Of a stretch of DNA of 64,000 nt, positions 1 to 64,000 are shown piece after piece. The notes under the pieces were generated by a model, which was given only the letters and a program-made list of their open reading frames with translations, did not search any database and was not told where the DNA came from. How positions within the stretch are numbered: position 1 is the stretch's first letter; each line of letters opens with the position of its first letter. Both the position numbers and the translations under genes were made by a program. Source of the DNA: Calothrix sp. C42_A2020_038 (GTDB lineage: Bacteria; Cyanobacteriota; Cyanobacteriia; Cyanobacteriales; Nostocaceae); NCBI GenBank assembly GCA_015272395.1, contig JACYLQ010000001.1, forward strand, positions 434,001 to 498,000, given 5' to 3'.

Positions 1-2
1 TA

Positions 3-1427
3 TTAGAACTGCTGAGATATGAAGAAGTGAAAGATTATTTGCGAGTTGGTAAAGGTGTTGACAGTGCAGTTAATGATAGAATTGTTGCTCTTGGTAAAGA
101 GTTAAACGATTTAGAAAATATTCCTGTATCTCAGCGTAGTGTGAATCAACAGCAACGTATTATTGCACTGCGAAAACAACAGGAAAGTATTATTAAAGAA
201 TTTGGGGAATTTATCAAAAACCCGGAAGTTGTCAAACGGGTTGAAGAGTTACGCGAAGTTACAGAAGGAAAGAATATAGACCCTGCCCAGCAAGCTCGAA
301 TTTTACAAGATAATCTCCGGCGCCTGCAACAAGATGCTGTGTTAGTTTATCCTTTGGTTCTTCAAGAACGTTTAGAATTAGTGTTAGTCACAAGTTATTC
401 TCCTCCAATTCGTCGTACCGTAACTGTTTCTGAAGCAGAACTTAACAAAACTGTTGAAAATTTTCGTCGTGACTTGCAAAGTCCAGGTAGTGATGCTACT
501 CGTAATGCCAATAAACTCTATCAATGGTTGATTAAACCACTTGAAAACGATTTAGCGCAAGCAAAAACCAAAACAATTATTTTTGCACCGGATGGAAGGT
601 TAAGATATATACCTTTAGCTGCGTTACACGATGGTAAACAATGGTTAATCGAACGTTTTGCGGTCAATAATATTACCGCTCTCAGTTTAATCGATTTAAA
701 TACCCAACCCAAAGCTGAACAACAAGTTTTGGCAGCTGCTTTTACAGATATCAATCGTAACGTTACAGTTCCACTGGGTGATAAAAAAGGTACATTTAGT
801 GGGTTAAAATATGCAGAGCAAGAGGTGGATAGTATTACAAATATTGTTTCTGGTAGTACCAAATTAGTAGATAACCAATTTAATCAAGATATCATTTACC
901 AGATGAATGATTACTCAATTGTTCACCTTGCAACTCATGCAGTATTTGTGGATGGTCAACCGGAAGATTCTGTGATTCTCCTAGGTAACGGACAATATGT
1001 AACTTTACAGGATGTAAAATCTTGGAATCTGTCCAATGTAGATTTAGTAGTATTGAGTGCGTGTGAGACAGGTTTAGGTGGTTTTGGGGACGGTAAAGAA
1101 ATACTTGGGTTTGGTTATCGTATGCAAGAAATTGGCGCCAAAGCAGCCATTGCGACTTTGTGGCAAGTTGATGACCCTAGCACTGCCCGCTTCATGCAAT
1201 CATTCTACAGTAAGTTAACTACCAAAACCGAAATACCCTTAACAAAAGCCGAAGCACTACGTCAAGCGCAATTATATATGTTAAGGGGTAATGCTCAACA
1301 AGATATTCAACTTGAACCGCGCGGAATTAGTGTTGAAATAGAATCAGATACTAAACCAAAGTTGAGTGGTAATTATTTACACCCATATTACTGGGCACCC
1401 TTCACTTTAATTGGTAATGGATTATAA
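3..1427 (+). CDS. CHAT-domain protein, 5' end cut by window
   Basis: This is the C-terminal part of a caspase-like CHAT protein. The reading frame is open from base 3, so the GTG at 27 is probably internal and the true start lies outside the window. The first ~100 residues are a charged helical stretch. The CHAT domain fills the rest, with the catalytic His in HLATHA (near base 936) and the catalytic Cys in LSACETG (near base 1058). It ends in the family's usual YYWAPFTLIGNG tail. CHAT proteins in cyanobacteria normally carry N-terminal TPRs, which would lie upstream. The domain is that of HetF-like and TPR-CHAT proteases; the substrate is unknown. Confidence 0.85.
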   Translation, partial: LELLRYEEVKDYLRVGKGVDSAVNDRIVALGKELNDLENIPVSQRSVNQQQRIIALRKQQESIIKEFGEFIKNPEVVKRVEELREVTEGKNIDPAQQARILQDNLRRLQQDAVLVYPLVLQERLELVLVTSYSPPIRRTVTVSEAELNKTVENFRRDLQSPGSDATRNANKLYQWLIKPLENDLAQAKTKTIIFAPDGRLRYIPLAALHDGKQWLIERFAVNNITALSLIDLNTQPKAEQQVLAAAFTDINRNVTVPLGDKKGTFSGLKYAEQEVDSITNIVSGSTKLVDNQFNQDIIYQMNDYSIVHLATHAVFVDGQPEDSVILLGNGQYVTLQDVKSWNLSNVDLVVLSACETGLGGFGDGKEILGFGYRMQEIGAKAAIATLWQVDDPSTARFMQSFYSKLTTKTEIPLTKAEALRQAQLYMLRGNAQQDIQLEPRGISVEIESDTKPKLSGNYLHPYYWAPFTLIGNGL

Positions 1428-1817
1428 GACAATACGATTAAGTTAGCCCAACCTACAGTTACAATTTTGTTACTGAACACTTCCCGATATCAGATACGAA
1501 TAGCACGAAAAAAGGCACAAACATCCACACTAATTATTATTTTATACTATAGCCAAAGCGTACAAGTTGAATTGTCTAAAGTATAAAATATGAACTAGTA
1601 TGAGTATTACCTCTGATTCGCTCTTCTGTATCCTCAAAGGAAAGGGGTTGGGGGAGAGGTTTTAAATCCAAGCGTGAAAATTCAGAAAAGTTAGAAGATA
1701 CAAGATAAATTTTGTGGTGTTGTAGCACGAGCATCGCAAGTCTTGGGGAGAATGCTACAAGGCAGAATAAATCAGCTTAACTCATAGCATACCTCCCCGG
1801 TTTGCAAAAACAGTAAA
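1428..1817. other. Intergenic region between convergent genes
   Basis: This 390-base spacer separates the CHAT gene from the end of mgtE. It holds a G-rich tract around 1637-1665 that resembles half of the CCTCTCCCC/GGGGAGAGG repeats seen elsewhere in the window. I see no convincing gene, tRNA or strong terminator. Confidence 0.4.
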
Positions 1818-3194
1818 TCAGGTTTGAATGCCCAATAGCAAGGAGACCAGGTAAAAGTAGAGTAATAGTCCAGTAAAGTCTTTGATAGTTGTAATGAATG
1901 GATCGGCTGCCGGCCCATGATCAAAGCCAAGCTTTAGTAGGAGCCAAGGTAATAGGGCGCCTAAGACAGCAGCTAAGGTGACAACCGCGAATAGAGAAAC
2001 CCCAACAGCAATTCCAAGTTGAGGTACTCCATTGGGGACACCCTGCCAGAAATAAGCGATCACTCCCCCGGACACACCCAAAATTAAGCCCATGATCAGA
2101 CCAATGCGGAATTCCCGAAACAAGTAACTTCCGTAAGAGCGAATATCGATATGTTGCCAAGCAAGTCCACGGGCAAAAATAGTAGTGGATTGAGTACCGA
2201 CATTTCCGCCCATATCCATCACTACGGGAATGAAAATCGCAACGACAACGACGGCTTCTAAGACTTCCTCAAAGTTTTGGATCACACCGCCTACGATCAT
2301 GCCGCCAATCAGGGTAATAATCAGACACAAAATCCGAAGTTGGACAGCATAGCGAATGGGACCCCGAACTAACTTTTCACTCCAAGCTTGATCACGTCCT
2401 AACAAACTTCCGACTCCTGCTTGAGCTAGGGCAGCGCTAGAAGCTTCTTCTTCGATCAGGTCAATTACATCGTCAAAGGTGAGATCGCCTAGGAGCCGAC
2501 CTTCACTGTCTAACACTGGAATAGCAGGCATGTCATAATCTTTGAGCAAACGAGCCGCTTGGATCTCAGGTGCGGTGGCACTGATGGCGATATCTCTACC
2601 ATCTGCTAACTGCTCAATCAGCAGTTCCGGATTGGCTTTAATGAGTCGCACCGTGCGGATGAAGCCTCGATAAAATCCCTGCTGGTCAATGATGAAAACC
2701 AGATCCAGGTCATTGTCCCCAAGTTGGGATTCTCGCACGGATGCCAATGCTGCACTGACTTTTGAGCCTTCTCGCATGGCGAGATACCGCAGATTCATCC
2801 GCCGTCCAGCACTGCCTTCAGGATATCCCAACAGCAAATCGACTGCCTCACGAGATTTGGGTCTCAGTTGGCTGAGGAGACGCTTGGTAACTTTGGCGGG
2901 TAGCTCTTCAAACAAACGTACTCGTTGTTCGGGTTCGAGGGCTTCTAAGATCGGTAGAATTTCAGGGTCGGTCATTTCGCGAATCAAGTCAACTTGTCCA
3001 TCGGGGCTAAACATTTCAAACACGGCGATCGCTTTGTCTTTATCCAACAATCGAAAAGCCAGAACGCGCTCGGGTGGGTCAATCTCTAGCAGCGATCGCA
3101 CCAACTCCGCAACACTGAGTTGATTAGCAGTCAACTTAGCGGCGCCTAAACGTTTTGGTTGATTTAGCAATTCTTTGAATGCATTTTGTGCCAT
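1818..3194 (-). CDS. mgtE: Magnesium transporter MgtE
   Basis: Inner-membrane Mg2+ channel/transporter of about 458 residues. The order is MgtE N-domain (superhelical, with EMTDPEILPILEALEPEQR), paired CBS domains (around LADGRDIAISATAPEIQAA and LLGDLTFDDVIDLIEEE), then a C-terminal membrane domain with five helices. That domain includes the conserved PVVMDMGGNVGTQ segment that lines the ion pathway. The ATG at 3194 is preferred over an upstream start at 3278 because AGGAGATCTCCT lies just before it and the family begins near AFKELL. It is last in a minus-strand group of small genes. The gene carries two HIP1 sites (3025, 3092), unlike most of the window, which hints at transfer. Confidence 0.93.
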   Translation of the reverse strand: MAQNAFKELLNQPKRLGAAKLTANQLSVAELVRSLLEIDPPERVLAFRLLDKDKAIAVFEMFSPDGQVDLIREMTDPEILPILEALEPEQRVRLFEELPAKVTKRLLSQLRPKSREAVDLLLGYPEGSAGRRMNLRYLAMREGSKVSAALASVRESQLGDNDLDLVFIIDQQGFYRGFIRTVRLIKANPELLIEQLADGRDIAISATAPEIQAARLLKDYDMPAIPVLDSEGRLLGDLTFDDVIDLIEEEASSAALAQAGVGSLLGRDQAWSEKLVRGPIRYAVQLRILCLIITLIGGMIVGGVIQNFEEVLEAVVVVAIFIPVVMDMGGNVGTQSTTIFARGLAWQHIDIRSYGSYLFREFRIGLIMGLILGVSGGVIAYFWQGVPNGVPQLGIAVGVSLFAVVTLAAVLGALLPWLLLKLGFDHGPAADPFITTIKDFTGLLLYFYLVSLLLGIQT

Positions 3195-3380
3195 AGGAGA
3201 TCTCCTCTCGCTCTCAGTTGAATATGTGAAGTCTGAATACGGACAAGCCAATATCATTTTGGATTTGTCACGCGACAAAGAATAGACTTTAGATTTTGGA
3301 TTTGAAAATGCTTACACAGTAATACTTTCCAAAATCTATCTGTCGCATTTATTTTTGAAATTGGTATAATGGGAACATCT

Positions 3381-3725
3381 CTAACGATTAATACTGAAAA
3401 TGTGAAGAAATCGATGAGCCAATCGTTTCTCCTGCCATTCAAGCCAGAGCATTGTGACCCGAAGACCACAAACCACCAGTAATCGTTGCCAGAGAACTGT
3501 TGGTTCATCGGGTAAAGGCAGGTTCAGATGCAGTAAGCGAATGGCATCGTTGGCTGCCGAGCGTTCCGCATTCCTGGCAAGCATCAATAAAGTGTCTTGG
3601 CGAGCTTTCATAGTTTCGCGGTTTGCCAGAGCGTAATAGATATGTAATGCCAATCGCTTACTGCGGTAACGTTGCTGCAAAGCCATGCCCAGTTGAGAGC
3701 GTAGGGGTGACATTTGGGTCGCCAT
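3381..3725 (-). CDS. Small helical protein of unknown function
   Basis: A 114-residue, mostly helical protein that I do not recognise. The segment around YYALANRETMKARQDTLLML and the LARNAERSAANDAIR stretch loosely recall the ferritin-like helices of VIT1/CCC1 family proteins, but no metal-ligand ExxH pattern is present, so this is only a weak resemblance. GGAGATGAAGG before the ATG is a good ribosome site. It starts 10 bases after the stop of the upstream gene, so the two are probably co-translated. It lies upstream of mgtE and may be cotranscribed with it. Confidence 0.6.
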   Translation of the reverse strand: MATQMSPLRSQLGMALQQRYRSKRLALHIYYALANRETMKARQDTLLMLARNAERSAANDAIRLLHLNLPLPDEPTVLWQRLLVVCGLRVTMLWLEWQEKRLAHRFLHIFSINR

Positions 3726-3735
3726 CCTTCATCTC

Positions 3736-4062
3736 CTAATTAGCATCAAGGGTAGAGGGGAGTGCGCTGTTAGGCAAGTAGTCCATTGTCAACAGGGCAT
3801 TTAAAGTAGAATGATGAAGCATTGGGTTTGGATCAGCATGATCGCCATCAGCAATTAAGGACAGATAGGGCTGTAATTCTTCCCAAAGGGTCAGCAATTG
3901 CCGATAGGTATCATGAGTTGGGAGTTTGCCACCCGTGTGCAGTCCAGAAAGAATGGAAACTCGATGGGCAAAAGACTGAAGAAGAACGTTGAATTCCTGG
4001 CTTATTTGGTCTTTTACACCCCGATAGCGAGCGGTCGGACAGGTAAATGCTTGAATTGTCAT
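3736..4062 (-). CDS. Small conserved-looking protein, unknown function
   Basis: A 108-residue soluble protein beginning MTIQAFTCPTARYRGVK, predicted helical in its first half. I recognise no family. The start is supported by AAGGAGG seven bases before the ATG. It is adjacent to the 114-residue gene at 3381-3725 and its stop codon lies within that gene's ribosome-binding region, so the pair looks like a translational unit. No signal peptide or membrane helix is evident. Confidence 0.6.
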   Translation of the reverse strand: MTIQAFTCPTARYRGVKDQISQEFNVLLQSFAHRVSILSGLHTGGKLPTHDTYRQLLTLWEELQPYLSLIADGDHADPNPMLHHSTLNALLTMDYLPNSALPSTLDAN

Positions 4063-4348
4063 GATTACCTCCTTCGCGATTATGCGTAGTTGTTTTACCT
4101 AAGAGGTTTTGCTTGAGACGATTTTGGGGCAAAGCAAAAAGGAGAGTTCACACTTGGTATGAGAGCAGACATGCAAATCAGAATATACTTGCCCTCTGCT
4201 CGGTTGCCTCGCGACTCCACCACTAACAACATGCAACGATGCACAAAGTTGGAGTAGATGGATTTTCAAACATTCCAAAAACAAATGCCCCAAAAACAGA
4301 TACCGAAAAATTCCAAAACTCAAAACAAATAGTTGTTTAAGAAACAGG

Positions 4349-4525
4349 TCAGGCAGAGGGCAGCAAAAGCTCACCGGGCTGCTGTTCCTGAACGACTTTG
4401 CGGGCAGCAGCACGCTTCATCCAGCCATCGATCCAGCGCCCAAACAGCACCTTGAGAAATTGACCGCAAACAATCGCCAACACATCATCAATGTGATCGA
4501 GAACAAATTCAAATAGTACGAGCAT
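4349..4525 (-). CDS. 58-residue amphipathic small protein
   Basis: A short protein beginning MLVLFEFVLDHIDDVL with a hydrophobic, possibly membrane-associated first half and a basic helical second half. The ATG at 4525 is preferred over a GTG at 4534 because AAGGAGG stands eight bases before it. It reads in the same direction as the next genes toward mgtE, but a 286-base gap separates it from 4062. I recognise no family. Confidence 0.5.
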   Translation of the reverse strand: MLVLFEFVLDHIDDVLAIVCGQFLKVLFGRWIDGWMKRAAARKVVQEQQPGELLLPSA

Positions 4526-4840
4526 GACACCCACCTCCTTGGACGGATAAAGCTTTCAATTCAGAACCAATTTTTAGAAAAAAGCAGCATAATTTTAAGA
4601 ACTAATTTTTCAGCTTTAAGATATGAAAAATTAGCCCGTTTTTAGATTACAAATAGATAGTCTGAAGCCGAAAAGATTGCTTGTTTACTCATAGAAACTA
4701 ATCCCGTTTTTTTAACTAACAAACTGCGAATCATTAACCATCGAAAACCAATTTAGTTTGATTTCCGTGATCAAATTTCAGCCGTTTCAATTAGTGCCAA
4801 ACGGAGTATTTTCTACTAAACTTGCTCTTCGTGTGCAAAA

Positions 4841-4891
4841 TGACTCTTAAACTGCCACATTGAGCCAAACGCCCATTGTCAGTTTAAGTCA
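4841..4891 (-). terminator. Imperfect long hairpin before a T-run
   Basis: TGACTTAAACTG (read on the minus strand from 4891) pairs with CAGTTTAAGAGTCA ending at 4841, with a two-base bulge and a 25-base loop, then TTTTG. It could end transcripts initiated upstream in the leader region at 4934-5137, or act as an attenuator for the downstream small genes. A terminator function is inferred from shape only. Confidence 0.4.
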
Positions 4892-4933
4892 GATTTGCCT
4901 AGACGCTATCGAGATATGGGTTTAAAGTCTTTC

Positions 4934-5060
4934 ATTATTCATCTCCTCTATCAGTACAACCGCCGTGCCCAGTGACGATCAGGAGATGAACCTGGGACTC
5001 TAAGCCAGAGTCACACTGGGCAGATTCACCAAAAAGATCGCCCTTAGACCGCGCGCAGGA
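4934..5060 (-). promoter_or_regulatory. Structured leader with alternative pairings over a ribosome site
   Basis: On the minus strand this segment has four complementary pairs. CCCTTA pairs with TAAGGG. An outer stem TGCCCAGTG/CACTGGGCA encloses an inner hairpin GACTCT/AGAGTC. TTCATCTCCT, inside the outer stem, is perfectly complementary to AGGAGATGAA, the ribosome site and start region near 4937-4946. That last pairing and the outer stem compete for space, as expected of an RNA switch or attenuator. Directly after the ribosome site is an ATG at 4934 with only nine codons. It does not match the M-box or manganese riboswitch consensus as I know them. The area between 4526 and 4840 shows nothing recognisable. 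Confidence 0.45.
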
Positions 5061-5137
5061 TAAGGGTCAGAGTCTTGATCAGACACAAAAGTTTCTTGAA
5101 GCGTTACAAAGCTGCAACAACTACCAGAAGCTTTCAT
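5000..5137 (-). CDS. Possible 45-residue leader peptide
   Basis: A short frame beginning MKASGSCCSFVTLQE, with AAGGAGAC seven bases before the ATG, among the better ribosome sites in the window. It overlaps the complementary segments of the leader described at 4934-5060 and stops inside the inner hairpin (TAG at 5000-5002). Its translation would therefore disrupt the RNA structures. This arrangement suggests a translated leader peptide rather than a stable protein; it could also be a fortuitous frame. No homology is recognised. Confidence 0.4.
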   Translation of the reverse strand: MKASGSCCSFVTLQETFVSDQDSDPYPARGLRAIFLVNLPSVTLA

Positions 5138-5527
5138 TGATTTTGTCTCCTTAAAAATGAAGCAGAAGGTCAGTGCAAGAAGTTAAACACTTGACTGCCA
5201 CAGTCGATGTTAACCTATTAAATCTTTTCGTGTCAACCATTTAATAAATTGGTAAAAGCAGGCCGATCGTTTCCTGTAGAATACTGACACGACTCAGAAA
5301 CTTCTTAAGCAGTCAACGGTAGAGGCAATGTAAGAATATATGTTCTAGTCACAAGAAACTCCTAACTTGCACATTCAAAAAATTCATATATAACCAGGGT
5401 TTTACCAGATGTGCTAGTTTTATATTTTACTGGAGTGTTCGCGGCGCCAGTTGGAAGCTTACAACTTGTCAAATAAAAGAGGTAAAGATTAGATCATTTT
5501 ATTACGGTTATACTCTAAGAAATGATA
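5138..5527. other. Intergenic region holding a likely minus-strand promoter
   Basis: A 390-base spacer between the leader/mgtE group and the GTPase gene, both on the minus strand. It is AT-rich with no open frame of note. The promoter for the leader transcript should lie here, but I could not fix -35/-10 boxes with confidence. Confidence 0.35.
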
Positions 5528-6895
5528 CTATGATAATTTATACATGCCAAGCTCCTCGCGTTCTAAAAATTCTTCTACTAGCTTTGCTAAACCAAGTTTT
5601 TCAACTTCAGCAAACTCATAATGGGCACGCACGATTGGTTTGTTGACTTGAATTATGGCTGCTAAGTCGATAGGTGTTGCCGCTACTACTACATCAGCTT
5701 CCACATTGTTAATTGTTTGACGTAAAGCTTCCAACTGTCCAGAACAATAACCCATAGCTGGTAGCACTGCAAGAATGTGAGGGTATTGGGTGTAAATAGA
5801 AGCAATTTCTGGTACAGCAAAAGCTCGTGGATCAATAATTTCTGCTGCTTGGGCACGAGTAGCAGCGACATAACCGGCGCCGTATGGCATTCCACCATGA
5901 GTAGTTGTAGGTCCATCTTCTACTACGACAACCCGCCGACCCTTTACCTTTTCAGGATCATCAAGGCAAATTGGAGAGGCAGCACGAATAATAGTGGCAG
6001 TTGGATTAATAGAGCGGACGGTATCTATTACACGTTGCACATCTGCCGTAGCAGCAGCATCTACTTTGGCAACTACAACTATATCTGCCATTCGTAGTAC
6101 GATTTCACCAGGATGATGGGTGGTTTCGTGTCCGGGGCGTAATGGGTCAACCAGCACAATATGTAAATTTGGATGAATGAAAGGGAAGTCATTATTACCA
6201 CCATCCCAAAGTATTAAATCAGATTCTGCCTGTGCCAAACTAACAATACGCGCGTAATCAACACCAGCGTAAACAATATTGCCAGCATCTAAAAGCGGCT
6301 CGTATTCTTCACGTTCTTCTAGCGTGCATTCAGCAGCGTCCAAATCAGTTCTTTTTGTAAAGCGCTGCACCGCTTGGCGTTCAAGGTCGCCATAGGGCAT
6401 GGGATGGCGGATAATTGCCACACGTAAACCCTTTTGACGTAGCAATTTAGAAAGCCAGCGTGTAGTTTGTGACTTTCCACAGCCAGTTCTTACAGCAGAA
6501 ATAGCAATTACTGGTACCTCTGCGCGTAACATGGTGGATTTTGGACCTAGCATTAAGAAATCTGTACCTACTGCCATAGCACGCGAGGCTAAATGCATCA
6601 CCTGTGCGTGGGGAACATCACTGTAAGCAAAAACTACCTGATTTACACTTTCTTGCTGGCACAATGATTCCAACTTAGCTTCATCTACAATAGGAATACC
6701 TTTAGGGTAAAGAAAACCTGCAAGAGATGGTGGATAAAAACGGTCAGCGATACCCGATATTTGCCCTGCGGTAAAAGCAATTACTTCATATGAGGGATTG
6801 TCTCGATACATCATATTAAAATTATGAAAATCTCGACCAGCCGCACCCATAATTATAATCCGTATGCGTCCTGTAAAATCTAACATATCTAGCAT
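5528..6895 (-). CDS. COG2403-type GTPase (cyclic 2,3-diphosphoglycerate synthetase-like)
   Basis: A 455-residue cytosolic protein. The N-terminal ~130 residues form a Rossmann-like domain (RIRIIIMGAAGRDFHNFN). A P-loop follows at about residues 142-152 (AVRTGCGKSQTT), with IIRHPMPYGDLERQAVQRF and the acidic segment ILWDGGNNDFPF typical of the group. Archaeal members make cyclic 2,3-diphosphoglycerate; bacterial members are annotated only as predicted GTPases, so the reaction here is uncertain. GGAGATGATTAAAT precedes the ATG. It stands alone, with long flanking spacers. Confidence 0.75.
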   Translation of the reverse strand: MLDMLDFTGRIRIIIMGAAGRDFHNFNMMYRDNPSYEVIAFTAGQISGIADRFYPPSLAGFLYPKGIPIVDEAKLESLCQQESVNQVVFAYSDVPHAQVMHLASRAMAVGTDFLMLGPKSTMLRAEVPVIAISAVRTGCGKSQTTRWLSKLLRQKGLRVAIIRHPMPYGDLERQAVQRFTKRTDLDAAECTLEEREEYEPLLDAGNIVYAGVDYARIVSLAQAESDLILWDGGNNDFPFIHPNLHIVLVDPLRPGHETTHHPGEIVLRMADIVVVAKVDAAATADVQRVIDTVRSINPTATIIRAASPICLDDPEKVKGRRVVVVEDGPTTTHGGMPYGAGYVAATRAQAAEIIDPRAFAVPEIASIYTQYPHILAVLPAMGYCSGQLEALRQTINNVEADVVVAATPIDLAAIIQVNKPIVRAHYEFAEVEKLGLAKLVEEFLEREELGMYKLS

Positions 6896-7189
6896 ATTTA
6901 ATCATCTCCATATTGGTTGTCATTTTTGTGTGAATCGAAAGATGCTAGTATTTTTATGTGTATACTTTTTAACCAATTTAGGTAGTCATGTGTTTAGTTC
7001 AGATTCACAAACCTTTCTATTTTGAGAGTAAAAAAAAGTTGTGAGGAACTTGTGAACACAATTGCTTATTAGAATTTATTTTATTAATTTGCTATTGCAT
7101 CATTTTATTTATATTGACTTTTCTGGAATTAGCCCATCCGGACTTGTTAATAATTAAATGAATATTCTCAAAATATAAATTCGATCGAT

Positions 7190-7384
7190 TTAACTTGATT
7201 TCCCAAAGTCTAAGCTTAAGTCGGTCAAACCAACTTCCCGTCTTTCTGGAATACCTGTTTTAGGTGGTGCCGGAAGGTTCGCATATTGATTTGCCTCGTT
7301 TGCTGTTATATTATATTTGAATGAGATATTAATACCAAAAACTCCCGTAATTACTAATATTAGTATAACTATAGTAATCCTCAT
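7190..7384 (-). CDS. Small single-pass membrane or secreted protein
   Basis: About 64 residues: an N-terminal hydrophobic segment (MRITIVILILVITGVFGINI) and a short polar tail rich in Pro (LPAPPKTGIPERREVG). The segment could be a signal peptide or a membrane anchor. No good ribosome site precedes either the ATG at 7384 or the upstream GTG at 7411, so the start is uncertain. The tail resembles short exported cyanobacterial proteins but I do not recognise a family. Confidence 0.45.
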   Translation of the reverse strand: MRITIVILILVITGVFGINISFKYNITANEANQYANLPAPPKTGIPERREVGLTDLSLDFGKSS

Positions 7385-7549
7385 AGATTTAGTGCCTGAA
7401 GCTGCCTGCACTTATCTATATGGATGAGATTTTGATAGTATGCATTTCTAGTTTTACATGCTCAACTCTCACCAAGTTGAGCATCTTAAACTTTTCAAAG
7501 TTATATTATGTTATGCCAATTCTATGTGAAGTTGCGCCAAATAAGTTCT

Positions 7550-7577
7550 GTAGAGACTTGACATGTCACGTCTCTAC
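7550..7577. repeat. GTAGAGAC palindrome, dispersed cyanobacterial repeat
   Basis: GTAGAGAC and GTCTCTAC face each other across a 12-base centre. The same arms recur at 50820-50848, 52934-52957, 54230-54261 and, degraded, at 62237-62264. All are outside genes. Confidence 0.7.
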
Positions 7578-7707
7578 GGTTGGAAATACAGTGTATCTTC
7601 ATCAAGAAACGGTATTATATATGCAATACCTTCGCCAAAATAAAGAGGGCTTTCCGTAGTAGAGTTATTGTTTAGCACAACTACAACTCAACACCGACAG
7701 AAAGCCC

Positions 7708-8008
7708 ATGCCAGATATATTAGCACTTTTGGAATGTTTGCAGCGATATACGACAAGAACAACTCTAAGACGTTGGAGTGTCATCATATAGGCGATTCTA
7801 GGGATGAGTGGAAGAATCACAATGCAGGGAATATCACGATGGTGCAGTAAGGGTGGGAGCTATAGAACAAATGCGGCAAATCTAGCTTTTTTATGGTTAA
7901 TGTTTCCCAGGTTTTGCTTTCTCACTTCCGTCGATTTAATCCCGATTTTAGCATTACAGACCTTAAAGCACTGTTCCGAGGTTATAGGTACGTTGAGGAA
8001 ACAATAAA
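7708..8008 (+). pseudogene. Relic of an IS4/IS701-like transposase N-terminus
   Basis: From ATG 7708 the frame reads MPDILALLECLQRYTTRTTL, reaches a TAG at 7789-7791, and continues in the same frame with ILGMSGRITMQGISRWCSKG and GSYRT. This matches the N-terminus of cyanobacterial DDE transposases (the TM-GISRW-GGSYRT signature). After about 7865 the homology stops. A different frame then gives LLSHFRRFNPDFSITDLKAL, which I could not place. The element abuts the broken end of an MFS gene near 8010 and is non-functional. Confidence 0.65.
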
Positions 8009-8009
8009 A

Positions 8010-8258
8010 TTAGCACCAATATTGGCGGGTGCGATCGCTCAAAAACCCAATCGCTATCCGTAACCCATAGCTGATTAATTCACCAAATCCGGCTACCAAT
8101 CCGACAACCGCGCCACTTGCGCCCAAACTACCGAGATAGGCTCCAGTGATGCTGCTTGCTCCCTCATAGGTGGCATCGGCGCAAAGGCTGACGATTCTAA
8201 GAGAAATAACAAACCACAGCGCCGATTTTTTATCATTGATTGCGTTGTTCTCAGGGGA
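8010..8258 (-). pseudogene. MFS transporter, N-terminal fragment only
   Basis: Directly after the DUF190 stop codon, and in the same frame, the minus strand reads SALWFVISLRIVSLCADATY, then GASSITGAYLGSLGASGAVV and LVAGFGELISYGLRIAIGFL. This is the first two to three helices of a major-facilitator transporter. Homology ends at DRTRQYW and a TAA at 8010-8012. No ATG, GTG or TTG start lies between the DUF190 stop and the fragment. It appears to have been truncated where the transposase relic sits. It contains a HIP1 site (8031). Confidence 0.7.
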
Positions 8259-8987
8259 TTACTTGGACTGATTCACAGGTGCATGGTGAACGACTCGCAC
8301 CGGATCGCGCACCACAATGCCACCCGCCACCATTTCTTGAGCCAGGGGTAGAAACTGCTCAATTTTTTCGGTGCGATCAATCAAGCTCACCATCATCGGC
8401 AAGTCTGAAGACAGTTCGATAATGCCGAGAAACTTAATTCGCTCCTGGTTGTGTTTGCCATATCCGGTCATACCCCGTAGCACGGTTGCGCCAATCATCC
8501 CCTGGCGACGCGCTTCTTCTACCAGGGCAAGATATACGGGTTTACCTCGCCATTGATCTGCCTCACCCACATAAATGGTTAACCGTTCATAGTCCGTCAT
8601 GGTGTCCTCCAAATCGAATAAGGGGTCAGCTAAATGCAGCGGGAAATTGGGTTGGTTATTAACTACTGGAGTGTGGTGTACAACCGTTACCCGCTCCGTA
8701 AAGGCCAGCCCATCCTGCACCAAGCTTTGAATGTGGGGAATATAACGGGCGATCGCATCCGGTCGGTCAATTGCTGTTAGCACCACAATCATTTGCATCG
8801 CCAGTTCGGGCATCCAGTCCATGCTGATATGGCGGTAGCGCTGGCCATAGCCCACTGCCGCTCGAACTACGGTCATACCAGCGATACTCGACTGCCGTGC
8901 CGCATTCATCAGGGCGCGGTATAGCAGTTTGCCCTGAGCGCGATCACCTTCGGTCACATAGATTGTCAACTGTTCTGCATTGCTCAT
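8259..8987 (-). CDS. Tandem DUF190 (PII-like) protein of fluoride operon
   Basis: 242 residues containing two DUF190 domains. Each begins LTIYV-E-D-RGK/QGK, followed by ALVEEARRQGMIGATVLRGM in one and ALMNAARQSSIAGMTVVRAA in the other, then a conserved GYG. DUF190 proteins adopt a PII-like fold and are commonly encoded next to CrcB/FluC fluoride channels; their exact role is unknown. The ATG at 8987 is chosen because AGGAAAATCC precedes it; a TTG at 9002 lacks support. It lies 18 bases after fluC and is the last intact gene of the operon. Confidence 0.85.
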   Translation of the reverse strand: MSNAEQLTIYVTEGDRAQGKLLYRALMNAARQSSIAGMTVVRAAVGYGQRYRHISMDWMPELAMQMIVVLTAIDRPDAIARYIPHIQSLVQDGLAFTERVTVVHHTPVVNNQPNFPLHLADPLFDLEDTMTDYERLTIYVGEADQWRGKPVYLALVEEARRQGMIGATVLRGMTGYGKHNQERIKFLGIIELSSDLPMMVSLIDRTEKIEQFLPLAQEMVAGGIVVRDPVRVVHHAPVNQSK

Positions 8988-9005
8988 TGGATTTTCCTGC
9001 AAGGG

Positions 9006-9389
9006 TTAGAGGTGCTGAGCCAAGGCAATACCCATTTCAACGGCTAAAAAACCTCCGGTCGGGCTGCCCAACCCATAGAGCAGTGCCCGTTTGTAGTTAC
9101 CAAGCTTCAAGAGGTTTGAGAAATCCAGCGCATAGGTGGAAAAGGTTGTGTAAGCGCCTAAAAAGCCAATGGTGGTAAATCCACTGAGCCATTGCTCGGT
9201 ACTAATTTTTTGCAGTACCGTCGCTGAGAACCCCATCAAAAAAGCACCTGTCAGGTTAATCAAGAAAGTCCCATAGGGGAAATTTCCATCCAATCTTTGA
9301 GTACAAACGAGGGTCAGATAATAACGACTTAATGCTCCAGGAATTGCACCTAATACGATCCATACCGGGAGAAAATCAGATGCTTCCAT
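9006..9389 (-). CDS. crcB: Fluoride channel FluC/CrcB, second copy
   Basis: About 127 residues with four predicted membrane helices, the standard FluC size. Visible motifs are GAIPGALSRYYL in helix 1, PYGTFLINLTGAFLMGF with the conserved Asn in helix 2, and GFLGAYTTFSTYALD with the Phe-box/TTFS pore region in helix 3. Two subunits form an antiparallel dual-topology channel exporting F-. The ATG overlaps the stop of the first fluC gene as TGATG, a classic coupling arrangement. Paired divergent copies usually form a heterodimer of fixed opposite topologies. Confidence 0.92.
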   Translation of the reverse strand: MEASDFLPVWIVLGAIPGALSRYYLTLVCTQRLDGNFPYGTFLINLTGAFLMGFSATVLQKISTEQWLSGFTTIGFLGAYTTFSTYALDFSNLLKLGNYKRALLYGLGSPTGGFLAVEMGIALAQHL

Positions 9390-9814
9390 CAGCTTGACCA
9401 ATTCCGATCAAGTTTCTTGAGCATCCACTCTGCAAGAGTAATGCCCAGTTGCAGACTGATGATCCCCAACAACACACTTCCTGCCCAGTAGATCAAATCT
9501 GCTCGTAAATCCTTCTGAAATAGAAGTTTGGCGCTATCGAGTTCATAACTTGAAAACGTAGTGTATGACCCTAAAAATCCGGTCAAAAGTAATAACCGCA
9601 GATCGGGATGAAGGCTGATAACCTGCCCCAATGAAAGCGTTGCTAAAAGCCCCATTACAAAGCATCCAGTAATGTTTACAAATAAAGTGCCGTAGGGTAG
9701 AGCTGTGCCAAGCAGATGCCCGATCCCCAGTCCTAAGTAGTAACGACATAGGGCACCCGCGATCGCACCTAATGAAATTGCCATCACAGTTCGTACTACA
9801 GGCTGTTTGAGCAT
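9389..9814 (-). CDS. crcB: Fluoride channel FluC/CrcB, first copy
   Basis: About 141 residues from ATG 9814, which has GGAG nine bases upstream. An earlier ATG at 9904 would add 30 hydrophobic residues (ESIIWILLMGLISKLI) and lacks a good ribosome site, so the shorter form is preferred. FluC motifs are clear: GAIAGALCRYYLG, LPYGTLFVNITGCFVMGLL and GFLGSYTTFSSYELDS. It is first in the fluC-fluC-DUF190 operon and lies downstream of the fluoride riboswitch at 10010-10079. It carries a HIP1 site (9759). Confidence 0.92.
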   Translation of the reverse strand: MLKQPVVRTVMAISLGAIAGALCRYYLGLGIGHLLGTALPYGTLFVNITGCFVMGLLATLSLGQVISLHPDLRLLLLTGFLGSYTTFSSYELDSAKLLFQKDLRADLIYWAGSVLLGIISLQLGITLAEWMLKKLDRNWSS

Positions 9815-9939
9815 GATGAAATACTCCAGTTTTTTTGCAAAGGGTTGGCGAATTAATTTGCTAATTAATCCCATCAACAAAATCCAAATAATGCTCTCTA
9901 ACATAACGCCACGTTGCAGTTGAGTCGGTTAATCAACGT

Positions 9940-10002
9940 GACTTGTAGCGACGGATTTGCTTCAGCCCATACAGATATGGCCCTACCCTTCCGCTACAAG
10001 TC
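9940..10002 (-). promoter_or_regulatory. 11-bp inverted repeat between riboswitch and fluC
   Basis: GACTTGTAGCG (9940-9950) and CGCTACAAGTC (9992-10002) are perfect inverted arms with a 41-base loop. They lie just past the fluoride aptamer and end close to the 9904 ATG. They are well placed to form the expression platform that couples ligand binding to expression, although no U-run follows. The position is clear from sequence; the role is inferred. Confidence 0.5.
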
Positions 10003-10009
10003 GGAACAG

Positions 10010-10079
10010 TAGGAGCCATCAGCCAAATACGTTGTGATAATGCTCAAAACGCTGGGCGGTTTCGGCGAGCTCCATCGCC
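10010..10079 (-). promoter_or_regulatory. Fluoride riboswitch (crcB motif)
   Basis: Read on the minus strand from 10079: GGCGATGGAGCTCGCC, then GAAACCGCCC, a variable stem, and GGCTGATGGCTCCTAC. These are the hallmark elements of the crcB RNA: GGCGAUGG with its closing GCC, the AAC-GCC segment that forms the pseudoknot, and the GCUGAUGGC-CCUAC 3' element. It stands upstream of two fluC genes and a DUF190 gene, exactly the regulon expected for an RNA that turns expression on when F- is bound. Confidence 0.9.
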
Positions 10080-10104
10080 ATCGTTTCTTCCTTATACCAT
10101 ATAT

Positions 10105-10270
10105 CAACTTTTAATTAAATTACTTTACGGAACTGGTTTATGATTAAATGAAGCTTTAAGTTTGCGTGTTAAAGATATTGATTTTGCACAACTTCAAATT
10201 ACCGTTCGCGATACAAAGGGTAATGAAAGCCGGGTGACAATGTTACCTGAAAGCATCGCTGAAGAACTTA
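10105..10270 (+). pseudogene. Tyrosine recombinase (integron-type integrase) fragment
   Basis: The frame reads QLLIKLLYGTGL, a TGA at 10141-10143 in place of the usual Arg codon, then [20 protein letters not shown] and [20 protein letters not shown]. This is the segment around the first catalytic Arg of XerC/IntI-like integrases ([18 protein letters not shown]). Only about 55 residues remain and homology ends near 10270. It lies 25 bases from the fluoride riboswitch, marking the edge of the inserted fluoride operon. Confidence 0.75.
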
Positions 10271-10430
10271 ATGGTTGTAGAAGCGTTTACTCACTGTCCA
10301 GTTGCGGTTTGGTATGACACTAATCCAAATTGCAATCAGACAACATGGTGGGAAAATTTGTTGGGGCTTTGGGAAGACTCGCAGAATGGCGTGCGCAACG
10401 TCGTTGATGTACAGATTATAATTTGGAGCA

Positions 10431-10464
10431 TTGACCCTCCCCTGGAATCGGCGCCGAGGGGATT
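10431..10464 (-). mobile_element. IS200/IS605-type right end hairpin
   Basis: On the minus strand, after the TnpB relic stop, GAATCCCCTC-GGCGCC-GATTCCAGGGGAGGGTCAA forms a G/C stem (CCCCT/AGGGG) and ends in GTCAA. This layout is typical of IS200/IS605 right ends, which in active elements also form the 3' scaffold of the TnpB guide (omega) RNA. Flanking host sequence begins at 10430. Confidence 0.5.
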
Positions 10465-10650
10465 CTAAGAAGTTGTTCTGAAGCGGGATAAATCCGCGCT
10501 TCGGAACTTCTCCAATTTAAGAAGATTAATTCTTCTAGGCTGGGTCAATGCAGCCCTAGACACTCCGGTAAAACCATTGTGCTTACTTTTTCTTGCAATA
10601 TTTAGCGAACCATTCAGATCACTATTAACCAGCGTCTGGGATAGACCGAC
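10465..10650 (-). pseudogene. TnpB (IS200/IS605 family) C-terminal relic
   Basis: The minus strand reads NSDLNGSLNIARKSKHNGFT and continues GVSRAALTQPRRINLLKLE before a TAG at 10465-10467. The SDLN-(S/A)-NIA motif is the final RuvC/zinc-finger-adjacent block of TnpB proteins (catalytic Asp in SDLN). Nothing upstream keeps the frame, so only the last ~50 residues remain. A further hairpin (GAAGCG/CGCTTC near 10480-10502) lies inside. Confidence 0.6.
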
Positions 10651-10749
10651 TCAAATTAAATCCGGCGCCAAGGTCATTGTTAGGAGAACCAATCGCAGTA
10701 GTAATAAAATCTGTAATCTCTGTTTCCTCCGCGCGTCTACCTTGACTAG

Positions 10750-10866
10750 TCAGGCCCATATTTCTAAAGCGATCGCAGTCATTTGGCTACAAACAGCAGA
10801 AACTAATTGACCGAGCCAGATAATTAGGAAATTCCGTAAGCTGGTAGAAGTTGGTTGTTGTGACAT
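10750..10866 (-). pseudogene. MFS transporter start fragment
   Basis: From ATG 10866, preceded by GGAG, the frame reads MSQQPTSTSLRNFLIIWLGQ and then LVSAVCSQMTAIALEIWA before TGA at 10750-10752. This is the first helix of MFS exporters of the kind often found in cyanobacterial peptide or siderophore clusters (FxIIWxGQ-VS-GS-MT-FALEIW). The TGA falls where the family has Trp. No downstream homology is seen; the TnpB relic follows. It contains a HIP1 site (10769). Confidence 0.65.
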
Positions 10867-10980
10867 TATTTGTTGTTTTCTCCAAATGAAATAGAATCAA
10901 AAGCTAATTTTTTCTGAAAATTTCTTATTTTCAATTTAGGAAAGTGAGAGAATTTTTACATAGTGTGTATCTAGTTCAAT

Positions 10981-11814
10981 ATGGCAAAATCCTCCGACAT
11001 CAGTACCAAAAAAATCATCAGCCTTGCACCCGATAAATGGGTAAAGTGGGTGACAAATATTCCCGACACCATAGTCAAAGAAATTCTTAATTCTGAGTTT
11101 CAATGGATTAGTAGGGAAAATGATGTATTAATTCGTGCCGACAGTCCCCAATATGGTAAATTTCTGGTTCTCAACGAAGTACAAATACGCTATAAGTCAG
11201 ATATGCCTTTGCGTGTTAATGCTTACACAGCTTTAGCTAGGGAAAAATATAAGTTACCAATTTATCCAGTACTGATTAATATTCTCCCCGACGGAAATAT
11301 AAACATACCTACGTGCTACGAGTCAAATTTTGCTGGTTTACAATCACGTCAAGATTATCGGGTGATTAATTTCTGGGAGGTTGATGTAAATATTGCTTTT
11401 CAACAAGAGATTTCGTCGTTGCTGCCGTTTGTGCCTATACTCAAAGGAGGAGACGACGAGTCAACAATTCGAGAAGCATTGCGATTACTGCGTGCAGACG
11501 AGCAGTTAAATCAACTGGAGACGGTTTTAGCATTTTTTGCTACCTTTGTGTTAGAGAGTGAACTTGTTCAACAAATTATGAGGTGGGATATGGCGGTTTT
11601 ACGTGAGTCTCCTTGGTATCAGGAAATTGATAAGCGTGGACGGCGAGAGGAGCTGTTGTCTAGTATAGAAATGAGTTTGGAGGCAAAATTTGGTAGCGAT
11701 GGGTTAGATTTATTCTCGCAAGTGTCCCAAATTTCTGATTTCGATAGATTAAGAGAACTTTTGCGTAGTATTGTTGTTGCAAATAGCATTGAAGAAGTAC
11801 GGGAAATTTTGTGA
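10981..11814 (+). CDS. Rpn-like PD-(D/E)XK protein with DUF4351 tail
   Basis: 277 residues. The N-terminal part has the layout of the RpnA/transposase-derived PD-(D/E)XK nuclease family that is abundant in cyanobacteria: ENDVLIRADSPQYGKFLVLN then EVQIRYKSDMPLRVNAYTAL. The nuclease motif reads D...ExQ rather than ExK. The C-terminal ~60 residues (GRREELLSSIEMSLEAKFG, FDRLRELLRSIVVANSIEE) match the DUF4351 module. Such proteins promote RecA-independent recombination or act as nucleases. It sits among insertion relics, which fits a mobile origin. The start is the first ATG, with no strong ribosome site. Confidence 0.75.
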   Translation: MAKSSDISTKKIISLAPDKWVKWVTNIPDTIVKEILNSEFQWISRENDVLIRADSPQYGKFLVLNEVQIRYKSDMPLRVNAYTALAREKYKLPIYPVLINILPDGNINIPTCYESNFAGLQSRQDYRVINFWEVDVNIAFQQEISSLLPFVPILKGGDDESTIREALRLLRADEQLNQLETVLAFFATFVLESELVQQIMRWDMAVLRESPWYQEIDKRGRREELLSSIEMSLEAKFGSDGLDLFSQVSQISDFDRLRELLRSIVVANSIEEVREIL

Positions 11815-11970
11815 TTCAGAGATAAGGTAAATGTATGAATATAAATAATTAGTAGTTTGTAATTACCAATTATTTAATTACAAGTTACTAATTATTAATT
11901 AAATTGGCTCTTGCGTACTTAACGTGCTAAAATGTTAAAGTATTTATTGATATTTTAAGTAAAATTAATT

Positions 11971-12770
11971 ATGAAAAGAGTCCTTACTCAATTATTAAAT
12001 TTGCTTAACGTAGTGGTAGAATCAAGTTTAAAAGGGGGTTTAGTCTTGTTTTTATCAGTAAGTAAAAATACTAAAAGCGCAATATGTCCGCAGTGCGGTA
12101 AAAAGTCAGAACATTTACACCAGAATCAAAATTACTTAGTAAAAGATTTACCGATGGGAGATAAAGAAGTAATATTAAATGTAAATAGACGAAGATTTAA
12201 ATGTAAAATTTGCCGAAAAACGTTTAATGAAAAGCTTGATTTTATAGGGGCGAGAAAGACATATACGCATCGGTACACAGAAAATATTGTTAAACAACTT
12301 ATTAGTAGTAATGTAAGTAATTTGGCGGAAAATAATGGATTAACTGATGAAGAAGTTAATTCGATACTTGAAGATATAGCTAAAAATCTATTACCAATAA
12401 ACCTAAAAAATTTGAGAAGTTAGGAATCGATGAAATAAGTTTAGCAAAAGGGCAAGGAAAAATTCTTGTTGTACTTGTAGATATAGATTCAGGTAAATTA
12501 ATAGGGTTAGTAAAAGAAAGAAAACAATTTGAAATAGAAAATGTTATGAGAAAGTGGGGGGAAGAAGTTCTAAAACAAATAGAAAAAGTTAGTATCGATA
12601 TGACTGGAAACTATAAAATTTTAGTCGCTAAGATTTGCCCAAATGCTGTCTTTACGGTCGATAGGTTCCATTTTACCAAAATAATACATGAAGAATTAAA
12701 CCAAGCTAGAATAGCAGAAAAGAAAACAGCATTAGAGTTAAAAGTTGAGGATAGGGAAAAAATTTTTGAT
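11971..12770 (+). pseudogene. ISL3-family transposase, frameshifted and 3'-truncated
   Basis: The first frame (150 codons) has the ISL3 N-terminal zinc finger (CPQCGKKSEHLH) and the ARKTYTHRYTE segment. At A6 (12405-12410) the homology moves by -1 into a second frame reading PKKFEKLGIDEISLAKGQGK and on through DMTGNYKILVAKICPNAVFT and VDRFHFTKIIHEELN of the DDE catalytic core. The shift sits on the heptamer A AAA AAT, so it could be a programmed -1 slip or a simple mutation. Homology ends near 12770, before the third catalytic residue, so the element is dead either way. Confidence 0.8.
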
Positions 12771-12890
12771 AGCCAAGTTCAAATTGGACAACGTAGTGAT
12801 TTGGAGGCAGAAATTCGTCTCGGCTTAAAAGAAGGTGAAGTTGTTATACTACACCCTAGCGACCAGATTAATCATGGTAGCCAAATTTAA
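12771..12890 (+). pseudogene. HlyD-type membrane-fusion protein, C-terminal tail
   Basis: In the same frame as the transposase remnant, the residues VQIGQRSDLEAEIRLGLKEG and EVVILHPSDQINHGSQI match the last domain of HlyD/RND periplasmic adaptor subunits. The join to the transposase core is in frame, so one open frame encodes a chimera. The rest of the adaptor gene is absent here. It most likely arose by IS insertion followed by deletion. Confidence 0.65.
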
Positions 12891-12901
12891 TTCTCGTTGA
12901 A

Positions 12902-13291
12902 CTATATTTGATTATGAAAATAATAAAATATAAACGGAGCAATCGCTATCCAGATAAGAACAAAAATCCAAATTCGTCCAGCCAACAAATTATAGTCTGC
13001 TAGTAACTGACTCCACTCATGACCCATCACATAGTAACCAAAAAGGAACTCAAAAGCAATTGTCAGTCCTAGCCAAATTAATCCAATAGTAACTGCTTGT
13101 GTGGTTGATTGAATCGGCCAAGCATTAGTCAGTACCCAAATATACAGACCAAACAATATAATTCCTGTCAAAGTTGAAACTTGATGGGCACGTAGCTCAC
13201 TGAAATATTTTGCATATATTGACTCTCGAATACCTGCATTGAAAATGGCAATTAATATCATTGGAAACCATGCTAAAATATACTGCCACAT
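12902..13291 (-). CDS. Four-helix integral membrane protein, unknown function
   Basis: 129 residues with about four membrane helices: YILAWFPMILIAIFNAGI, a second at VSTLTGIILFGLYIWV, a third at VTIGLIWLGLTIAFEFLF, and a C-terminal IWIFVLIWIAIAPFIFYYF. The conserved-looking charged motifs are GIRES and GHEWSQLLADYNLLAGR. It resembles an uncharacterised bacterial membrane family but I cannot name it. It is 15 bases downstream of the pentapeptide-repeat gene, in the same direction, so probably cotranscribed. Confidence 0.65.
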   Translation of the reverse strand: MWQYILAWFPMILIAIFNAGIRESIYAKYFSELRAHQVSTLTGIILFGLYIWVLTNAWPIQSTTQAVTIGLIWLGLTIAFEFLFGYYVMGHEWSQLLADYNLLAGRIWIFVLIWIAIAPFIFYYFHNQI

Positions 13292-13306
13292 AGCTATACT
13301 CCTAAA

Positions 13307-14164
13307 CTACAGCGTTGCATGATTAAAATTAGCTTCTGTTACATCCGCTTCTGTAAGATCGGTGCCACTTAAATCAGCATGGGTGAAGTTAGCGCATAAA
13401 ATAGTATGTTTTAAGTTTGCAGCTATAAGTTTTGCTTCAGTGAAATTTGTTTCTTGAATTATAGCTTCTGTGAGGTTTGCACCACTCAAATCTTCTTGAC
13501 TGAAGTTGACTTCGCTCAGGTTCGCTTTGATTAAGTTAGCTTCCTGTAAATTAGCTTCGCTCAAATTAGCTTTGTTGAGATTAGCTTTGAATAAATCAGC
13601 TTCTTTGAGAATAGCTTTGCCAAACTCGCTTCCTGTCAAGTTTGCTTCTCGGAGATTAGCTTCACTCAAGTTAGTCTCGCTCATATCCACTTTACTAAGG
13701 TTACTATAGGCAAAGTTAGCTCGACTAACATCGGCGCCATGCAAGTCACTACCATCAAAATTCGTGTTACTGAAGTTGGCTTCAACTAATTTAGCTCTAA
13801 CCAAATTTGCTTCACTCAAATTCGTGTCTCTGAGATTTGCACGAGTCAGATTTGCTTCACTTAAATTAGCATTATTAAGATTTGTGTCACAAAGATTAGC
13901 TTTACTAAGTTTTGCTTGTACTAAAGAAGCTTGAAATAAGTTGGCGCCACTAAGATTGGCATTACTGAGGTCTGCAGAAATCAAATCGGCTTTACACAAC
14001 TGGGCGCCACTAAGATTAACATTCTTAAAGTTGACTTCATTTAATATCGTGGAACTCAAGTTAGCTTCCGAAAGGTCAGGTATTACCTTTGGATGAGTTT
14101 TGCGCCAATAATTCCAGTTATCTACACTCTTTTTTAACTTCTCAAGATCTTTTTCGTTTGCCAT
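13307..14164 (-). CDS. Pentapeptide-repeat protein
   Basis: 285 residues. After a ~30-residue start (NEKDLEKLKKSVDNWNYWRK) almost the entire protein consists of A(D/N)LxX pentapeptides: for example ANLSEANLTRANLRDTNLSE. More than 40 repeats form a right-handed quadrilateral beta-helix. No signal peptide is seen, so it is probably cytosolic. Functions of cyanobacterial members are mostly unknown. ATG 14164 is favoured over 14173 because AGGTG precedes it. The repeats also make long open frames on the other strand, which are not genes. Confidence 0.9.
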   Translation of the reverse strand: MANEKDLEKLKKSVDNWNYWRKTHPKVIPDLSEANLSSTILNEVNFKNVNLSGAQLCKADLISADLSNANLSGANLFQASLVQAKLSKANLCDTNLNNANLSEANLTRANLRDTNLSEANLVRAKLVEANFSNTNFDGSDLHGADVSRANFAYSNLSKVDMSETNLSEANLREANLTGSEFGKAILKEADLFKANLNKANLSEANLQEANLIKANLSEVNFSQEDLSGANLTEAIIQETNFTEAKLIAANLKHTILCANFTHADLSGTDLTEADVTEANFNHATL

Positions 14165-14258
14165 ATATAACACCTATTTAGAAAATTTTTTTCCACTTAT
14201 ACAGTACGTCTTAATTATGAGATTCTTGTGAGGGAACAATAAAATAAGGGTTTCAAAG

Positions 14259-14281
14259 CCTCTCCTCGTATCGGGGAGAGG
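14259..14281 (-). terminator. Hairpin after the histidine kinase gene
   Basis: CCTCTCC and GGAGAGG face each other across a 9-base centre just downstream of the minus-strand kinase stop at 14317. The same arms are a common cyanobacterial repeat. A terminator role is plausible but there is no clear T-run. Confidence 0.4.
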
Positions 14282-14316
14282 TTTAGAGAGGGGTTTCGTG
14301 TATCTTTTTAGACTTT

Positions 14317-16827
14317 TCAAACACTCTCTAAGACATTCCGTAAACAACTTAATAATTCCTGTGCTGTAAAAGGCTTTAATAAAAATTGTTTGATACCGTT
14401 TCTAGTTACTTTTTCTAACATGGCAGTCGAACTGATGCCACTCATGGCAATAATTTTAACTGCGGGATTCATTTTTTTCAAAGTACGAATTGCATTTTCT
14501 CCACTCATCATTGGCATCATCATATCTATTAGTACAACATTAATTTTATCTTTATGTTGAGCATACATCGCAATTGCTTCTATTCCGTCGTTAGCTTTTA
14601 AAACTTTATAGTTATAAGTTTCTAATGCAGATGTCATGGTTTCGATAATTACACTTTCATCATCTACTACAAGGATTAATTCTCCGTTTCCAACAGATAA
14701 TTTAAAATTTTCTATAGTTTGATTAATTTTTTCTTGACTTGTTGGTAGATAAACTTGAAATCGACTACCTTTACCCAGTTCACTAGATACATTAATAAAA
14801 CCACCATGATTTTTGATAATACCAATTGTTGTAGATAATCCTAAACCTGTACCATTACCTAATTCTTTGGTTGTGAAGAATGGTTCAAAAATTTTTTCAA
14901 GATGTTGTTGAGCTATTCCAACTCCTGTATCTGCAATTGTGAGTACAATATAAGAACCAACTTTGGCTTCTATGTGCATTTTAGCATAGCTCTCATCAAC
15001 ATAAAAGTTATCCCCTGTAATAGTTAATTTGCCACCATTAGGCATTGCATCCCGTGCGTTAACGATTAAGTTGATTAAGATTTGGTGTAACTGACTAGCA
15101 TCAGCAAAGATTGTCGCTAAATCATCGCATATTAATGTTTCAATTTGAATAGATTTGGGAAATGTACCTCTAGCTATTTTATCAATTTCTAAAATTAAAT
15201 GCTTCGGCTGTATTGTAGTTTTTTTGCTGTCTGAACCACGAGCAAAAGAAAGAATTTGTTTGACTAACATAACAGCACGTTTCGCACTCGCTTCTTGCAT
15301 TTTAAGTAATTCTTGAGAACGTTCATCTATATTTGCGAGTTTGAGTGGTAAAAGTTGAGAAACTGCTAAAATTGGCGTTAGTATATTATTGAGGTCGTGA
15401 GCTATACCACTTGCTAAAGTTCCAAGACTTTCTAACCTTTGCGCACGGTAAAATTGTTGCTCTAAAAGCTTTTTTTCTGTAATATCAGTATTAACTATTA
15501 GAATTGATTTTGGTTGTCCTGTTGTCGAACGCATCAATGTCCAACGACTTGCAACAATTACCTCTTTACCATCTTTTCTTAATATTCTTAACTCACCCTG
15601 CCAAGCACCAGAATCAACAGTTGCTTTGGTTGCTGCTTCTAACAAGGAAGTGTCTTTGTATAAAAAATTATTGATATTTTTACCTAGGATCTCCGTTGTA
15701 GATAAACCGTATAAATTTTCCGCACCTTGATTCCAAAATAAAATACGGTTGTCTAAATCGCGAACACAAATTGCATCTGTGGCAATATTTAACAATGCTG
15801 CTTGTTCGCGAACTTTCTCTTCTGCTTCTTTACGTCTGGTAATATCTGAAAACGAACTTACTACAGCATAAGGAACTGCTTCTCCTACCTCTAACAAAGG
15901 TTGAGAATTAATTAAAATCCAAGATACTTCGCCATTAGGTTTGTGAACTCCCATGACTACATTAAAACAAGGCATCCCTGTACGTAAAGTCCTCATTGCT
16001 GGATGGTCTTCACCAGGAAAACGAGAACCATCTTCCTTAATTGTATGCCAACGCGAATCAGTAGATGTCCGTCCCATCATTTGTTCTTTTGTTAACCCTA
16101 AAATTCTTTCTGCACTTTCGTTGCAAGTAATTATCTTGCCTTCAGCATCATGCAGCACAACACCTTCTCGCATAGCTGTGATTACAGAACGATAGCGTTG
16201 TTCGCTTTCTTGTAGTGCTACCTCTTTTTGTTTCTCCTGATTAATATCTCTATTAATAGCTGTGATTATCCAACAATCATCAACTTGATGACGTCGGGAA
16301 GTGTAGGCAGAATTAATCCAACGTAGAGAACCATCTTTATGATAAAATCTGTAATCAACATAAGCCAAACGTTCTGCAAAAAAGTCTTCCCAAAGATTTA
16401 TAAACTTAGTTTCTCGGTCTTCTGGCCATACACGTGACATCCAAAAGAATTTATCTGCCATCAACTCTTCTGGAGTGTAACCAAAAACAGCTTCACAACC
16501 ATTAGACCAATATTCGTATTCCCAGTCCTGATTTGCAAATACTCGAAAACAAACTATTCCTGCCAAAGTGTGATCGAGAATATTACTAAGTTTCGCCGCT
16601 TTCTGCCGATATTTATCTATTTCTTGCTCTAATCGTACTATTGTATTATTTAATTCTAATGTTCTACTTTGAGCTTGTTGTTCTAGCTCTTGGTACTGAG
16701 AAAGCTTCTCTTCTATTTGCTGACGCGCACTGGTTTCCGTAATTAGTTGTTGTTTTACTTGCATTAACTCTTGCTTTAAAGCAGCAATGGTGCCAGCCAT
16801 TTTTACAGGGTCATCCATATATGTCAT
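14317..16827 (-). CDS. Hybrid sensor histidine kinase with PAS domains and receiver
   Basis: 836 residues, no transmembrane helix. A coiled coil spans about residues 10-80. Three PAS domains follow (around 85-200, 205-330, 340-460), then HisKA with the phosphoacceptor in [13 protein letters not shown], HATPase_c ([26 protein letters not shown]) and a C-terminal receiver (LVVDDE, phosphoacceptor Asp in VVLIDMMMP, Lys in FLLKPF). The HisKA-receiver layout suits a phosphorelay with a separate Hpt or response regulator, none of which is adjacent. AGGTCGAAAAT precedes the ATG. It stands alone, upstream of the pentapeptide gene. Confidence 0.92.
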
Positions 16828-16957
16828 ATTTTCGACCTGTTAAGATTGTCTTTAACATTCTTACATCATAAAGTAATGATGAAGCTGGCGAATAGAAAAG
16901 AATTTTGTATATTGCGTGACACGATAATAAATTATGGTTGGCTTTATGACCTACCCC

Positions 16958-18208
16958 TTAATGCATGAAATGTGGTAGTAATGTACTCAAACGACCAGAA
17001 TAATTATTTGACCAAAGGCGCCTGCAACCCATTCGTAAGCTATTGTATCCAAAGTGTATTGGTATTAGTCCAGGTATGAGAGTCCGGATGACGTGAATAC
17101 CAGAGTCAGCTAGATTTTGTGGTGTAATGTCGCATATGTAAATACGATAACCTAGCTTGCCTAAAGTTTGAAGTATATGATTAAGATACTCTTTTTCATT
17201 AAAATGTTGCTGGAAAAGGATACTGCTATCTTGAGGTTTTTGAGAGTGAAGTACCTGGGCTAAGAATTGACGCAACACAGGGTTTAGAAAACCTTTATTG
17301 TAAAGTGCATAATGGTCTTCTGGTGTTTTGACTTGAGGAAGAGATTGATGTTTTAATTCCCACGGGGGTGTTCGACGTTGCGAAAAAAGAGACTGACTAA
17401 GTTCCACAACAGCATGACTAAGAGCATGAAACCAGTCTGGGTGACAACCTAAACCGTAGATAAAAGAATTTCCTTTGAGGGCAATGACCAAAAAGCATGG
17501 TATATCAAGGTCATATGTTAAGTAACAAACTGTGACTACAAATCCTAAATTCTGAATCTTACGGAGTTCTTGGCGTAATGTATATACAGGAATGACTTCA
17601 ATGGAGATAGTCGCAGTCGGTGGTTGACGATACCAAAAAAACATCAAGCTGTCCCGTTCTATCACTTCACAAATTGCCAAAAGTATTGCTGTATCTTTGT
17701 GAAAGTGTGCTGCTGTTCCACTAGATGTTTCAATAACTATAGGGCTGCGATTAAGATATGCTCGTGGATAGATAAACTCGATGGGTATAAGCTTTGTGTT
17801 ATTGGTGGCAACCTCAGATACTTCAAGCCATTGTAGTGGCATTTGTTCGGAAAAAGGTACGCATTTAAAATCAGAGGCTGTATACTGGGCATGGCTGTAA
17901 AGCCCACAAGCGGTTGGTAAAATAGCATTTTCTTGTAAAGAAGCGTAAGATTGGATGATTGTAGGTGTTGAAACATTGGGTTGAAATTGGGCATAACGCT
18001 CTACACATTCCATCACCGCGCGTTGCATCGCAATATCTTCTGAGTTTCCTGCACCAAACCCATAGATTGACTCAATATCGGTACAAACTTGAGCAGTGGC
18101 GTTGAAGTATGATGAAGTACTCGATTTTGCTTTTTCAATATAAAAATGAGTCTCTATCTGAAGTCTTTTCACTACTTCCTGAAGAGTGGAAATATCGGGA
18201 GTCATCAT
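16958..18208 (-). CDS. YcaO-domain enzyme
   Basis: 416 residues. YcaO proteins activate peptide amides with ATP, forming azolines (RiPP cyclodehydratases) or thioamides. ATP-binding motifs are visible: ExxER in MECVERYA, a second in ICEVIERD, and the Gln-containing helix AVVELSQSLFSQR. The C-terminus is LLPHFMH and lacks the PxPxP tail usual in azoline-forming enzymes. No E1-like (ocin-ThiF) or TfuA partner is in the window. It is last in a ten-gene minus-strand run, 26 bases after the methyltransferase gene. No strong ribosome site precedes ATG 18208. The substrate is unknown; the small proteins encoded at 23.6-26 kb are candidates. Confidence 0.85.
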   Translation of the reverse strand: MMTPDISTLQEVVKRLQIETHFYIEKAKSSTSSYFNATAQVCTDIESIYGFGAGNSEDIAMQRAVMECVERYAQFQPNVSTPTIIQSYASLQENAILPTACGLYSHAQYTASDFKCVPFSEQMPLQWLEVSEVATNNTKLIPIEFIYPRAYLNRSPIVIETSSGTAAHFHKDTAILLAICEVIERDSLMFFWYRQPPTATISIEVIPVYTLRQELRKIQNLGFVVTVCYLTYDLDIPCFLVIALKGNSFIYGLGCHPDWFHALSHAVVELSQSLFSQRRTPPWELKHQSLPQVKTPEDHYALYNKGFLNPVLRQFLAQVLHSQKPQDSSILFQQHFNEKEYLNHILQTLGKLGYRIYICDITPQNLADSGIHVIRTLIPGLIPIHFGYNSLRMGCRRLWSNNYSGRLSTLLPHFMH

Positions 18209-18234
18209 TAGTAGTTTAATAATAATTATTTTAA

Positions 18235-19107
18235 TTAAAGTTTAATGGCACACCAGTGTCCAATTATAAATGCCCCTACTTGTGCCGCTTGCATAAGAGC
18301 AACTCCCGCTTGCCTAAGTGTTTTGTGAGCTAAGGGTATAGGATTTGACTGATAACGATAGATTTCTTGAATTATTTTGGGGTTGAGAGGTTGCCAATTC
18401 CGCATTACATTTCCACGCGCGGATGCATCTTCGAGTATTTCTACAAAGAAGCCAGCAGCTTGTAAATAGTCTTGGAGTTCGCTTAATGTCACCATATGCG
18501 GTACAGCATGATATCTGTAAATTGGTTCAATATATTCCAATTCTTCCTGGGGTGTTAGTCCTTCACGACGCATCCAGTCAGTACCAACAAAACGTCCTCC
18601 TTTACGCAAAACTCGCCCACACTCTTGATAAAATTTACTTTTATCTGGCATATGGCAAGCGGACTCAAACAAGTAAACACCATCAAAATATTCATCAGGA
18701 AATGGTAAATTCATCGCATCCACGATTTCAAAACTGGTTTGCTCAGATAAACCACTCACACTCGCGCGCTGACGGGCAATTTGAATATGTTGCTCAACAA
18801 TATCTACACCGATGACATTAGCTCCAGAATATTTGGCAATAGTGAGTGCTGGTCCTCCCAAACCACAACCAACATCTAGCACAGTCATCCCAGAACAAAA
18901 ACCACCTTCCTCAGCAATCATTTTTTCAGTAGCAATTAATGCTGTCTGCCGAGTTTCACCATTAGAAAAAATCGCAAAATGATAACAATCACCCCATAGT
19001 AAACGATACAGTTCTGTGATTTCATAATAGACCTGCACTCTCATTTTATACTGTGCAGTTCGTTCAGCAGGGTCTTGAATTATTTTTTCAAACTCTAACT
19101 CGTTCAC
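18235..19107 (-). CDS. SAM methyltransferase of the tocopherol/sterol/isoprenoid type
   Basis: 290 residues, class I fold. Motif I is VLDVGCGLGGPALTIAKYSG, followed by GVDIVEQHIQIA (acidic binding residue), IVDAMNLPFPDEYFDG and the LRKGGRFVGTDW strand. The ESACHMPDKSKFYQECGRVL segment and the YRYHAVPHMVTLSE region resemble tocopherol, sterol and prenyl-diphosphate methyltransferases, so a terpenoid acceptor is reasonable given the neighbours, though O- versus C-methylation cannot be told. The GTG start (19107) overlaps the SagB stop as GTGA, indicating coupled translation. Confidence 0.85.
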   Translation of the reverse strand: MNELEFEKIIQDPAERTAQYKMRVQVYYEITELYRLLWGDCYHFAIFSNGETRQTALIATEKMIAEEGGFCSGMTVLDVGCGLGGPALTIAKYSGANVIGVDIVEQHIQIARQRASVSGLSEQTSFEIVDAMNLPFPDEYFDGVYLFESACHMPDKSKFYQECGRVLRKGGRFVGTDWMRREGLTPQEELEYIEPIYRYHAVPHMVTLSELQDYLQAAGFFVEILEDASARGNVMRNWQPLNPKIIQEIYRYQSNPIPLAHKTLRQAGVALMQAAQVGAFIIGHWCAIKL

Positions 19108-20102
19108 GTTGCACCACCAATTGCTAAAACATAGATAATCACTTCATAAGGAAAATTTAGACCAGCAGCATGACTAAGTTGCTCATCATTAAAACCGCAA
19201 ATAGGCAAAGATTTTAAACCTAATCCAGAAGCTATAAGCAAAACGTTCTGAGCAATATGTCCAGCTTCGATTAATGCTAATCGATAAGATTTTTCACCAT
19301 ACTTCCCCAGTGATAGACGGGCGAAATCAATAAATAAAAGCAGCAATATACTTGCCTCTTGAATTGGATGTTCATTAAGCAACTCGACTAAAACATCTTT
19401 TGGCAAAGAAGGTGACACCGAAACCATTCTATGAGACAATACCTGATAGTAATAAAAGCCTGAATTTATAGTTTCCACCTGTAAAGGGTAAACTAATAGC
19501 TCAATCGGATAAAGTCCTCCCCCAGAGGGATAAGTTCGTTTCGCAACCGGACCACCCAAAACCAACGCTGCTAGTGGTTCGTCAAACTTATTCCCACCCA
19601 GCCCAGCACCCATTGCTAAGATTGTAGACAAGTTGACCTTTGTTACCGCTTGCCCAGAAAATTGTCGCACACTACGTCGCTTAAGTAATACTTGTTCCAG
19701 ATTGACATTCGCAAGTTGTGGTGGTGGGAGTTTTTGAGTTGCTTTACCAGAATACTCTCGTAACAACCGTGCTGTTTCATATCCAGGACTAATAGTGGGA
19801 TAATCTTTTACATCTATTGTTTCTTTATGCAAATCTACCAATCGAGAACTTAGTGTCCAGGGTATAAGAACTTCCTCATCAAGTAATTTGTTAACAAGTT
19901 CTGCTCCCGTTGAACCAGGATGTGTACGGGACAGCGTTTCAGATAACCAAACAGACGAACGAGGTGTTTGGAGTAAAACAGCTAGTGTTTGCAATTGAGC
20001 GCCGACTCCTGGCAAAATCAACTTTGCTCGATTTGAACGTTCTATAATTCCATCGTTACCGTTAGTAATGATTTTGACATCGTTAGCAAAGCGAACTATC
20101 AT
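19104..20102 (-). CDS. SagB-type FMN oxidoreductase
   Basis: About 332 residues. The N-terminal ~90 residues form a winged-helix-like domain (LVNKLLDEEVLIP), common in SagB-type enzymes. The nitroreductase-fold catalytic domain begins at LLKRRSVRQFSGQAVTK, with YPSGGGLYPIELLVYP and EAGHIAQNVLLIASGLGLKS as FMN-binding and dimer segments. SagB enzymes oxidise YcaO-made azolines to azoles; related forms have other substrates. It lies between the prenyl synthase and methyltransferase genes of the same run. ATG 20102 is chosen over an upstream TTG (20135); neither has a clear ribosome site. Confidence 0.85.
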   Translation of the reverse strand: MIVRFANDVKIITNGNDGIIERSNRAKLILPGVGAQLQTLAVLLQTPRSSVWLSETLSRTHPGSTGAELVNKLLDEEVLIPWTLSSRLVDLHKETIDVKDYPTISPGYETARLLREYSGKATQKLPPPQLANVNLEQVLLKRRSVRQFSGQAVTKVNLSTILAMGAGLGGNKFDEPLAALVLGGPVAKRTYPSGGGLYPIELLVYPLQVETINSGFYYYQVLSHRMVSVSPSLPKDVLVELLNEHPIQEASILLLLFIDFARLSLGKYGEKSYRLALIEAGHIAQNVLLIASGLGLKSLPICGFNDEQLSHAAGLNFPYEVIIYVLAIGGAT

Positions 20103-20158
20103 AAAGTAGTTTGTAATCAGGTACAAATTTATCAAAAAGAAATATACTGTAAATATAC

Positions 20159-21160
20159 TTACCTTGCAGTCGCAAATAAAGCTAGTGTTCGCAGTAAGTC
20201 AACTTCCCTAGAAGCATTCAGGCTATTTAAGGCAGTTAAAGCAGCTGCAAGATACTTTTCCTGAACTTTGCTGACTTGCTCAAAAATACCTTGCTGTTCC
20301 AACAATGCCACAACTTGTAAACGCGGGTATCCTGCTTGTTGCAGACGACGGTATTCTTTACGAACTGATTGCGAACCGTACTTTTGTAAGTAAATTAACG
20401 GTAATATTGGTCGCTCTAACATCAAAGAGTTACTAACAGGTTTACCTAATATTTGTGAATCTCCGGTTAAATCCAGCATATCATCGTAAATTTGATACGC
20501 AATACCCAAATTAAAACCGTAGCTTTGCAAAGCAGATATTTCTAAATCTGTTCCTCCTAATAAAATTCCTCCTAGAGTTGCAGCAGCAGCAAAGGGTGAA
20601 CCGGTTTTGTTACGAGCTATTGATAAATAATTTTCTTCTGAATCTGTTTCAGGTTCGCAAAGCAGTTCTTCAAGTTGACCGCGACAGCATAACTTTGCAT
20701 AATTACTAAGTGCATTAGAAGCAGCTAATACTTTATCTGCTGTAAATACTGCTTGTGTTGAGTTCAATACATTAAAAGCACTAAATAGCAGATAATCGCC
20801 AATGACTATAGCTGTATTTATATTGAATTGAGTATGTAAGGTTGTAGTTCTTCGTCGAATAGCTGCATCATCAATGATATCATCATGAATCAGCGAAGCG
20901 ACATGAAGCATTTCAATCGCTTCTGCCACCTCAATTACCTCAGTCGGGCGCCCACCCAGAGCCGATGTCGTAATAAAGACTAGTAGTGGTCTAAACATTT
21001 TGCCACCTTCAAAATATTTAACAACTACGGCACCAAATGGATCGGTTTTTAGACGATTTGTCAGACTGTTTCTACAATTTTGTAAGTCGGTAGCGTATCT
21101 ACTTAAGATTTCTTCTACTTCTTTTGGGTCAAAATTTAATTTATTTAGAACTATTTTCAC
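20159..21160 (-). CDS. Trans-polyprenyl diphosphate synthase
   Basis: 333 residues in the FPP/GGPP/long-chain synthase family. The first Asp-rich motif is HDDIIDDAAIRR, the second YQIYDDMLDLTGD, with GGKMFRPLLVF and RNKTGSPFAAAATLGG also present. The enzyme condenses IPP with allylic diphosphates; chain length cannot be fixed by eye, although Leu-His-Val before the first motif (MLHVASLIHDD) is common in longer-chain enzymes. The GTG at 21160 follows GGAGGTGA by four bases, which makes it the start rather than the ATG at 21223. It probably supplies the cyclase encoded just upstream. Confidence 0.9.
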   Translation of the reverse strand: MKIVLNKLNFDPKEVEEILSRYATDLQNCRNSLTNRLKTDPFGAVVVKYFEGGKMFRPLLVFITTSALGGRPTEVIEVAEAIEMLHVASLIHDDIIDDAAIRRRTTTLHTQFNINTAIVIGDYLLFSAFNVLNSTQAVFTADKVLAASNALSNYAKLCCRGQLEELLCEPETDSEENYLSIARNKTGSPFAAAATLGGILLGGTDLEISALQSYGFNLGIAYQIYDDMLDLTGDSQILGKPVSNSLMLERPILPLIYLQKYGSQSVRKEYRRLQQAGYPRLQVVALLEQQGIFEQVSKVQEKYLAAALTALNSLNASREVDLLRTLALFATAR

Positions 21161-21251
21161 TAAATCACCTCCAATCTGGATATGTGGCGCCTGAAGTCGA
21201 TGTGTAAAAGCCTTTACAATCAATCAACGTATTAAAGTGTTTTCAAACATC

Positions 21252-21365
21252 CTAGTGGTCTGTATCAAAAGTTTTGGTTGTATAAATCATGTCTTGTGGA
21301 GCAGACATCCTTGGCTGAACAATAGAACAGGCATCCTGCCTGTTCCACAACCTACTAGAATTAAT
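21252..21365 (-). repeat. Dispersed repeat, copy 1, inside the cyclase 3' end
   Basis: Read on the minus strand this contains GTTGTGGAACAGG, GGATGTCTG, CCACAA, ATTTATAC and ACCAAAACTT in the same order as bases 63930-64000. It encodes the final ~35 residues of the terpene cyclase-like protein, which look unlike the family. Confidence 0.65.
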
Positions 21366-23540
21366 GACATGAACCATTAGGATAGCCTTTAAACAAAAAG
21401 TTGTTGCTATTGCACGACTACTGTATTTGACTGTTCCATGAGAATTACTGCCGTTTTGCCAATGTGCTTCTGTCCACGGGAAAGCTATCCATGTACTTGC
21501 TGCCCAACCACCATCGGGTTGTTGAGTGCTGATTAAATAGTTAATGCCTCGTTTGATACTTGTTTCTTCTGTTACTCCTAGCGCACTCAAAGCTAGTATT
21601 GCAAAAGCTGTTGATAATGGTTCGCTATGATCGTCTCCCCAACCACCATCAGTATGTTGAGTAGTAAAAAGGAAGTTGGCTGCACGACGCAATGCTGCAC
21701 TATCTGGAGTCAGTTTACTGAGAACTAATGCTACTCTATAAGTACCGTAGTAAGGACCTGCATACCATTTACTCATCCATGCCCCTTGTTCATTTTGCAC
21801 TTTCTCTAAGTATTTGGTGGCACGCAATAAGATATTCTGATAAAGTGATTGATTATACAAAATGAGTCCATACAGCAGGTTTGCGACTACTTCTGGATGG
21901 ATTCCTCCACCACCCATTACTGCTAAGTAAGCTTGCATTTGGTAGTCCAAAGACGACCGACCACGAGGGTCAAGAATCCAAGTAGGAAAACCCCCGTCGG
22001 GTGTTGCAGAGTCCAGAGTTAAGCGAATTGCTTCATCACACGTAGAAGCAAGTGCAGAACCACCAACACGGTAGAGTTCTTGAAGTACTTGTCCTAAATC
22101 ATCTGCATCTGGAGGTAGTTCCGGTACAGAGTTAATATAACTCCAACCACCACGTACATAACGATGTTTCGTCCGTAGGATAGATAGCGCTTCTGCGTCC
22201 AGTACCTGTCTGGGTACAGGTAGTCCAGCAGCATAAGCGTCTAATAGACCATCTAAGATGACTGCGCGAAATGAAAGCACAGCAGGGTGGGTTTCGTAGC
22301 GTATCCCGTCTGGATAAGACCGAGGAAAACAAAGATGGTGAATTGCTTCACGATAACCATCACGCTGTTGAGAAAGTAGCAAATTTGTGGCTGAAACTAG
22401 AGGTGCTATTTCAGGTGAGTGCAACTCTTTGCTGGTAAGTAGGGTTTGCTTGATATAGGCGCCGTCTTCCTGCCAGTCAACCCACGAAGCTACTATTGTA
22501 CGGGCAAAATTAATTACACGAGACAGCGATGTGTTAATAACTTCTAATTGGGAAAATCTTAGTATTTTTACTAAATTTTTTACCGTTTCTGCCACAATAT
22601 CATACACGTCAGTATCACGGATATACGCCCGATTTTTTTGTGGTTGACTCTTGGCAAAATGGAGAATGATGAAATTGGGCGTATAACTGCGACAGTCCGA
22701 AAGCAAATCAACCAAATCATCAACCAGCAAAAACACACGACCCAATGTCTCACTAACTTTTTGAGAGATTGAAAGTGTCTCTAATTGTGAGAATGCGAGG
22801 TTAGAGATTTGTAACATTGCCAGAGACGGTACTGCTGACTTCCTCTCCAAAGCTAAAATCAAACTGTCAACATCTGTATCCTGAGCAAAATTCCAAAGGC
22901 TAACTTTTCGCTCCGCTTCAAACAAACTAACTATTGTCTTACCAAGATTAATCCAGGCAGTATCGTTACCAGTGCAACGGTGTAACGAGCGCCCCTGTTC
23001 AGCACAACTTCCAATCAAAGCAAATAACAAACGTAAGTGGAGACTAGAAATTTGATTGTAGACAGCGGCAAATACCGATTCTATATTCACTGTATCATCG
23101 AATATCCACCGCACAAAATTGCCCTGCAACAGAGTAAACAACTCACTTTTTTCCGCGCGTTCATCAGCCAAGTAGTCAAGGATAGCAATGGCAGTGTTGA
23201 AAGTAGCTCCTAGTACCCCGACAGTAGTATCTAAATCAGACGATGCTGATGTTAACCCATGTAGTACACATGTTTGTTGAAATCCTAAGCCAGCAATCCA
23301 AGGAAGACGATTCCAGAGATAAGGGTCTACTTCTGCAATGGCACGGTAATCTTTAATATTGACAAAAGCTGGAAATAGTCTCGGCAATTCTTCTTCGCGC
23401 AGCCAATTACCCAATTGATATTGTTCGGCAACGATGCGATTATATTCAGCATCATCTACCGTAAAACCGTTTGCCCGCAAAGCTACACGTATTACAGCGC
23501 AAAGATGGCGATTGTCTAACACACCGTGGTATGTGAGCAT
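21252..23540 (-). CDS. Two-domain terpene cyclase-like protein (isoprenoid-synthase + class II cyclase)
   Basis: 762 residues. Residues ~80-390 look like an isoprenoid synthase: DYLAD (122-126) at the place of the first Asp-rich motif, a Lys-Ser at 234-235, and an intact DDLVD (274-278) at the second. Residues ~400-725 are a squalene/diterpene-cyclase beta-type domain with GGWSY (464-468), the class II acid motif DADD (478-481), and QW motifs HTDGGWGDD and QQPDGGWAA. The domain order (alpha-like before beta) is the reverse of plant bifunctional cyclases. The last ~35 residues (from about 727) are encoded within a dispersed repeat. GAGGA precedes the ATG. The likely role is cyclisation of a linear prenyl diphosphate. 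Confidence 0.75.
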   Translation of the reverse strand: MLTYHGVLDNRHLCAVIRVALRANGFTVDDAEYNRIVAEQYQLGNWLREEELPRLFPAFVNIKDYRAIAEVDPYLWNRLPWIAGLGFQQTCVLHGLTSASSDLDTTVGVLGATFNTAIAILDYLADERAEKSELFTLLQGNFVRWIFDDTVNIESVFAAVYNQISSLHLRLLFALIGSCAEQGRSLHRCTGNDTAWINLGKTIVSLFEAERKVSLWNFAQDTDVDSLILALERKSAVPSLAMLQISNLAFSQLETLSISQKVSETLGRVFLLVDDLVDLLSDCRSYTPNFIILHFAKSQPQKNRAYIRDTDVYDIVAETVKNLVKILRFSQLEVINTSLSRVINFARTIVASWVDWQEDGAYIKQTLLTSKELHSPEIAPLVSATNLLLSQQRDGYREAIHHLCFPRSYPDGIRYETHPAVLSFRAVILDGLLDAYAAGLPVPRQVLDAEALSILRTKHRYVRGGWSYINSVPELPPDADDLGQVLQELYRVGGSALASTCDEAIRLTLDSATPDGGFPTWILDPRGRSSLDYQMQAYLAVMGGGGIHPEVVANLLYGLILYNQSLYQNILLRATKYLEKVQNEQGAWMSKWYAGPYYGTYRVALVLSKLTPDSAALRRAANFLFTTQHTDGGWGDDHSEPLSTAFAILALSALGVTEETSIKRGINYLISTQQPDGGWAASTWIAFPWTEAHWQNGSNSHGTVKYSSRAIATTFCLKAILMVHVINSSRLWNRQDACSIVQPRMSAPQDMIYTTKTFDTDH

Positions 23541-23612
23541 TAAAATGTCCTCAGTATCAGTAATCAGGAAACACTTCTACACTTGAACTATCCTGTCAGG
23601 TTTTACAACAAG

Positions 23613-23948
23613 CTACTTTAGCGCATGAGTTAAAGCCAAATCAGTAACCACTTGTAGACAGTCGCAAATTTGAGAAGCTACTTCATTTTCACCCCTTACA
23701 ATTGCCCCATTTAGATACTCAAACATTTGAATTAAGGACTGTTTTCCCTCATCGGAAAGGTGATGGCGCCAAAAAGCTTCACGCCATATTTGCAAAGATT
23801 GAGGATGATGGGTAAATTCTAAAGCGTGGCTAAGGATATTTATCGCTTCTACTTTTGGATGAGAAATCATCCCATACTTTGGTGGTTGCCGAATATAGTA
23901 CTCGATAGTACTAACTAATTCAGTGATGTAGGAATATTGAGATTCCAT
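23613..23948 (-). CDS. Small helical protein in the terpene/YcaO run
   Basis: 111 residues, predicted all-helical, with features YSYITELVSTIEYYIRQPPK and WREAFWRHHLSDEGKQSLIQ. I do not recognise a family. GAGGTG precedes ATG 23948. It lies 72 bases upstream of the cyclase gene on the same strand and 34 bases after the gene at 23983-24264. A carrier, adaptor or substrate role is possible; none can be shown. Confidence 0.55.
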   Translation of the reverse strand: MESQYSYITELVSTIEYYIRQPPKYGMISHPKVEAINILSHALEFTHHPQSLQIWREAFWRHHLSDEGKQSLIQMFEYLNGAIVRGENEVASQICDCLQVVTDLALTHALK

Positions 23949-23982
23949 GAAGTACACCTCTAAAAAATTGTGCTTACAACTG

Positions 23983-24264
23983 TTACTGTTGCAATGATTT
24001 ACAGGGTATAAGACCGCGTGACATAATCAGTTCCAGTGCCTTATGAATTAAATCCGACTCAGAAGTAATCGGGAAAAAGAATTCGGGGAAAAGACCAGTT
24101 GCGAAAATAGGTTCGTATGCTTTACCGTGAAAAATCACTGGAGAATCAGATTTTGTCATTTGGGAAATAAATTCCTCCTTATTTTCAATTGGATATTCCA
24201 GATGACGAGTACGAGCTAATTCAGCTAGTTCTGAATACTGAGTTGATAAAGAGTTTTCAAGCAT
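23983..24264 (-). CDS. Small protein with the YPI...FFPI domain (copy 3)
   Basis: 93 residues. It shares a ~60-residue block with the proteins at 24959-25489 and 25533-25997: YPIENKEEF, then an IFHGKAYEPI strand, LFPEFFFPITSESDLIHKAL. It lacks the signal peptide and the C-terminal GG tail of those two, and ends IPCKSLQQ. The domain is not one I know. It is a candidate substrate, leader-binding or structural protein for the nearby YcaO and SagB enzymes. The ribosome site is weak. Confidence 0.6.
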   Translation of the reverse strand: MLENSLSTQYSELAELARTRHLEYPIENKEEFISQMTKSDSPVIFHGKAYEPIFATGLFPEFFFPITSESDLIHKALELIMSRGLIPCKSLQQ

Positions 24265-24337
24265 TGTCCCAGCTTTTTAAAAGATGATGATAGACGCACC
24301 CACGCAATTAGTGTTTGACTCAAACCTTTAAATCTTT

Positions 24338-24577
24338 TTAAGACCAACATTTACAGTTGCTAGATGGAGGGGGAGAAGGACAGAGAACGGCGTACATACT
24401 AGAGTAGCCATTGGTGTTTCCACAAACAGTCTGATAGTTTGGCGCACTTACGCAAAAGCTTTGATTCAAACCAATGTACATGTAATACCAGCCATCACCT
24501 CTGTTGTAGAAGTTAACAGAAAACCTGGCATTCGTAATTACTCTCCCCGTTTTGCAATCGGTTACTATAATCCACAT
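24338..24577 (-). CDS. 79-residue Cys-rich protein, possible modified-peptide precursor
   Basis: Contains six Cys. The body (MWIIVTDCKTGRVITNARFS) reads like a small beta-sandwich of the carboxypeptidase-regulatory/transthyretin-like type. It ends in a Pro/Ser/Cys tail, CPSPPPSSNCKCWS, whose Cys and Ser residues are the kind that YcaO enzymes heterocyclise. No signal peptide is evident. Position in the YcaO run makes it a precursor candidate, but a structural or secreted Cys-rich protein is equally possible. AAAGG lies nine bases before the ATG, and a 381-base spacer upstream suggests its own promoter. Confidence 0.5.
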   Translation of the reverse strand: MWIIVTDCKTGRVITNARFSVNFYNRGDGWYYMYIGLNQSFCVSAPNYQTVCGNTNGYSSMYAVLCPSPPPSSNCKCWS

Positions 24578-24958
24578 AATTAAAAACCTTTCTTAATGAG
24601 GTCTTCCAGTACATATGTCACACAAATCTATATAAAATCATGGCGTTTACATAACAAATTTTTTTGTAGTCAGACTGTGCTGCCCACAAGCACTAGAAGA
24701 CAGGGTTAACGAAGGAATGAAACTCTCTCCTGACTCCCGGAAACCTCGCTGCTTTATGAGATGTGTGTACACCTAGCTCCTTAGTAAGGTGGAGCGATAG
24801 GAGAGGGATCTTCGCATTAAATTGGTATTAGGGGTTAAGTTCCCCACAGGAATTGATCCCCCAACCCCCTTAAAAAATAGGGGGGTTAAGAGCGCAAGTC
24901 CTAATTATTTGTAGTGGAATTATCCATTACAAATCAAAGACAAACTTCTGGAGCGCGT
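24578..24958. other. Intergenic region with a small hairpin
   Basis: A 381-base spacer in the biosynthetic run. It contains GCTCCTTAGTAAGGTGGAGC (24776-24795), an imperfect hairpin, and a C-rich/G-rich inverted tract near 24858-24890 (CCCCC-AACCCCCTT/AGGGGGGTT) similar to other dispersed repeats. It may hold a terminator for the upstream gene and a promoter for the Cys-rich gene. No open frame worth naming was found. Confidence 0.4.
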
Positions 24959-25489
24959 CTATTTTTGTCCTCCCAGAATGCTTTCACTACCTGCTTGTGT
25001 GCGGAACTGACTGTGAATCTGTTCTGCTGAAATTACGGGAGGTTTCGTGTTTGGTACCCGTCTTTCACGTCTTCCTTGAGTTTGAATTAAAGCCAATTTT
25101 GTCTCAAGGTCTTTCTGTGATACGATTGGGAAAAAAGAAGGTGGCATAACTCGTTTTGCATCAGCCAGCCTTAGCTCTACACCTTGAGCAGGAATTCTTG
25201 CATTGACCCCACCCAAAGGAGCAACCAATTCTTCAAAAGAATTGATCGGATATCTCGTTTGAGACGAAATCACCTTCACAATTGGACGAACATCCTGTCT
25301 CTGCAAGTAAGTTTGCATTGCACTATCGATAACACGCTTATTTACTTGTTGTAATTGCAATTCATTACCTGTAACAGAAGGTTTTGATTGACCAAGAGCT
25401 GATGCTCCTCCCACAACTACGGCGCCTGTGACGAAACCTCCAAGTAATCTCAGTATTTGACGACGATGTAAGTAAAGTTTTCTAGACAT
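24959..25489 (-). CDS. Exported protein with YPI...FFPI domain (copy 2) and C-terminal GG
   Basis: 176 residues. The N-terminus (SRKLYLHRRQILRLLGGFVTG followed by a hydrophobic stretch ending ASALG) looks like a Tat-type or Sec signal. The shared domain follows: RYPINSFEELVAPLG and MPPSFFPIVSQKDLETKL. The last 25 residues (PPVISAEQIHSQFR, SESILGGQK) resemble the end of the protein at 25533-25997. It sits 43 bases downstream of that gene. The family is unrecognised; location outside the cytosol is inferred from the signal. Confidence 0.6.
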   Translation of the reverse strand: MSRKLYLHRRQILRLLGGFVTGAVVVGGASALGQSKPSVTGNELQLQQVNKRVIDSAMQTYLQRQDVRPIVKVISSQTRYPINSFEELVAPLGGVNARIPAQGVELRLADAKRVMPPSFFPIVSQKDLETKLALIQTQGRRERRVPNTKPPVISAEQIHSQFRTQAGSESILGGQK

Positions 25490-25532
25490 AGTTTAGTTGC
25501 ATCCTCAACAAAGATTTGGATGATTGATCTTT

Positions 25533-25997
25533 TTACTGTAGTCCCCCGATAGCAGAACTAGTATGTTGTTCTACTATAGTTCTAATTTCTTCCATTGGGA
25601 TGTTTGGTGGTTCAGTTCCTTCTGGTGGATTCGGTTGAGCTTCTCCCCTTAATAAATTTAAACCAGTACTAGTTTCAGTCTCTTCAACTTGAACGCTAGA
25701 AAACACTTGCGCTCTAATATCAGCTATTTTTGCAATTAAATCGTCTTCTGAACCGATTGGAAAATAGTAATCAGGTAGAAACTGTCCTATATCAATCAGA
25801 TTAAAAGACTGATCTTCAAAGGAAATAGTTACCTCTTCTGAATCTAAAGCATTAGCTATTTCCTCAAAGTTCTGAATTGGATAATTAACTTTTGGGGAAA
25901 TTAATTGAACAATTTTAATTACCTCTGTTATATCTGGGTAAAGTTGTAAAACCCTATTAAGCAGAGGTAAATCTTCTGGTAAAAATTCCTGAAACAT
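25533..25997 (-). CDS. Protein with YPI...FFPI domain (copy 1) and C-terminal GG
   Basis: 154 residues, no signal peptide. Residues ~35-105 carry the shared domain (YPIQNFEEIANALDSEEV, FLPDYYFPIGSEDDLIAKI). A Pro-rich linker (EAQPNPPEGTEPPNIP) leads to a tail EEIRTIVEQHTSSAIGGLQ that matches the end of the next protein. ATG 25997 is chosen because AGAGGAGATAG precedes it; an earlier ATG at 26024 lacks one. It is the first gene of the ten-gene run. The function is unknown; a role as scaffold or precursor is a guess. Confidence 0.6.
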   Translation of the reverse strand: MFQEFLPEDLPLLNRVLQLYPDITEVIKIVQLISPKVNYPIQNFEEIANALDSEEVTISFEDQSFNLIDIGQFLPDYYFPIGSEDDLIAKIADIRAQVFSSVQVEETETSTGLNLLRGEAQPNPPEGTEPPNIPMEEIRTIVEQHTSSAIGGLQ

Positions 25998-26304
25998 CAA
26001 ACTATCTCCTCTTCTAAAAATCATCAGAGAGGTTTATATTCAGGACAAACGCATTCACCCTGATACACATTCAATAATATGCAATTAATATGCAAGAATG
26101 TTATAACTAATGCGTTTGACTTGACAACTCAATTTCTTGTAGTCTATGTATATCAAATATTCACTTAGTATTACATTAATTATGATGATTTTTTTATAAA
26201 AGTTTACATAATCGCATATTTATTAAATTTGTCAAAGTTAGCAGAGGCGAACATGGCGCCACGTATTTCGATTCTTTGGCACCAGTAAAAATTAAACATC
26301 TCCA

Positions 26305-26353
26305 AACCTCTCCCCAACCCCTCTCCTAGTAGGAGAGGGGTTGGGGAGAGGTT
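26305..26353 (-). terminator. Long perfect hairpin after ppsA
   Basis: AACCTCTCCCCAACCCCTCT and its complement face each other with a four-base loop, starting 20 bases after the ppsA stop. It is one of the window's longest perfect stems. It probably ends ppsA transcription, although no T-run follows; the sequence is also a common cyanobacterial repeat. The rest of the 375-base spacer (25998-26372) is AT-rich and should contain the promoter of the run starting at 25997. Confidence 0.55.
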
Positions 26354-26372
26354 CATCCAATTCACATTAAAA

Positions 26373-28808
26373 TTAGAATGGTTTTTCTGCGACGGCGATT
26401 TCTAATAACGTTTTGAGTACGGAATCAGGGTTAAGGCTAATAGAATCAATACCCTGCTCAACTAAAAAACGCGCGAATTCAGGATAATCGCTAGGTGCCT
26501 GTCCACAAATACCAATCTTGCGTCCATGTCTTTTCACAGTATGAATCGATGAAGCAATCATTCGCTTAACAGCTTCGTTGCGTTCATCAAATAGGTGTGC
26601 GACTAAAGCTGAATCTCTATCAAGTCCCAAAGTTAACTGTGTTAAATCATTAGAACCAATCGAGAAACCATCAAACACCTCGCTAAATTCATCCGCAAGT
26701 AGTACATTACTAGGCAACTCACACATTACATAGACTTTTAAATCATTTTCTCCTCGCACTAACCCATGCTTTGCCATTTCAGCTAATACACGGCGCCCTT
26801 CTTGTGGAGTTCGACAGAACGGTACCATTAAGATCACATTGGTTAAACCCATATCATCGCGTACTTTCTTCATCGCTTGACACTCAAGAGCAAATCCTTC
26901 GCGATAACGTTCATCATAGTAACGCGAAGCACCACGCCAACCAATCATGGGATTTTCTTCTTTGGGTTCAAATTGTTTTCCACCCAACAAATTGGCGTAT
27001 TCATTACTCTTGAAATCACTCAAACGCACAATTACAGGTTTTGGATAAAATGCCGCTGCGATAGTACCAATACCTTGAGCAAGTTTATCGACAAAAAATT
27101 CAGTTTTATTTTCATATTGTGGTGTTAATTCCGCAATTTTGTACTTGGCAAGTTCATCTTCTAACTCATCGTAATGAATCAACGCTAAAGGATGAGCTTT
27201 GATGTGATTCGCAATAATGAACTCCATCCGCGCCAAACCAACACCATCGTTAGGTATCGTACTTAAACTAAACGCCTCTTCTGGATTACCCAAATTTATC
27301 ATGATTTTAGTGCGGATGTGAGGCAACTTTTCTAATGGTATTTCTTGGATTTCATAAGGTAAAAATCCTTGATAAACTTTGCCCGTTTCACCTTCTGCAC
27401 AAGATATGGTGATTTCCTCCCCAGTGTTAATTTTTGTTGTTGCACCTCCGCAACCAACGATTGCAGGAATACCCATCTCCCTAGCAATTATTGCAGCATG
27501 ACATACGCGACCACCTGTATTTGTAACAATGGCACTCGCTTTTTTCATTATCGGTTCCCAGTCTGGGTCTGTACGATTTGTTACTAATACCTCTCCTGGT
27601 TGAAATTGATTGATTTGATGGACATCTAATATAACCCTTGCTTTACCTTGTCCAATCGTTTCACCAACAGCACGACCTGTAACTAGTACTTCACCTTCTG
27701 CTTTCAAGTGGTAAGAACGTAATACATTTTTTTGTTTTTGTGATTGAACGGTTTCGGGACGAGCTTGGACAATAAATAATTCGTTAGTGATGCCATCTTT
27801 TGCCCATTCAATATCCATTGGTGTGTAAGTGCCACGTACTTGGGAGTAATGTTCTTCAATTAAACAAGCCCAATGTGCAAGCACTAAAATTTCATCATCG
27901 TTGAGAGCAAATTGTTGGCGTTCGTGGTGAGAAACTGATATGTTTTTAGTTTGTTTGGTGCCACCCACGTTGTAAACCATTTTAATTTCTTTGGTTCCCA
28001 AACGTTTACTTATAATCGGGTGATAGCCTTCTTTCAGTGTGGGTTTAAATACTAAGTATTCATCTGGGTTAACGGCGCCTTGAACAACATTTTCGCCCAG
28101 ACCATAAGCTGCGGTAATTAATGCTGCATCTTTAAAACCAGTCTCGGTATCAATAGAGAACATCACACCAGATGCAGCTAAATCTGAACGCACCATTTTT
28201 TGTACCCCAACGGAAAGGGCTACATTAAAATGGTCAAAACCCTTGATTTGGCGATAAGAAATAGCTCGGTCAGTAAAAATTGATGCAAAACATTTGTGAC
28301 AAGCTTCGAGTACAGCTGGCGCTCCGTGTACGTTCAGGTAAGTTTCTTGTTGTCCTGCGAAGCTTGCATCAGGTAAATCTTCAGCTGTTGCACTAGAGCG
28401 AACAGCAACATCGGTATCTAAACCATATTGCTCACAGAGTAGTTGGTATGCCTCGACTATTGCATCTTCTAGTTCTTCCGGAAATTGGGTTTGCAGCATT
28501 AATGCGCGCGCTTGTTTACCTCTTTGGCGTAAATTGTCAACATTTTCAACATCTAAGTCGGCAAAAATCTCGCGCAACTTCTTCTCTATACCCGCATTTT
28601 CGATGAAGTAACGATAAGCATAAGCAGTGGTAGCAAAACCAGTGGGAACCTTCACACCTTTTGATCTAAGTTGCTGAATCATTTCTCCCAAGGAAGCGTT
28701 TTTACCACCCACCAGTGGAATATCTGAAATTCCAACTGCTTCAAACGGTAGTACTAGTGCTTTCACATCCTGGCTTTTGTTGACTGGATTTACGAATGTT
28801 TTCAGCAT
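26373..28808 (-). CDS. ppsA: Phosphoenolpyruvate synthase
   Basis: About 811 residues, the family's usual size. It converts pyruvate and ATP to PEP, AMP and phosphate in gluconeogenesis. The N-terminal ATP-grasp part has VGGKNASLGEMI and VRSSATAEDLPDASFAGQQE. The swivelling domain has the catalytic His in TNTGGRVCHAAIIAREMGIP. The C-terminal TIM barrel has GLARMEFI, GWRGASRYY and the CGQAPSDYPEFARFLVE end. ATG 28808 follows AAAGGAAATTTCTC; an upstream ATG at 28847 is unlikely. Its proximity to the terpenoid run could feed precursor supply, but it may be coincidental. Confidence 0.95.
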   Translation of the reverse strand: MLKTFVNPVNKSQDVKALVLPFEAVGISDIPLVGGKNASLGEMIQQLRSKGVKVPTGFATTAYAYRYFIENAGIEKKLREIFADLDVENVDNLRQRGKQARALMLQTQFPEELEDAIVEAYQLLCEQYGLDTDVAVRSSATAEDLPDASFAGQQETYLNVHGAPAVLEACHKCFASIFTDRAISYRQIKGFDHFNVALSVGVQKMVRSDLAASGVMFSIDTETGFKDAALITAAYGLGENVVQGAVNPDEYLVFKPTLKEGYHPIISKRLGTKEIKMVYNVGGTKQTKNISVSHHERQQFALNDDEILVLAHWACLIEEHYSQVRGTYTPMDIEWAKDGITNELFIVQARPETVQSQKQKNVLRSYHLKAEGEVLVTGRAVGETIGQGKARVILDVHQINQFQPGEVLVTNRTDPDWEPIMKKASAIVTNTGGRVCHAAIIAREMGIPAIVGCGGATTKINTGEEITISCAEGETGKVYQGFLPYEIQEIPLEKLPHIRTKIMINLGNPEEAFSLSTIPNDGVGLARMEFIIANHIKAHPLALIHYDELEDELAKYKIAELTPQYENKTEFFVDKLAQGIGTIAAAFYPKPVIVRLSDFKSNEYANLLGGKQFEPKEENPMIGWRGASRYYDERYREGFALECQAMKKVRDDMGLTNVILMVPFCRTPQEGRRVLAEMAKHGLVRGENDLKVYVMCELPSNVLLADEFSEVFDGFSIGSNDLTQLTLGLDRDSALVAHLFDERNEAVKRMIASSIHTVKRHGRKIGICGQAPSDYPEFARFLVEQGIDSISLNPDSVLKTLLEIAVAEKPF

Positions 28809-28940
28809 GAGAAATTTCCTTTTACGCAATGGGCGCCTGTAACTCAAGAGAAGTTTACTTGTCTTAAGCCTTACATCTTTGTTTATACGAAGATAATTTG
28901 AGGAAGTTGTGAAGATAGTGCTTATGAACTAATTTCTAGG

Positions 28941-29131
28941 TGAACCATTCCAGAATGTGGAAATTAATGTAACGAATACTTTGGATATCAAAACAGAAGA
29001 ACAACTTTGGCGGCGCCTGCGAAATTCGCAAAATCAAGACTCAACTTGGCAGCCCACTATTTTAGTAATGTCACACCGAGAATGGTTAATTGATAGCGCC
29101 GACCAAGTTATCATCCTCAACCAAACCTGAA
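28941..29131 (+). pseudogene. ABC transporter ATPase C-terminal relic
   Basis: The frame reads TLDIKTEEQLWRRLRNSQNQ, then TWQPTILVMSHREWLIDSAD and QVIILNQT before a stop. This is the D-loop/H-loop end of an ABC exporter ATPase (SALD-TE--LW--L, His of SHR, ADQVI-L). Walker A, signature and membrane parts are missing and no start is present. It is a remnant of a larger transporter. Confidence 0.7.
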
Positions 29132-29335
29132 ATATCGAGCGATGGTGATGCTGTGGAGTTTAATTCGTCTAATTATAGAGTGTAATAGTTTTCACACGCC
29201 CTACGAACTGTCACACTCCAAGCTGGAAAGTAATCTTAAGACGGCGAAGATTTTGGGTGATAGGTGTGAAAATCTTTTCAGATCCTACTTCCGTCTTTCT
29301 GGGCTAACTATTTACTCAATTATACTAACACTTAT

Positions 29336-32300
29336 ATGTCACTACCCGAACGTCCGTTCTCAGTCAACATCAGGCTCCCATCTTACCACCCAAAGCTACT
29401 GGAAGGTTTAGATACTTGGCTGGAATTGGGTTTAATTTCCGACTCTCAAGTCAAGCAAATAGCAAGTGAGCATTTTGTTTGCCGTCTTGTTGTATCCCAC
29501 GAGATAGTACCGGAACTTGTACAAGTGACACATGACGCGCGACAGGAGTTACCTCAACCAGAAACGCTTACTCCTCCCAAGCCACCAAATGCTTTAGCGG
29601 GGATGCTTCAGTCTTTAATGGCAGAACTGAGTGTTCGCTGGCTATTATTTTTGGGGATGTTTTTAGTAGTCGTATCATCGGGGTTGCTAGCAGCGAGTCA
29701 ATGGGATAAGTTTCCTGCTTCTGGACAATATGCGGTTTTATTCGCTTACACACTCAGTTTTTTCGGCGCCAGTTTTTGGGCAGGCAAACAGTCTAATCTC
29801 AGGTTAACAGCACAAGCACTACTTGTTGTTACACAGCTACTCCTACCCGTTAACTTTTGGGCGATAGATGGGTTTAAATTGTGGCAACATCCACAAGAAG
29901 TATTGTTTGCTGTAATTGCATCTATTGTTCTTACTGTCATTACTATACTAATCGGTGACAGTAGGATATTTACTGCCAATCTGCCACATCATCACTTAAG
30001 GCGCCTGAATATACTTGGACTTTCGTATTTACATTTAGGTTGGAGTATCCCAGTATTTCCTTTGATTGCTGTTTATATCGCAATGGTGGGAACTAGCTTT
30101 CTGACTGTATACCAAACCTTGTATTTGGAGCGTAGAAACAATGAGCAACTAGGGAGAGGTATTACTTTATCTGCATCTGTAATTATTTATGCATTGTTAT
30201 TGATATTATTTAGAGCCATATTTGTTATACATACTGATATTAGTTTATTAGGGTTGGCAATTGGTATTTGTGGATGGTTAGCAGCTTGGCTTGCTTTAGT
30301 AAAAGCAGAAGATACTCAGCAACGTTTATGGCAACTTGTCGGTGCCACGCTATTATTTTTTGGTTGGAGTGTTTCAGTCATATCATATCCTGGACAAGCG
30401 CTTGCTGTTAGTGGTTTGAGTTTATGGTTGTTCGGGCGCCGTTTACAACTATATAACTTTCCACGTGATTATTTCTTCGTTTTTGCAATTGGCTTACAAG
30501 CGAATTGGTTGATATGGAGAGTTATTCCTACAGATGTTAAAAGTAGTTTAGTCGCATTTATAATTCAACTTACCAATTCCCAGAATACACCTTGGACACT
30601 GTTAAGTTTGGGTTTATTCCCTTATCTGCTGGGAATGACAGTTGTGACTGAGTATTTGCGTCAAGCGAACAAGTTCAAGGTAGCGATATTTGGAGAAAAT
30701 ATAAATTTTTGTTTTGGGGTCATATTAACTGTAATCGGGTTATCACATCCAGGTGTTGTTTCTTGGAACCTGCTGTTAAACACTGCAACTTTACTCGTAA
30801 TTAATAAAAGACGCGGTAGCAATGCAAGTTGGCAACTGATATATTTAACTCACATTACCGCAATACTCACATTCTGTTCGTTTATTAACTGGCGCCTGCC
30901 AATGTTGAGTGCAGAATACTGGGCAATTATATTGTTAGTGTTGATGGTAGGGGAGTGGTTGTATAGTGTTGGTAGTGGTGTATGGTGCCGTAGTGCTATG
31001 CACATGGGTTATGGACTAGCTGCAGTCAGTTTTGCTTTGTTATGGTTTGAAGCATCTACATATACATCTATTAACTATCCACAACAAAATGAATGGGGAT
31101 TAACATGGCTAGCTGTACCAACTACCTTAACAGTAATTAGTACTCGCACAGAAATAACACGGCGCCCATTCCTGACAATATCGAGTGTGCTAGCGATAGG
31201 AGTTGCTCAGTTTCTCACTATTACCGTACCTCAAGTTCGATTAATTAGTTTAGCTATAGCAACAGTTTTGATGTTTCTCAACACCAATTTGTTGCAGCAA
31301 GTCAATTTGGCGATAGTTACAGTCGGTTTTGCGTTAGTTTTGGAAAGTGCGTTGCTTTTGGACATCACCAAGTTAAACTTGCTTGGCATTGATGTTTGGC
31401 TCTTCTTTGGTGCAGTCAATGTCTTGAGTTTGTGGGTGTTACGCAGCATTTTGCTTACAACAGTCTCTGAAAAAGAGAATACAAACTACTTGCGGAAAAT
31501 ATACGCGACTGCATTACACAAGTGGGCATTAATATTATGTTGTACCCAATTATTGTTACTGACAGTACGCTCGATATTAATCTATCAAGGTATTGTCCAA
31601 CCTCGAATTTTGTATCTAGCTACAATTACAATTATTTTGACAGCTATATTATTTCGGACTTGGCGCCAGCCGAGTAATCAGGGTTTTTATGGTATTGGTT
31701 TAAGCTTAGAATTGTTTGCGGCAGAAGCTTTGGCATTTAGTGGTAGAACAACTATCAAAATAGCTGTAGCAAATATAGCTCTCGGCTTAATTGCCCAACT
31801 ATTTGGTGAATGGTGGAAACGGCATCATCGTATCGAACGCCTACCAAATTGCTTCCATGTTTTACCTATTATCTACGCTGCGTTTAGTGTTATTCTCCGG
31901 TTTGATACTTTCACGAGTTGGACAGGTTTATTTACGTTTGGTGTTGCAGTGATTGTAATTGGTGTAGGTAGACGTTATAAAACTTTAAAACCATTGGTGT
32001 ACACAGGTTTAATTGGAATTTCGATTTCGCTCTACGAATTACTATTTTATCAAATGCTGCAAAGAGAGGGAGGCGCCTACGGTGATGGATTGATAGCGAT
32101 GTCTGCGTTAGGCGCAATCATTATGTATGTATATCGCGTGCTTTCGCCTTGGCTAAAAAACGAGTTACGCTTAACTCAGCCAGAAATTGCTGTAGTTGCC
32201 AATTATCACTGGGTATGGAGCAGTTGTTTGTTATTAATCGCAATTGCTTCTCCTGTAGAAATTAACCGTGTTATTGGATTGGGAACAGGTGCATTTTTGG

Positions 32301-33169
32301 TTAGGTATGCTATTTTTCAAGGTAGAGCAACATCAATATCCGAAGATGTAACCGCAAAGGAAATTTGGGTTTACTTAGGTTTAATCCAAGCAGTCACAAT
32401 CAGTATTTTTCTGCGAAATTTACCAATTGGAAGGTTATTTACCCAACACTTGATGCCCTGGAACGCTGCTATAGTTTGCATCGGTGCCTATTTTATATAT
32501 ATGCTACCGTGGCAGCATTGGGGGTGGTCAAAAAAACCTTGGCGAAATGCAGCTTATATACTACCACTACTAATAGTTGCACTTACATGGTCACAAATTT
32601 ATTCAGTGACATTATTAATCACAGCTAGTTTTTATATCTTCGTTGCCAGTTTTTCATGTACTTTCCGGTTGACGTACATTAGTGTTGTCTTAGTAAATTG
32701 GGCACTAATGCGTTGGTTCGGAGAATGGCGCCTCGATGGATTATGGTATGTGACATTAATTGGGTTATCATTCTTTTACATTGCTCAATTTGACCCAGAA
32801 ATCAGATTACCATCTGCAAAAACCACACGCCACTACTTACGGCTATTTGGTAGTAGTATTATATGTGGATATGCAATAATATATTACCAAGATACAGCTT
32901 GGGTTCCAGGTGTTTTTAGCCTAATTAGTGTTTTCGCAGGATTAGCCCTACGTATACGTGCGTTTTTATATGTAGGAACAGCTACATTTTTAATCACAGG
33001 TATTTACCAACTTGTGATTTTGAGCTTACGCTATTCATTCGTGAAATGGTTAATCAGTTTATGTGTGGGTATCATTCTCATATCAATTGCAGCCAACTTT
33101 GAAACCCGACGCGACCAGTTAAGCGCATTAGTGCGTTCAACAAGCAATGAATTTGAATATTGGGAGTGA
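29336..33169 (+). CDS. Very large polytopic membrane protein (DUF2157-like)
   Basis: 1277 residues. A soluble N-terminal ~110 residues (LLEGLDTWLELGLISDSQV and a Pro-rich linker) is followed by more than 30 hydrophobic helices to about residue 1265, with no large soluble domain between. The first helix pair (LLFLGMFLVVVSSGLLAAS, AVLFAYTLSFFGASFW) is like the DUF2157/DUF2339 families. No catalytic motif was seen. GGCGCC occurs nine times within the gene. It ends 208 bases before the next gene. The function is unknown; transport or envelope sensing is possible. Confidence 0.75.
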   Translation: MSLPERPFSVNIRLPSYHPKLLEGLDTWLELGLISDSQVKQIASEHFVCRLVVSHEIVPELVQVTHDARQELPQPETLTPPKPPNALAGMLQSLMAELSVRWLLFLGMFLVVVSSGLLAASQWDKFPASGQYAVLFAYTLSFFGASFWAGKQSNLRLTAQALLVVTQLLLPVNFWAIDGFKLWQHPQEVLFAVIASIVLTVITILIGDSRIFTANLPHHHLRRLNILGLSYLHLGWSIPVFPLIAVYIAMVGTSFLTVYQTLYLERRNNEQLGRGITLSASVIIYALLLILFRAIFVIHTDISLLGLAIGICGWLAAWLALVKAEDTQQRLWQLVGATLLFFGWSVSVISYPGQALAVSGLSLWLFGRRLQLYNFPRDYFFVFAIGLQANWLIWRVIPTDVKSSLVAFIIQLTNSQNTPWTLLSLGLFPYLLGMTVVTEYLRQANKFKVAIFGENINFCFGVILTVIGLSHPGVVSWNLLLNTATLLVINKRRGSNASWQLIYLTHITAILTFCSFINWRLPMLSAEYWAIILLVLMVGEWLYSVGSGVWCRSAMHMGYGLAAVSFALLWFEASTYTSINYPQQNEWGLTWLAVPTTLTVISTRTEITRRPFLTISSVLAIGVAQFLTITVPQVRLISLAIATVLMFLNTNLLQQVNLAIVTVGFALVLESALLLDITKLNLLGIDVWLFFGAVNVLSLWVLRSILLTTVSEKENTNYLRKIYATALHKWALILCCTQLLLLTVRSILIYQGIVQPRILYLATITIILTAILFRTWRQPSNQGFYGIGLSLELFAAEALAFSGRTTIKIAVANIALGLIAQLFGEWWKRHHRIERLPNCFHVLPIIYAAFSVILRFDTFTSWTGLFTFGVAVIVIGVGRRYKTLKPLVYTGLIGISISLYELLFYQMLQREGGAYGDGLIAMSALGAIIMYVYRVLSPWLKNELRLTQPEIAVVANYHWVWSSCLLLIAIASPVEINRVIGLGTGAFLVRYAIFQGRATSISEDVTAKEIWVYLGLIQAVTISIFLRNLPIGRLFTQHLMPWNAAIVCIGAYFIYMLPWQHWGWSKKPWRNAAYILPLLIVALTWSQIYSVTLLITASFYIFVASFSCTFRLTYISVVLVNWALMRWFGEWRLDGLWYVTLIGLSFFYIAQFDPEIRLPSAKTTRHYLRLFGSSIICGYAIIYYQDTAWVPGVFSLISVFAGLALRIRAFLYVGTATFLITGIYQLVILSLRYSFVKWLISLCVGIILISIAANFETRRDQLSALVRSTSNEFEYWE

Positions 33170-33377
33170 ACATGAGTTCGACGAACCTCTCACCAGCGCA
33201 AACAAAACTTCACTCCTCACGTTCAACATAGTGCGGGAGCAAACCCAGACGCAGATACAGAATCTAGTCAGTGGTCTCAATTTTGAGGTTTTGCATAACT
33301 ATTTAAGTTTCAGAAATATATCATGATAGATGCTAATTAGCATTTTTTACGAAGTATCAAGAGAAGAAAAGTGAGCA

Positions 33378-33977
33378 ATGTTAGGACAAATATTTTACTC
33401 TATACAAGTTAATGGCAAAAAAATTGATTGGGAACGTTTATCTGGATACGCTCTAGGGGTTCAAAAATATACTACAACTTATGTGAGGGGTAGTGGAGAT
33501 TCTGTACGTTCTGAAATTGAAACAATTACTGAGTTTTGGATTAAACAAAGTGGAAAAGAAGTCCACGTAAAAATCAGCAGTGAGCGGATTCGAGTCAGAA
33601 ACGGACAAAAAGTATCAGTTCTCAGTTGCTACAATAATATAAGATTAATTTCAAACTGCATTTTTATCAACCATGACTTTCAAGAATGGCATTGGTTATG
33701 TAAATCTTGGAATTTTTTTAAAAATTTAGAAATATTTAAATTTCTAACAGATTGGTTCTTTGCAAATTTGATAATTGGAGGAGTATGGATAATAATTTGG
33801 TTAATTGTGGTACTGCAATGGGTTAATAACGAATTTATTGTAGCTCTGCTTATGACGTTGGCTTTTGTTGGATTAGTTAGTTTTGTAGTTCAACTTATAG
33901 TCATGAGTATATTAATACATTTGCATTGGAAACAGATGCAGCCTCAAGTTGAGGCAATGGTAAATAGTATTCTTTAA
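33378..33977 (+). CDS. Membrane protein with soluble N-terminal domain
   Basis: 199 residues. The first ~125 residues are soluble and mixed alpha/beta (WERLSGYALGVQKYTTTYVR). Two membrane helices follow (LIIGGVWIIIWLIVVLQWV; LLMTLAFVGLVSFVVQLIV). I recognise no family. AGAAAAGTGAGCA is a weak ribosome site. It follows the large membrane protein in the same direction, but a 208-base gap argues against one transcript. Confidence 0.6.
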   Translation: MLGQIFYSIQVNGKKIDWERLSGYALGVQKYTTTYVRGSGDSVRSEIETITEFWIKQSGKEVHVKISSERIRVRNGQKVSVLSCYNNIRLISNCIFINHDFQEWHWLCKSWNFFKNLEIFKFLTDWFFANLIIGGVWIIIWLIVVLQWVNNEFIVALLMTLAFVGLVSFVVQLIVMSILIHLHWKQMQPQVEAMVNSIL

Positions 33978-34153
33978 AATTAACTCTTGATTCCACGGAG
34001 CGCGCTTTTGGTTTAAGTCTTGTAGCTTGTGGTCAAACTTTCGGGTGCGGTGCCACATATTTCTTCTCTAACACTATTGTTCTTTATGCCCCAACAACAA
34101 TACAAATGTTTGGCGAATTATTGTCATATTTCTACATATATGCCATCAACATG

Positions 34154-34822
34154 CTATTTGTTTTGAGCTTTCGCGCACCCTGCTGCTGTCCAATGCAGTT
34201 CAGATGACTGGTAAATTTCTACACCTGTAATTCCTGCTGTTTCAAACATTTGTTTAACTTCTTCGAGATTGAAAGCAGCATGTAAAGAGTCTCGAAATAA
34301 AATTTTTTGATGCTCGTTATAGTTGGCGCCAATTTTATCTACAAGTGTATTTACAGTTGCTGTGTCTACAGGTCTGATTAAATCACGAATCAAGATTGCA
34401 CCATTTAGCTTTAAAACTCGCTTCACTTCTAAAAAAAACAGTAGTGGGTCAGGTAAATGATGAACCAAACTGTTCGAGATAATCAGGTCAAATAGTCCAT
34501 CTGCATAGGGTAAAGCTTTAGAATCTGCCAATTCGAGAGTTATTTGCCCTTGTAAACCAGCTTGCTCAATATTCTTGGCGCCAATCATCAGCATATTTTG
34601 AGCAAGGTCAATACCGATAATTTGTAAATTTGGGCACCGTTGACAAATTAAAATTGGAATACGCGCGGTACCTGTACCAGCATCTAGAACAAGACCATCT
34701 GTCACACCTAAGCTAATTGCATATTCCGCAAATGCTGAGTTAACATCAGTAAAATCCATTGCATCGTATTCTATAGCCTCTTCCAAAGTGTCCATTACTT
34801 CTGGTTCAGGTACTCGCTGCAT
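34154..34822 (-). CDS. Class I SAM-dependent methyltransferase
   Basis: About 222 residues of the UbiE/Methyltransf_11 type. Motif I is GLVLDAGTGTARIPILIC, followed by IIGIDLAQNMLMIG, ELADSKALPYADGLFDLIIS and NSLVHHLPDPLLFFLEVKRV. ATG 34822 has GGAG ten bases upstream and is preferred over 34849. The substrate cannot be told. It is divergent from the GTPase array that begins at 35231. Confidence 0.8.
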   Translation of the reverse strand: MQRVPEPEVMDTLEEAIEYDAMDFTDVNSAFAEYAISLGVTDGLVLDAGTGTARIPILICQRCPNLQIIGIDLAQNMLMIGAKNIEQAGLQGQITLELADSKALPYADGLFDLIISNSLVHHLPDPLLFFLEVKRVLKLNGAILIRDLIRPVDTATVNTLVDKIGANYNEHQKILFRDSLHAAFNLEEVKQMFETAGITGVEIYQSSELHWTAAGCAKAQNK

Positions 34823-34849
34823 GGTGAAATCGCTCCGTATAGTTCGCAT

Positions 34850-35230
34850 CTACAAAATTTTAGCGATTTTATACTCCACAACTGTATAAGTTAATTTTGT
34901 TTACACCTATTCTGTAATAAGTAATGTTAGTTAAGGTGCTTATTCTAGGTATGGGTAGACAACATAACCAGTAAAAGTTATTGTAGATACGAGTTTGTTC
35001 TCAAACTATAGTAAATTACAGGTGTTTCAACTATTTTCTGAATAAATTTCTTATGAATAAACTGAAGATTATTTTTATTTTCAAAAAAATAAATTCAGGA
35101 AAAACTAAAAAGTAAGAGTTTTAGCAAAATCCTTTGTAGACTTAATATAACTGTAATTATTGAGAATTATCGTAATTATCATCATTTGATTTCAATTCTA
35201 GAAAATACAATTTTATTGATACTAAAAATT
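34850..35230. other. Divergent intergenic region upstream of the GTPase array
   Basis: 381 bases of very AT-rich DNA between the methyltransferase (minus) and the dynamin-like GTPase (plus). Promoters for both must lie here. I saw no inverted repeat of operator quality and no RNA gene. Confidence 0.35.
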
Positions 35231-37450
35231 ATGCTCATTAATAGGAACAACTTAATTACCGATATTCTGAACAAACGTAAACCTTTAGCAGAAAAAATCA
35301 AAAAGGTACGGGAAAATCTTGGTAAGCTAAACTTAGCACTTAACACACTGGAACGGAAACGCAAAGAATTACTGCAGCAAAGTAACTATTCCAAGTGGGA
35401 TGAATCCTTACAGAAAATAGAGTTATCGAATATTTTATTAAAAATTAGCAATGAACAGAAGGCATTAGAAAAGCTAAGACTTCGTTTTGAACGCCCAACC
35501 TTAAACTTAGGGGTAGTTGGAATGGCAAGGCAAGGAAAGAGCCGTCTGCTTCAAAGCTTAACCGGACTTTCTTCTAATGAGATTCCTGATGGAGATCAAG
35601 GACACTGTACTGGCGCGCGCAGCGTTATCTACCATCGTCCCCAAGTCGCTACATACGGTATGGTTTGGTTTCATACAGAGGAATCATTCCTAAAACAAAT
35701 TATCAAACCTTATTTTGAAAAGCTTAGTTTGGGAGAGGCGCCTAATACGCTTGAAGAGTTTGCTCAACCCCTTCCTTTACTGCCTGACGAACACGCCAAA
35801 AACCCAATTTCTGATGCAAAGTATCGGTATCTGCAAAAATATCGCGACCATCTCAATGAGTATAAAGATTTACTACGAGCAGAATCACCTCGCCAAATTG
35901 AGCAAAATCAGATTAGGCAATATGTTGCTCAAGATGATGTTCAAGGAAATCGTAATTATTTTAACTACCTGGCAATACAAAGGATAAATCTTTTCTGTGA
36001 ATATCCCAACACTGATGTTGCAAATATTGCGCTAGTAGATATGCCAGGGTTAGGTGATACTGGTATCGGTGCGGAAGAAGAGTTAATTCGCATTTTGGGT
36101 GAAGAAGTCGATACTGTGATGTTTGTTCGTTTGCCGAAGTCCTCTGGAGACGACTGGTTGAAATATGATATAGAACTATACAGCACTGCTAAACAAGCTT
36201 TACTTGATCGCCTACCAATTAATAAGTGGTCTTTTGTAGTTCTCAATCGAACAGAAGCTAGTTCAGGCAAAGGTGATAACTTGAAGCAATGTCAATTTTT
36301 AGCAGACAGGCTTGATCATACACCTATCAAAGTTGTTGAGCCTGTAATTATTGCTAACTGTGCCAACCCGGAAGAAGCAAATACCAAAATCCTTGACCGA
36401 GTTCTGGATTATTTGGCTAAAAATATCGAGCTTTTGGATAATGAATATTCATCTTTTTGTGACCGCGAACTGCTTCTCATCCACAAAGAAGTTAATACTC
36501 AGCTCAAAAATGCCCGTAATGCTTTAGGCACTCCAACCAATGTCACTGACTCTATTAGTCCAAGCGACTTTCGCAGGTTATTTAGACCAATTTGGCAAGC
36601 TCTCGTAGGAGGACTTGAACAATTACTCAGAGATTTGAGGGAAAGTGGTGAAAAAGAAAGAATTAAAAAACTCTTCTCAGATAAAATACAAGGTATTAAG
36701 AAAAATTGTCAAGAAAGTAAAAAAGAGGTTATACCTTCTCTTGAAGAAATAGAAGAGATGCGAAATATCAAGGAAGGTTCTTACGAAAACGCTTACAATT
36801 TCTATTTGAATAAATGTCGTACCCATCTGTCACAGCAATTTTTAAGGATAGACGATGGTTTAGAAGAGTTAATAGATGGAGTCAAAGCAGAGGTGGCTAA
36901 AGTGCTGGTAGAGGCCGGGCAATTAGGTAGTTTAACAGACGCGCGGGGAACAAAGTTTTTGCAATTCATGGCAGAGTTTTTGCCTGAGTCTCCTGAATCA
37001 CTTAAACAACTCAAAGAAGGATTTGAACTTTTATCAAAGTTCCATATTTCATATCGCAATCTATTTCAACATCGTATTCGCGGACAGTTGGATGAAATTA
37101 CACCTGATAGAAAAACATTAAATTTAGTACAAAATCCCTCAGCAGAAGAAATACTAGATAAACTCAATCTTTTGTACGAAAAAGTCAAGTCGAAATGTAT
37201 TGAGGAATTGGAAGAATTTTCATCAGAACCTGGTGACGCAGCTTTTGGAATTGTCGAAGAGTTTGTAGACCAGGTACTACGTTCTAAAGATGCAGAAGAT
37301 GCATGGCAAGACTTTTATGAAAGAGAGCGCGTTCAAATTTGGGCAAATGAATTTGCTCAAGAAAGAAAGCTGGATGCAATCCGCAAAGATTGGCTAAATC
37401 TGGTAGAAGCAGCGATAGCTTCTAATCAGCTTGACTCTATAGTCATTTGA
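35231..37450 (+). CDS. Dynamin-like large GTPase
   Basis: 739 residues from ATG 35231 (a TTG at 35186 is less likely). An N-terminal coiled coil (~residues 10-85) precedes the G domain: P-loop GMARQGKS (97-104), CTGAR (126-130) as switch I, DMPGLGDTG from 270 as G3, and NRTE (339-342) at the G4 position. The remaining ~390 residues are helical and coiled-coil-rich, as in bacterial dynamin-like proteins, but without an obvious membrane paddle. It is first in the plus-strand array that includes two other GTPases. Dynamin-family proteins can remodel membranes; here that is an inference. Confidence 0.75.
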   Translation: MLINRNNLITDILNKRKPLAEKIKKVRENLGKLNLALNTLERKRKELLQQSNYSKWDESLQKIELSNILLKISNEQKALEKLRLRFERPTLNLGVVGMARQGKSRLLQSLTGLSSNEIPDGDQGHCTGARSVIYHRPQVATYGMVWFHTEESFLKQIIKPYFEKLSLGEAPNTLEEFAQPLPLLPDEHAKNPISDAKYRYLQKYRDHLNEYKDLLRAESPRQIEQNQIRQYVAQDDVQGNRNYFNYLAIQRINLFCEYPNTDVANIALVDMPGLGDTGIGAEEELIRILGEEVDTVMFVRLPKSSGDDWLKYDIELYSTAKQALLDRLPINKWSFVVLNRTEASSGKGDNLKQCQFLADRLDHTPIKVVEPVIIANCANPEEANTKILDRVLDYLAKNIELLDNEYSSFCDRELLLIHKEVNTQLKNARNALGTPTNVTDSISPSDFRRLFRPIWQALVGGLEQLLRDLRESGEKERIKKLFSDKIQGIKKNCQESKKEVIPSLEEIEEMRNIKEGSYENAYNFYLNKCRTHLSQQFLRIDDGLEELIDGVKAEVAKVLVEAGQLGSLTDARGTKFLQFMAEFLPESPESLKQLKEGFELLSKFHISYRNLFQHRIRGQLDEITPDRKTLNLVQNPSAEEILDKLNLLYEKVKSKCIEELEEFSSEPGDAAFGIVEEFVDQVLRSKDAEDAWQDFYERERVQIWANEFAQERKLDAIRKDWLNLVEAAIASNQLDSIVI

Positions 37451-37521
37451 AACTAATGTTTGATTCGTTTAATTTTTCTATTTAATATAGAATTAATAAG
37501 AGTACGTCAAGGTCTAATTAA

Positions 37522-38550
37522 ATGCTGGGTAATCAACAAGAATTGAAGCCATTCAGAGTGACTATGCTTGGCCCATCAGGTGTAGGCAAAACAACTTTAT
37601 TAACAGTCATGCGAAAACAGATGAATTCTGCTGTTGATGTTAGTGAGTTGAGACTTGAAACTGGTCATCCTCAGAAACCAGGTACAGGTTTTGAGACAGA
37701 TCAACTTCTACAAAAATGCTTGGAAGAGTTGGAGCAGCTGGTTAGGAGTAGGGGTTATGTCGCGCAAGGGGGAATTGGAGGAACTGGTGAACCCAAAAAG
37801 TTTTATTTTAATCTGAGTAAACTAAAAAAAAATTCATCTTCTGCAAAATTAGTACTTGAATTTCAAGACTATCCAGGTGGTTGGATAGCACAACAGGAAA
37901 ATTCTAAACAAGTTCTAGATTATATTCAAGATTCTAGTGTAACTATTCTCGTTATCGACACCCCTGCTTTGATTTATAGATCAGGAAAGTATCATGTAGC
38001 AGTTAATAAGAGTGAAATAGTCCAGCAAATGTTACTAAAAGCTTACTCTGAAGACGACTCAAATAAACGTAGACTTTTGGTTTTTGCTCCTGTCAAATGT
38101 GAAAAATTCTTACGAACTCCTAATGAAGCTCGTAAAATCGAGCAAGCTATTCGTTCCGGATATAAAGATTTAATTGAAAACTTCAATTCGGAAAATTTTA
38201 ATAATGTATCTGCTGTCATTACACCAGTTCAAACAGTAGGAAATGTTCTTTTTTCTTATATTGAAGAAATTGAAGAAAATGGCATCATCACACCTAAATT
38301 TTGGTATGAAAAAACCAATAATCATGAATTAGCTCCTTTTGATGCTGAACAACCATTGAGATATATTTTAGGATTTGCATTGAAAGATGCTTTGGATGCA
38401 AAACGTACTGAGAGACTAGGTTTTGTTAATTGGTTTAGAGATATGCTAGGTTTAGATGATGACCTCAAAAATGCTATTAAGAAATTTGGAGAAGGTTGTA
38501 AAAAAGATGGTGCATTTGTAGTACTTAAAGGTGGACATTTATTGGGGTGA
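37522..38550 (+). CDS. Small GTPase of conflict-system type, copy 1
   Basis: 342 residues. P-loop GPSGVGKT (17-24), G3 DYPG (116-119) in LVLEFQDYPGGWIAQQ, and hydrophobic strands VTILVIDTPALIY and RRLLVFAPVKCEKF. It resembles the DO-GTPase2 (double-GTPase) families described in bacterial NTPase-driven conflict systems. It shares the whole length with the protein at 41469-42494, including the final QPLRYIL-FALK and G-KKDGAFVVLKGGHLL tail. It starts 71 bases after the dynamin-like gene and ends 10 bases before the next gene. Role: probably the GTP-dependent switch of the array. Confidence 0.7.
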   Translation: MLGNQQELKPFRVTMLGPSGVGKTTLLTVMRKQMNSAVDVSELRLETGHPQKPGTGFETDQLLQKCLEELEQLVRSRGYVAQGGIGGTGEPKKFYFNLSKLKKNSSSAKLVLEFQDYPGGWIAQQENSKQVLDYIQDSSVTILVIDTPALIYRSGKYHVAVNKSEIVQQMLLKAYSEDDSNKRRLLVFAPVKCEKFLRTPNEARKIEQAIRSGYKDLIENFNSENFNNVSAVITPVQTVGNVLFSYIEEIEENGIITPKFWYEKTNNHELAPFDAEQPLRYILGFALKDALDAKRTERLGFVNWFRDMLGLDDDLKNAIKKFGEGCKKDGAFVVLKGGHLLG

Positions 38551-38560
38551 ACAATGAGTT

Positions 38561-39421
38561 ATGGAAATTTACGTTAAAAGTCGTGGGTTACAACGGGATT
38601 ATTACTGGGTCGCTAAAACCACAAATCAGTCAATTGAAGAAACTAAAGATATTTCTATTGAAGCTACTACTTTAATTCAAAAAGTTATTAATTTAGTCGC
38701 AGAAAATGATTTCTCTATAGTTTTATTTCGTTCACGAAATGATAAATTATTATTACTTGTTACTGGTTTGAAATCTCAACGACAAGATATTCAAACGCGC
38801 GGGATTAGAAATTCCATAGTCTGGATAGGTCAAAATAATGATGACGATGAGTTGGAACTACGTAATTTAGCAGCATTAGCACTCAAAAATCAATTAGAGC
38901 CAATAATTGATGAAGCTGTTAATAATGATTTGGGTGAATTCAAAGTTAATTGGGAGACCATTGAAAAAACAACTCAAAAATTGCTTTCAGTTACCGGCGC
39001 CGCAAAAGAACCTTTACCAGAGAACAAAAGAACTAAAAAAATACGATTGATTTCAGAAAAGCGAAAACAACAATTAGCCGATACACTCCTAAAATACCGT
39101 CTTCCCTCTCAAGAAACAGGCCCACTAGTCATTGTCACAGGAATTAAGAGTAAAGAGGCTCTTGAAGTAGATGTGGTTTGGCGAGGTTTATCCACCGACC
39201 CAAGAAATGAAGAGGGACCGCAGCAAATTTTAAGTAGTTCAAATATACAGAGGTCTTCATCCACGCGGCGAAAACAAGACAATAAATTTTCTTCGCGTAA
39301 AAATAATTATCAAATCAAAAATAAATTTGTTAAATTCGCAAATCCCAAGTTTTTATTCATTGCAATACTAATTTTAGTATTATTCAGATATGCATTTATA
39401 AAGTACTTCATAAAAATCTAA
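38561..39421 (+). CDS. GTPase-array paralog A, with C-terminal membrane helix
   Basis: 286 residues. The first ~225 residues are shared with the two genes that follow: MEIYVKSRGLQRDYYW, FSIVLFRSRNDKLLLLVTGL, RNSIVWIG, LVIVTGIKSKEALE and VVWRGLS. A basic linker and one membrane helix (FLFIAILILVLFRYAFI) end the protein, so the shared domain would face the cytosol if the N-terminus is inside. I do not recognise the domain. It begins 10 bases after the GTPase copy 1 stop, so they are one transcript. Confidence 0.65.
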   Translation: MEIYVKSRGLQRDYYWVAKTTNQSIEETKDISIEATTLIQKVINLVAENDFSIVLFRSRNDKLLLLVTGLKSQRQDIQTRGIRNSIVWIGQNNDDDELELRNLAALALKNQLEPIIDEAVNNDLGEFKVNWETIEKTTQKLLSVTGAAKEPLPENKRTKKIRLISEKRKQQLADTLLKYRLPSQETGPLVIVTGIKSKEALEVDVVWRGLSTDPRNEEGPQQILSSSNIQRSSSTRRKQDNKFSSRKNNYQIKNKFVKFANPKFLFIAILILVLFRYAFIKYFIKI

Positions 39422-39459
39422 TTGCTAGGCAATGACTATTACACAATTAGGAAAAAAAT

Positions 39460-40215
39460 ATGAAAATTTACCTGCAAAGCCGGGGTTTAGAAAAAGACTA
39501 CAATTGGATAACACAACAAGAAAATAATTCCCAAGAAATTTATGTTAGTACCCCTAATATTATTCGCACAGCTACTGATTTAATTTATGCTCAAGATTTC
39601 TCTATTGTTTTATTGAGATTCCATCAAGAATTGCTACTACTTGTAACTGGATTGGTAACACAGCGACAGGATGTTTATAATCGTAAGATTAATAATTCTA
39701 TAGCATGGATAGGAAAAAATGAAGATGAATTTTTATTACGTTCAATTGCAGCTATTGCATTAGAGAATAAATTGGAGCGCATAATTGATCAAGCAGTTAC
39801 ATCCTCTAACACCTTAGTTGGGTTTAATGTTAACTGGAACATAATTGAAAACGAAATTCAACAATTGATACCCGAAACAAGCAAAAATGAAATTTTTCCC
39901 TCTGGGCAATATCAAAGAAAAATAGCTCTACTTTCACAAGCTCGCAAACAAGAATTAGCTGAAGAACTTACCAAATACTGTCTCCCTACTCAAGAAGGCG
40001 CCTTAGTTATTGTGACGAGCATTAAAAGTAAAGAAGCTCTCGAAGAGTCTGTAGTTTGGAAAGGTTTATCTAACGATACTAGAATTTCAGAAAATTGGCA
40101 ACTCATTAGTCAGGATATTAATAATTCGTCAAATCAAAATAATACTACATGTTGTGAATTTATTCAAAATATTCAAAATATTCAAAATATTATACAACAG
40201 CTTTTAGATAAATGA
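39460..40215 (+). CDS. GTPase-array paralog B, soluble
   Basis: 251 residues, the shared domain alone: MKIYLQSRGLEKDYNW, FSIVLLRFHQELLLLVTGLV, NNSIAWIGKNEDE and LVIVTSIKSKEALEESVVWK. No membrane helix. The tail has three tandem copies of the 9-base unit TTCAAAATA (40163-40189) encoding QNIQNIQN, a short coiled-coil-like extension. AGGAAAAAAAT precedes the ATG. It is 38 bases after paralog A. Confidence 0.65.
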   Translation: MKIYLQSRGLEKDYNWITQQENNSQEIYVSTPNIIRTATDLIYAQDFSIVLLRFHQELLLLVTGLVTQRQDVYNRKINNSIAWIGKNEDEFLLRSIAAIALENKLERIIDQAVTSSNTLVGFNVNWNIIENEIQQLIPETSKNEIFPSGQYQRKIALLSQARKQELAEELTKYCLPTQEGALVIVTSIKSKEALEESVVWKGLSNDTRISENWQLISQDINNSSNQNNTTCCEFIQNIQNIQNIIQQLLDK

Positions 40216-40349
40216 GGTAGATCAATTAAAATCAAACTGTTGTAGAGTGGGCATCCTTGCCCGCTCGGCTGTATTTAAGTAACTTGAAATTTGCTGTAAA
40301 TCCTTGATTGTTAAAAACAAAATTTTACTTAACATTTAGGAACCCATAT

Positions 40350-41447
40350 ATGGATATTTATGTTCAAAGTCGTGGACTAGATCGAGACTATTACTGGACA
40401 GTTAAAAGAGACAATCAGCCAGAAGAAGAAATTCCTACTAGTCCTCCTATTGTTAAGAAAGCTACTGCTTTAATTGATGATGAAGTTTTTTCCGTTGTTA
40501 TACTCCGGTCACAGGATAATAACTTACTTTTACTTGTAGCTGGCTTACAGACAACACGGCAAGATATTAAGACACGCATGATTAGAAACTCTGTCGCATT
40601 AATAGGGACAAATAAAGATGAACCTATATTACGTAAGGTTGCAGCATTGGCATTGCAAAATGAGGAGCTAGAAAATAAAATCAACCAAGCTGTAGAAAAC
40701 AGTCCAGAGGGATTCAAGGTAAATTGGGAAAAGATTAAAGATATTATCTCAGTTAGTACAGATCAAGTTGAAGATCTTCCCAATCGGGAGGATAGAGGCA
40801 AAATAGCACTTCTTTCAGAAGCTATGAAACAAAGTTTAGCTACCGAGCTTTTGAGATTCTCTCTTCCCCAAAAAGAAGAAGCACTAGTTATTGTCACGAA
40901 AAGTAAATCCAAAGAAACTCTTGTGGAAGCTAATGTTTGGCGAGGTCTATCAAACGACCCCAGCATTTCAACCAACTGGATGCTTGTACCAGGAGATAAA
41001 CATACTAATCCATCAGCACCCTTTAAACCCAAAATAATCGTGTTACTACTAGTTATAATTATTGTCACGACTGTATTAATTGTAATTAGGCTTAACTCAA
41101 ATTCTAACCAACCCTGTGGTGGTAATCAACAAGTGCTAACAAGAATTATTAGCGACTTAAAACCGACAGTTCAAAGTGAAAAAGTCAAAACCTTACAAAG
41201 AATTTTAACAACAGAGAATATAAAAGTAAAAATAGACGGTATTTTTGATGCCGATACCAAAAAAGCTGTTGAACAATTTCAGCAGCAGTACAACCAAGGT
41301 AAAGACAAAGTACAACAGATACAAGTTGATGGTATAGTTAACGATGCTACCTTGAAAGCTTTATGGCAAGAAACAAAAAATAATAAAACTCAAAATAATA
41401 TAAGTTTAGAGGAAGAATTATGGAACAACGGGCTGTGCAAACTTTAA
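40350..41447 (+). CDS. GTPase-array paralog C, membrane helix plus peptidoglycan-binding domain
   Basis: 365 residues from ATG 40350, with AGGA eight bases upstream; an earlier TTG at 40308 is rejected. After the shared domain (MDIYVQSRGLDRDYYW ... ANVWRGLSNDPS), a membrane helix (IIVLLLVIIIVTTVLIVI) is followed by a PG_binding_1 domain: KVKTLQRILTTENIKVKIDG, IFDADTKKAVEQFQQQY and VDGIVNDATLKALWQE. The protein would link a cytosolic domain to the cell wall. It is 134 bases after paralog B and 21 before GTPase copy 2. Confidence 0.7.
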   Translation: MDIYVQSRGLDRDYYWTVKRDNQPEEEIPTSPPIVKKATALIDDEVFSVVILRSQDNNLLLLVAGLQTTRQDIKTRMIRNSVALIGTNKDEPILRKVAALALQNEELENKINQAVENSPEGFKVNWEKIKDIISVSTDQVEDLPNREDRGKIALLSEAMKQSLATELLRFSLPQKEEALVIVTKSKSKETLVEANVWRGLSNDPSISTNWMLVPGDKHTNPSAPFKPKIIVLLLVIIIVTTVLIVIRLNSNSNQPCGGNQQVLTRIISDLKPTVQSEKVKTLQRILTTENIKVKIDGIFDADTKKAVEQFQQQYNQGKDKVQQIQVDGIVNDATLKALWQETKNNKTQNNISLEEELWNNGLCKL

Positions 41448-41468
41448 AAAGGTATAACGCTAAAGCTG

Positions 41469-42494
41469 ATGCAAAGTAGTCAGAGACAATTAGAATCATT
41501 CAAAATTACCATGCTCGGCGCCTCATGTGTCGGTAAGACTAGTCTGTTAACAGCTATGTGGAAACAAATGAAAGCAGGGGTTGATACTAACGAACTGCTA
41601 CTTAAAGCTGGCAACCCTGATGAGCCAGGTTCAGACTACGAAACTAGCTCTTTTCTTCATACTTGTGAGGAAGAACTAAAAACAGTTGTTAGAAGAACCA
41701 ATACTTGGATAGCAGAAGGAGGACTACAAGCAACATCTGATGCCAAAAAATTTTATTTCTATTTCAGTCAGCGGCAAAAAAGCTTATCTTCATTAATACT
41801 CGAATTTCAAGATTTTCCCGGAAACTGGATAACTGGTGAAGATAAGCAAAACCTGGGGTCATCAGTTGAAGAACGACAGAAAAAGATTACTCAAGTTATA
41901 GATTATATAAAAAATTCTCATGTAACTATTCTAGCTATCGATACTCCTGCTCTAATTGAAAAAAAAGGTAAATATCACGTACTAATTAATAAGGCAGAAA
42001 TAATTAAAGAACTTTTACAGAAAGCTTATATCGAAGATCTTTCAGACCAACCTAAGCTTTTGATTTTGGCGCCAGTGAAGTGCGAAAATTACATTAAAAA
42101 TGTTAAACTTTTGTCTAAAATAGAACAAAGTATTAACATCCAGTATAAAGAGTTACTCAATATTTTAAAAACTCCTGATTTTAGTAATGTAGCCGCAGTG
42201 ATTACACCAGTTCAAACCTTGGGAAATGTGCTTTTCTCTTATATATCTGAAACTGAAGAGAACGGGAAAGTAACACCTAATTTCGTGTATGAAAAAACTA
42301 ATCATTTCGAGTTGCTTCCCATTGATGCCGAGCAACCGTTAAGGTATATCTTACAGTTTGCTTTAAAATCTTATTTTGATCAGTTTTTCTGGGATTTAGA
42401 CGAAGAACTTAAATTTGCTATCAATCAATTTGCTACTGGTTGCAAGAAGGATAAGGGTTTTGTAATATTACAAGATGAACACTTGTTGCACTAA
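41469..42494 (+). CDS. Small GTPase of conflict-system type, copy 2
   Basis: 341 residues, colinear with the GTPase at 37522-38550. P-loop GASCVGKT, G3 DFPGNW, then VTILAIDTPALIEKKGKYHV and PKLLILAPVKCENY. The conserved block AAVITPVQTLGNVLFSYISE is almost identical in both. The protein ends ILQDEHLLH. It closes the array; a hairpin with an AAAAT tail follows at 42517. Two paralogous GTPases flanking three paralogous partners suggests expansion by duplication of a unit. Confidence 0.7.
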   Translation: MQSSQRQLESFKITMLGASCVGKTSLLTAMWKQMKAGVDTNELLLKAGNPDEPGSDYETSSFLHTCEEELKTVVRRTNTWIAEGGLQATSDAKKFYFYFSQRQKSLSSLILEFQDFPGNWITGEDKQNLGSSVEERQKKITQVIDYIKNSHVTILAIDTPALIEKKGKYHVLINKAEIIKELLQKAYIEDLSDQPKLLILAPVKCENYIKNVKLLSKIEQSINIQYKELLNILKTPDFSNVAAVITPVQTLGNVLFSYISETEENGKVTPNFVYEKTNHFELLPIDAEQPLRYILQFALKSYFDQFFWDLDEELKFAINQFATGCKKDKGFVILQDEHLLH

Positions 42495-42516
42495 TGTAAA
42501 ACCTATCCCCTTAACT

Positions 42517-42537
42517 CCCTTTCCTTTAAGGAAAGGG
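42517..42537 (+). terminator. Hairpin at the end of the GTPase array
   Basis: CCCTTTCCTTT pairs with AAGGAAAGGG 23 bases after the GTPase copy 2 stop. The stem lacks a T-run on the plus strand. The same sequence is a common cyanobacterial repeat; a terminator function is a reasonable inference. Confidence 0.4.
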
Positions 42538-42789
42538 GGAAAATGTACGATTTCCAATACTGCTCGGTTAACGTATGTAGAGCGGGTCATGGGGTGACTT
42601 CCCCCCAACAGTGATAAAAGAAACTAAAAAAGCTAGGTCTGCTGGTAACGCCCAGTTGTTAATCGCTCAAAAAGCCTACCCTGAAAGAAGTTTCTTAGAA
42701 GATGTTAACCGATGACACAGACCACTAGTGCATAACTCAGGCAAAATAAGAAATATGAATCGTAAATCCGATAAAATGCCAACTTGATT

Positions 42790-45700
42790 ATGCGTTTCTA
42801 TCCCCCATCTAGCCGCCTGAAATCCTTAAGCCTAAGTTTATTAATTGTTTCCTTAGTTCCTACAATCACACTAAGTCAAACTCTAACCTTACCACAAGCT
42901 GCCGCCCAGATTCTCAATTCTAACAAAAATCAAGCTGATAAGCTGTTACAAGAAGGCGAACGACTACAGGAGCAAAACCAACTTCCTGCTGCTTTAAAAA
43001 CTTTTGAGCGAGCATTACAAATTTATCGTCAAGTCAAAAACCGACAGGGAGAGGGTGAGTCAATTAATCGTATTGGTAACATTTACGCAGATTTGAATCA
43101 AGTACAACAAGCCTTTAACTATTATCAGCAGGGTTTGCAAATAGCTCAAGCAACAAATAATACTGGTTTAGAAGCAAAAATACTGTCTAATATTGGACTT
43201 ACTTATTTGGGTATGGGAGACTCTACCCGCGCGACTGAATACTGTACCAAAGCTCTAACCATTGCCCGCACCAGTAATAACCGTGAAAGTGAAGCACTTG
43301 CACTCAAAGCACTAGGCGCCATTACAATTAGTTCGGATGCAAGCCAAGGAGTTAATTATATTGAACAGGCTCTGGCTGCTATACGTCAAGCTCAAGGGGC
43401 GCCCAATGATAGATTACGTCAGCGGAAATTAGAAACTAGTATTTTAATGAGTTTGGGTGGTTTTCACTACGGAATTGGTGTATCAGCAGGATTAAGTCAA
43501 ACAACAGTATTACCAGGTAAAACACCCAAAGAAGTATTAGATAAATCACTTACATATTATCAAGAAGCAGCCATAATTGCCAAAGAAACAGGCGACAGTC
43601 TTCAGCAAGCAAAAGCACTTTCAGGAGTAGGAAGTGTTCATAATATCAGAAGTGAATTTACTCAAGCTGTAAAGCTATACGAACAAGCTTTGGCAATTTT
43701 TAAGCAGAACAACGCACAAATTCAAATTCGAGATACACTTTCGAGTTTGGGTGAAGCTTATGTAAACTGGAACAACAAAGATAAAGCACTTTTGTACTAC
43801 CAAGAAGCTCTAACTGTGAGTCAAACATTAGCTACTAATCTTCCTGTTGAAACATTAGATAAAAATACTCAGCAAGGATTAATTGAGGTAAATATAGCTA
43901 ACGCTTATGCGGATACAAGTAAATACGAACAAGCGATTAAGTTTTATAAACAAGCAATACAAACTTTAAAAGCATCTTTGAACCAAGCGGAAAACATCAA
44001 GAGTCCCAACCCTAATGACCAGTTTTTAATCAATGGTAACAAGCAACTAGCAAACCAAGGTATTAAGATTAGTTACTTACGGATGTGTTCTTCTTACCAA
44101 ATATTAGGTCAGTACGATGCTAGTAAGAAAGCTTGTCAAGATGCGTCAGCTAAGTTACCAACTCCTACACCTCCCAAAAAAACATCGAAAGAGTTGGAAG
44201 AAGCACAACAAAGTTTAGCAAAAGCACAGTCATTAGGAAATCGCAATTTAGAAGCCTTTGCTTTAGCTCAAATTGGACAAGCTTATGCTAATCTTAGCGA
44301 AAAAAAGGTTGCTTGGGAATATTTTCAGAAGGCAATTGAACTAGCTCGTACATATCCTTTATTCGAGTATTATGCATTATTTCAAGCTGGTTTCTTTCAA
44401 GAACAACAACAAAAGTATGATATCGCTATTAATTATTACCAGAAAGCTGCAGTATCTGCCAGTAAGAACAATCAAAAACTCGAAGAAGCAAATATTTTTC
44501 GGCAAATTGGCACGCTCAACTATAATCGAAATAGATTACCCGAAGCAACAACAGCTTTGTATAATGCGATTAAAGTCTACGAATCAATACGAGTTGACCT
44601 CAGTGATAAGAGTCAAATATCAATCTTTGAAACCCAAGCTCAGGTCTACAGTTTACTACAAACAGCTTTAATTGCTCAAAATAAAATTGAAGAAGCTTTA
44701 GAAGTTTCAGAACGTGGTCGAGCCAGAGCGTTTATTAATCTACTCGCTACACGTCAATCTCAAAAAAGCAATTTCGTCAATATCTTACCACCAACTCTCA
44801 AAGATATCCAGAAAATAGCCCAGCAGCAAAATGCTACATTTGTACAATATTCAATTGCTAATCAATCTACCAAAAACGAAATTTATATTTGGGTAATTAA
44901 ACCTACAGGGGAAATTGCGTTTGAAAAAGTTGATTTAAAACCCTTAAATACTTCTTTACAAAACTTAGTCGCAACAACTTTAGATTCGATAGGCGCCACT
45001 CGTGGTATCTCTGTTGAAGTACCCGACGAAATCAAATCACCATCCAACCAAAGCCAAAAGCTTCAACAACTCCATCAACTACTAATTGCACCCATTTCCC
45101 AACATTTACCACAACATCCTCATCAAAGAGTCATATTCTTTCCTCAAAATGAATTATTTTTCATTCCCTTTCCAGCACTTCAAGATCAAACAGGAAAATA
45201 CTTAGTCAAAAAACATATAATTCTCACAGCACCTTCTATTCAAGTATTACAACTAACCCAACGGCGCGCATCAACATCCAAAAACGTATTAGTCGTTGGT
45301 AACCCAACGATGCCAAATATACAACTCAAACCCGGACAAGCTCCTCAACAGCTAGCTAACTTACCCTATGCCGAAGCCGAAGCGCGCGAGATAGCAGCTA
45401 TGCTTAATACCAAACCTTTAATTGGTAAAGAAGCAACCAAAAATCAAGTTAAACAATTAATGAGTAAAGCTAGAATTATTCACCTAGCAACACACGGACT
45501 ATTAGATGATTTTGACTTGGGTATACCAGGCGCCATTGTTCTTGCACCAACATCAATTTCCCCTACCACATCCCAAACAATAGAAGGTTTATTAACAGCT
45601 AGCGAAATATTTGAGATGAAACTCGATGCAGACCTAGTAGTGTTAAGTGCTTGTCAAACCGGACAAGGAAAACTTACCGGAGATGGAGTCATTGGACTAT

Positions 45701-45918
45701 CTCGTTCTTTAATCGCCGCAGGCACAAAAAGTGTTATTGTCTCTTTATGGAATGTAGATGATGCATCCACACAACTATTAATGACCGAATTTTATCGCCA
45801 ACTGCAACAAAACCCTGATAAAGGCGCCGCACTTCGTCATGCCATGTTGACAACTATGCAAAAATATCCTAACCCTGAAAAATGGTCTGCCTTCACTCTA
45901 ATAGGTGAATCAATTTAA
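42790..45918 (+). CDS. Secreted TPR-CHAT protease-like protein
   Basis: 1042 residues. An N-terminal signal (LKSLSLSLLIVSLVPTITLS) is followed by around ten TPR motifs (ADKLLQEGERLQEQNQLPAA, QAFNYYQQGLQIAQ, KYEQAIKFYKQAI). The C-terminal CHAT domain has the catalytic His in HLATHGLLDD and Cys in VLSACQTGQG. ATG 42790 is preferred over a TTG at 42784. It is 295 bases after the GTPase array, so it may be independent. A relic frame at 42611-42715 (ARSAGNAQLLIAQKAYPER) lies in the gap; I could not identify it. Confidence 0.9.
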   Translation: MRFYPPSSRLKSLSLSLLIVSLVPTITLSQTLTLPQAAAQILNSNKNQADKLLQEGERLQEQNQLPAALKTFERALQIYRQVKNRQGEGESINRIGNIYADLNQVQQAFNYYQQGLQIAQATNNTGLEAKILSNIGLTYLGMGDSTRATEYCTKALTIARTSNNRESEALALKALGAITISSDASQGVNYIEQALAAIRQAQGAPNDRLRQRKLETSILMSLGGFHYGIGVSAGLSQTTVLPGKTPKEVLDKSLTYYQEAAIIAKETGDSLQQAKALSGVGSVHNIRSEFTQAVKLYEQALAIFKQNNAQIQIRDTLSSLGEAYVNWNNKDKALLYYQEALTVSQTLATNLPVETLDKNTQQGLIEVNIANAYADTSKYEQAIKFYKQAIQTLKASLNQAENIKSPNPNDQFLINGNKQLANQGIKISYLRMCSSYQILGQYDASKKACQDASAKLPTPTPPKKTSKELEEAQQSLAKAQSLGNRNLEAFALAQIGQAYANLSEKKVAWEYFQKAIELARTYPLFEYYALFQAGFFQEQQQKYDIAINYYQKAAVSASKNNQKLEEANIFRQIGTLNYNRNRLPEATTALYNAIKVYESIRVDLSDKSQISIFETQAQVYSLLQTALIAQNKIEEALEVSERGRARAFINLLATRQSQKSNFVNILPPTLKDIQKIAQQQNATFVQYSIANQSTKNEIYIWVIKPTGEIAFEKVDLKPLNTSLQNLVATTLDSIGATRGISVEVPDEIKSPSNQSQKLQQLHQLLIAPISQHLPQHPHQRVIFFPQNELFFIPFPALQDQTGKYLVKKHIILTAPSIQVLQLTQRRASTSKNVLVVGNPTMPNIQLKPGQAPQQLANLPYAEAEAREIAAMLNTKPLIGKEATKNQVKQLMSKARIIHLATHGLLDDFDLGIPGAIVLAPTSISPTTSQTIEGLLTASEIFEMKLDADLVVLSACQTGQGKLTGDGVIGLSRSLIAAGTKSVIVSLWNVDDASTQLLMTEFYRQLQQNPDKGAALRHAMLTTMQKYPNPEKWSAFTLIGESI

Positions 45919-45965
45919 TCTTTTGACATTCTCCAACTCCTCTTCTACTGGGAAAAGGACTCTAA

Positions 45966-46072
45966 TACCAATTTAATATGAAGTTGCAACTAATTAGACC
46001 CTCAACCCCCCTTGTAAAGGGGGTCTAAGAGTAATATTAAAGCGCATCTTCATATAGAAATGGTATAAATAT
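45966..46072. repeat. MITE-like element with inverted ends
   Basis: Ends TACCAATTTAATATGAAG and CTTCATATAGAAATGGTA are inverted copies of each other (15 of 18 positions). The middle contains a second hairpin, ACCCCCCTT/AAGGGGGT. It lies 48 bases after the CHAT gene. It might double as a terminator. Confidence 0.55.
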
Positions 46073-46220
46073 TGAGTTTTATGAAGAAAATTTTAACTTA
46101 ATATACTGTTCTGATAAATTCAAATAGAATTGCATCAATGTCAAAATCTTGACATCCAGCAAAATACTCTTATTCCTGATTTATTCTTAATCTTAACTTC
46201 ATATTAAATTAAGGATTTAA

Positions 46221-46472
46221 ATGCAAAATCGACAAGTTCCAACTTATTTACCACAGGCAATTTTAACAACTATTTTTTGTTGTTTACCATTTGGCGTGGT
46301 CGCAATCGTATACGCAGCCCAAGTAAATACTAAATTACAATTAGGAGATTATGAAGGCGCCATGCAAGCATCTAAAAATGCAAAACTATGGTGTTGGGTA
46401 TCTTTTGGCGTTGGGTTAGCTGTTGCTGTATTGTATTTTATCTTAATGTTAATTGCGTCTCAGGCACCATAA
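46221..46472 (+). CDS. CD225/dispanin-domain membrane protein
   Basis: 83 residues with two membrane helices. The conserved cytosolic-loop pattern is clear: AILTTIFCCLPFGVVAIVYA followed by AAQVNTKLQLGDYEGAMQAS and a KNAKLWCWVSFGVG helix start. This is the CD225 family (same domain as interferon-induced transmembrane proteins), common in bacteria with unknown role. AAGGATTTAA precedes the ATG. The next gene (DUF2752) is 37 bases on, a frequent pairing. Confidence 0.85.
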   Translation: MQNRQVPTYLPQAILTTIFCCLPFGVVAIVYAAQVNTKLQLGDYEGAMQASKNAKLWCWVSFGVGLAVAVLYFILMLIASQAP

Positions 46473-46509
46473 AAATAGTCTATTCATCAAAATAAAGAAC
46501 CTTAAAACC

Positions 46510-46947
46510 ATGAAAATAGCAATTACAAATCAGCAGTACTTACACTTACAAACGCGAACCGCAAAAGTGATAATTTTAACGGCAATTATCGTACTAGCAG
46601 CGATTATTTTATATTATTTTAATCCTTCTACATCTGGGTTGTATCCACCTAGTCCATTTCGCAAGTTGACTGGTCTGTACTGTCCTGGTTGTGGTTCTCT
46701 CAGAGCATTGCATCATTTATTACACGGGAATTTGTGGAAGGCAGTCGATTTAAATCCATTGATGGTTGTAGCGCTGCCATATTTAGCTTACTCCTACGTA
46801 TCATACAGCGCGCCAGTCATCTTAAATCTCAAAGTACCTCAGATATTTATCAAACCGAATTGGATTTGGTGGACTTTGAAGGTAATTCTAGGATATTGGG
46901 TACTGAGAAATATACCCTTTGCTCCTTTCTCTTGGCTGGCCCCATAA
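46510..46947 (+). CDS. DUF2752 membrane protein
   Basis: 145 residues with three to four membrane helices. The signature GLYCPGCGSLRALHHLLHG, with the CPGCG motif and the following Arg/His residues, identifies the DUF2752 family. Members often accompany CD225 or TM2 genes; the role is unknown. ATG 46510 is preferred over a start at 46453 overlapping the CD225 gene. Confidence 0.85.
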   Translation: MKIAITNQQYLHLQTRTAKVIILTAIIVLAAIILYYFNPSTSGLYPPSPFRKLTGLYCPGCGSLRALHHLLHGNLWKAVDLNPLMVVALPYLAYSYVSYSAPVILNLKVPQIFIKPNWIWWTLKVILGYWVLRNIPFAPFSWLAP

Positions 46948-46978
46948 TAATATTATAATTTATAATAATATTATAATA

Positions 46979-48826
46979 TTATTTTACTTGCCAAATTCGC
47001 ACAGTTTTATCTTCACCAGTGGTAGCAATAGTTTGCTTAACAAGACTAATATCAACTGCTAAAATGGCGCCAGTATGTCCAGTTAAGGTATTAAGAAGAT
47101 TACCACTTTGTAAATCCCACACCTTAGCAGTTTGGTCATCGCTACCACTAACTAATATTTGTCCGTCTTGACTAACAGCTAAAGATTGAACAATACCACT
47201 ATGCCCTTCTAATTGTTTGACAAGTCTTCCTGACTTTAAGTCCCAAAGATTGATAGTCTTACCGTAACCACCACTAGCAATAAGATTTAAAGCAGAACTA
47301 ACAGTAACACTACGAACAAAACCAGATGAGAGAATGCTTTGCAGTCGCTCTCCAGTCGCAAGTTTCCAAACTTGAACAGTTTTATCGCTACCTCCACTGA
47401 TAATAAACTGTCCGTCTTGTGAAATTGCAGTTGCATATACAAAACCATTATGACCAGAAAGAGTATGCAGTAACTCTCCAGTATTCAAATTCCAAATCTT
47501 GATATTTCTATCACGACTGCTACTCACCAACATTTTACTATCAGGAGTGATGGATAAGGAATTGATTAAATCAAAGTGTCCTCGTAAAACAAACTTTGGT
47601 TTACCAGTACTAAACTCCCAAACTTTGATAGTTTTATCACTGCTACCACTGGCAAGAATTTGTCCATCAGAAGAAGTTGCAATTACTACCCAATCTCCTT
47701 TCTCCATTAACACTCCATCTAACTTGCGCGTTTGCAACTTCCAGAACCTAATTGTCTTATCATTGCCAGCACTAATTAAATGTTCATTACCAAAAGCTAA
47801 TGAACGAACCAAATTTGTGTGTCCGCTAAAAATATGAACCAGTGAAGCTTTGCCTAGGTTAGTTGAGATAACTGTCGGTGGAAAAGTGGGAGATACAACA
47901 GTTGGGGCCGTCCCATTTAAATCTTGTAAGACATCTTGTACTTTTTGATACCTTTCACCGACGAAATGCTGAATCATTTTGTCGAGTACACGTCCTAACT
48001 CTTGACTAATTTCTACACCTTGTCGTTTCACATGTTCTCGCCACAACCATTTTGCGTTCATGGCATCATATAAAGGGTCAAATAAGTTACCATAACTATC
48101 TTGTGACGGCAACTGTTGAGTTATGAGTCGAATACAAGTCACACCCAACGCATATAAATCACTCGCAGGACAAGCATATCCTTGCATTTGTTCTAAAGGT
48201 GCATAGCCAATTGTATAAATTCCCGTTCCTTGCCTTGCCAATGTTGTCTGTGTTACTTGCTTGGCGCCGCCAAAATCAATCAATACTAATTTACCATCAG
48301 TTTGGCGCCGAATAATGTTTTCAGGTTTAATATCGCGGTGAATTATATTTTTCTCGTGAACAAACTGGAGGACAGGTAGTAAATCATTTAATAATTCTCT
48401 AATTCTAACTTCATCAAAAGGTTGCACGTACAATTCGGTTAGCAAAGTGTTACCGGGAATGAATTCTTGAACTAAGTATAAATTTTTACCTTGCTCAAAA
48501 TAGGCTATTAATCGAGGAATTTGGGAATGATTTTCTCCCAGTTCGTACAAACGCTTTGCTTCCTCTTTAAACATTGTGGCAGCTTTTTCGAGTGCTGCTG
48601 TACCCTGGACTTGTGGTACAAACTGCTTGATGACGCAAGGGGCGTCTAACTTATCCGAGTCTTGTGCTTCGTAAGTTTTGCCAAAACCTCCCTCACCTAA
48701 GACTTTGTGAACGCGGTAGCGACTGCGGAAAAACTCACCTAGGTTGCTTGAACCACAGGATATACAAAATTTGTTGTCAGTGCGGTTAAACGGATTGGTA
48801 CAATTGGGATTTTGGCAGATAAGCAT
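46979..48826 (-). CDS. Ser/Thr protein kinase with 4-Cys motif and WD40 propeller
   Basis: 615 residues. An N-terminal zinc ribbon (CQNPNCTNPF, FCISCGSS) precedes a Hanks-type kinase: GEGGFGKTYEA glycine loop, VIKQF Lys, HRDIKPEN catalytic loop, DFGGAKQ, and the LEQMQGYACPASDLYALG segment. Seven WD40 repeats (from about residue 325 to the end, e.g. LVSGSDDQTAKVWDLQSG) make a complete propeller. This architecture is typical of multicellular cyanobacteria, where it serves signalling; the substrate is unknown. It ends near an AT palindrome at 46953-46980. Confidence 0.93.
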   Translation of the reverse strand: MLICQNPNCTNPFNRTDNKFCISCGSSNLGEFFRSRYRVHKVLGEGGFGKTYEAQDSDKLDAPCVIKQFVPQVQGTAALEKAATMFKEEAKRLYELGENHSQIPRLIAYFEQGKNLYLVQEFIPGNTLLTELYVQPFDEVRIRELLNDLLPVLQFVHEKNIIHRDIKPENIIRRQTDGKLVLIDFGGAKQVTQTTLARQGTGIYTIGYAPLEQMQGYACPASDLYALGVTCIRLITQQLPSQDSYGNLFDPLYDAMNAKWLWREHVKRQGVEISQELGRVLDKMIQHFVGERYQKVQDVLQDLNGTAPTVVSPTFPPTVISTNLGKASLVHIFSGHTNLVRSLAFGNEHLISAGNDKTIRFWKLQTRKLDGVLMEKGDWVVIATSSDGQILASGSSDKTIKVWEFSTGKPKFVLRGHFDLINSLSITPDSKMLVSSSRDRNIKIWNLNTGELLHTLSGHNGFVYATAISQDGQFIISGGSDKTVQVWKLATGERLQSILSSGFVRSVTVSSALNLIASGGYGKTINLWDLKSGRLVKQLEGHSGIVQSLAVSQDGQILVSGSDDQTAKVWDLQSGNLLNTLTGHTGAILAVDISLVKQTIATTGEDKTVRIWQVK

Positions 48827-48871
48827 GTATTTTTGAACTTAGCTACATTATAATAATTACATCACTAATAA

Positions 48872-50710
48872 CTAAGATTTCGGACTCGGTGCCAAAAATT
48901 TGCTACCCAAATTATTATCATCGGGCACCTTCCAAGTAAAGTAGAAGGTAGTTCCAATATCAGGTATCGATTCTACCCAAATATTACCCCCATGTAGCTC
49001 TATAATTTTCTTACAAATTGCTAAACCAATACCTGTACCAGGAAATTCTTCGCGAGTGTGCAAACGTCGGAAAATTTCAAAAATAGACTTTGTGTACTGT
49101 GGTTTAATACCAATACCATTGTCTTTGACCGAAAAAACATACTTTTGATTCTCTAACCGAACTCCTACATGAATTTGAGGTTGCTTTTTACAAAACTTAA
49201 TTGCATTCGCAATCAGATTTTGAAATAACTGCACGAGTTGAGTTTTATCTGCAACGATTTGTGGTAAAGCATCGCAGGTAATGTTAGCTTTGCTTTCGGT
49301 AATTGCTACTCGTAAATTAGTTAATGTTTGATTAAGAGCTTGATTTGGGTTAATGAGAGTAAAATTCTGCCTACGAGTACTGACGCGCGAGTACGTCAAT
49401 AAATCATATATTAATTGATGCATTCTTTTACCAGCATCGATGATGGTATCTAGGTACTTTTGTACTGATTCGTCTGCAGATTCAAGATACCTTGCTTTCA
49501 GAAGTTGGGTAAAAGCAATAACTGCTCGTAATGGTTCCTGTAAGTCGTGGGAGACGACATATGCAAATTGTTCTAGTTCTTGATTGGAACGTAATAATTC
49601 TTGATTTAATTTTTGTAACTCTGCCTCACTTTTTTGTAAAGCAACTGTACGTTGTTCAACTCTAGCTTCTAGTTCTTGATTAAGTTGATAAATAATTGCT
49701 TCTGTTTGTTTGCGTTCTGTGATATCTTGAAAAAAGATAGATATACCATCTTTGGAAGGATAAATTCTATTTTCATACCAGCGATTTAAGGGTGAATAAT
49801 ATTCTTCAATTTGCATCATTTGTTGTTCTAAAGCAGCTTTTTGACAAGCGTAATAAAAGTTTTGACCAACAATTTCAGGAAATACCAACCAGATATTCTT
49901 ACCAACTAATTCTTCAGGGGCATGATTCAAAATTTCTCCAGCCCGACGATTTACATAAGTATAATTCCAATTAGTGTCTACAGCAACAAAAGCATCAGTA
50001 GTACTTTCCAAAAAGTTTACGAGTCGTGTCCTCAATACTTGTTTTTCTAGAGTAGCAGCTTGTTGAGATAAATCTTTATTAATAGAAATTTGCTTTTGCA
50101 AGAGTGAATATACACTCACAATGATAATTAACCCAAAAGCATTTCCCAAACCCACCCAAAAAATCATTCTGCGAACATTTGTGCTTGATTTGTGCATTCG
50201 TAAATTTAATAAACTTGTTTCCTCATCTTCTATTGCTTGAGAGAGAGTATCTATTGGTTCGCGTAAAATATGATTTTCTTCAGTAATGGCAACTTGAGAA
50301 ATTAAATCTTGAGAATTTTGCTGAAATAGTTTGATAGATTTATCAAATAAAAAAAATCTTTTCTCAATTAAATGCTTCATATCATCCAGCTTGCGCTGCT
50401 GTCGAGGATTATCTTTTGTTAAGTAATATAACTTCTGTAAAGATTGATAAACTTTTGCTTGATCTTGTAGATAATTTTCAATATAAGATGTTTTCTTAAT
50501 CAGAATATAATCTTGGCGCCTGCTTTCAGCACTGAGGAGTCCAGCATTCATATCCTTGAGAGTGTTGAGTACTTCGTAAGTATGAATCATCCATTTCTTA
50601 TCTTGACTAGCTTGTCTAATATTTAAAAAAGAAGCCACAATGACAACAGAGAGCAAAGAAAGTGCCAAGCCTAAACTGCCTGTAATCACTTTATTGGAAA
50701 CCTGCTTCAT
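48872..50710 (-). CDS. CHASE3-PAS sensor histidine kinase
   Basis: 612 residues. Two membrane helices (GSLGLALSLLSVVIVASFL; IFWVGLGNAFGLIIIVSVY) enclose a CHASE3-like sensory domain with LSAESRRQDYILIKKTSY. A PAS domain follows (VNFLESTTDAFVAVD), then a coiled coil, HisKA with FAYVVSHDLQEPLRAVIAF, and HATPase_c (NLIANAIKFC, DNGIGI, GTGIGLAIC). No receiver is attached. ATG 50710 has GGAG seven bases upstream; the upstream extension to 50794 is unlikely. It lies 45 bases upstream of the kinase-WD40 gene, and one transcript is possible. Confidence 0.9.
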   Translation of the reverse strand: MKQVSNKVITGSLGLALSLLSVVIVASFLNIRQASQDKKWMIHTYEVLNTLKDMNAGLLSAESRRQDYILIKKTSYIENYLQDQAKVYQSLQKLYYLTKDNPRQQRKLDDMKHLIEKRFFLFDKSIKLFQQNSQDLISQVAITEENHILREPIDTLSQAIEDEETSLLNLRMHKSSTNVRRMIFWVGLGNAFGLIIIVSVYSLLQKQISINKDLSQQAATLEKQVLRTRLVNFLESTTDAFVAVDTNWNYTYVNRRAGEILNHAPEELVGKNIWLVFPEIVGQNFYYACQKAALEQQMMQIEEYYSPLNRWYENRIYPSKDGISIFFQDITERKQTEAIIYQLNQELEARVEQRTVALQKSEAELQKLNQELLRSNQELEQFAYVVSHDLQEPLRAVIAFTQLLKARYLESADESVQKYLDTIIDAGKRMHQLIYDLLTYSRVSTRRQNFTLINPNQALNQTLTNLRVAITESKANITCDALPQIVADKTQLVQLFQNLIANAIKFCKKQPQIHVGVRLENQKYVFSVKDNGIGIKPQYTKSIFEIFRRLHTREEFPGTGIGLAICKKIIELHGGNIWVESIPDIGTTFYFTWKVPDDNNLGSKFLAPSPKS

Positions 50711-50780
50711 AGATAACTCCAAAAATTCAAGCCGAATCAAGTTGCTGCAGTAAATTATCTTAACACTTCCGAAAACTGGT

Positions 50781-50909
50781 GTTGCTGAATACAAATATAA
50801 ATTGAAAATTTTACGTTGTGTAGAGACGTAGCATTGCTACGTCTCTACTATAATTTTGCTTTTAATACAAAATGTAAACAATTATAATTCATAACTATAT
50901 TCAGCAATG
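50781..50909. repeat. MITE-like element with GTTGCTGAATA ends
   Basis: The left end GTTGCTGAATA and right end TATTCAGCAAT are inverted copies. The centre holds the perfect hairpin GTAGAGACGTAGCA/TGCTACGTCTCTAC (50820-50848). The left half recurs nearly identical at 62200-62264. Its arms resemble the ends of larger cyanobacterial insertion sequences, so it is probably mobilised in trans. Confidence 0.7.
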
Positions 50910-50945
50910 CCCGAAAACTTATACAGAAAGTTACATGTAACGTCT

Positions 50946-52871
50946 CTATATGCCTGCTTCTTCTGACGGGGTGTCTGTCGCCCCGTCAGATGCTTCTTCC
51001 TCAATTAATTTTTGAAATCTATCTTTATAATCCTCACTAGTTTTGATCTGGTCAAAATAATTCGACTTTTTAACTTGTTCTTTTATGCGAGCTTTTTCAG
51101 CTTTATCTTCAGTTTTTTCTAAAGCTTCTTTTAGATAACTCAAAGCTTGTTCTTTTTCATCTAATACTGCATATAAACAAGCTTTGTCATAACTAGTTTT
51201 GATCTGGTCAAAATACTTCGAATTTTTAACTTGTTCTTTCATGCGAGCTTTTCCAGCTTTATCTTCTTTTTCTAAAGCTTCTTTTAGATAACTCAAAGCT
51301 TGTTCTTTTTCATCTAATATTGCATATAAACAAGCTTTGTCATAACTAGTTTTGATCTGGTCAAAATAATTCGACTTTTGAACTTGTTCTTTCATGCGAG
51401 TTTTTTCAGCTTTATCTTCAGTTTTTTCTAAAGCTTCTTTTAGATAACTCAAAGCTTGTTCTTTTTCATCTAATATTGCATATAAACAAGCTTTGTCATA
51501 ACTAGTTTTGATCTGGTTAAAATAATTCGACTTTTTAACTTGTTCTTTCATGCGAGCTTTTTCAGCTTTATCTTCAGTTTTTTCTAAAGCTTCTTTTAGA
51601 CAATTCAAAGCTTGTTCTTTTTCATCTAATATTGCATATAAACAAGCTTTTTCATATGGGCTATCAGATTCTATAATTAACTTAAAAGGAGGATATTCTA
51701 GAGACCTTTGTTTATATTGTTCATGAAGTTTTATAGCTTCGTATAGAGATTCAAAGGCTGGCTGATTTTGTTTAATTGACGCATAGCAAATAGCCTTGTA
51801 AAAAAAAGCAAGATGTAATTGAGAGTTTTTTGTGACTTCTTTATATGCGTTAATTGCTGAAAGATAATTCTTTGATGCTTCATTATCATTATTTTGTGCG
51901 GCATAATCATTTCCTAATTGTCTATATGCTTCACCTTTATAATACCAAGCTAAATAGTATTTTTGGTCTTTTCCTATTGCTTTCTCATATTCTTCAATAG
52001 CCTCTTCATAATTTCCTTGTAAATACTTTTCCATGCCGAAATTGAAGTAGTAATTATTGTTATCCTTTAGTTGATTTAAAATTTCAGTCTTAATACTGGT
52101 TATATAATCTTTTAACATATTGTTATCCTTTGTTTGCTCTAAAATTTTACTGATATCAGTCTTAATACTGGTTATATAATCTTTTAACATATTGTTTAAC
52201 ATATCGTTAATCTCTTTAGATATAGGGTTTTTTAAGATATCTGTTTTTTCTTGTAGTATTTCAACAATAGGGTTTTTTAAGATATCTGTTTTGTCTTGTA
52301 GTATTTCAACAATAGGGTTTTTTAAGATATCTGTTTTGTCTTGTAGTATTTCAACAATAGGGTTTTTTAAGATATCTGTTTTTTCTTGTAGTATTTTAGC
52401 AATTTCGTCTCTTAATTTCTCTTCTTTTATATAATGGGGAATCTTTTCATCAAGTTCTTTTTGTACATTGGCATTAATTTTTTCATCTAATCCATGTGTA
52501 GAATCTTCGATTAATCCGTTTCTAACACTTTTGTACAATAACCAAAAATAATAATTTCCGGCTATTGGTAATGCAGTTATCACAAATAATAAGATATTGA
52601 TTAAGCTATAAGTTTCTTGAGTTTTTTTATCTACTATTTGTGTAACTTGCTCGTATGTGAGATTAGAATTATGATTGGGAATATTTGGACTGCGAGTATT
52701 AATAAATATTTGTAATATAATTCCTATTCCTGGTACTAACCATATGCATAGAGCAATTCCACTAAGTATTGTAAATTTATCTATATTTTTATTTTTATCT
52801 ATATTTTTATCTATATTTCTTGTTTGCTCCTCTGATGATTTTTGCTTATCACTATCAGGTTGATTAGTCAT
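50946..52871 (-). CDS. Repeat-rich TPR membrane protein
   Basis: 641 residues. Two membrane helices lie near the N-terminus (ILSGIALCIWLVPGIGIILQ; LINILLFVITALPIAGNYYF). A coiled-coil region contains four near-identical 15-residue units (DKTDILKNPIVEILQ). Three to four TPRs follow (YFNFGMEKYLQGNYEEAIEE), then four ~52-residue units (DKACLYAILDEKEQALSYLK) with very high DNA identity. It is likely a cytosolic-facing scaffold on the inner membrane. The role is unknown. The repeats make copy number prone to change. Confidence 0.75.
   Translation of the reverse strand: MTNQPDSDKQKSSEEQTRNIDKNIDKNKNIDKFTILSGIALCIWLVPGIGIILQIFINTRSPNIPNHNSNLTYEQVTQIVDKKTQETYSLINILLFVITALPIAGNYYFWLLYKSVRNGLIEDSTHGLDEKINANVQKELDEKIPHYIKEEKLRDEIAKILQEKTDILKNPIVEILQDKTDILKNPIVEILQDKTDILKNPIVEILQEKTDILKNPISKEINDMLNNMLKDYITSIKTDISKILEQTKDNNMLKDYITSIKTEILNQLKDNNNYYFNFGMEKYLQGNYEEAIEEYEKAIGKDQKYYLAWYYKGEAYRQLGNDYAAQNNDNEASKNYLSAINAYKEVTKNSQLHLAFFYKAICYASIKQNQPAFESLYEAIKLHEQYKQRSLEYPPFKLIIESDSPYEKACLYAILDEKEQALNCLKEALEKTEDKAEKARMKEQVKKSNYFNQIKTSYDKACLYAILDEKEQALSYLKEALEKTEDKAEKTRMKEQVQKSNYFDQIKTSYDKACLYAILDEKEQALSYLKEALEKEDKAGKARMKEQVKNSKYFDQIKTSYDKACLYAVLDEKEQALSYLKEALEKTEDKAEKARIKEQVKKSNYFDQIKTSEDYKDRFQKLIEEEASDGATDTPSEEAGI
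51036..51660 (-). repeat. Four ~153-156-bp tandem units inside the TPR gene
   Basis: The block ACTAGTTTTGATCTGG starts at 51036, 51192, 51345 and 51501, giving 153-156-bp units that are nearly identical. Each encodes a TPR-like ~52-residue repeat; the fourth unit diverges toward 51660. Confidence 0.75.
52225..52404 (-). repeat. Four 45-bp tandem units inside the TPR gene
   Basis: GGGTTTTTTAAGATATCTG begins at 52225, 52270, 52315 and 52360, exactly 45 bases apart. The units encode DKTDILKNPIVEILQ and differ by only a few bases. Confidence 0.85.
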
Positions 52872-53281
52872 ACAAAATTAAGATAATTTAATCAAATGGC
52901 TAATTATATCATGTCCGGTTAATTACCCATAATGTAGAGACGATATAACGTCTCTACAAGGTTTTTATTATGGTTAGGCTATCGGACATATTAGCAACAG
53001 GGCAAGAATGTTGCAATTAAACATTTAAATACTAACCAATATATTTATAAATTTTGGTATTTGGATTTGCATATGCAGAAATTGTTTAAATTTGCACTGA
53101 ATATTTTATTTGCTTTTGTGATTAGTTAATGGCAACACATACGCTCCAAATGCCACACCTAAAATGTGAGTTGGTGTCGCCAGATACTGACCCAACTCGA
53201 ATGAGTATTACTACTAATAACTACTGTAAAATACATGAACTGGCGCCCATATAACTATCGTTACAAGCTTTAACGTGCATT
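52872..53281. other. Intergenic region with GTAGAGACG palindrome
   Basis: This 410-base spacer lies upstream of the TPR membrane gene. It contains the palindrome at 52934-52957 (GTAGAGACG/CGTCTCTAC across six bases). The rest shows no gene or RNA that I can recognise. Confidence 0.45.
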
Positions 53282-53821
53282 TTAACGTCTCTGAAAAAAG
53301 CCTATTGAACCTAGTAAGCATATTATAAACACTAGTACTATAGACCAGAATATTGTATAACTGGCGCCTAGAGGTATTAATCCAAATTCTCCCCAAAAAC
53401 TTTTGCTTGCTTTTAAGTTTAAAGTAACTTTGTCTTCTCCAGCAATAAATCTATCAAGACGCTGTTTATCTTGTTTGGCTCTATATTCATCCGCCATGTA
53501 ATCATATAATTCAGAGTTTCCTTTTTTTGTCTTAATTAGTATTTTATAACCTGTGCTTTTTGAGTCCTCATTTTGTAGATCATATGTTTCAATTTCAGTA
53601 CCTTTTAAAATCATTGATACACTTGGTTCTTTAAAAAGCCCATAAAAGTGCGCCCGAACTTGATTACACTCAGTATAATTTTTTGCGATATGCACACATC
53701 TTAAATTATTTGATTTACCTAATAAAAAAGGTAATGTTGGTAAAGAAACTATAATCACAATTGCAAATAAAGTCAGGAACATCATTACCCAAGTCACGAT
53801 TTTAGAGATTAAGTCACGCAT
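53282..53821 (-). CDS. Two-helix membrane protein with soluble loop
   Basis: About 179 residues. A helix (WVMMFLTLFAIVIIVSLPTL) near the N-terminus and another near the C-terminus (YTIFWSIVLVFIICLLGSI) enclose a ~110-residue domain with KGTEIETYDLQNEDSK and a charged segment. I recognise no family. ATG 53821 has AGG about 11 bases upstream; an earlier start at 53857 is possible. Confidence 0.55.
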   Translation of the reverse strand: MRDLISKIVTWVMMFLTLFAIVIIVSLPTLPFLLGKSNNLRCVHIAKNYTECNQVRAHFYGLFKEPSVSMILKGTEIETYDLQNEDSKSTGYKILIKTKKGNSELYDYMADEYRAKQDKQRLDRFIAGEDKVTLNLKASKSFWGEFGLIPLGASYTIFWSIVLVFIICLLGSIGFFQRR

Positions 53822-53966
53822 ATCTTTTTTTAACCTAAAATTAATAAATGACTGCAAAAGTTATCGTAAATATGTTTAAACGCAAACAATATAATTTGCA
53901 TCTATAAATATATTTCTCTGAAGATGAAAAAAAATATGCAAGCAACGAAGCTATGATGATATTATA

Positions 53967-54002
53967 TTTTATCTTAGAATTTATCTTAGAATTTATCTTA
54001 GA
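53967..54002. repeat. Three 12-bp direct repeats
   Basis: (A/T)TTTATCTTAGA occurs three times head to tail. It lies in the 500-base spacer 53858-54356, which also carries a GTAGAGACGCT/AGCGTCTCTA palindrome at 54230-54261 and otherwise no recognisable gene. Confidence 0.6.
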
Positions 54003-54229
54003 ACTTGGAACGCGATTAAATTGGACAGCTACAGACATCTTCAACAGTTGAAATTTTATACATATCCTTTACGAAATTAGCGATTATCAATTTGTATATA
54101 TTAGTTTAGGTACCTCTGCGGTGCAGAATTTACTGGAGGTGTAGTACTACAAACTTAGAAATGGTGAAGTCTTTAGGCACCTCAAAGGTTATTGATTATA
54201 CTAGATGAGTTGTGAAAAATTATATTCCC

Positions 54230-54261
54230 GTAGAGACGCTCCGGAACCGAAGCGTCTCTAG
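54230..54261. repeat. GTAGAGACGCT palindrome
   Basis: GTAGAGACGCT and AGCGTCTCTA face each other across ~10 bases. It belongs to the same family as 7550-7577 and 52934-52957. Confidence 0.65.
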
Positions 54262-54356
54262 AATATCGGGGACTGCTGTAGTTGTAACTGTGAAGCATAA
54301 AAGCATAATAATTAATTTGATATTATATAAATAAGAATCAATTTTTGTGAATAAAA

Positions 54357-55973
54357 ATGTTATCAAGGGTTTCAGTTTTTATTAGCATTATATTAGCTAT
54401 CGTTATTAATAGTCTGGCGCCCACCTTTTTTAGCCGTCCGGCATTGGGTGCGGATAGAGTAAAAATATACTATGGGATATTACAAAGGTCTATCCCAATC
54501 AAATCATTGGAGCTATATGCCGAAACAGGCTATATAGATGATAGTTTGGCTGCTTATACTCAATATTTAAACAAGGAACAATTAAAACAGTTCAGAGAAG
54601 CTTTAATAACTCCAATTTCTTTGAATGTTGTTGCAGTGTCACAATTTCTATATACGCCTATTGGAGAGAGATTATTAGGACTTTTGGGGGATGTCATTCA
54701 ATTAGAATCTAGGCTAACTGGATTTAATGCAATTCGAGCTGCACTTATTATTTCAGCGGCACAAAGAGAAAGCTTTACACTTCTAGATGTACTGCGTAAT
54801 TATCCTTCCAGTGCAATTACAATTAATTTAACTCGTACCCAGGAAATAGCGCAAACGATTCAGAGTTTTGTCAGTCAAACTCAAAATGCTATTTTCACCG
54901 TTAATCAAACATTCCAGCAAGAAATAAATACCACACCAATATCACCAACTCTACGTCTGCGCGACTGGCGCCAACTGGGACGGTTCAAAGGACAAAGATT
55001 AACTGTTACTTTCAATGATCTATCGCGTAACCGTAGATTTCCTACCGATATTTATCTACCCGTAGGAGCATCCAGTCCTGTAATTGTAATTTCCCACGGA
55101 CTTGGTTCTGACCGAACAAGTTTTGCTTATCTAGCCCAACATCTTGTATCACACGGTTTTGCCGTCGTAGTACCAGAACACCCAGGTAGCAACGCAGAGC
55201 AACAACAAGCTTTATTACAAGGTCGAGCTAATACAGTAACTGCTCCTGGAGAATTTATTGACCGACCGTTAGATATTAAATACCTTCTAGACCAGCTTAC
55301 CCGTTTATCTCAATCAAATCCTACTTTGAAAGGACGTTTAAACCTACAACAAGTAGGTGTAGTTGGACAATCTTTTGGTGGCTACACAGCGTTAGCTCTA
55401 GCAGGAGCTACGATTAATTTTGAGCAGCTAGACAAAGATTGTCCCGCTTTGGAAAATTCGCTCAACGTATCTTTACTACTTCAATGTTTGGCTGCAAACT
55501 TACCTAGGTCTGAATATAACTTGTCTGACCCCAGAGTCAAAGCGGTAATTGCCATTAACTCAGTTAGTAGTAGCGTTTTTGGACAAGCTAGCCTCAGCCA
55601 AATCAATGTCCCAACCATGATTGTTGCTAGTAGTAACGATACCATTGCTCCAGCCCTACCGGAACAAATTCTACCATTCACTTGGTTAACAACCCCAAAC
55701 AAATATCTAGCATTAATTAACGGTGGTACCCACTTTTCAACAATCGCAGAATCACCTGATGCTACCATTCCCATTCCGGAACAAGCTATCGGTGCTGACC
55801 CTGCCCTAGCACGTTCCTATATTAAATCTTTGAGTGTTCCTTTCTTCCAAACCTACCTCACACGGCAGCCAAGTAATATTAGCTACCTCAACCCTATTTA
55901 TGCAAATATTATTAGTCAAGAACCACTACCACTGTCCCTTGTACAAAATTTAACATCTACTCAACTGCAATAA
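54357..55973 (+). CDS. Exported DUF1400 alpha/beta hydrolase
   Basis: 538 residues. The N-terminal signal (VFISIILAIVINSLAPTFF) is followed by the DUF1400 domain (~residues 30-170, ADRVKIYYGILQRSIPIKSL). An alpha/beta hydrolase of the PAF-acetylhydrolase/dienelactone type follows: oxyanion HGLGSD, nucleophile in VGVVGQSFGGYTA, Asp in ASSNDTIAP and His in GGTHFST. The combination is common in cyanobacteria; the substrate is probably an ester or lipid in the periplasm. Confidence 0.88.
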   Translation: MLSRVSVFISIILAIVINSLAPTFFSRPALGADRVKIYYGILQRSIPIKSLELYAETGYIDDSLAAYTQYLNKEQLKQFREALITPISLNVVAVSQFLYTPIGERLLGLLGDVIQLESRLTGFNAIRAALIISAAQRESFTLLDVLRNYPSSAITINLTRTQEIAQTIQSFVSQTQNAIFTVNQTFQQEINTTPISPTLRLRDWRQLGRFKGQRLTVTFNDLSRNRRFPTDIYLPVGASSPVIVISHGLGSDRTSFAYLAQHLVSHGFAVVVPEHPGSNAEQQQALLQGRANTVTAPGEFIDRPLDIKYLLDQLTRLSQSNPTLKGRLNLQQVGVVGQSFGGYTALALAGATINFEQLDKDCPALENSLNVSLLLQCLAANLPRSEYNLSDPRVKAVIAINSVSSSVFGQASLSQINVPTMIVASSNDTIAPALPEQILPFTWLTTPNKYLALINGGTHFSTIAESPDATIPIPEQAIGADPALARSYIKSLSVPFFQTYLTRQPSNISYLNPIYANIISQEPLPLSLVQNLTSTQLQ

Positions 55974-56125
55974 AAAATTGGGAATGGTTTTTTCGTGGTT
56001 GATGTATACAATAAACCAAAGAGTCATTTTTTGTTTGCTTTATCAGCTACACAAAATGAATTTATTTTAAGTATAAACACTGAATTAGGGTTATGTGGCA
56101 AGCTGTCAAGGATAATCAGGGTAAT

Positions 56126-57220
56126 ATGACAACGACTAAACCTTTGGATGTTGAACTGCAGGGGGTTTTTAAGTTTTTTAACCAAGAACCAGCAGTACAT
56201 GGTATCGATTTAGATGTTAGACAGGGTGAGTTTTTCAGTATATTAGGGCCTTCTGGATGCGGAAAAACAACAACATTAAGGATGATAGCGGGTTTTGAAA
56301 CCGTAGATGCTGGAAAACTATTGATTCGTGGACAGTCAATGACTAACGTTCCGCCTTACAAAAGGCCAGTCAACACCGTCTTCCAAAGTTACGCTTTATT
56401 TAACCATTTAAATGTTTGGGATAACATCGCGTTTGGGTTAAGGTTAAAAAAACTGCCTAAATCAGAAATTCAAACCCGTGTTAAAGATGCTCTCGCCCAA
56501 GTAAAAATGGAGGGGTTTCAATCTCGCTTACCTGCTCAACTTTCTGGTGGACAGCAACAGCGAGTTGCTTTAGCGCGCGCATTGGTTAATCGTCCAGCGG
56601 TAATATTGCTTGATGAACCACTCGGCGCCCTTGACCTGAAACTACGCAAGGAAATGCAGGTCGAGTTATCGAACCTGCACAAAGAATTGGGGTTGACCTT
56701 TATCATGGTGACACATGACCAGGAAGAAGCGTTATCACTTAGTAACCGCATTGCGGTCATGAACAAAGGCAAAGTAGAACAGATCGGCGCCCCAAACGAA
56801 ATTTATGAACAACCACAGACAGCATTTGTTGCAGATTTCATCGGAGATACTAATTTATTCAACGGTCAAATCGTTGATGTTAACGCTAACAATTTACAAG
56901 TCTTAACAAAACAAGAATTAAAAATAACCGTTAATCGTACAGAAAATTCACCAACACAACTATTAGAGCCAGTAGTTGTCAGCGTTCGTCCAGAGAAAAT
57001 TCAACTCTCGCTTTATAAACCTAGTACTCAAGCTAATTGCTTTGAAGGAAAACTTATTAATGTTATGTATCTAGGTACACATGTTAATTATGTAGTAGAA
57101 ATTGCGCCAGCATTTCGCATTACAGTTATGCAACCGAACACAGTAGGTATAATTCCTGATAACGATACAATTATTTATGCATGGTGGGCAGAAACAGATT
57201 GTATCGCAATTAAAGAGTAG
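56126..57220 (+). CDS. potA: Polyamine ABC transporter ATP-binding protein
   Basis: 364 residues. Walker A is GPSGCGKTTT, Q-loop at VFQSYALF, signature LSGGQQQR, Walker B ILLDEPLGALD, and switch His in VTHDQEEA. A C-terminal TOBE domain (VVVSVRPEKIQLSLY) is usual for PotA. Energises uptake of spermidine or putrescine. ATG 56126 is chosen, with AGGGTAAT upstream; the ATG at 56093 is possible. It heads potA-potD-potB. Confidence 0.9.
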   Translation: MTTTKPLDVELQGVFKFFNQEPAVHGIDLDVRQGEFFSILGPSGCGKTTTLRMIAGFETVDAGKLLIRGQSMTNVPPYKRPVNTVFQSYALFNHLNVWDNIAFGLRLKKLPKSEIQTRVKDALAQVKMEGFQSRLPAQLSGGQQQRVALARALVNRPAVILLDEPLGALDLKLRKEMQVELSNLHKELGLTFIMVTHDQEEALSLSNRIAVMNKGKVEQIGAPNEIYEQPQTAFVADFIGDTNLFNGQIVDVNANNLQVLTKQELKITVNRTENSPTQLLEPVVVSVRPEKIQLSLYKPSTQANCFEGKLINVMYLGTHVNYVVEIAPAFRITVMQPNTVGIIPDNDTIIYAWWAETDCIAIKE

Positions 57221-57303
57221 GATATGGGCGCCACAACAATCTCAAAACCAAACGAAATAATTAATAGCGCAACACACCGACATGCATTTGAAGGAAACAA
57301 AAA

Positions 57304-58386
57304 ATGAATAGAAGAAAATTTATAAAAATAATATTAAGCCTACCGAGTTTATCACTGACAGGATGTGGTTGGAGACTTGGGAATATTCGCGCGCAAGCAA
57401 CGACATCCCAACCAGACCAACTATATATATACACATGGACACAGTATGCCGACGATAAAGAATTACTGACAACCTTTACCGCTCAAACAGGTATCAAATT
57501 ATTAGCAGACCTTTATGAGTCGAATGATATCATGCAGGCAAAAATCCAAGCCGGAGGTGGAGGCGCCTACAGTATTATCTATCCATCTGACTACGTAGTT
57601 CAAAAAATGGTAGAAAAAGGATTATTGAACGAAATTAAACACGAATTACTAGTAGGTCTAGATAATTTATTTCCCCAATTTCAAAATCCTCCATACGACC
57701 CCAACAACCGCTACAGCATACCATTTACATGGGGAACAACAGGATTTATATATAATTCAGGGGTGATCAAAACTCCTCCTGACGACTGGGAATATTTGTG
57801 GAAAAACCGTGAACAACTCAATCAAAAAATGACATTGCTTAACGATACACGGGAAGTATTTGGAGGAGTGTTAAAAATGTTGGGTTACTCATACAACTCA
57901 ACAAACGAGAGCGAAGTCCGACAAGCATACGAAAAACTCAAACAACTCAAACCATCGCTTGCTGGTTTTGACACCGATGCTTGGCGAAACAAAATTTTAG
58001 CAGGAGATTTACTTCTAGCAATGTGTTACTCAAGCGATGCTATTAAACTTGCTAAAGAAGACCCCAAACTTCAATATATCATACCCAACAGTGGAACTTC
58101 GTTATGGACTGACACATTAGCTATATTAAAAACTGCACCCAACCCAACTGGCGCCTATGCTTGGATTAATTACCTACTACAACCAGAAGTTAGCGCACAA
58201 TTAACTAAACGTCAAAGTTTAGCAACTCCCAATAGTGCAGCATTTGAACAATTACCTAAACAAATACAAACCAAACCAACACTATTTCCCAAACAGGAAG
58301 TACTTGCAAAATGTGAACGTCTCTCTCCTATTGGAGAAGCAGAAGAAATCTACGAACGCTATTGGACTCAATTAACCAGCGCTTAG
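57304..58386 (+). CDS. potD: Polyamine-binding lipoprotein
   Basis: 360 residues. A Tat-like and lipoprotein signal (MNRRKFIKIILSLPSLSLTG then C20) begins the protein. The binding-protein fold has LYIYTWTQYADDKELLTTFT, YESNDIMQAKIQAGGGGAYS and SIPFTWGTTGFIYNSGV, characteristic of PotD/PotF. It captures spermidine or putrescine. It lies between the ATPase and permease genes in one direction. Confidence 0.88.
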   Translation: MNRRKFIKIILSLPSLSLTGCGWRLGNIRAQATTSQPDQLYIYTWTQYADDKELLTTFTAQTGIKLLADLYESNDIMQAKIQAGGGGAYSIIYPSDYVVQKMVEKGLLNEIKHELLVGLDNLFPQFQNPPYDPNNRYSIPFTWGTTGFIYNSGVIKTPPDDWEYLWKNREQLNQKMTLLNDTREVFGGVLKMLGYSYNSTNESEVRQAYEKLKQLKPSLAGFDTDAWRNKILAGDLLLAMCYSSDAIKLAKEDPKLQYIIPNSGTSLWTDTLAILKTAPNPTGAYAWINYLLQPEVSAQLTKRQSLATPNSAAFEQLPKQIQTKPTLFPKQEVLAKCERLSPIGEAEEIYERYWTQLTSA

Positions 58387-58465
58387 AATTTTGGATTTGT
58401 CGCCCGATAATAAATGGATTTTGGATTATCCAACTCGTGACACTCATTTAATCAACCATCAAGCC

Positions 58466-59422
58466 ATGTCAACACAACATCCAACAATAGAAATCGAAAA
58501 AATACAGCGAGCAAAACCAAAAATCAAATGGTTAGAACCATTACTCCTACTAGCGCCATCAGGAATTTGGTTGGTACTACTATTAGTACTACCAACATTT
58601 ATCATATTTCAGCTAAGTTTAGTACCAGGGATTCGACCAGGAGATATGGTAAACCCTGGTGGCATTAGCGATTATAGTAAATTTTTAGACACCCAAAACT
58701 GGCGCCAAATATGGCAAGCACTCACAACAAACTACGTCCGGATACTCGACCCCATTTATCTACAGGTAATTAGACGTTCATTCTCATTGGCTCTTGGCAC
58801 TACAGCAATATGCTTAGTTCTTGCTTTTCCAGTTGCTTATTGGATAGCTCAACTAGTACCGCAACGATGGCGCAATCTCATCCTAATCGGATTCGTATTA
58901 CCATTATGGACTTCTTCGTTACTTCGTTCCTATGCCTGGATTACAATTCTTCGTCCCACAGGTTTACTTAACACTATATTCAACAGCTTTGGCTTACCCT
59001 CACTCAATCTACTTAACCAAAATGCTGCCGTATATATTGGTATGACTTATAGTGCCTTACCTTATATGGTTCTAATTTTATACGCCTCACTTGAAAAATT
59101 AGACAAACGTCAACTTGAAGCTGCTGCTGACCTCGGCGCCAATTCCGTACAAGTGTTCTATAAAGCAACATTACCGCAAGTCATTACAGGAGTTGCAGCG
59201 AGTTCATTTTTAGTATTTATCACCACATTAGGAGATTTCGTCAACCCAGAACTATTAGGTGGCGCCTCCAGCATGACAGGCGCGCGTTTGATTTACAATC
59301 AGTTTTTAGGAGCAACACAAAACTGGGGTTTTGGGTCAGCTTTAAGCATGACATTAATAATGATAGTTAGTATTGCCATTGCACTTTTGATCAAATTTGG
59401 AGAAGCGGCGCCGAAACGTTAA
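58466..59422 (+). CDS. potB: Polyamine ABC transporter permease
   Basis: 318 residues with six membrane helices. The EAA loop (LEAAADLGANSVQVFYKATL) and the N-terminal PTFIIFQLSL identify it as the PotB-type permease. ATG 58466 is favoured; the frame is open from 58391 but no AGGAG-like site is seen. The end overlaps by 32 bases the converging AlkB-like gene. The partner permease PotC is not in the window. Confidence 0.88.
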   Translation: MSTQHPTIEIEKIQRAKPKIKWLEPLLLLAPSGIWLVLLLVLPTFIIFQLSLVPGIRPGDMVNPGGISDYSKFLDTQNWRQIWQALTTNYVRILDPIYLQVIRRSFSLALGTTAICLVLAFPVAYWIAQLVPQRWRNLILIGFVLPLWTSSLLRSYAWITILRPTGLLNTIFNSFGLPSLNLLNQNAAVYIGMTYSALPYMVLILYASLEKLDKRQLEAAADLGANSVQVFYKATLPQVITGVAASSFLVFITTLGDFVNPELLGGASSMTGARLIYNQFLGATQNWGFGSALSMTLIMIVSIAIALLIKFGEAAPKR

Positions 59423-60011
59423 CACCATTAATATGGGGTCGAAAAGTCAAGTTAATCCTTTCTCCAACAGGATGAGTGGTTTTAGGTAACTGATGCATCC
59501 ATGTTTCTTGGCATCCAGGATACATTAATAACAAGCTACCGTGTTCTAACAAAATATCTACTGGTTTACCTTTTTTACCCTGTCGCAACTGAAATTTTCG
59601 CTTTTGCCCAAGACTAATAGATGCGATCGCAGGAGATTCACCCATACTTTTTTCATTATCTGCGTGCCAACCGTTGGAATCGCGACCATCTCGGTAACGG
59701 TTGCATAGTACAATATTGAATAAGTAGTCTGTAGATAATTCCAAGCGTAGCCGTAGTTCTTGAAGTTGGGGTGTCCAGGGAAGCGGCTGAAGTAAAACTG
59801 ATTTTGAGTAAAGGTACTCACATCCTGCGTCCCCATACATACATTCAAGTCTGGGAACAGGCATTGTTTTGCCAATGATTTTAATCGTATTCTGGCGCCA
59901 TGCGAGGGTTTGGCAATGATTGTATAATTCGTCAGCTTCAGTTGGTGTTAAAAAGTTAGGTATATATTTGATTGGTGGGTCAACGCTAGTAGATAATGGA
60001 AATTGTTGCAT
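59391..60011 (-). CDS. AlkB-like 2-oxoglutarate/Fe(II) oxygenase
   Basis: 206 residues. The Fe ligands are HxD in GWHADNE and the distal His in WMHQLPKT, with the 2-oxoglutarate Arg in ERINLTFR. The substrate-loop PVPRLECMYGD matches AlkB homologs, which oxidatively remove alkyl groups from nucleic acids. ATG 60011 gives the family length; longer starts to 60122 are unlikely. It converges on potB, overlapping by 32 bases. Confidence 0.88.
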   Translation of the reverse strand: MQQFPLSTSVDPPIKYIPNFLTPTEADELYNHCQTLAWRQNTIKIIGKTMPVPRLECMYGDAGCEYLYSKSVLLQPLPWTPQLQELRLRLELSTDYLFNIVLCNRYRDGRDSNGWHADNEKSMGESPAIASISLGQKRKFQLRQGKKGKPVDILLEHGSLLLMYPGCQETWMHQLPKTTHPVGERINLTFRPHINGVNVSAPLLQI

Positions 60012-60481
60012 TTTTGCAATCGAATCAAGTCTATGTGAACAGTAAATTAATCTCAATCTAGATCGTTTAAGTTGAGTAAAGATATTAAAAAAAGTTAAAT
60101 ATATTTCTTTACATACAATCACTTAATGGCTTGTGCCATGCTACTGACTCTTGGGAAAGAAAAACTCTAAAAGTGAGAAAATGGCTCAGAGATTACATTT
60201 GGGGATTATTGCTCTGCTAATTTGAAGCCTTTTCTAATTACACTTAAAGCCTTTGTCAATACTGCAATAGTTGTACTTTTATAAAGTATAATTAAGAATG
60301 AAGATATATACACGTAGATAGTTAATATTTGTTAAATATCTCTTGTATATTACCCGAAAATGTACATATTCAAGTTGTTTTAAAAAAAGACAACGAGTAT
60401 TCTGTGTTTGCAGCAGTAATGCTGTTTAGGAGTACAAGCGTTTTGTTGTAAATTCACTAGGTTTGAGAGGCAAAAGTCGGC
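60012..60481. other. Divergent intergenic region
   Basis: 470 bases between the AlkB-like gene (minus) and the ABC1 kinase (plus), AT-rich. It presumably holds both promoters. No repeat, RNA gene or convincing short gene was found. Confidence 0.4.
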
Positions 60482-62191
60482 GTGGGTCAGTATCAACCTA
60501 CTCAGCTCATCCGCTATAGCCCGGATGCTATAGCGCAGTATTATCGGTATCGTCCTTGGCGAGTATGGGCAAGGGCAATTAAGATAATTTGGTATTTCGC
60601 TGGGTTTATTTTAGGCTTACAATCAGATGAGTGGTTTGACCGTGTTGAGCAAAACAGATCAAAGCGAGCAATCCAGTTGAGAGACATGTTGACAAAATTA
60701 GGGCCAACATTTATTAAAGTTGGTCAAGCGCTATCAACACGTCCTGATTTGATACGTAAGGATTTTCTGGAGGAGTTGGTCAAGTTACAAGACCAGTTGC
60801 CGCCATTTGATAGTGACCTTGCTTATCGTATTATTGAAGCTCAACTGAGTTCTCCGATATCTGAAGTATACAGCGAGTTGTCGCCTAGACCAGTTGCTGC
60901 AGCTTCGTTAGGTCAAGTATATCGCGGGCGCCTAGTTACGGGAGAAGAGGTCGCGGTGAAAGTGCAGCGTCCTAATCTTCGACCTACGTTAACACTTGAC
61001 TTATATTTAATGCGGTGGGCAGCGACTTGGCTATCGCCGTGGTTACCTCTCAATCTGGGTCACGATTTGACTTTAATAGTGGATGAATTTGGTACTAAGT
61101 TGTTTGAAGAAATCGACTATTTGAATGAAGCGCGCAACGCTGAAAAGTTTGCTCTTAATTTCCGCGATGAACCGACAGTAAAAGTTCCCAAAATTTACTG
61201 GCGCCATACGACCAATCGCGTTTTAACATTAGAGTGGATAAACGGGTTTAAGTTGAATGATACAAAAGCGATTCGTGCAGTAGGTTTAGACCCAGAAGTA
61301 ATTGTTCAAATCGGTGTAACATCCGGGTTGCAGCAGTTACTCGAACATGGTTTCTTCCATGCAGACCCCCACCCAGGTAATTTATTTGCCACTCCTGATG
61401 GTCGGATGGCTTACATTGATTTTGGGATGATGGATCAGCTTGATGAAATCACGAAAGAAACTTTGGTAGATTCGGTAGTACATTTAACAAATAAAGAATA
61501 CTCCGACTTAGCTGAAGATTTTGTGAAGTTAGGTTTCTTAACTCCCGAAACAGATATTCGTCCAATTATTCCTGCACTTGAAGTAGTATTAGGGGATGCT
61601 ATTGGTCGAAATGTTGGTGATTTTAACTTTAAAACTGTCACTGACCAGTTTTCGGAGTTGATGTATGAGTATCCCTTCCGAGTACCGGCTAAGTTTGCTT
61701 TAATTATTCGTTCTTTGATAACGCAAGAAGGTATCGCTCTGAGTCTCAACCCGAATTTTAAAATTCTTGAGGTTGCATATCCTTATGTTGCTCGTCGCTT
61801 GTTGACTGGTGAATCACCTCAACTACGGCGCCGACTATTGAATATACTCTTTAAAGATGGTAAATTTCAGTGGCAACGCTTAGAAAACTTGATTAGTATT
61901 GCTCGCACAGATACCAATTTTGATGTCTTACCAACAGCACAACTTGGTTTTCAGTACCTGATGTCTGAAGAAGGAAAGTTTTTACGGCGCCAGTTGGTTT
62001 TAGCATTGACTGAGGACGATAGATTACACACCGAAGAAGTGCAACGGTTGTGGAATTTAGTCAAAGATGACTTACAACCAGGTCGATTGTTGGATGTGGC
62101 AATTAGTATACTAACTGAATTTTCGCGCGAAGGTGTTGCTGCAATATTGCCTAAGACATCTGTGTTCGCAGTGTTTGAGAAACAAGTTTAA
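60482..62191 (+). CDS. ABC1/UbiB family atypical kinase
   Basis: 569 residues with a GTG start (GAGAGG upstream). Family motifs: KLGPTFIKVGQALSTRPDLI (KxGQ), AAASLGQVYRGRL (Ala-rich loop), EVAVKVQRP (Lys), HADPHPGN (catalytic loop) and DFGMMD. Two C-terminal hydrophobic stretches may anchor it. ABC1 kinases support quinone and prenyl-lipid biosynthesis and stress responses in plastids and cyanobacteria. It stands alone. Confidence 0.92.
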   Translation: MGQYQPTQLIRYSPDAIAQYYRYRPWRVWARAIKIIWYFAGFILGLQSDEWFDRVEQNRSKRAIQLRDMLTKLGPTFIKVGQALSTRPDLIRKDFLEELVKLQDQLPPFDSDLAYRIIEAQLSSPISEVYSELSPRPVAAASLGQVYRGRLVTGEEVAVKVQRPNLRPTLTLDLYLMRWAATWLSPWLPLNLGHDLTLIVDEFGTKLFEEIDYLNEARNAEKFALNFRDEPTVKVPKIYWRHTTNRVLTLEWINGFKLNDTKAIRAVGLDPEVIVQIGVTSGLQQLLEHGFFHADPHPGNLFATPDGRMAYIDFGMMDQLDEITKETLVDSVVHLTNKEYSDLAEDFVKLGFLTPETDIRPIIPALEVVLGDAIGRNVGDFNFKTVTDQFSELMYEYPFRVPAKFALIIRSLITQEGIALSLNPNFKILEVAYPYVARRLLTGESPQLRRRLLNILFKDGKFQWQRLENLISIARTDTNFDVLPTAQLGFQYLMSEEGKFLRRQLVLALTEDDRLHTEEVQRLWNLVKDDLQPGRLLDVAISILTEFSREGVAAILPKTSVFAVFEKQV

Positions 62192-62582
62192 GAATCGGCG
62201 TTGCTGAATAAAATATGAATTAAAAATTTTACGTTGTGTAGAGACGTAGCACTGCTACGTCTTATATTTTTCTATACTAAAAGTAAATCCTGCTTATGCT
62301 AAAAATTTGCCGTAGTTTGATGATTTATGATAACTGACAAAACCCTAGCAATCGCACTTCTAATTGGGTTCATCCCAGTTTTTATTCCGCAACCCAAGAA
62401 TAAATAGATTATCACTAAGTTTAGATTTGTATTTTTTTGTAGTAATCTATCTTACTTATTGGTAGTTTTCCAGCGGCAAGGGAGTAACTCCTGACACTTA
62501 AATCAAAGTTTTGTAACGGATTGATAGTAAACTGTTGTAATAGTCGCATTTTTAATGTTTAGCTTTTAAATAGGAGTTCTGC
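62192..62582. other. Intergenic region with a partial MITE
   Basis: The first 72 bases hold a partial MITE (62200-62264). The remaining ~320 bases show no gene; TAGGAGTTCTGC at the end is the ribosome site of the next gene. Confidence 0.45.
62200..62264. repeat. Truncated copy of the 50781 MITE
   Basis: GTTGCTGAATA followed by an AT stretch, TTTTACGTTGTGTAGAGACG and TAGCACTGCTACGTCT matches the left half of the element at 50781-50909. The right end TATTCAGCAAT is absent. Confidence 0.65.
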
Positions 62583-62957
62583 GTGTATTATTTTCCTGTC
62601 CACCCGCCATATTTTATACTTGCATTTGGCTTATTTGCAGCTGTGACATCGGGTGCAGCACTCGCCGGAACCCTGAAAACAGTTGTCAGAAAATGGCAAG
62701 ATGACGGCGCCGAAAATTCCGGTACTACTTTTTCAAAACAACCTTTATTGTTTCCATTTTTAGGTATAACCATTGGCATAGTATCTTTTTTGGTATCAGG
62801 CTTAGAAATATTTGGGTTTCCGCCCATTCTTGCTTTTGCGATCGGTTTACCTATTTCATTACTAACTTGTTTACTGATGTGGGTACAACTTGGTAGCATG
62901 ATGACCTTTGTCGAAACGCGTGGAATGCGTTCTCTAGATTTAGACTCTATGCGCTAA
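62583..62957 (+). CDS. Small membrane protein, conserved-looking in cyanobacteria
   Basis: 124 residues with a GTG start, AGGAG six bases before it. Three hydrophobic segments (YFILAFGLFAAVTSGAALAG; LLFPFLGITIGIVSFLVSG; ILAFAIGLPISLLTCLLMWV) suggest three helices. The C-terminus ETRGMRSLDLDSMR is polar. I recognise no named family. Confidence 0.65.
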   Translation: MYYFPVHPPYFILAFGLFAAVTSGAALAGTLKTVVRKWQDDGAENSGTTFSKQPLLFPFLGITIGIVSFLVSGLEIFGFPPILAFAIGLPISLLTCLLMWVQLGSMMTFVETRGMRSLDLDSMR

Positions 62958-63021
62958 ATTTATAAGAGTAGTGTCATTCCCAACTTCTACGAAGTTGGGA
63001 ATTGGAAATATTTGACAAAAT

Positions 63022-63900
63022 ATGATTCAATATCAATCCAGATTTTGTTTTTGTAGCTTGGCAATAGGTCAACGATACCGGGCGTTAGCATTGCTACTTG
63101 CACAAGATATACAAAAATATTCTCCAAATACAGCGTTGATTATACTAACAGACAAGCCTCAAGATTTTAGTACTCAATCGAACGTTATTGCTTATAAACA
63201 CAGACAACAAGGAATTAAATGCTACCATGATAAAAGATTTGTAATTAGTAAAGCATTGTTAGACTTTAACTCCTGTATATATATTGATGCAGATATGCGA
63301 ATTACTGCACCGATGCCATCAAATATACAATGGATTGACGAACCAGGTATTTCGGCCCGCGCGTGTGATAGTATGCCACTAAAATACATCAAAATCATTG
63401 ATGGTATTGCAGATAGTAAATTACACAAAGAATTTAAAGTTACACAAAATGCAGCAAAAAAGCTAGGAATACATCAAAATTGGCAAAATATTACATTTGT
63501 TCATGAATATTTATTTGCAGTTACAAAAGACAACCGTAAAGAAAATTTATTCTTAGAATATTGGGGAAAACTGGCGCCATATTTTGAACTCAACGGAGTA
63601 CTAGACGGTGAAGGAAATGCAATTGGATTAGCATCTGCGAAAGCAGGTTTGTCTATACGTTGGTGTGAAATGGAAGGCATTTCTTTTTTCAAAGACAGAA
63701 CTGAGATGGTGCGAATAAAGAAAGGTGAGTCCAGTGTCGAAAGAATGTCAATATATTTTGAACAACAGCAAAATTTAGAATATTGTAACTCCTTACTAAC
63801 CAAAATTTCTACACAACCGAGTCAGCTTTTTATACGCTTACTCAACTGGATAAAGTTATGCTTTACGACCTTAAATAACATCACTTTTTATTATTGGTAA
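63022..63900 (+). CDS. Glycosyltransferase-like protein
   Basis: 292 residues. A GT-A-like N-terminal half has RFCFCSLAIGQRYRALALLL, strand NTALIILTDKP, and an acidic DxD-type motif in CIYIDADMRI, as in GT8-related sugar transferases. FVHEYLFAVTKDNRKENLFL and VLDGEGNAIGLAS are further conserved-looking parts. The sugar and acceptor are unknown. The gene ends at 63900, and a dispersed repeat follows to the end of the window. Confidence 0.6.
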   Translation: MIQYQSRFCFCSLAIGQRYRALALLLAQDIQKYSPNTALIILTDKPQDFSTQSNVIAYKHRQQGIKCYHDKRFVISKALLDFNSCIYIDADMRITAPMPSNIQWIDEPGISARACDSMPLKYIKIIDGIADSKLHKEFKVTQNAAKKLGIHQNWQNITFVHEYLFAVTKDNRKENLFLEYWGKLAPYFELNGVLDGEGNAIGLASAKAGLSIRWCEMEGISFFKDRTEMVRIKKGESSVERMSIYFEQQQNLEYCNSLLTKISTQPSQLFIRLLNWIKLCFTTLNNITFYYW

Positions 63901-63906
63901 GTGGTA

Positions 63907-64000
63907 GTCTGTGTCATTAGTTTTGGAGAGTTGTGGAACAGGTGTCCCCTAGGGATGTCTGAACCACAAAAAATTATTTATACTACCAAAACTTATGACA
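63907..64000 (+). repeat. Dispersed repeat, copy 2 (runs off window)
   Basis: This stretch matches, in order, the minus strand of 21252-21365: GTTGTGGAACAGG, GGATGTCTG, CCACAA, ATTTATAC, ACCAAAACTT. The unit probably extends beyond 64000. Confidence 0.65.

Follow-up and report, generated by a model that had tools for sequence, protein, structure and literature searches.

A candidate peptide-directed terpene pathway in a ten-gene run of Calothrix

The gene run and its counterpart in Acidipila rosea

Ten open reading frames (ORFs) lie on the minus strand between positions 16958 and 26024 of the window (the whole stretch of 64,000 nucleotides analysed, from Calothrix sp. C42_A2020_038), and all ten genes of the run proposed in an earlier note on this DNA are present in the ORF list (10/10). 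Five of them encode enzymes: a YcaO cyclodehydratase-like protein (16958 to 18208, 416 aa; 200.7 bits to PF02624, over its cut-off, and 215.1 to TIGR03604, just under the cut-off of 219.25), a SAM methyltransferase (MT; 18235 to 19107, 290 aa; Methyltransf_11, 83.2 bits), a SagB-type dehydrogenase (19104 to 20135, longest ORF 343 aa; TIGR03605, 108.1 bits), a polyprenyl diphosphate synthase (PPS; 20159 to 21223, 354 aa; PF00348, 179.8 bits), and a fusion enzyme that joins a class I (trans-IDS-like) domain with a class II cyclase-like one (PC; 21252 to 23540, 762 aa; SQHop_cyclase_C, 79.4 bits). The best NCBIfam match of PPS is NF041169 (encapsulin cargo), at 183.5 bits against a cut-off of 450. 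Five small proteins are encoded alongside: P6 (23613 to 23957, at most 114 aa), P7 (23983 to 24264, 93 aa), P8 (24338 to 24577, 79 aa), P9 (24959 to 25489, 176 aa) and P10 (25533 to 25997, 154 aa). The longest ORF of P10 reaches 26024, and the internal ATG at 25997 is preferred as its start because the homologue in Acidipila aligns from there. The close spacing and overlap described earlier hold for the ORFs, with gaps between neighbors of -4 to 73 nt and a single exception, the 381 nt between P8 and P9.

Promoter-like and terminator-like matches occurred at about the rate expected by chance (34 against 27.9 expected, sd 3.7, and 6 against 7.1 expected, sd 2.9, respectively), and the GC content of the cluster (40.0%, compared with 38.1% for the window) gives no sign of a genomic island. 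A kinase flanking the run has many paralogues.

Checked for co-conservation, as the earlier note had proposed, nine of the ten genes prove to have homologues within a single locus of Acidipila rosea (Acidobacteriota), and the tenth, P9, is a paralogue without an orthologue of its own there (36.4% identity over 88 aa to the P10-type protein). With nine of ten homologues lying together in another phylum, the run is, judged by gene content, more than a chance assembly. The five enzymes stand in identical order in the two loci, with identities of 41.7% for YcaO, 46.8% for MT, 40.7% for SagB (similarity beginning at residue 12 of the 343-aa ORF) and 41.3% for PC over 736 columns; PPS is closer to its Acidipila homologue (43.2%) than to two paralogues in its own genome (33%), one of which is CrtE. 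Among the small proteins, identity is 37.4% over 99 aa for P6, 51.9% over 79 aa for P7, 32.9% for P10 and 65.0% for P8, which is the best conserved protein of the run, above all of the enzymes. The order of the small genes differs between the loci, which counts against the peptide-terpene reading developed below. The full set was found in these two genomes only, in searches where many genomes had just one to three candidates scored and where the contig scan under-counts relatives because two peptide patterns were used.

The fused enzyme and its relatives

PC had been described as a two-domain terpene cyclase; it does have two domains, but the N-terminal half resembles class I trans-prenyl synthases and only the C-terminal half is class II cyclase-like. 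A profile of six N domains matches polyprenyl synthases (best 4lob, 6.8e-7), and the C domain matches squalene-hopene cyclase (SHC) at 5e-18 and, weakly, MstE (residues 450-690, E 0.0006-0.02). The acidic motifs FARM (D122/D126), SARM (D274/D275/D278) and DxDD (D478/D480) are all present, and these residues, together with D282, are invariant in all six PC proteins compared. An AlphaFold model of PC (pLDDT 44.7) was too poor to use, including for a fold search. We reject an ordinary hopanoid or sterol pathway, since the genome has an ORF of hopene-cyclase size at another place (G000:C6) and the similarity of PC to such enzymes is confined to their C-terminal part; with TIGR01507, the equivalog for the full two-toroid squalene-hopene cyclase, PC scores 61.8 bits against a cut-off of 431.1.

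The residue before the second Asp motif (SARM) is leucine in the window PC (L271), tryptophan in Acidipila, and glutamine in the other four of the six. According to a review (PMC13290415), a glutamine just upstream of SARM is tied to Trp recognition, and we infer that the position is the same; by this alignment, the window and Acidipila PCs appear to lack the Trp-recognition glutamine. With leucine or tryptophan in its place, the acceptor of PC may not be Trp. Glutamine also stands just upstream of SARM in the cluster's own, ordinary PPS, so the residue is not specific to Trp enzymes. For these reasons (the absent glutamine, its inferred assignment, and its occurrence in PPS), the window PC is not filed as a Trp prenyltransferase.

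The earlier note had taken terpene genes occurring consistently without YcaO and SagB as evidence against a hybrid pathway. That pattern was seen only in part: four of the six compared PCs show neither gene in the ~19-20 kb around them, but three of the four have radical SAM/SPASM proteins next to them, along with leader-type peptides that contain Cys, in what look like RiPP loci, and the fourth stands by an M50-type protein. M50 proteins adjoin the PC relatives of the three radical SAM loci and the Gemmatirosa PC; two of them were scored with the daptide metalloprotease model and resemble it, at 134.6 and 92.1 bits (under the cut-off of 300). Of 24 contig loci with matches, only L049 matched over nearly the full length. 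Among the other 23, seven were examined by their ORFs and look like ordinary squalene-hopene-type cyclases, and 16 were judged only from the range of the match. Plasmid searches returned 63 records for PC, with coverage below 80% throughout (Gemmatirosa came closest, at 35.7%), and 190 for YcaO, all below 60%; viral-contig scans with PC gave no relative.

These relatives bear on whether the run could be two pathways in one operon, in which the product of PPS and PC would be a free terpenoid, cyclised by class II and then class I chemistry in the manner of bifunctional diterpene synthases, while YcaO, SagB and MT act separately on a peptide. PC carries both sets of motifs, metal and acid, that mark a bifunctional terpene synthase, a dedicated PPS adjoins it, and two distant fusions (L012 and L013) have no recognised RiPP gene alongside, which also counts against a universal link between PC-type proteins and RiPPs. 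However, the two halves stay together across two phyla, and the relatives in the three radical SAM loci sit beside leader-type peptides with no prenyl synthase recognised next to them. We consider two separate pathways unlikely, although this is the most credible of the alternatives. The hybrid peptide-terpenoid reading of the earlier note is supported by the joint retention of the YcaO/SagB and terpene halves in Acidipila and by the presence of PC relatives in other RiPP-like loci; the radical SAM-type relatives also suggest that the fusion enzyme may be a module reused with different maturases.

P8 as candidate precursor and the other small proteins

P8 shares with its Acidipila homologue all six cysteines together with N74, C75, C77, W78 and S79, and the tails NCKCWS (window) and NCSCWS (Acidipila) follow a common pattern, NCxCWS, that fits a heterocyclisable C-terminal core; this makes P8 a candidate precursor. 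Identities between the two genes at the three codon positions are 71/78/41%. When 164 small ORFs were compared against 206, no same-strand short gene besides P8 was shared; one further same-strand match is an out-of-frame shadow of P8. An AlphaFold model of P8 (pLDDT 67.9) has six strands, with residues 75-79 below 50, and a fold search with it returned nothing significant (best E 0.83, TM 0.25, PDE6D/UNC119-like, taken as noise). The Acidipila protein scores 20.5 bits with CBM_25, under the cut-off of 27.3. P8 had no relative in a viral-contig scan and no match among plasmids and phages. A core as conserved as the leader is unusual for a RiPP, which counts against the peptide-terpene reading. 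We give P8 about an even chance of being the substrate. A product of fixed function is suggested by the retention of nearly the whole set in both a cyanobacterium and an acidobacterium, together with a candidate precursor that is conserved above the enzymes.

The five small proteins of the earlier note are all present, with the correction that P7, P9 and P10 are mutual paralogues resembling MTH865 (PDB 1iio, E = 0.0034). All miss the PF07747 (MTH865) cut-off of 25 bits, P10 narrowly (24.7), P9 at 21.8 and P7 at 13, and the Acidipila homologue of P10 scores 18.2. The N-terminus of P9 we take to be twin-arginine-like. P6 had no Pfam or NCBIfam match, and P7 none among plasmids. One of the MTH865-like proteins could itself be the modified protein, with P8 as its partner or carrier: the window has three such paralogues and Acidipila two, and P9, P10 and the Acidipila homologue of P10 have GG near the C-terminus. 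The tails of P9 and P10, however, offer no Cys for azoles, and conservation is lower than for P8 (32.9% for P10), so that we hold this substrate to be rather improbable.

A putative pathway and its place among known systems

We read the run as a peptide-directed terpene (RiPP-terpenoid) pathway, with a probability of about 0.62; the reading draws on gene content, co-conservation with Acidipila and catalytic motifs, and the enzymatic steps are deduced from these. PPS would make a prenyl diphosphate, which the N domain of PC would ionise at its DxxxD and DDxxD metal sites, transferring the chain onto one of the residues in P8's C-terminal tail, and the C domain would protonate the chain end through DxDD and cyclise the attached chain. 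YcaO may cyclodehydrate Cys and Ser of the same tail (NCKCWS), SagB may oxidise the azolines to azoles, and MT may methylate the product, with the MTH865-like proteins and P6 as putative accessory, carrier or scaffold proteins. A bolder and more doubtful proposal is that this PC clade has moved off Trp, so that the polyprenyl chain would be attached to and cyclised on a Cys (or the derived azoline) of a conserved protein of ~80 aa, giving a terpenoid-thiazole with the protein left intact or trimmed. We know of no terpenoid-thiazole linkage of this kind.

The YcaO protein has the ExxER motifs of the ATP site and was aligned to MusD, TruD and LynD. Its C-terminal end, LLPHFMH, departs from the PxPxP of azoline-forming YcaOs, which counts against the peptide-terpene reading. 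No E1-like or TfuA protein appears among the profile matches listed for the ten cluster proteins (for MT, the best 25 of 78 NCBIfam matches). A comparison of the SagB N-terminus with M50 N-termini for a leader-binding (RRE) partner gave no match, in a weak test with profiles of two and four sequences, and no protease or exporter was recognised in the window cluster, unlike in the radical SAM type. The lack of a listed E1-like or TfuA match and of the PxPxP end might indicate that PC prenylates the peptide while YcaO and SagB do other chemistry (for example, a thioamide or amidine, or another residue), but SagB exceeds the TIGR03605 cut-off of 78.4 in both loci (86.1 bits in Acidipila) and azoline oxidation is the role of SagB-type enzymes in known systems, and we think this very improbable. 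If the peptide-directed terpene reading is true, the run would unite azole formation with terpene cyclisation, both of them RiPP chemistries, and add a dedicated prenyl supply; P8 would provide a concrete substrate candidate, and the Gln to Leu and Gln to Trp variants a handle on acceptor choice by peptide prenyltransferases.

Each part of the run has known counterparts. As in TOMM/LAP systems, a YcaO protein, a SagB-type dehydrogenase and a small protein bearing Cys and Ser share one operon, but here no E1-like partner is seen, YcaO has a different C-terminal end, and the operon also holds a terpene module. MstE (6sbf and related entries), which shares the DxDD motif with the C domain of PC, is a stand-alone monodomain enzyme that works on a prenylated aromatic acid, whereas in PC the class II domain shares one protein with a class I domain. 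ComQ and PalQ have the isoprenoid-synthase fold of the N domain and act on ribosomal peptides as Trp prenyltransferases, and P8 has a conserved penultimate Trp; they differ in having no cyclase domain and in a shared glutamine not seen in the window PC. Closest by description are NctPC and ChrPC, fused prenyltransferase-cyclases that act as RiPP maturases (Hubrich et al. 2024, Chem 10:3224, via PMC13290415). As the review presents them, both are single proteins that combine a prenyltransferase domain with a cyclase domain of the MstE type, and the P domain of ChrPC is trans-IDS-like, a likeness to PC judged by description rather than sequence; they differ in that the window and Acidipila PCs appear to lack the glutamine before SARM. 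A further difference lies in the partners of PC, which are YcaO, SagB, MT, its own PPS, P8 and MTH865-like proteins. The earlier statement that no such cluster has been described thus stands for the exact set, which was not found in the open-licence literature, but not for the wider class, since a 2024 study reported fused prenyltransferase-cyclases that equip RiPPs with polycyclic isoprenoids (Hubrich et al., via PMC13290415). As far as that review describes the field, the general principle of a terpene cyclised on a ribosomal peptide is already published, and the combination of enzymes at this locus looks new.

A gene run shared by two phyla

Ten minus-strand ORFs fill the interval 16958-26024, and family scans bear out the YcaO protein, SagB-type dehydrogenase, methyltransferase (MT) and polyprenyl diphosphate synthase (PPS) named in the earlier note; at the C end of the fifth enzyme, PC, they place a squalene-hopene-cyclase-like half. 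The small proteins are P6 (114 aa), P7 (93), P8 (79), P9 (176) and P10 (163, or 154 if started at the ATG at 25997), and intergenic gaps range from -4 to 73 nt, except for the 381 nt between P8 and P9. Immediately upstream of the cluster, at 26305-26353, a 24-nt inverted repeat without mismatches, its arms 1 nt apart, adjoins a PEP-synthase-like gene. The genome carrying the window measures 6.5 Mb and is probably cyanobacterial, as the earlier note has it; plasmid relatives of one cluster-flanking protein came from Acaryochloris only.

The cluster is real, co-conserved across phyla and of a peptide-terpene type. When one genome from each of 84,980 species was scanned with a two-row alignment of the window PC and its Gemmatirosa relative, 24 loci were recovered, one of which spans query residues 1-721: that of Acidipila rosea DSM 103428 (Acidobacteriota), where homologues of P7, P6, P10 and P8 are followed by PC, PPS, SagB, MT and YcaO. 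The five enzyme genes thus keep the same order in both loci, and the small genes are ordered differently. BLASTP identities are 41.7% for YcaO, 46.8% for MT, 40.7% for SagB, 41.3% for PC and 43.2% for PPS (against 33% to two paralogues in its own genome, one of them CrtE at 568 bits), and 37.4% for P6, 51.9% for P7, 65.0% for P8 and 32.9% for P10; P9 is 36.4% identical to the Acidipila P10-type protein, and its own orthologue is absent from that locus. A DUF6065 protein (PF19541, 296 bits; 8350-9213 of the Acidipila locus L049), without counterpart in the window cluster, is possibly an extra tailoring or accessory protein. When the small ORFs of the two loci were compared (164 x 206), no further same-strand short gene was shared beyond the known genes; the extra matches were opposite-strand ORFs, one weak match and one out-of-frame shadow of P8. 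Two separate pathways sharing one operon would be one rival account of this gene run, to be weighed against the enzyme order common to both phyla.

Among the phylum and genus genomes searched, a close PC homologue was found only in the cluster's own genome. At E<=1e-20, PC matched 3/386 phylum genomes (its own, G016 and G038, the last two in the C domain only); at 1e-10 all seven genus genomes matched, over the whole length in its own genome only, the others through the C-terminal 120-135 residues, inside hopene-cyclase-sized ORFs. In Acidobacteriota, at E<=1e-30, PC occurs in 2/396 phylum and 1/300 family genomes, Acidipila counted in each, and P8 in 1 of 95 Acidipila relatives, a count that includes Acidipila itself.

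PC and its relatives

The C domain of PC resembles squalene-hopene cyclases (E 5e-18) and two chains of ~360 aa, 8pak and 8paj; its resemblance to MstE is weak. Six N domains combined into a profile retrieve polyprenyl synthases from the PDB (best 4lob, 6.8e-7), with unrelated dehaloperoxidases as noise at 0.03. A profile comparison of the N domain with the cluster PPS put the probability of a match at 42%, in the region of the second Asp motif. D122, D126, D274, D275, D278, D282, D478 and D480 are invariant in the six-PC alignment. PC is therefore best read, from these matches and residues, as a class I domain joined to a class II domain. AlphaFold on the two-row alignment gave an unusable model (pLDDT 44.7).

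Three other PC genes lie beside radical SAM genes. In the G568 cluster (Acidobacteriota; L076 6774-13669), a radical SAM/SPASM protein and two tandem Cys-rich peptides, 62 and 64 aa long, accompany PC, as do a glycosyltransferase and an M50 protein that scores 134.6 bits against the daptide metalloprotease model (cut-off 300). An order-level search of 378 genomes found PC only in the query's own genome, G550 (L080 2451-12617) and G1443 (L081 4355-13265). Both loci encode a radical SAM protein, PC, an Rce1-like protease and an M50 protein, together with a peptide (65 or 53 aa) that carries two Cys and a similar leader; a glycosyltransferase is present in G550 and was not found in G1443. Farther out in both lie genes that look, by eye, like ABC permease and HlyD-like genes. 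This radical SAM-type system may itself be undescribed, because the G568 radical SAM protein falls far under the cut-offs of all equivalog-type NCBIfam models among the 25 of 65 matches listed. Near that cluster, L076 16105-17019 encodes a protein with AraC-type HTH and NUDIX domains that resembles an isopentenyl-diphosphate isomerase fusion. At the Gemmatirosa locus (L044), the PC gene overlaps one for an M50 protein (92.1 bits to the same model, cut-off 300); no clear precursor peptide was found there. A small ORF upstream (7605-7964), with a Cys-containing stretch and a tail that we take to be PEP-CTERM-like, is a possible precursor. The M50 N-termini in PC loci look PqqD-like, with profile support in G568 only (15.2 bits, cut-off 70). 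In a seven-protein PC tree, the YcaO-type pair stands apart from the radical SAM-type trio (group test 100/100), whose own fork has 98/96. More distant fusions of a class I with a class II domain occur in two other genomes of the window's phylum, G016 and G038 (loci L012 7561-9519 and L013 2-1588), with no recognised RiPP genes nearby, L013 ending at a contig edge.

A proposed pathway

Gene content, motifs and co-conservation can be read directly from the sequences; the substrate, acceptor, order of steps and product are our inference. The tail of P8, NCKCWS, is most likely the site of modification by PC, YcaO/SagB and MT: YcaO and SagB would cyclodehydrate and oxidise it, PC would prenylate it and cyclise a chain supplied by PPS, and MT would methylate P8. 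Between the window and Acidipila, P8 is 71/78/41% identical at the three codon positions, the pattern that purifying selection on a protein would be expected to leave. The product may be a modified protein instead of a cut peptide, because no leader-binding partner, protease or exporter was recognised in the cluster and P8 is evenly conserved. Alternatively, the substrate could be an MTH865-like protein. The paralogues P7, P9 and P10, with the common stretches YPI, P..(F)FPI and S..DL..K, resemble MTH865 (PDB 1iio, E=0.0034) at a Pfam score below the cut-off; MTH865-like proteins occur in 1/208 family genomes. YcaO could also perform other chemistry. It matches 42/217 family genomes at E<=1e-25, at 26-31% identity in all except its own, and in a 32-row tree (including 29 of the 41 other family matches, 12 being without a locus, and one Gloeothece sequence) the window and Acidipila sequences form a pair (support 100/100) separate from the family and Gloeothece YcaOs, with long branches making the placement of this pair unsure.

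Comparison with known fused enzymes

Modification of the P8 tail by PC would resemble published systems. NctPC and ChrPC are described as fused prenyltransferase-cyclases that act on Trp and also cyclise the prenyl chain, with a C20 donor for NctPC and C10-C20 donors for the ChrPC P domain (PMC13290415, citing Hubrich et al. 2024). According to PMC13290415, every trans-IDS-like enzyme characterised acts on Trp, and a Gln directly upstream of the second Asp motif is common to these enzymes; PalQ is described as prenylating a C-terminal Trp (PMC10853753). Unlike these Trp enzymes, the window PC has L271 and the Acidipila PC W at the presumed Gln site, whereas the four other PC proteins of the six aligned have Q, the equivalence of positions being our own reading. 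Since Q occupies this position in the cluster's ordinary PPS as well, Gln alone is no marker of Trp enzymes. Literature on YcaO with terpene, prenyl or RiPP yielded no paper describing the cluster's gene set, which is likewise absent among the matches listed for fused or terpene-bearing RiPPs. The view that no such cluster had been described thus holds for the exact gene set in the literature searched but not for its kind, and the cluster varies a recently described kind of system.
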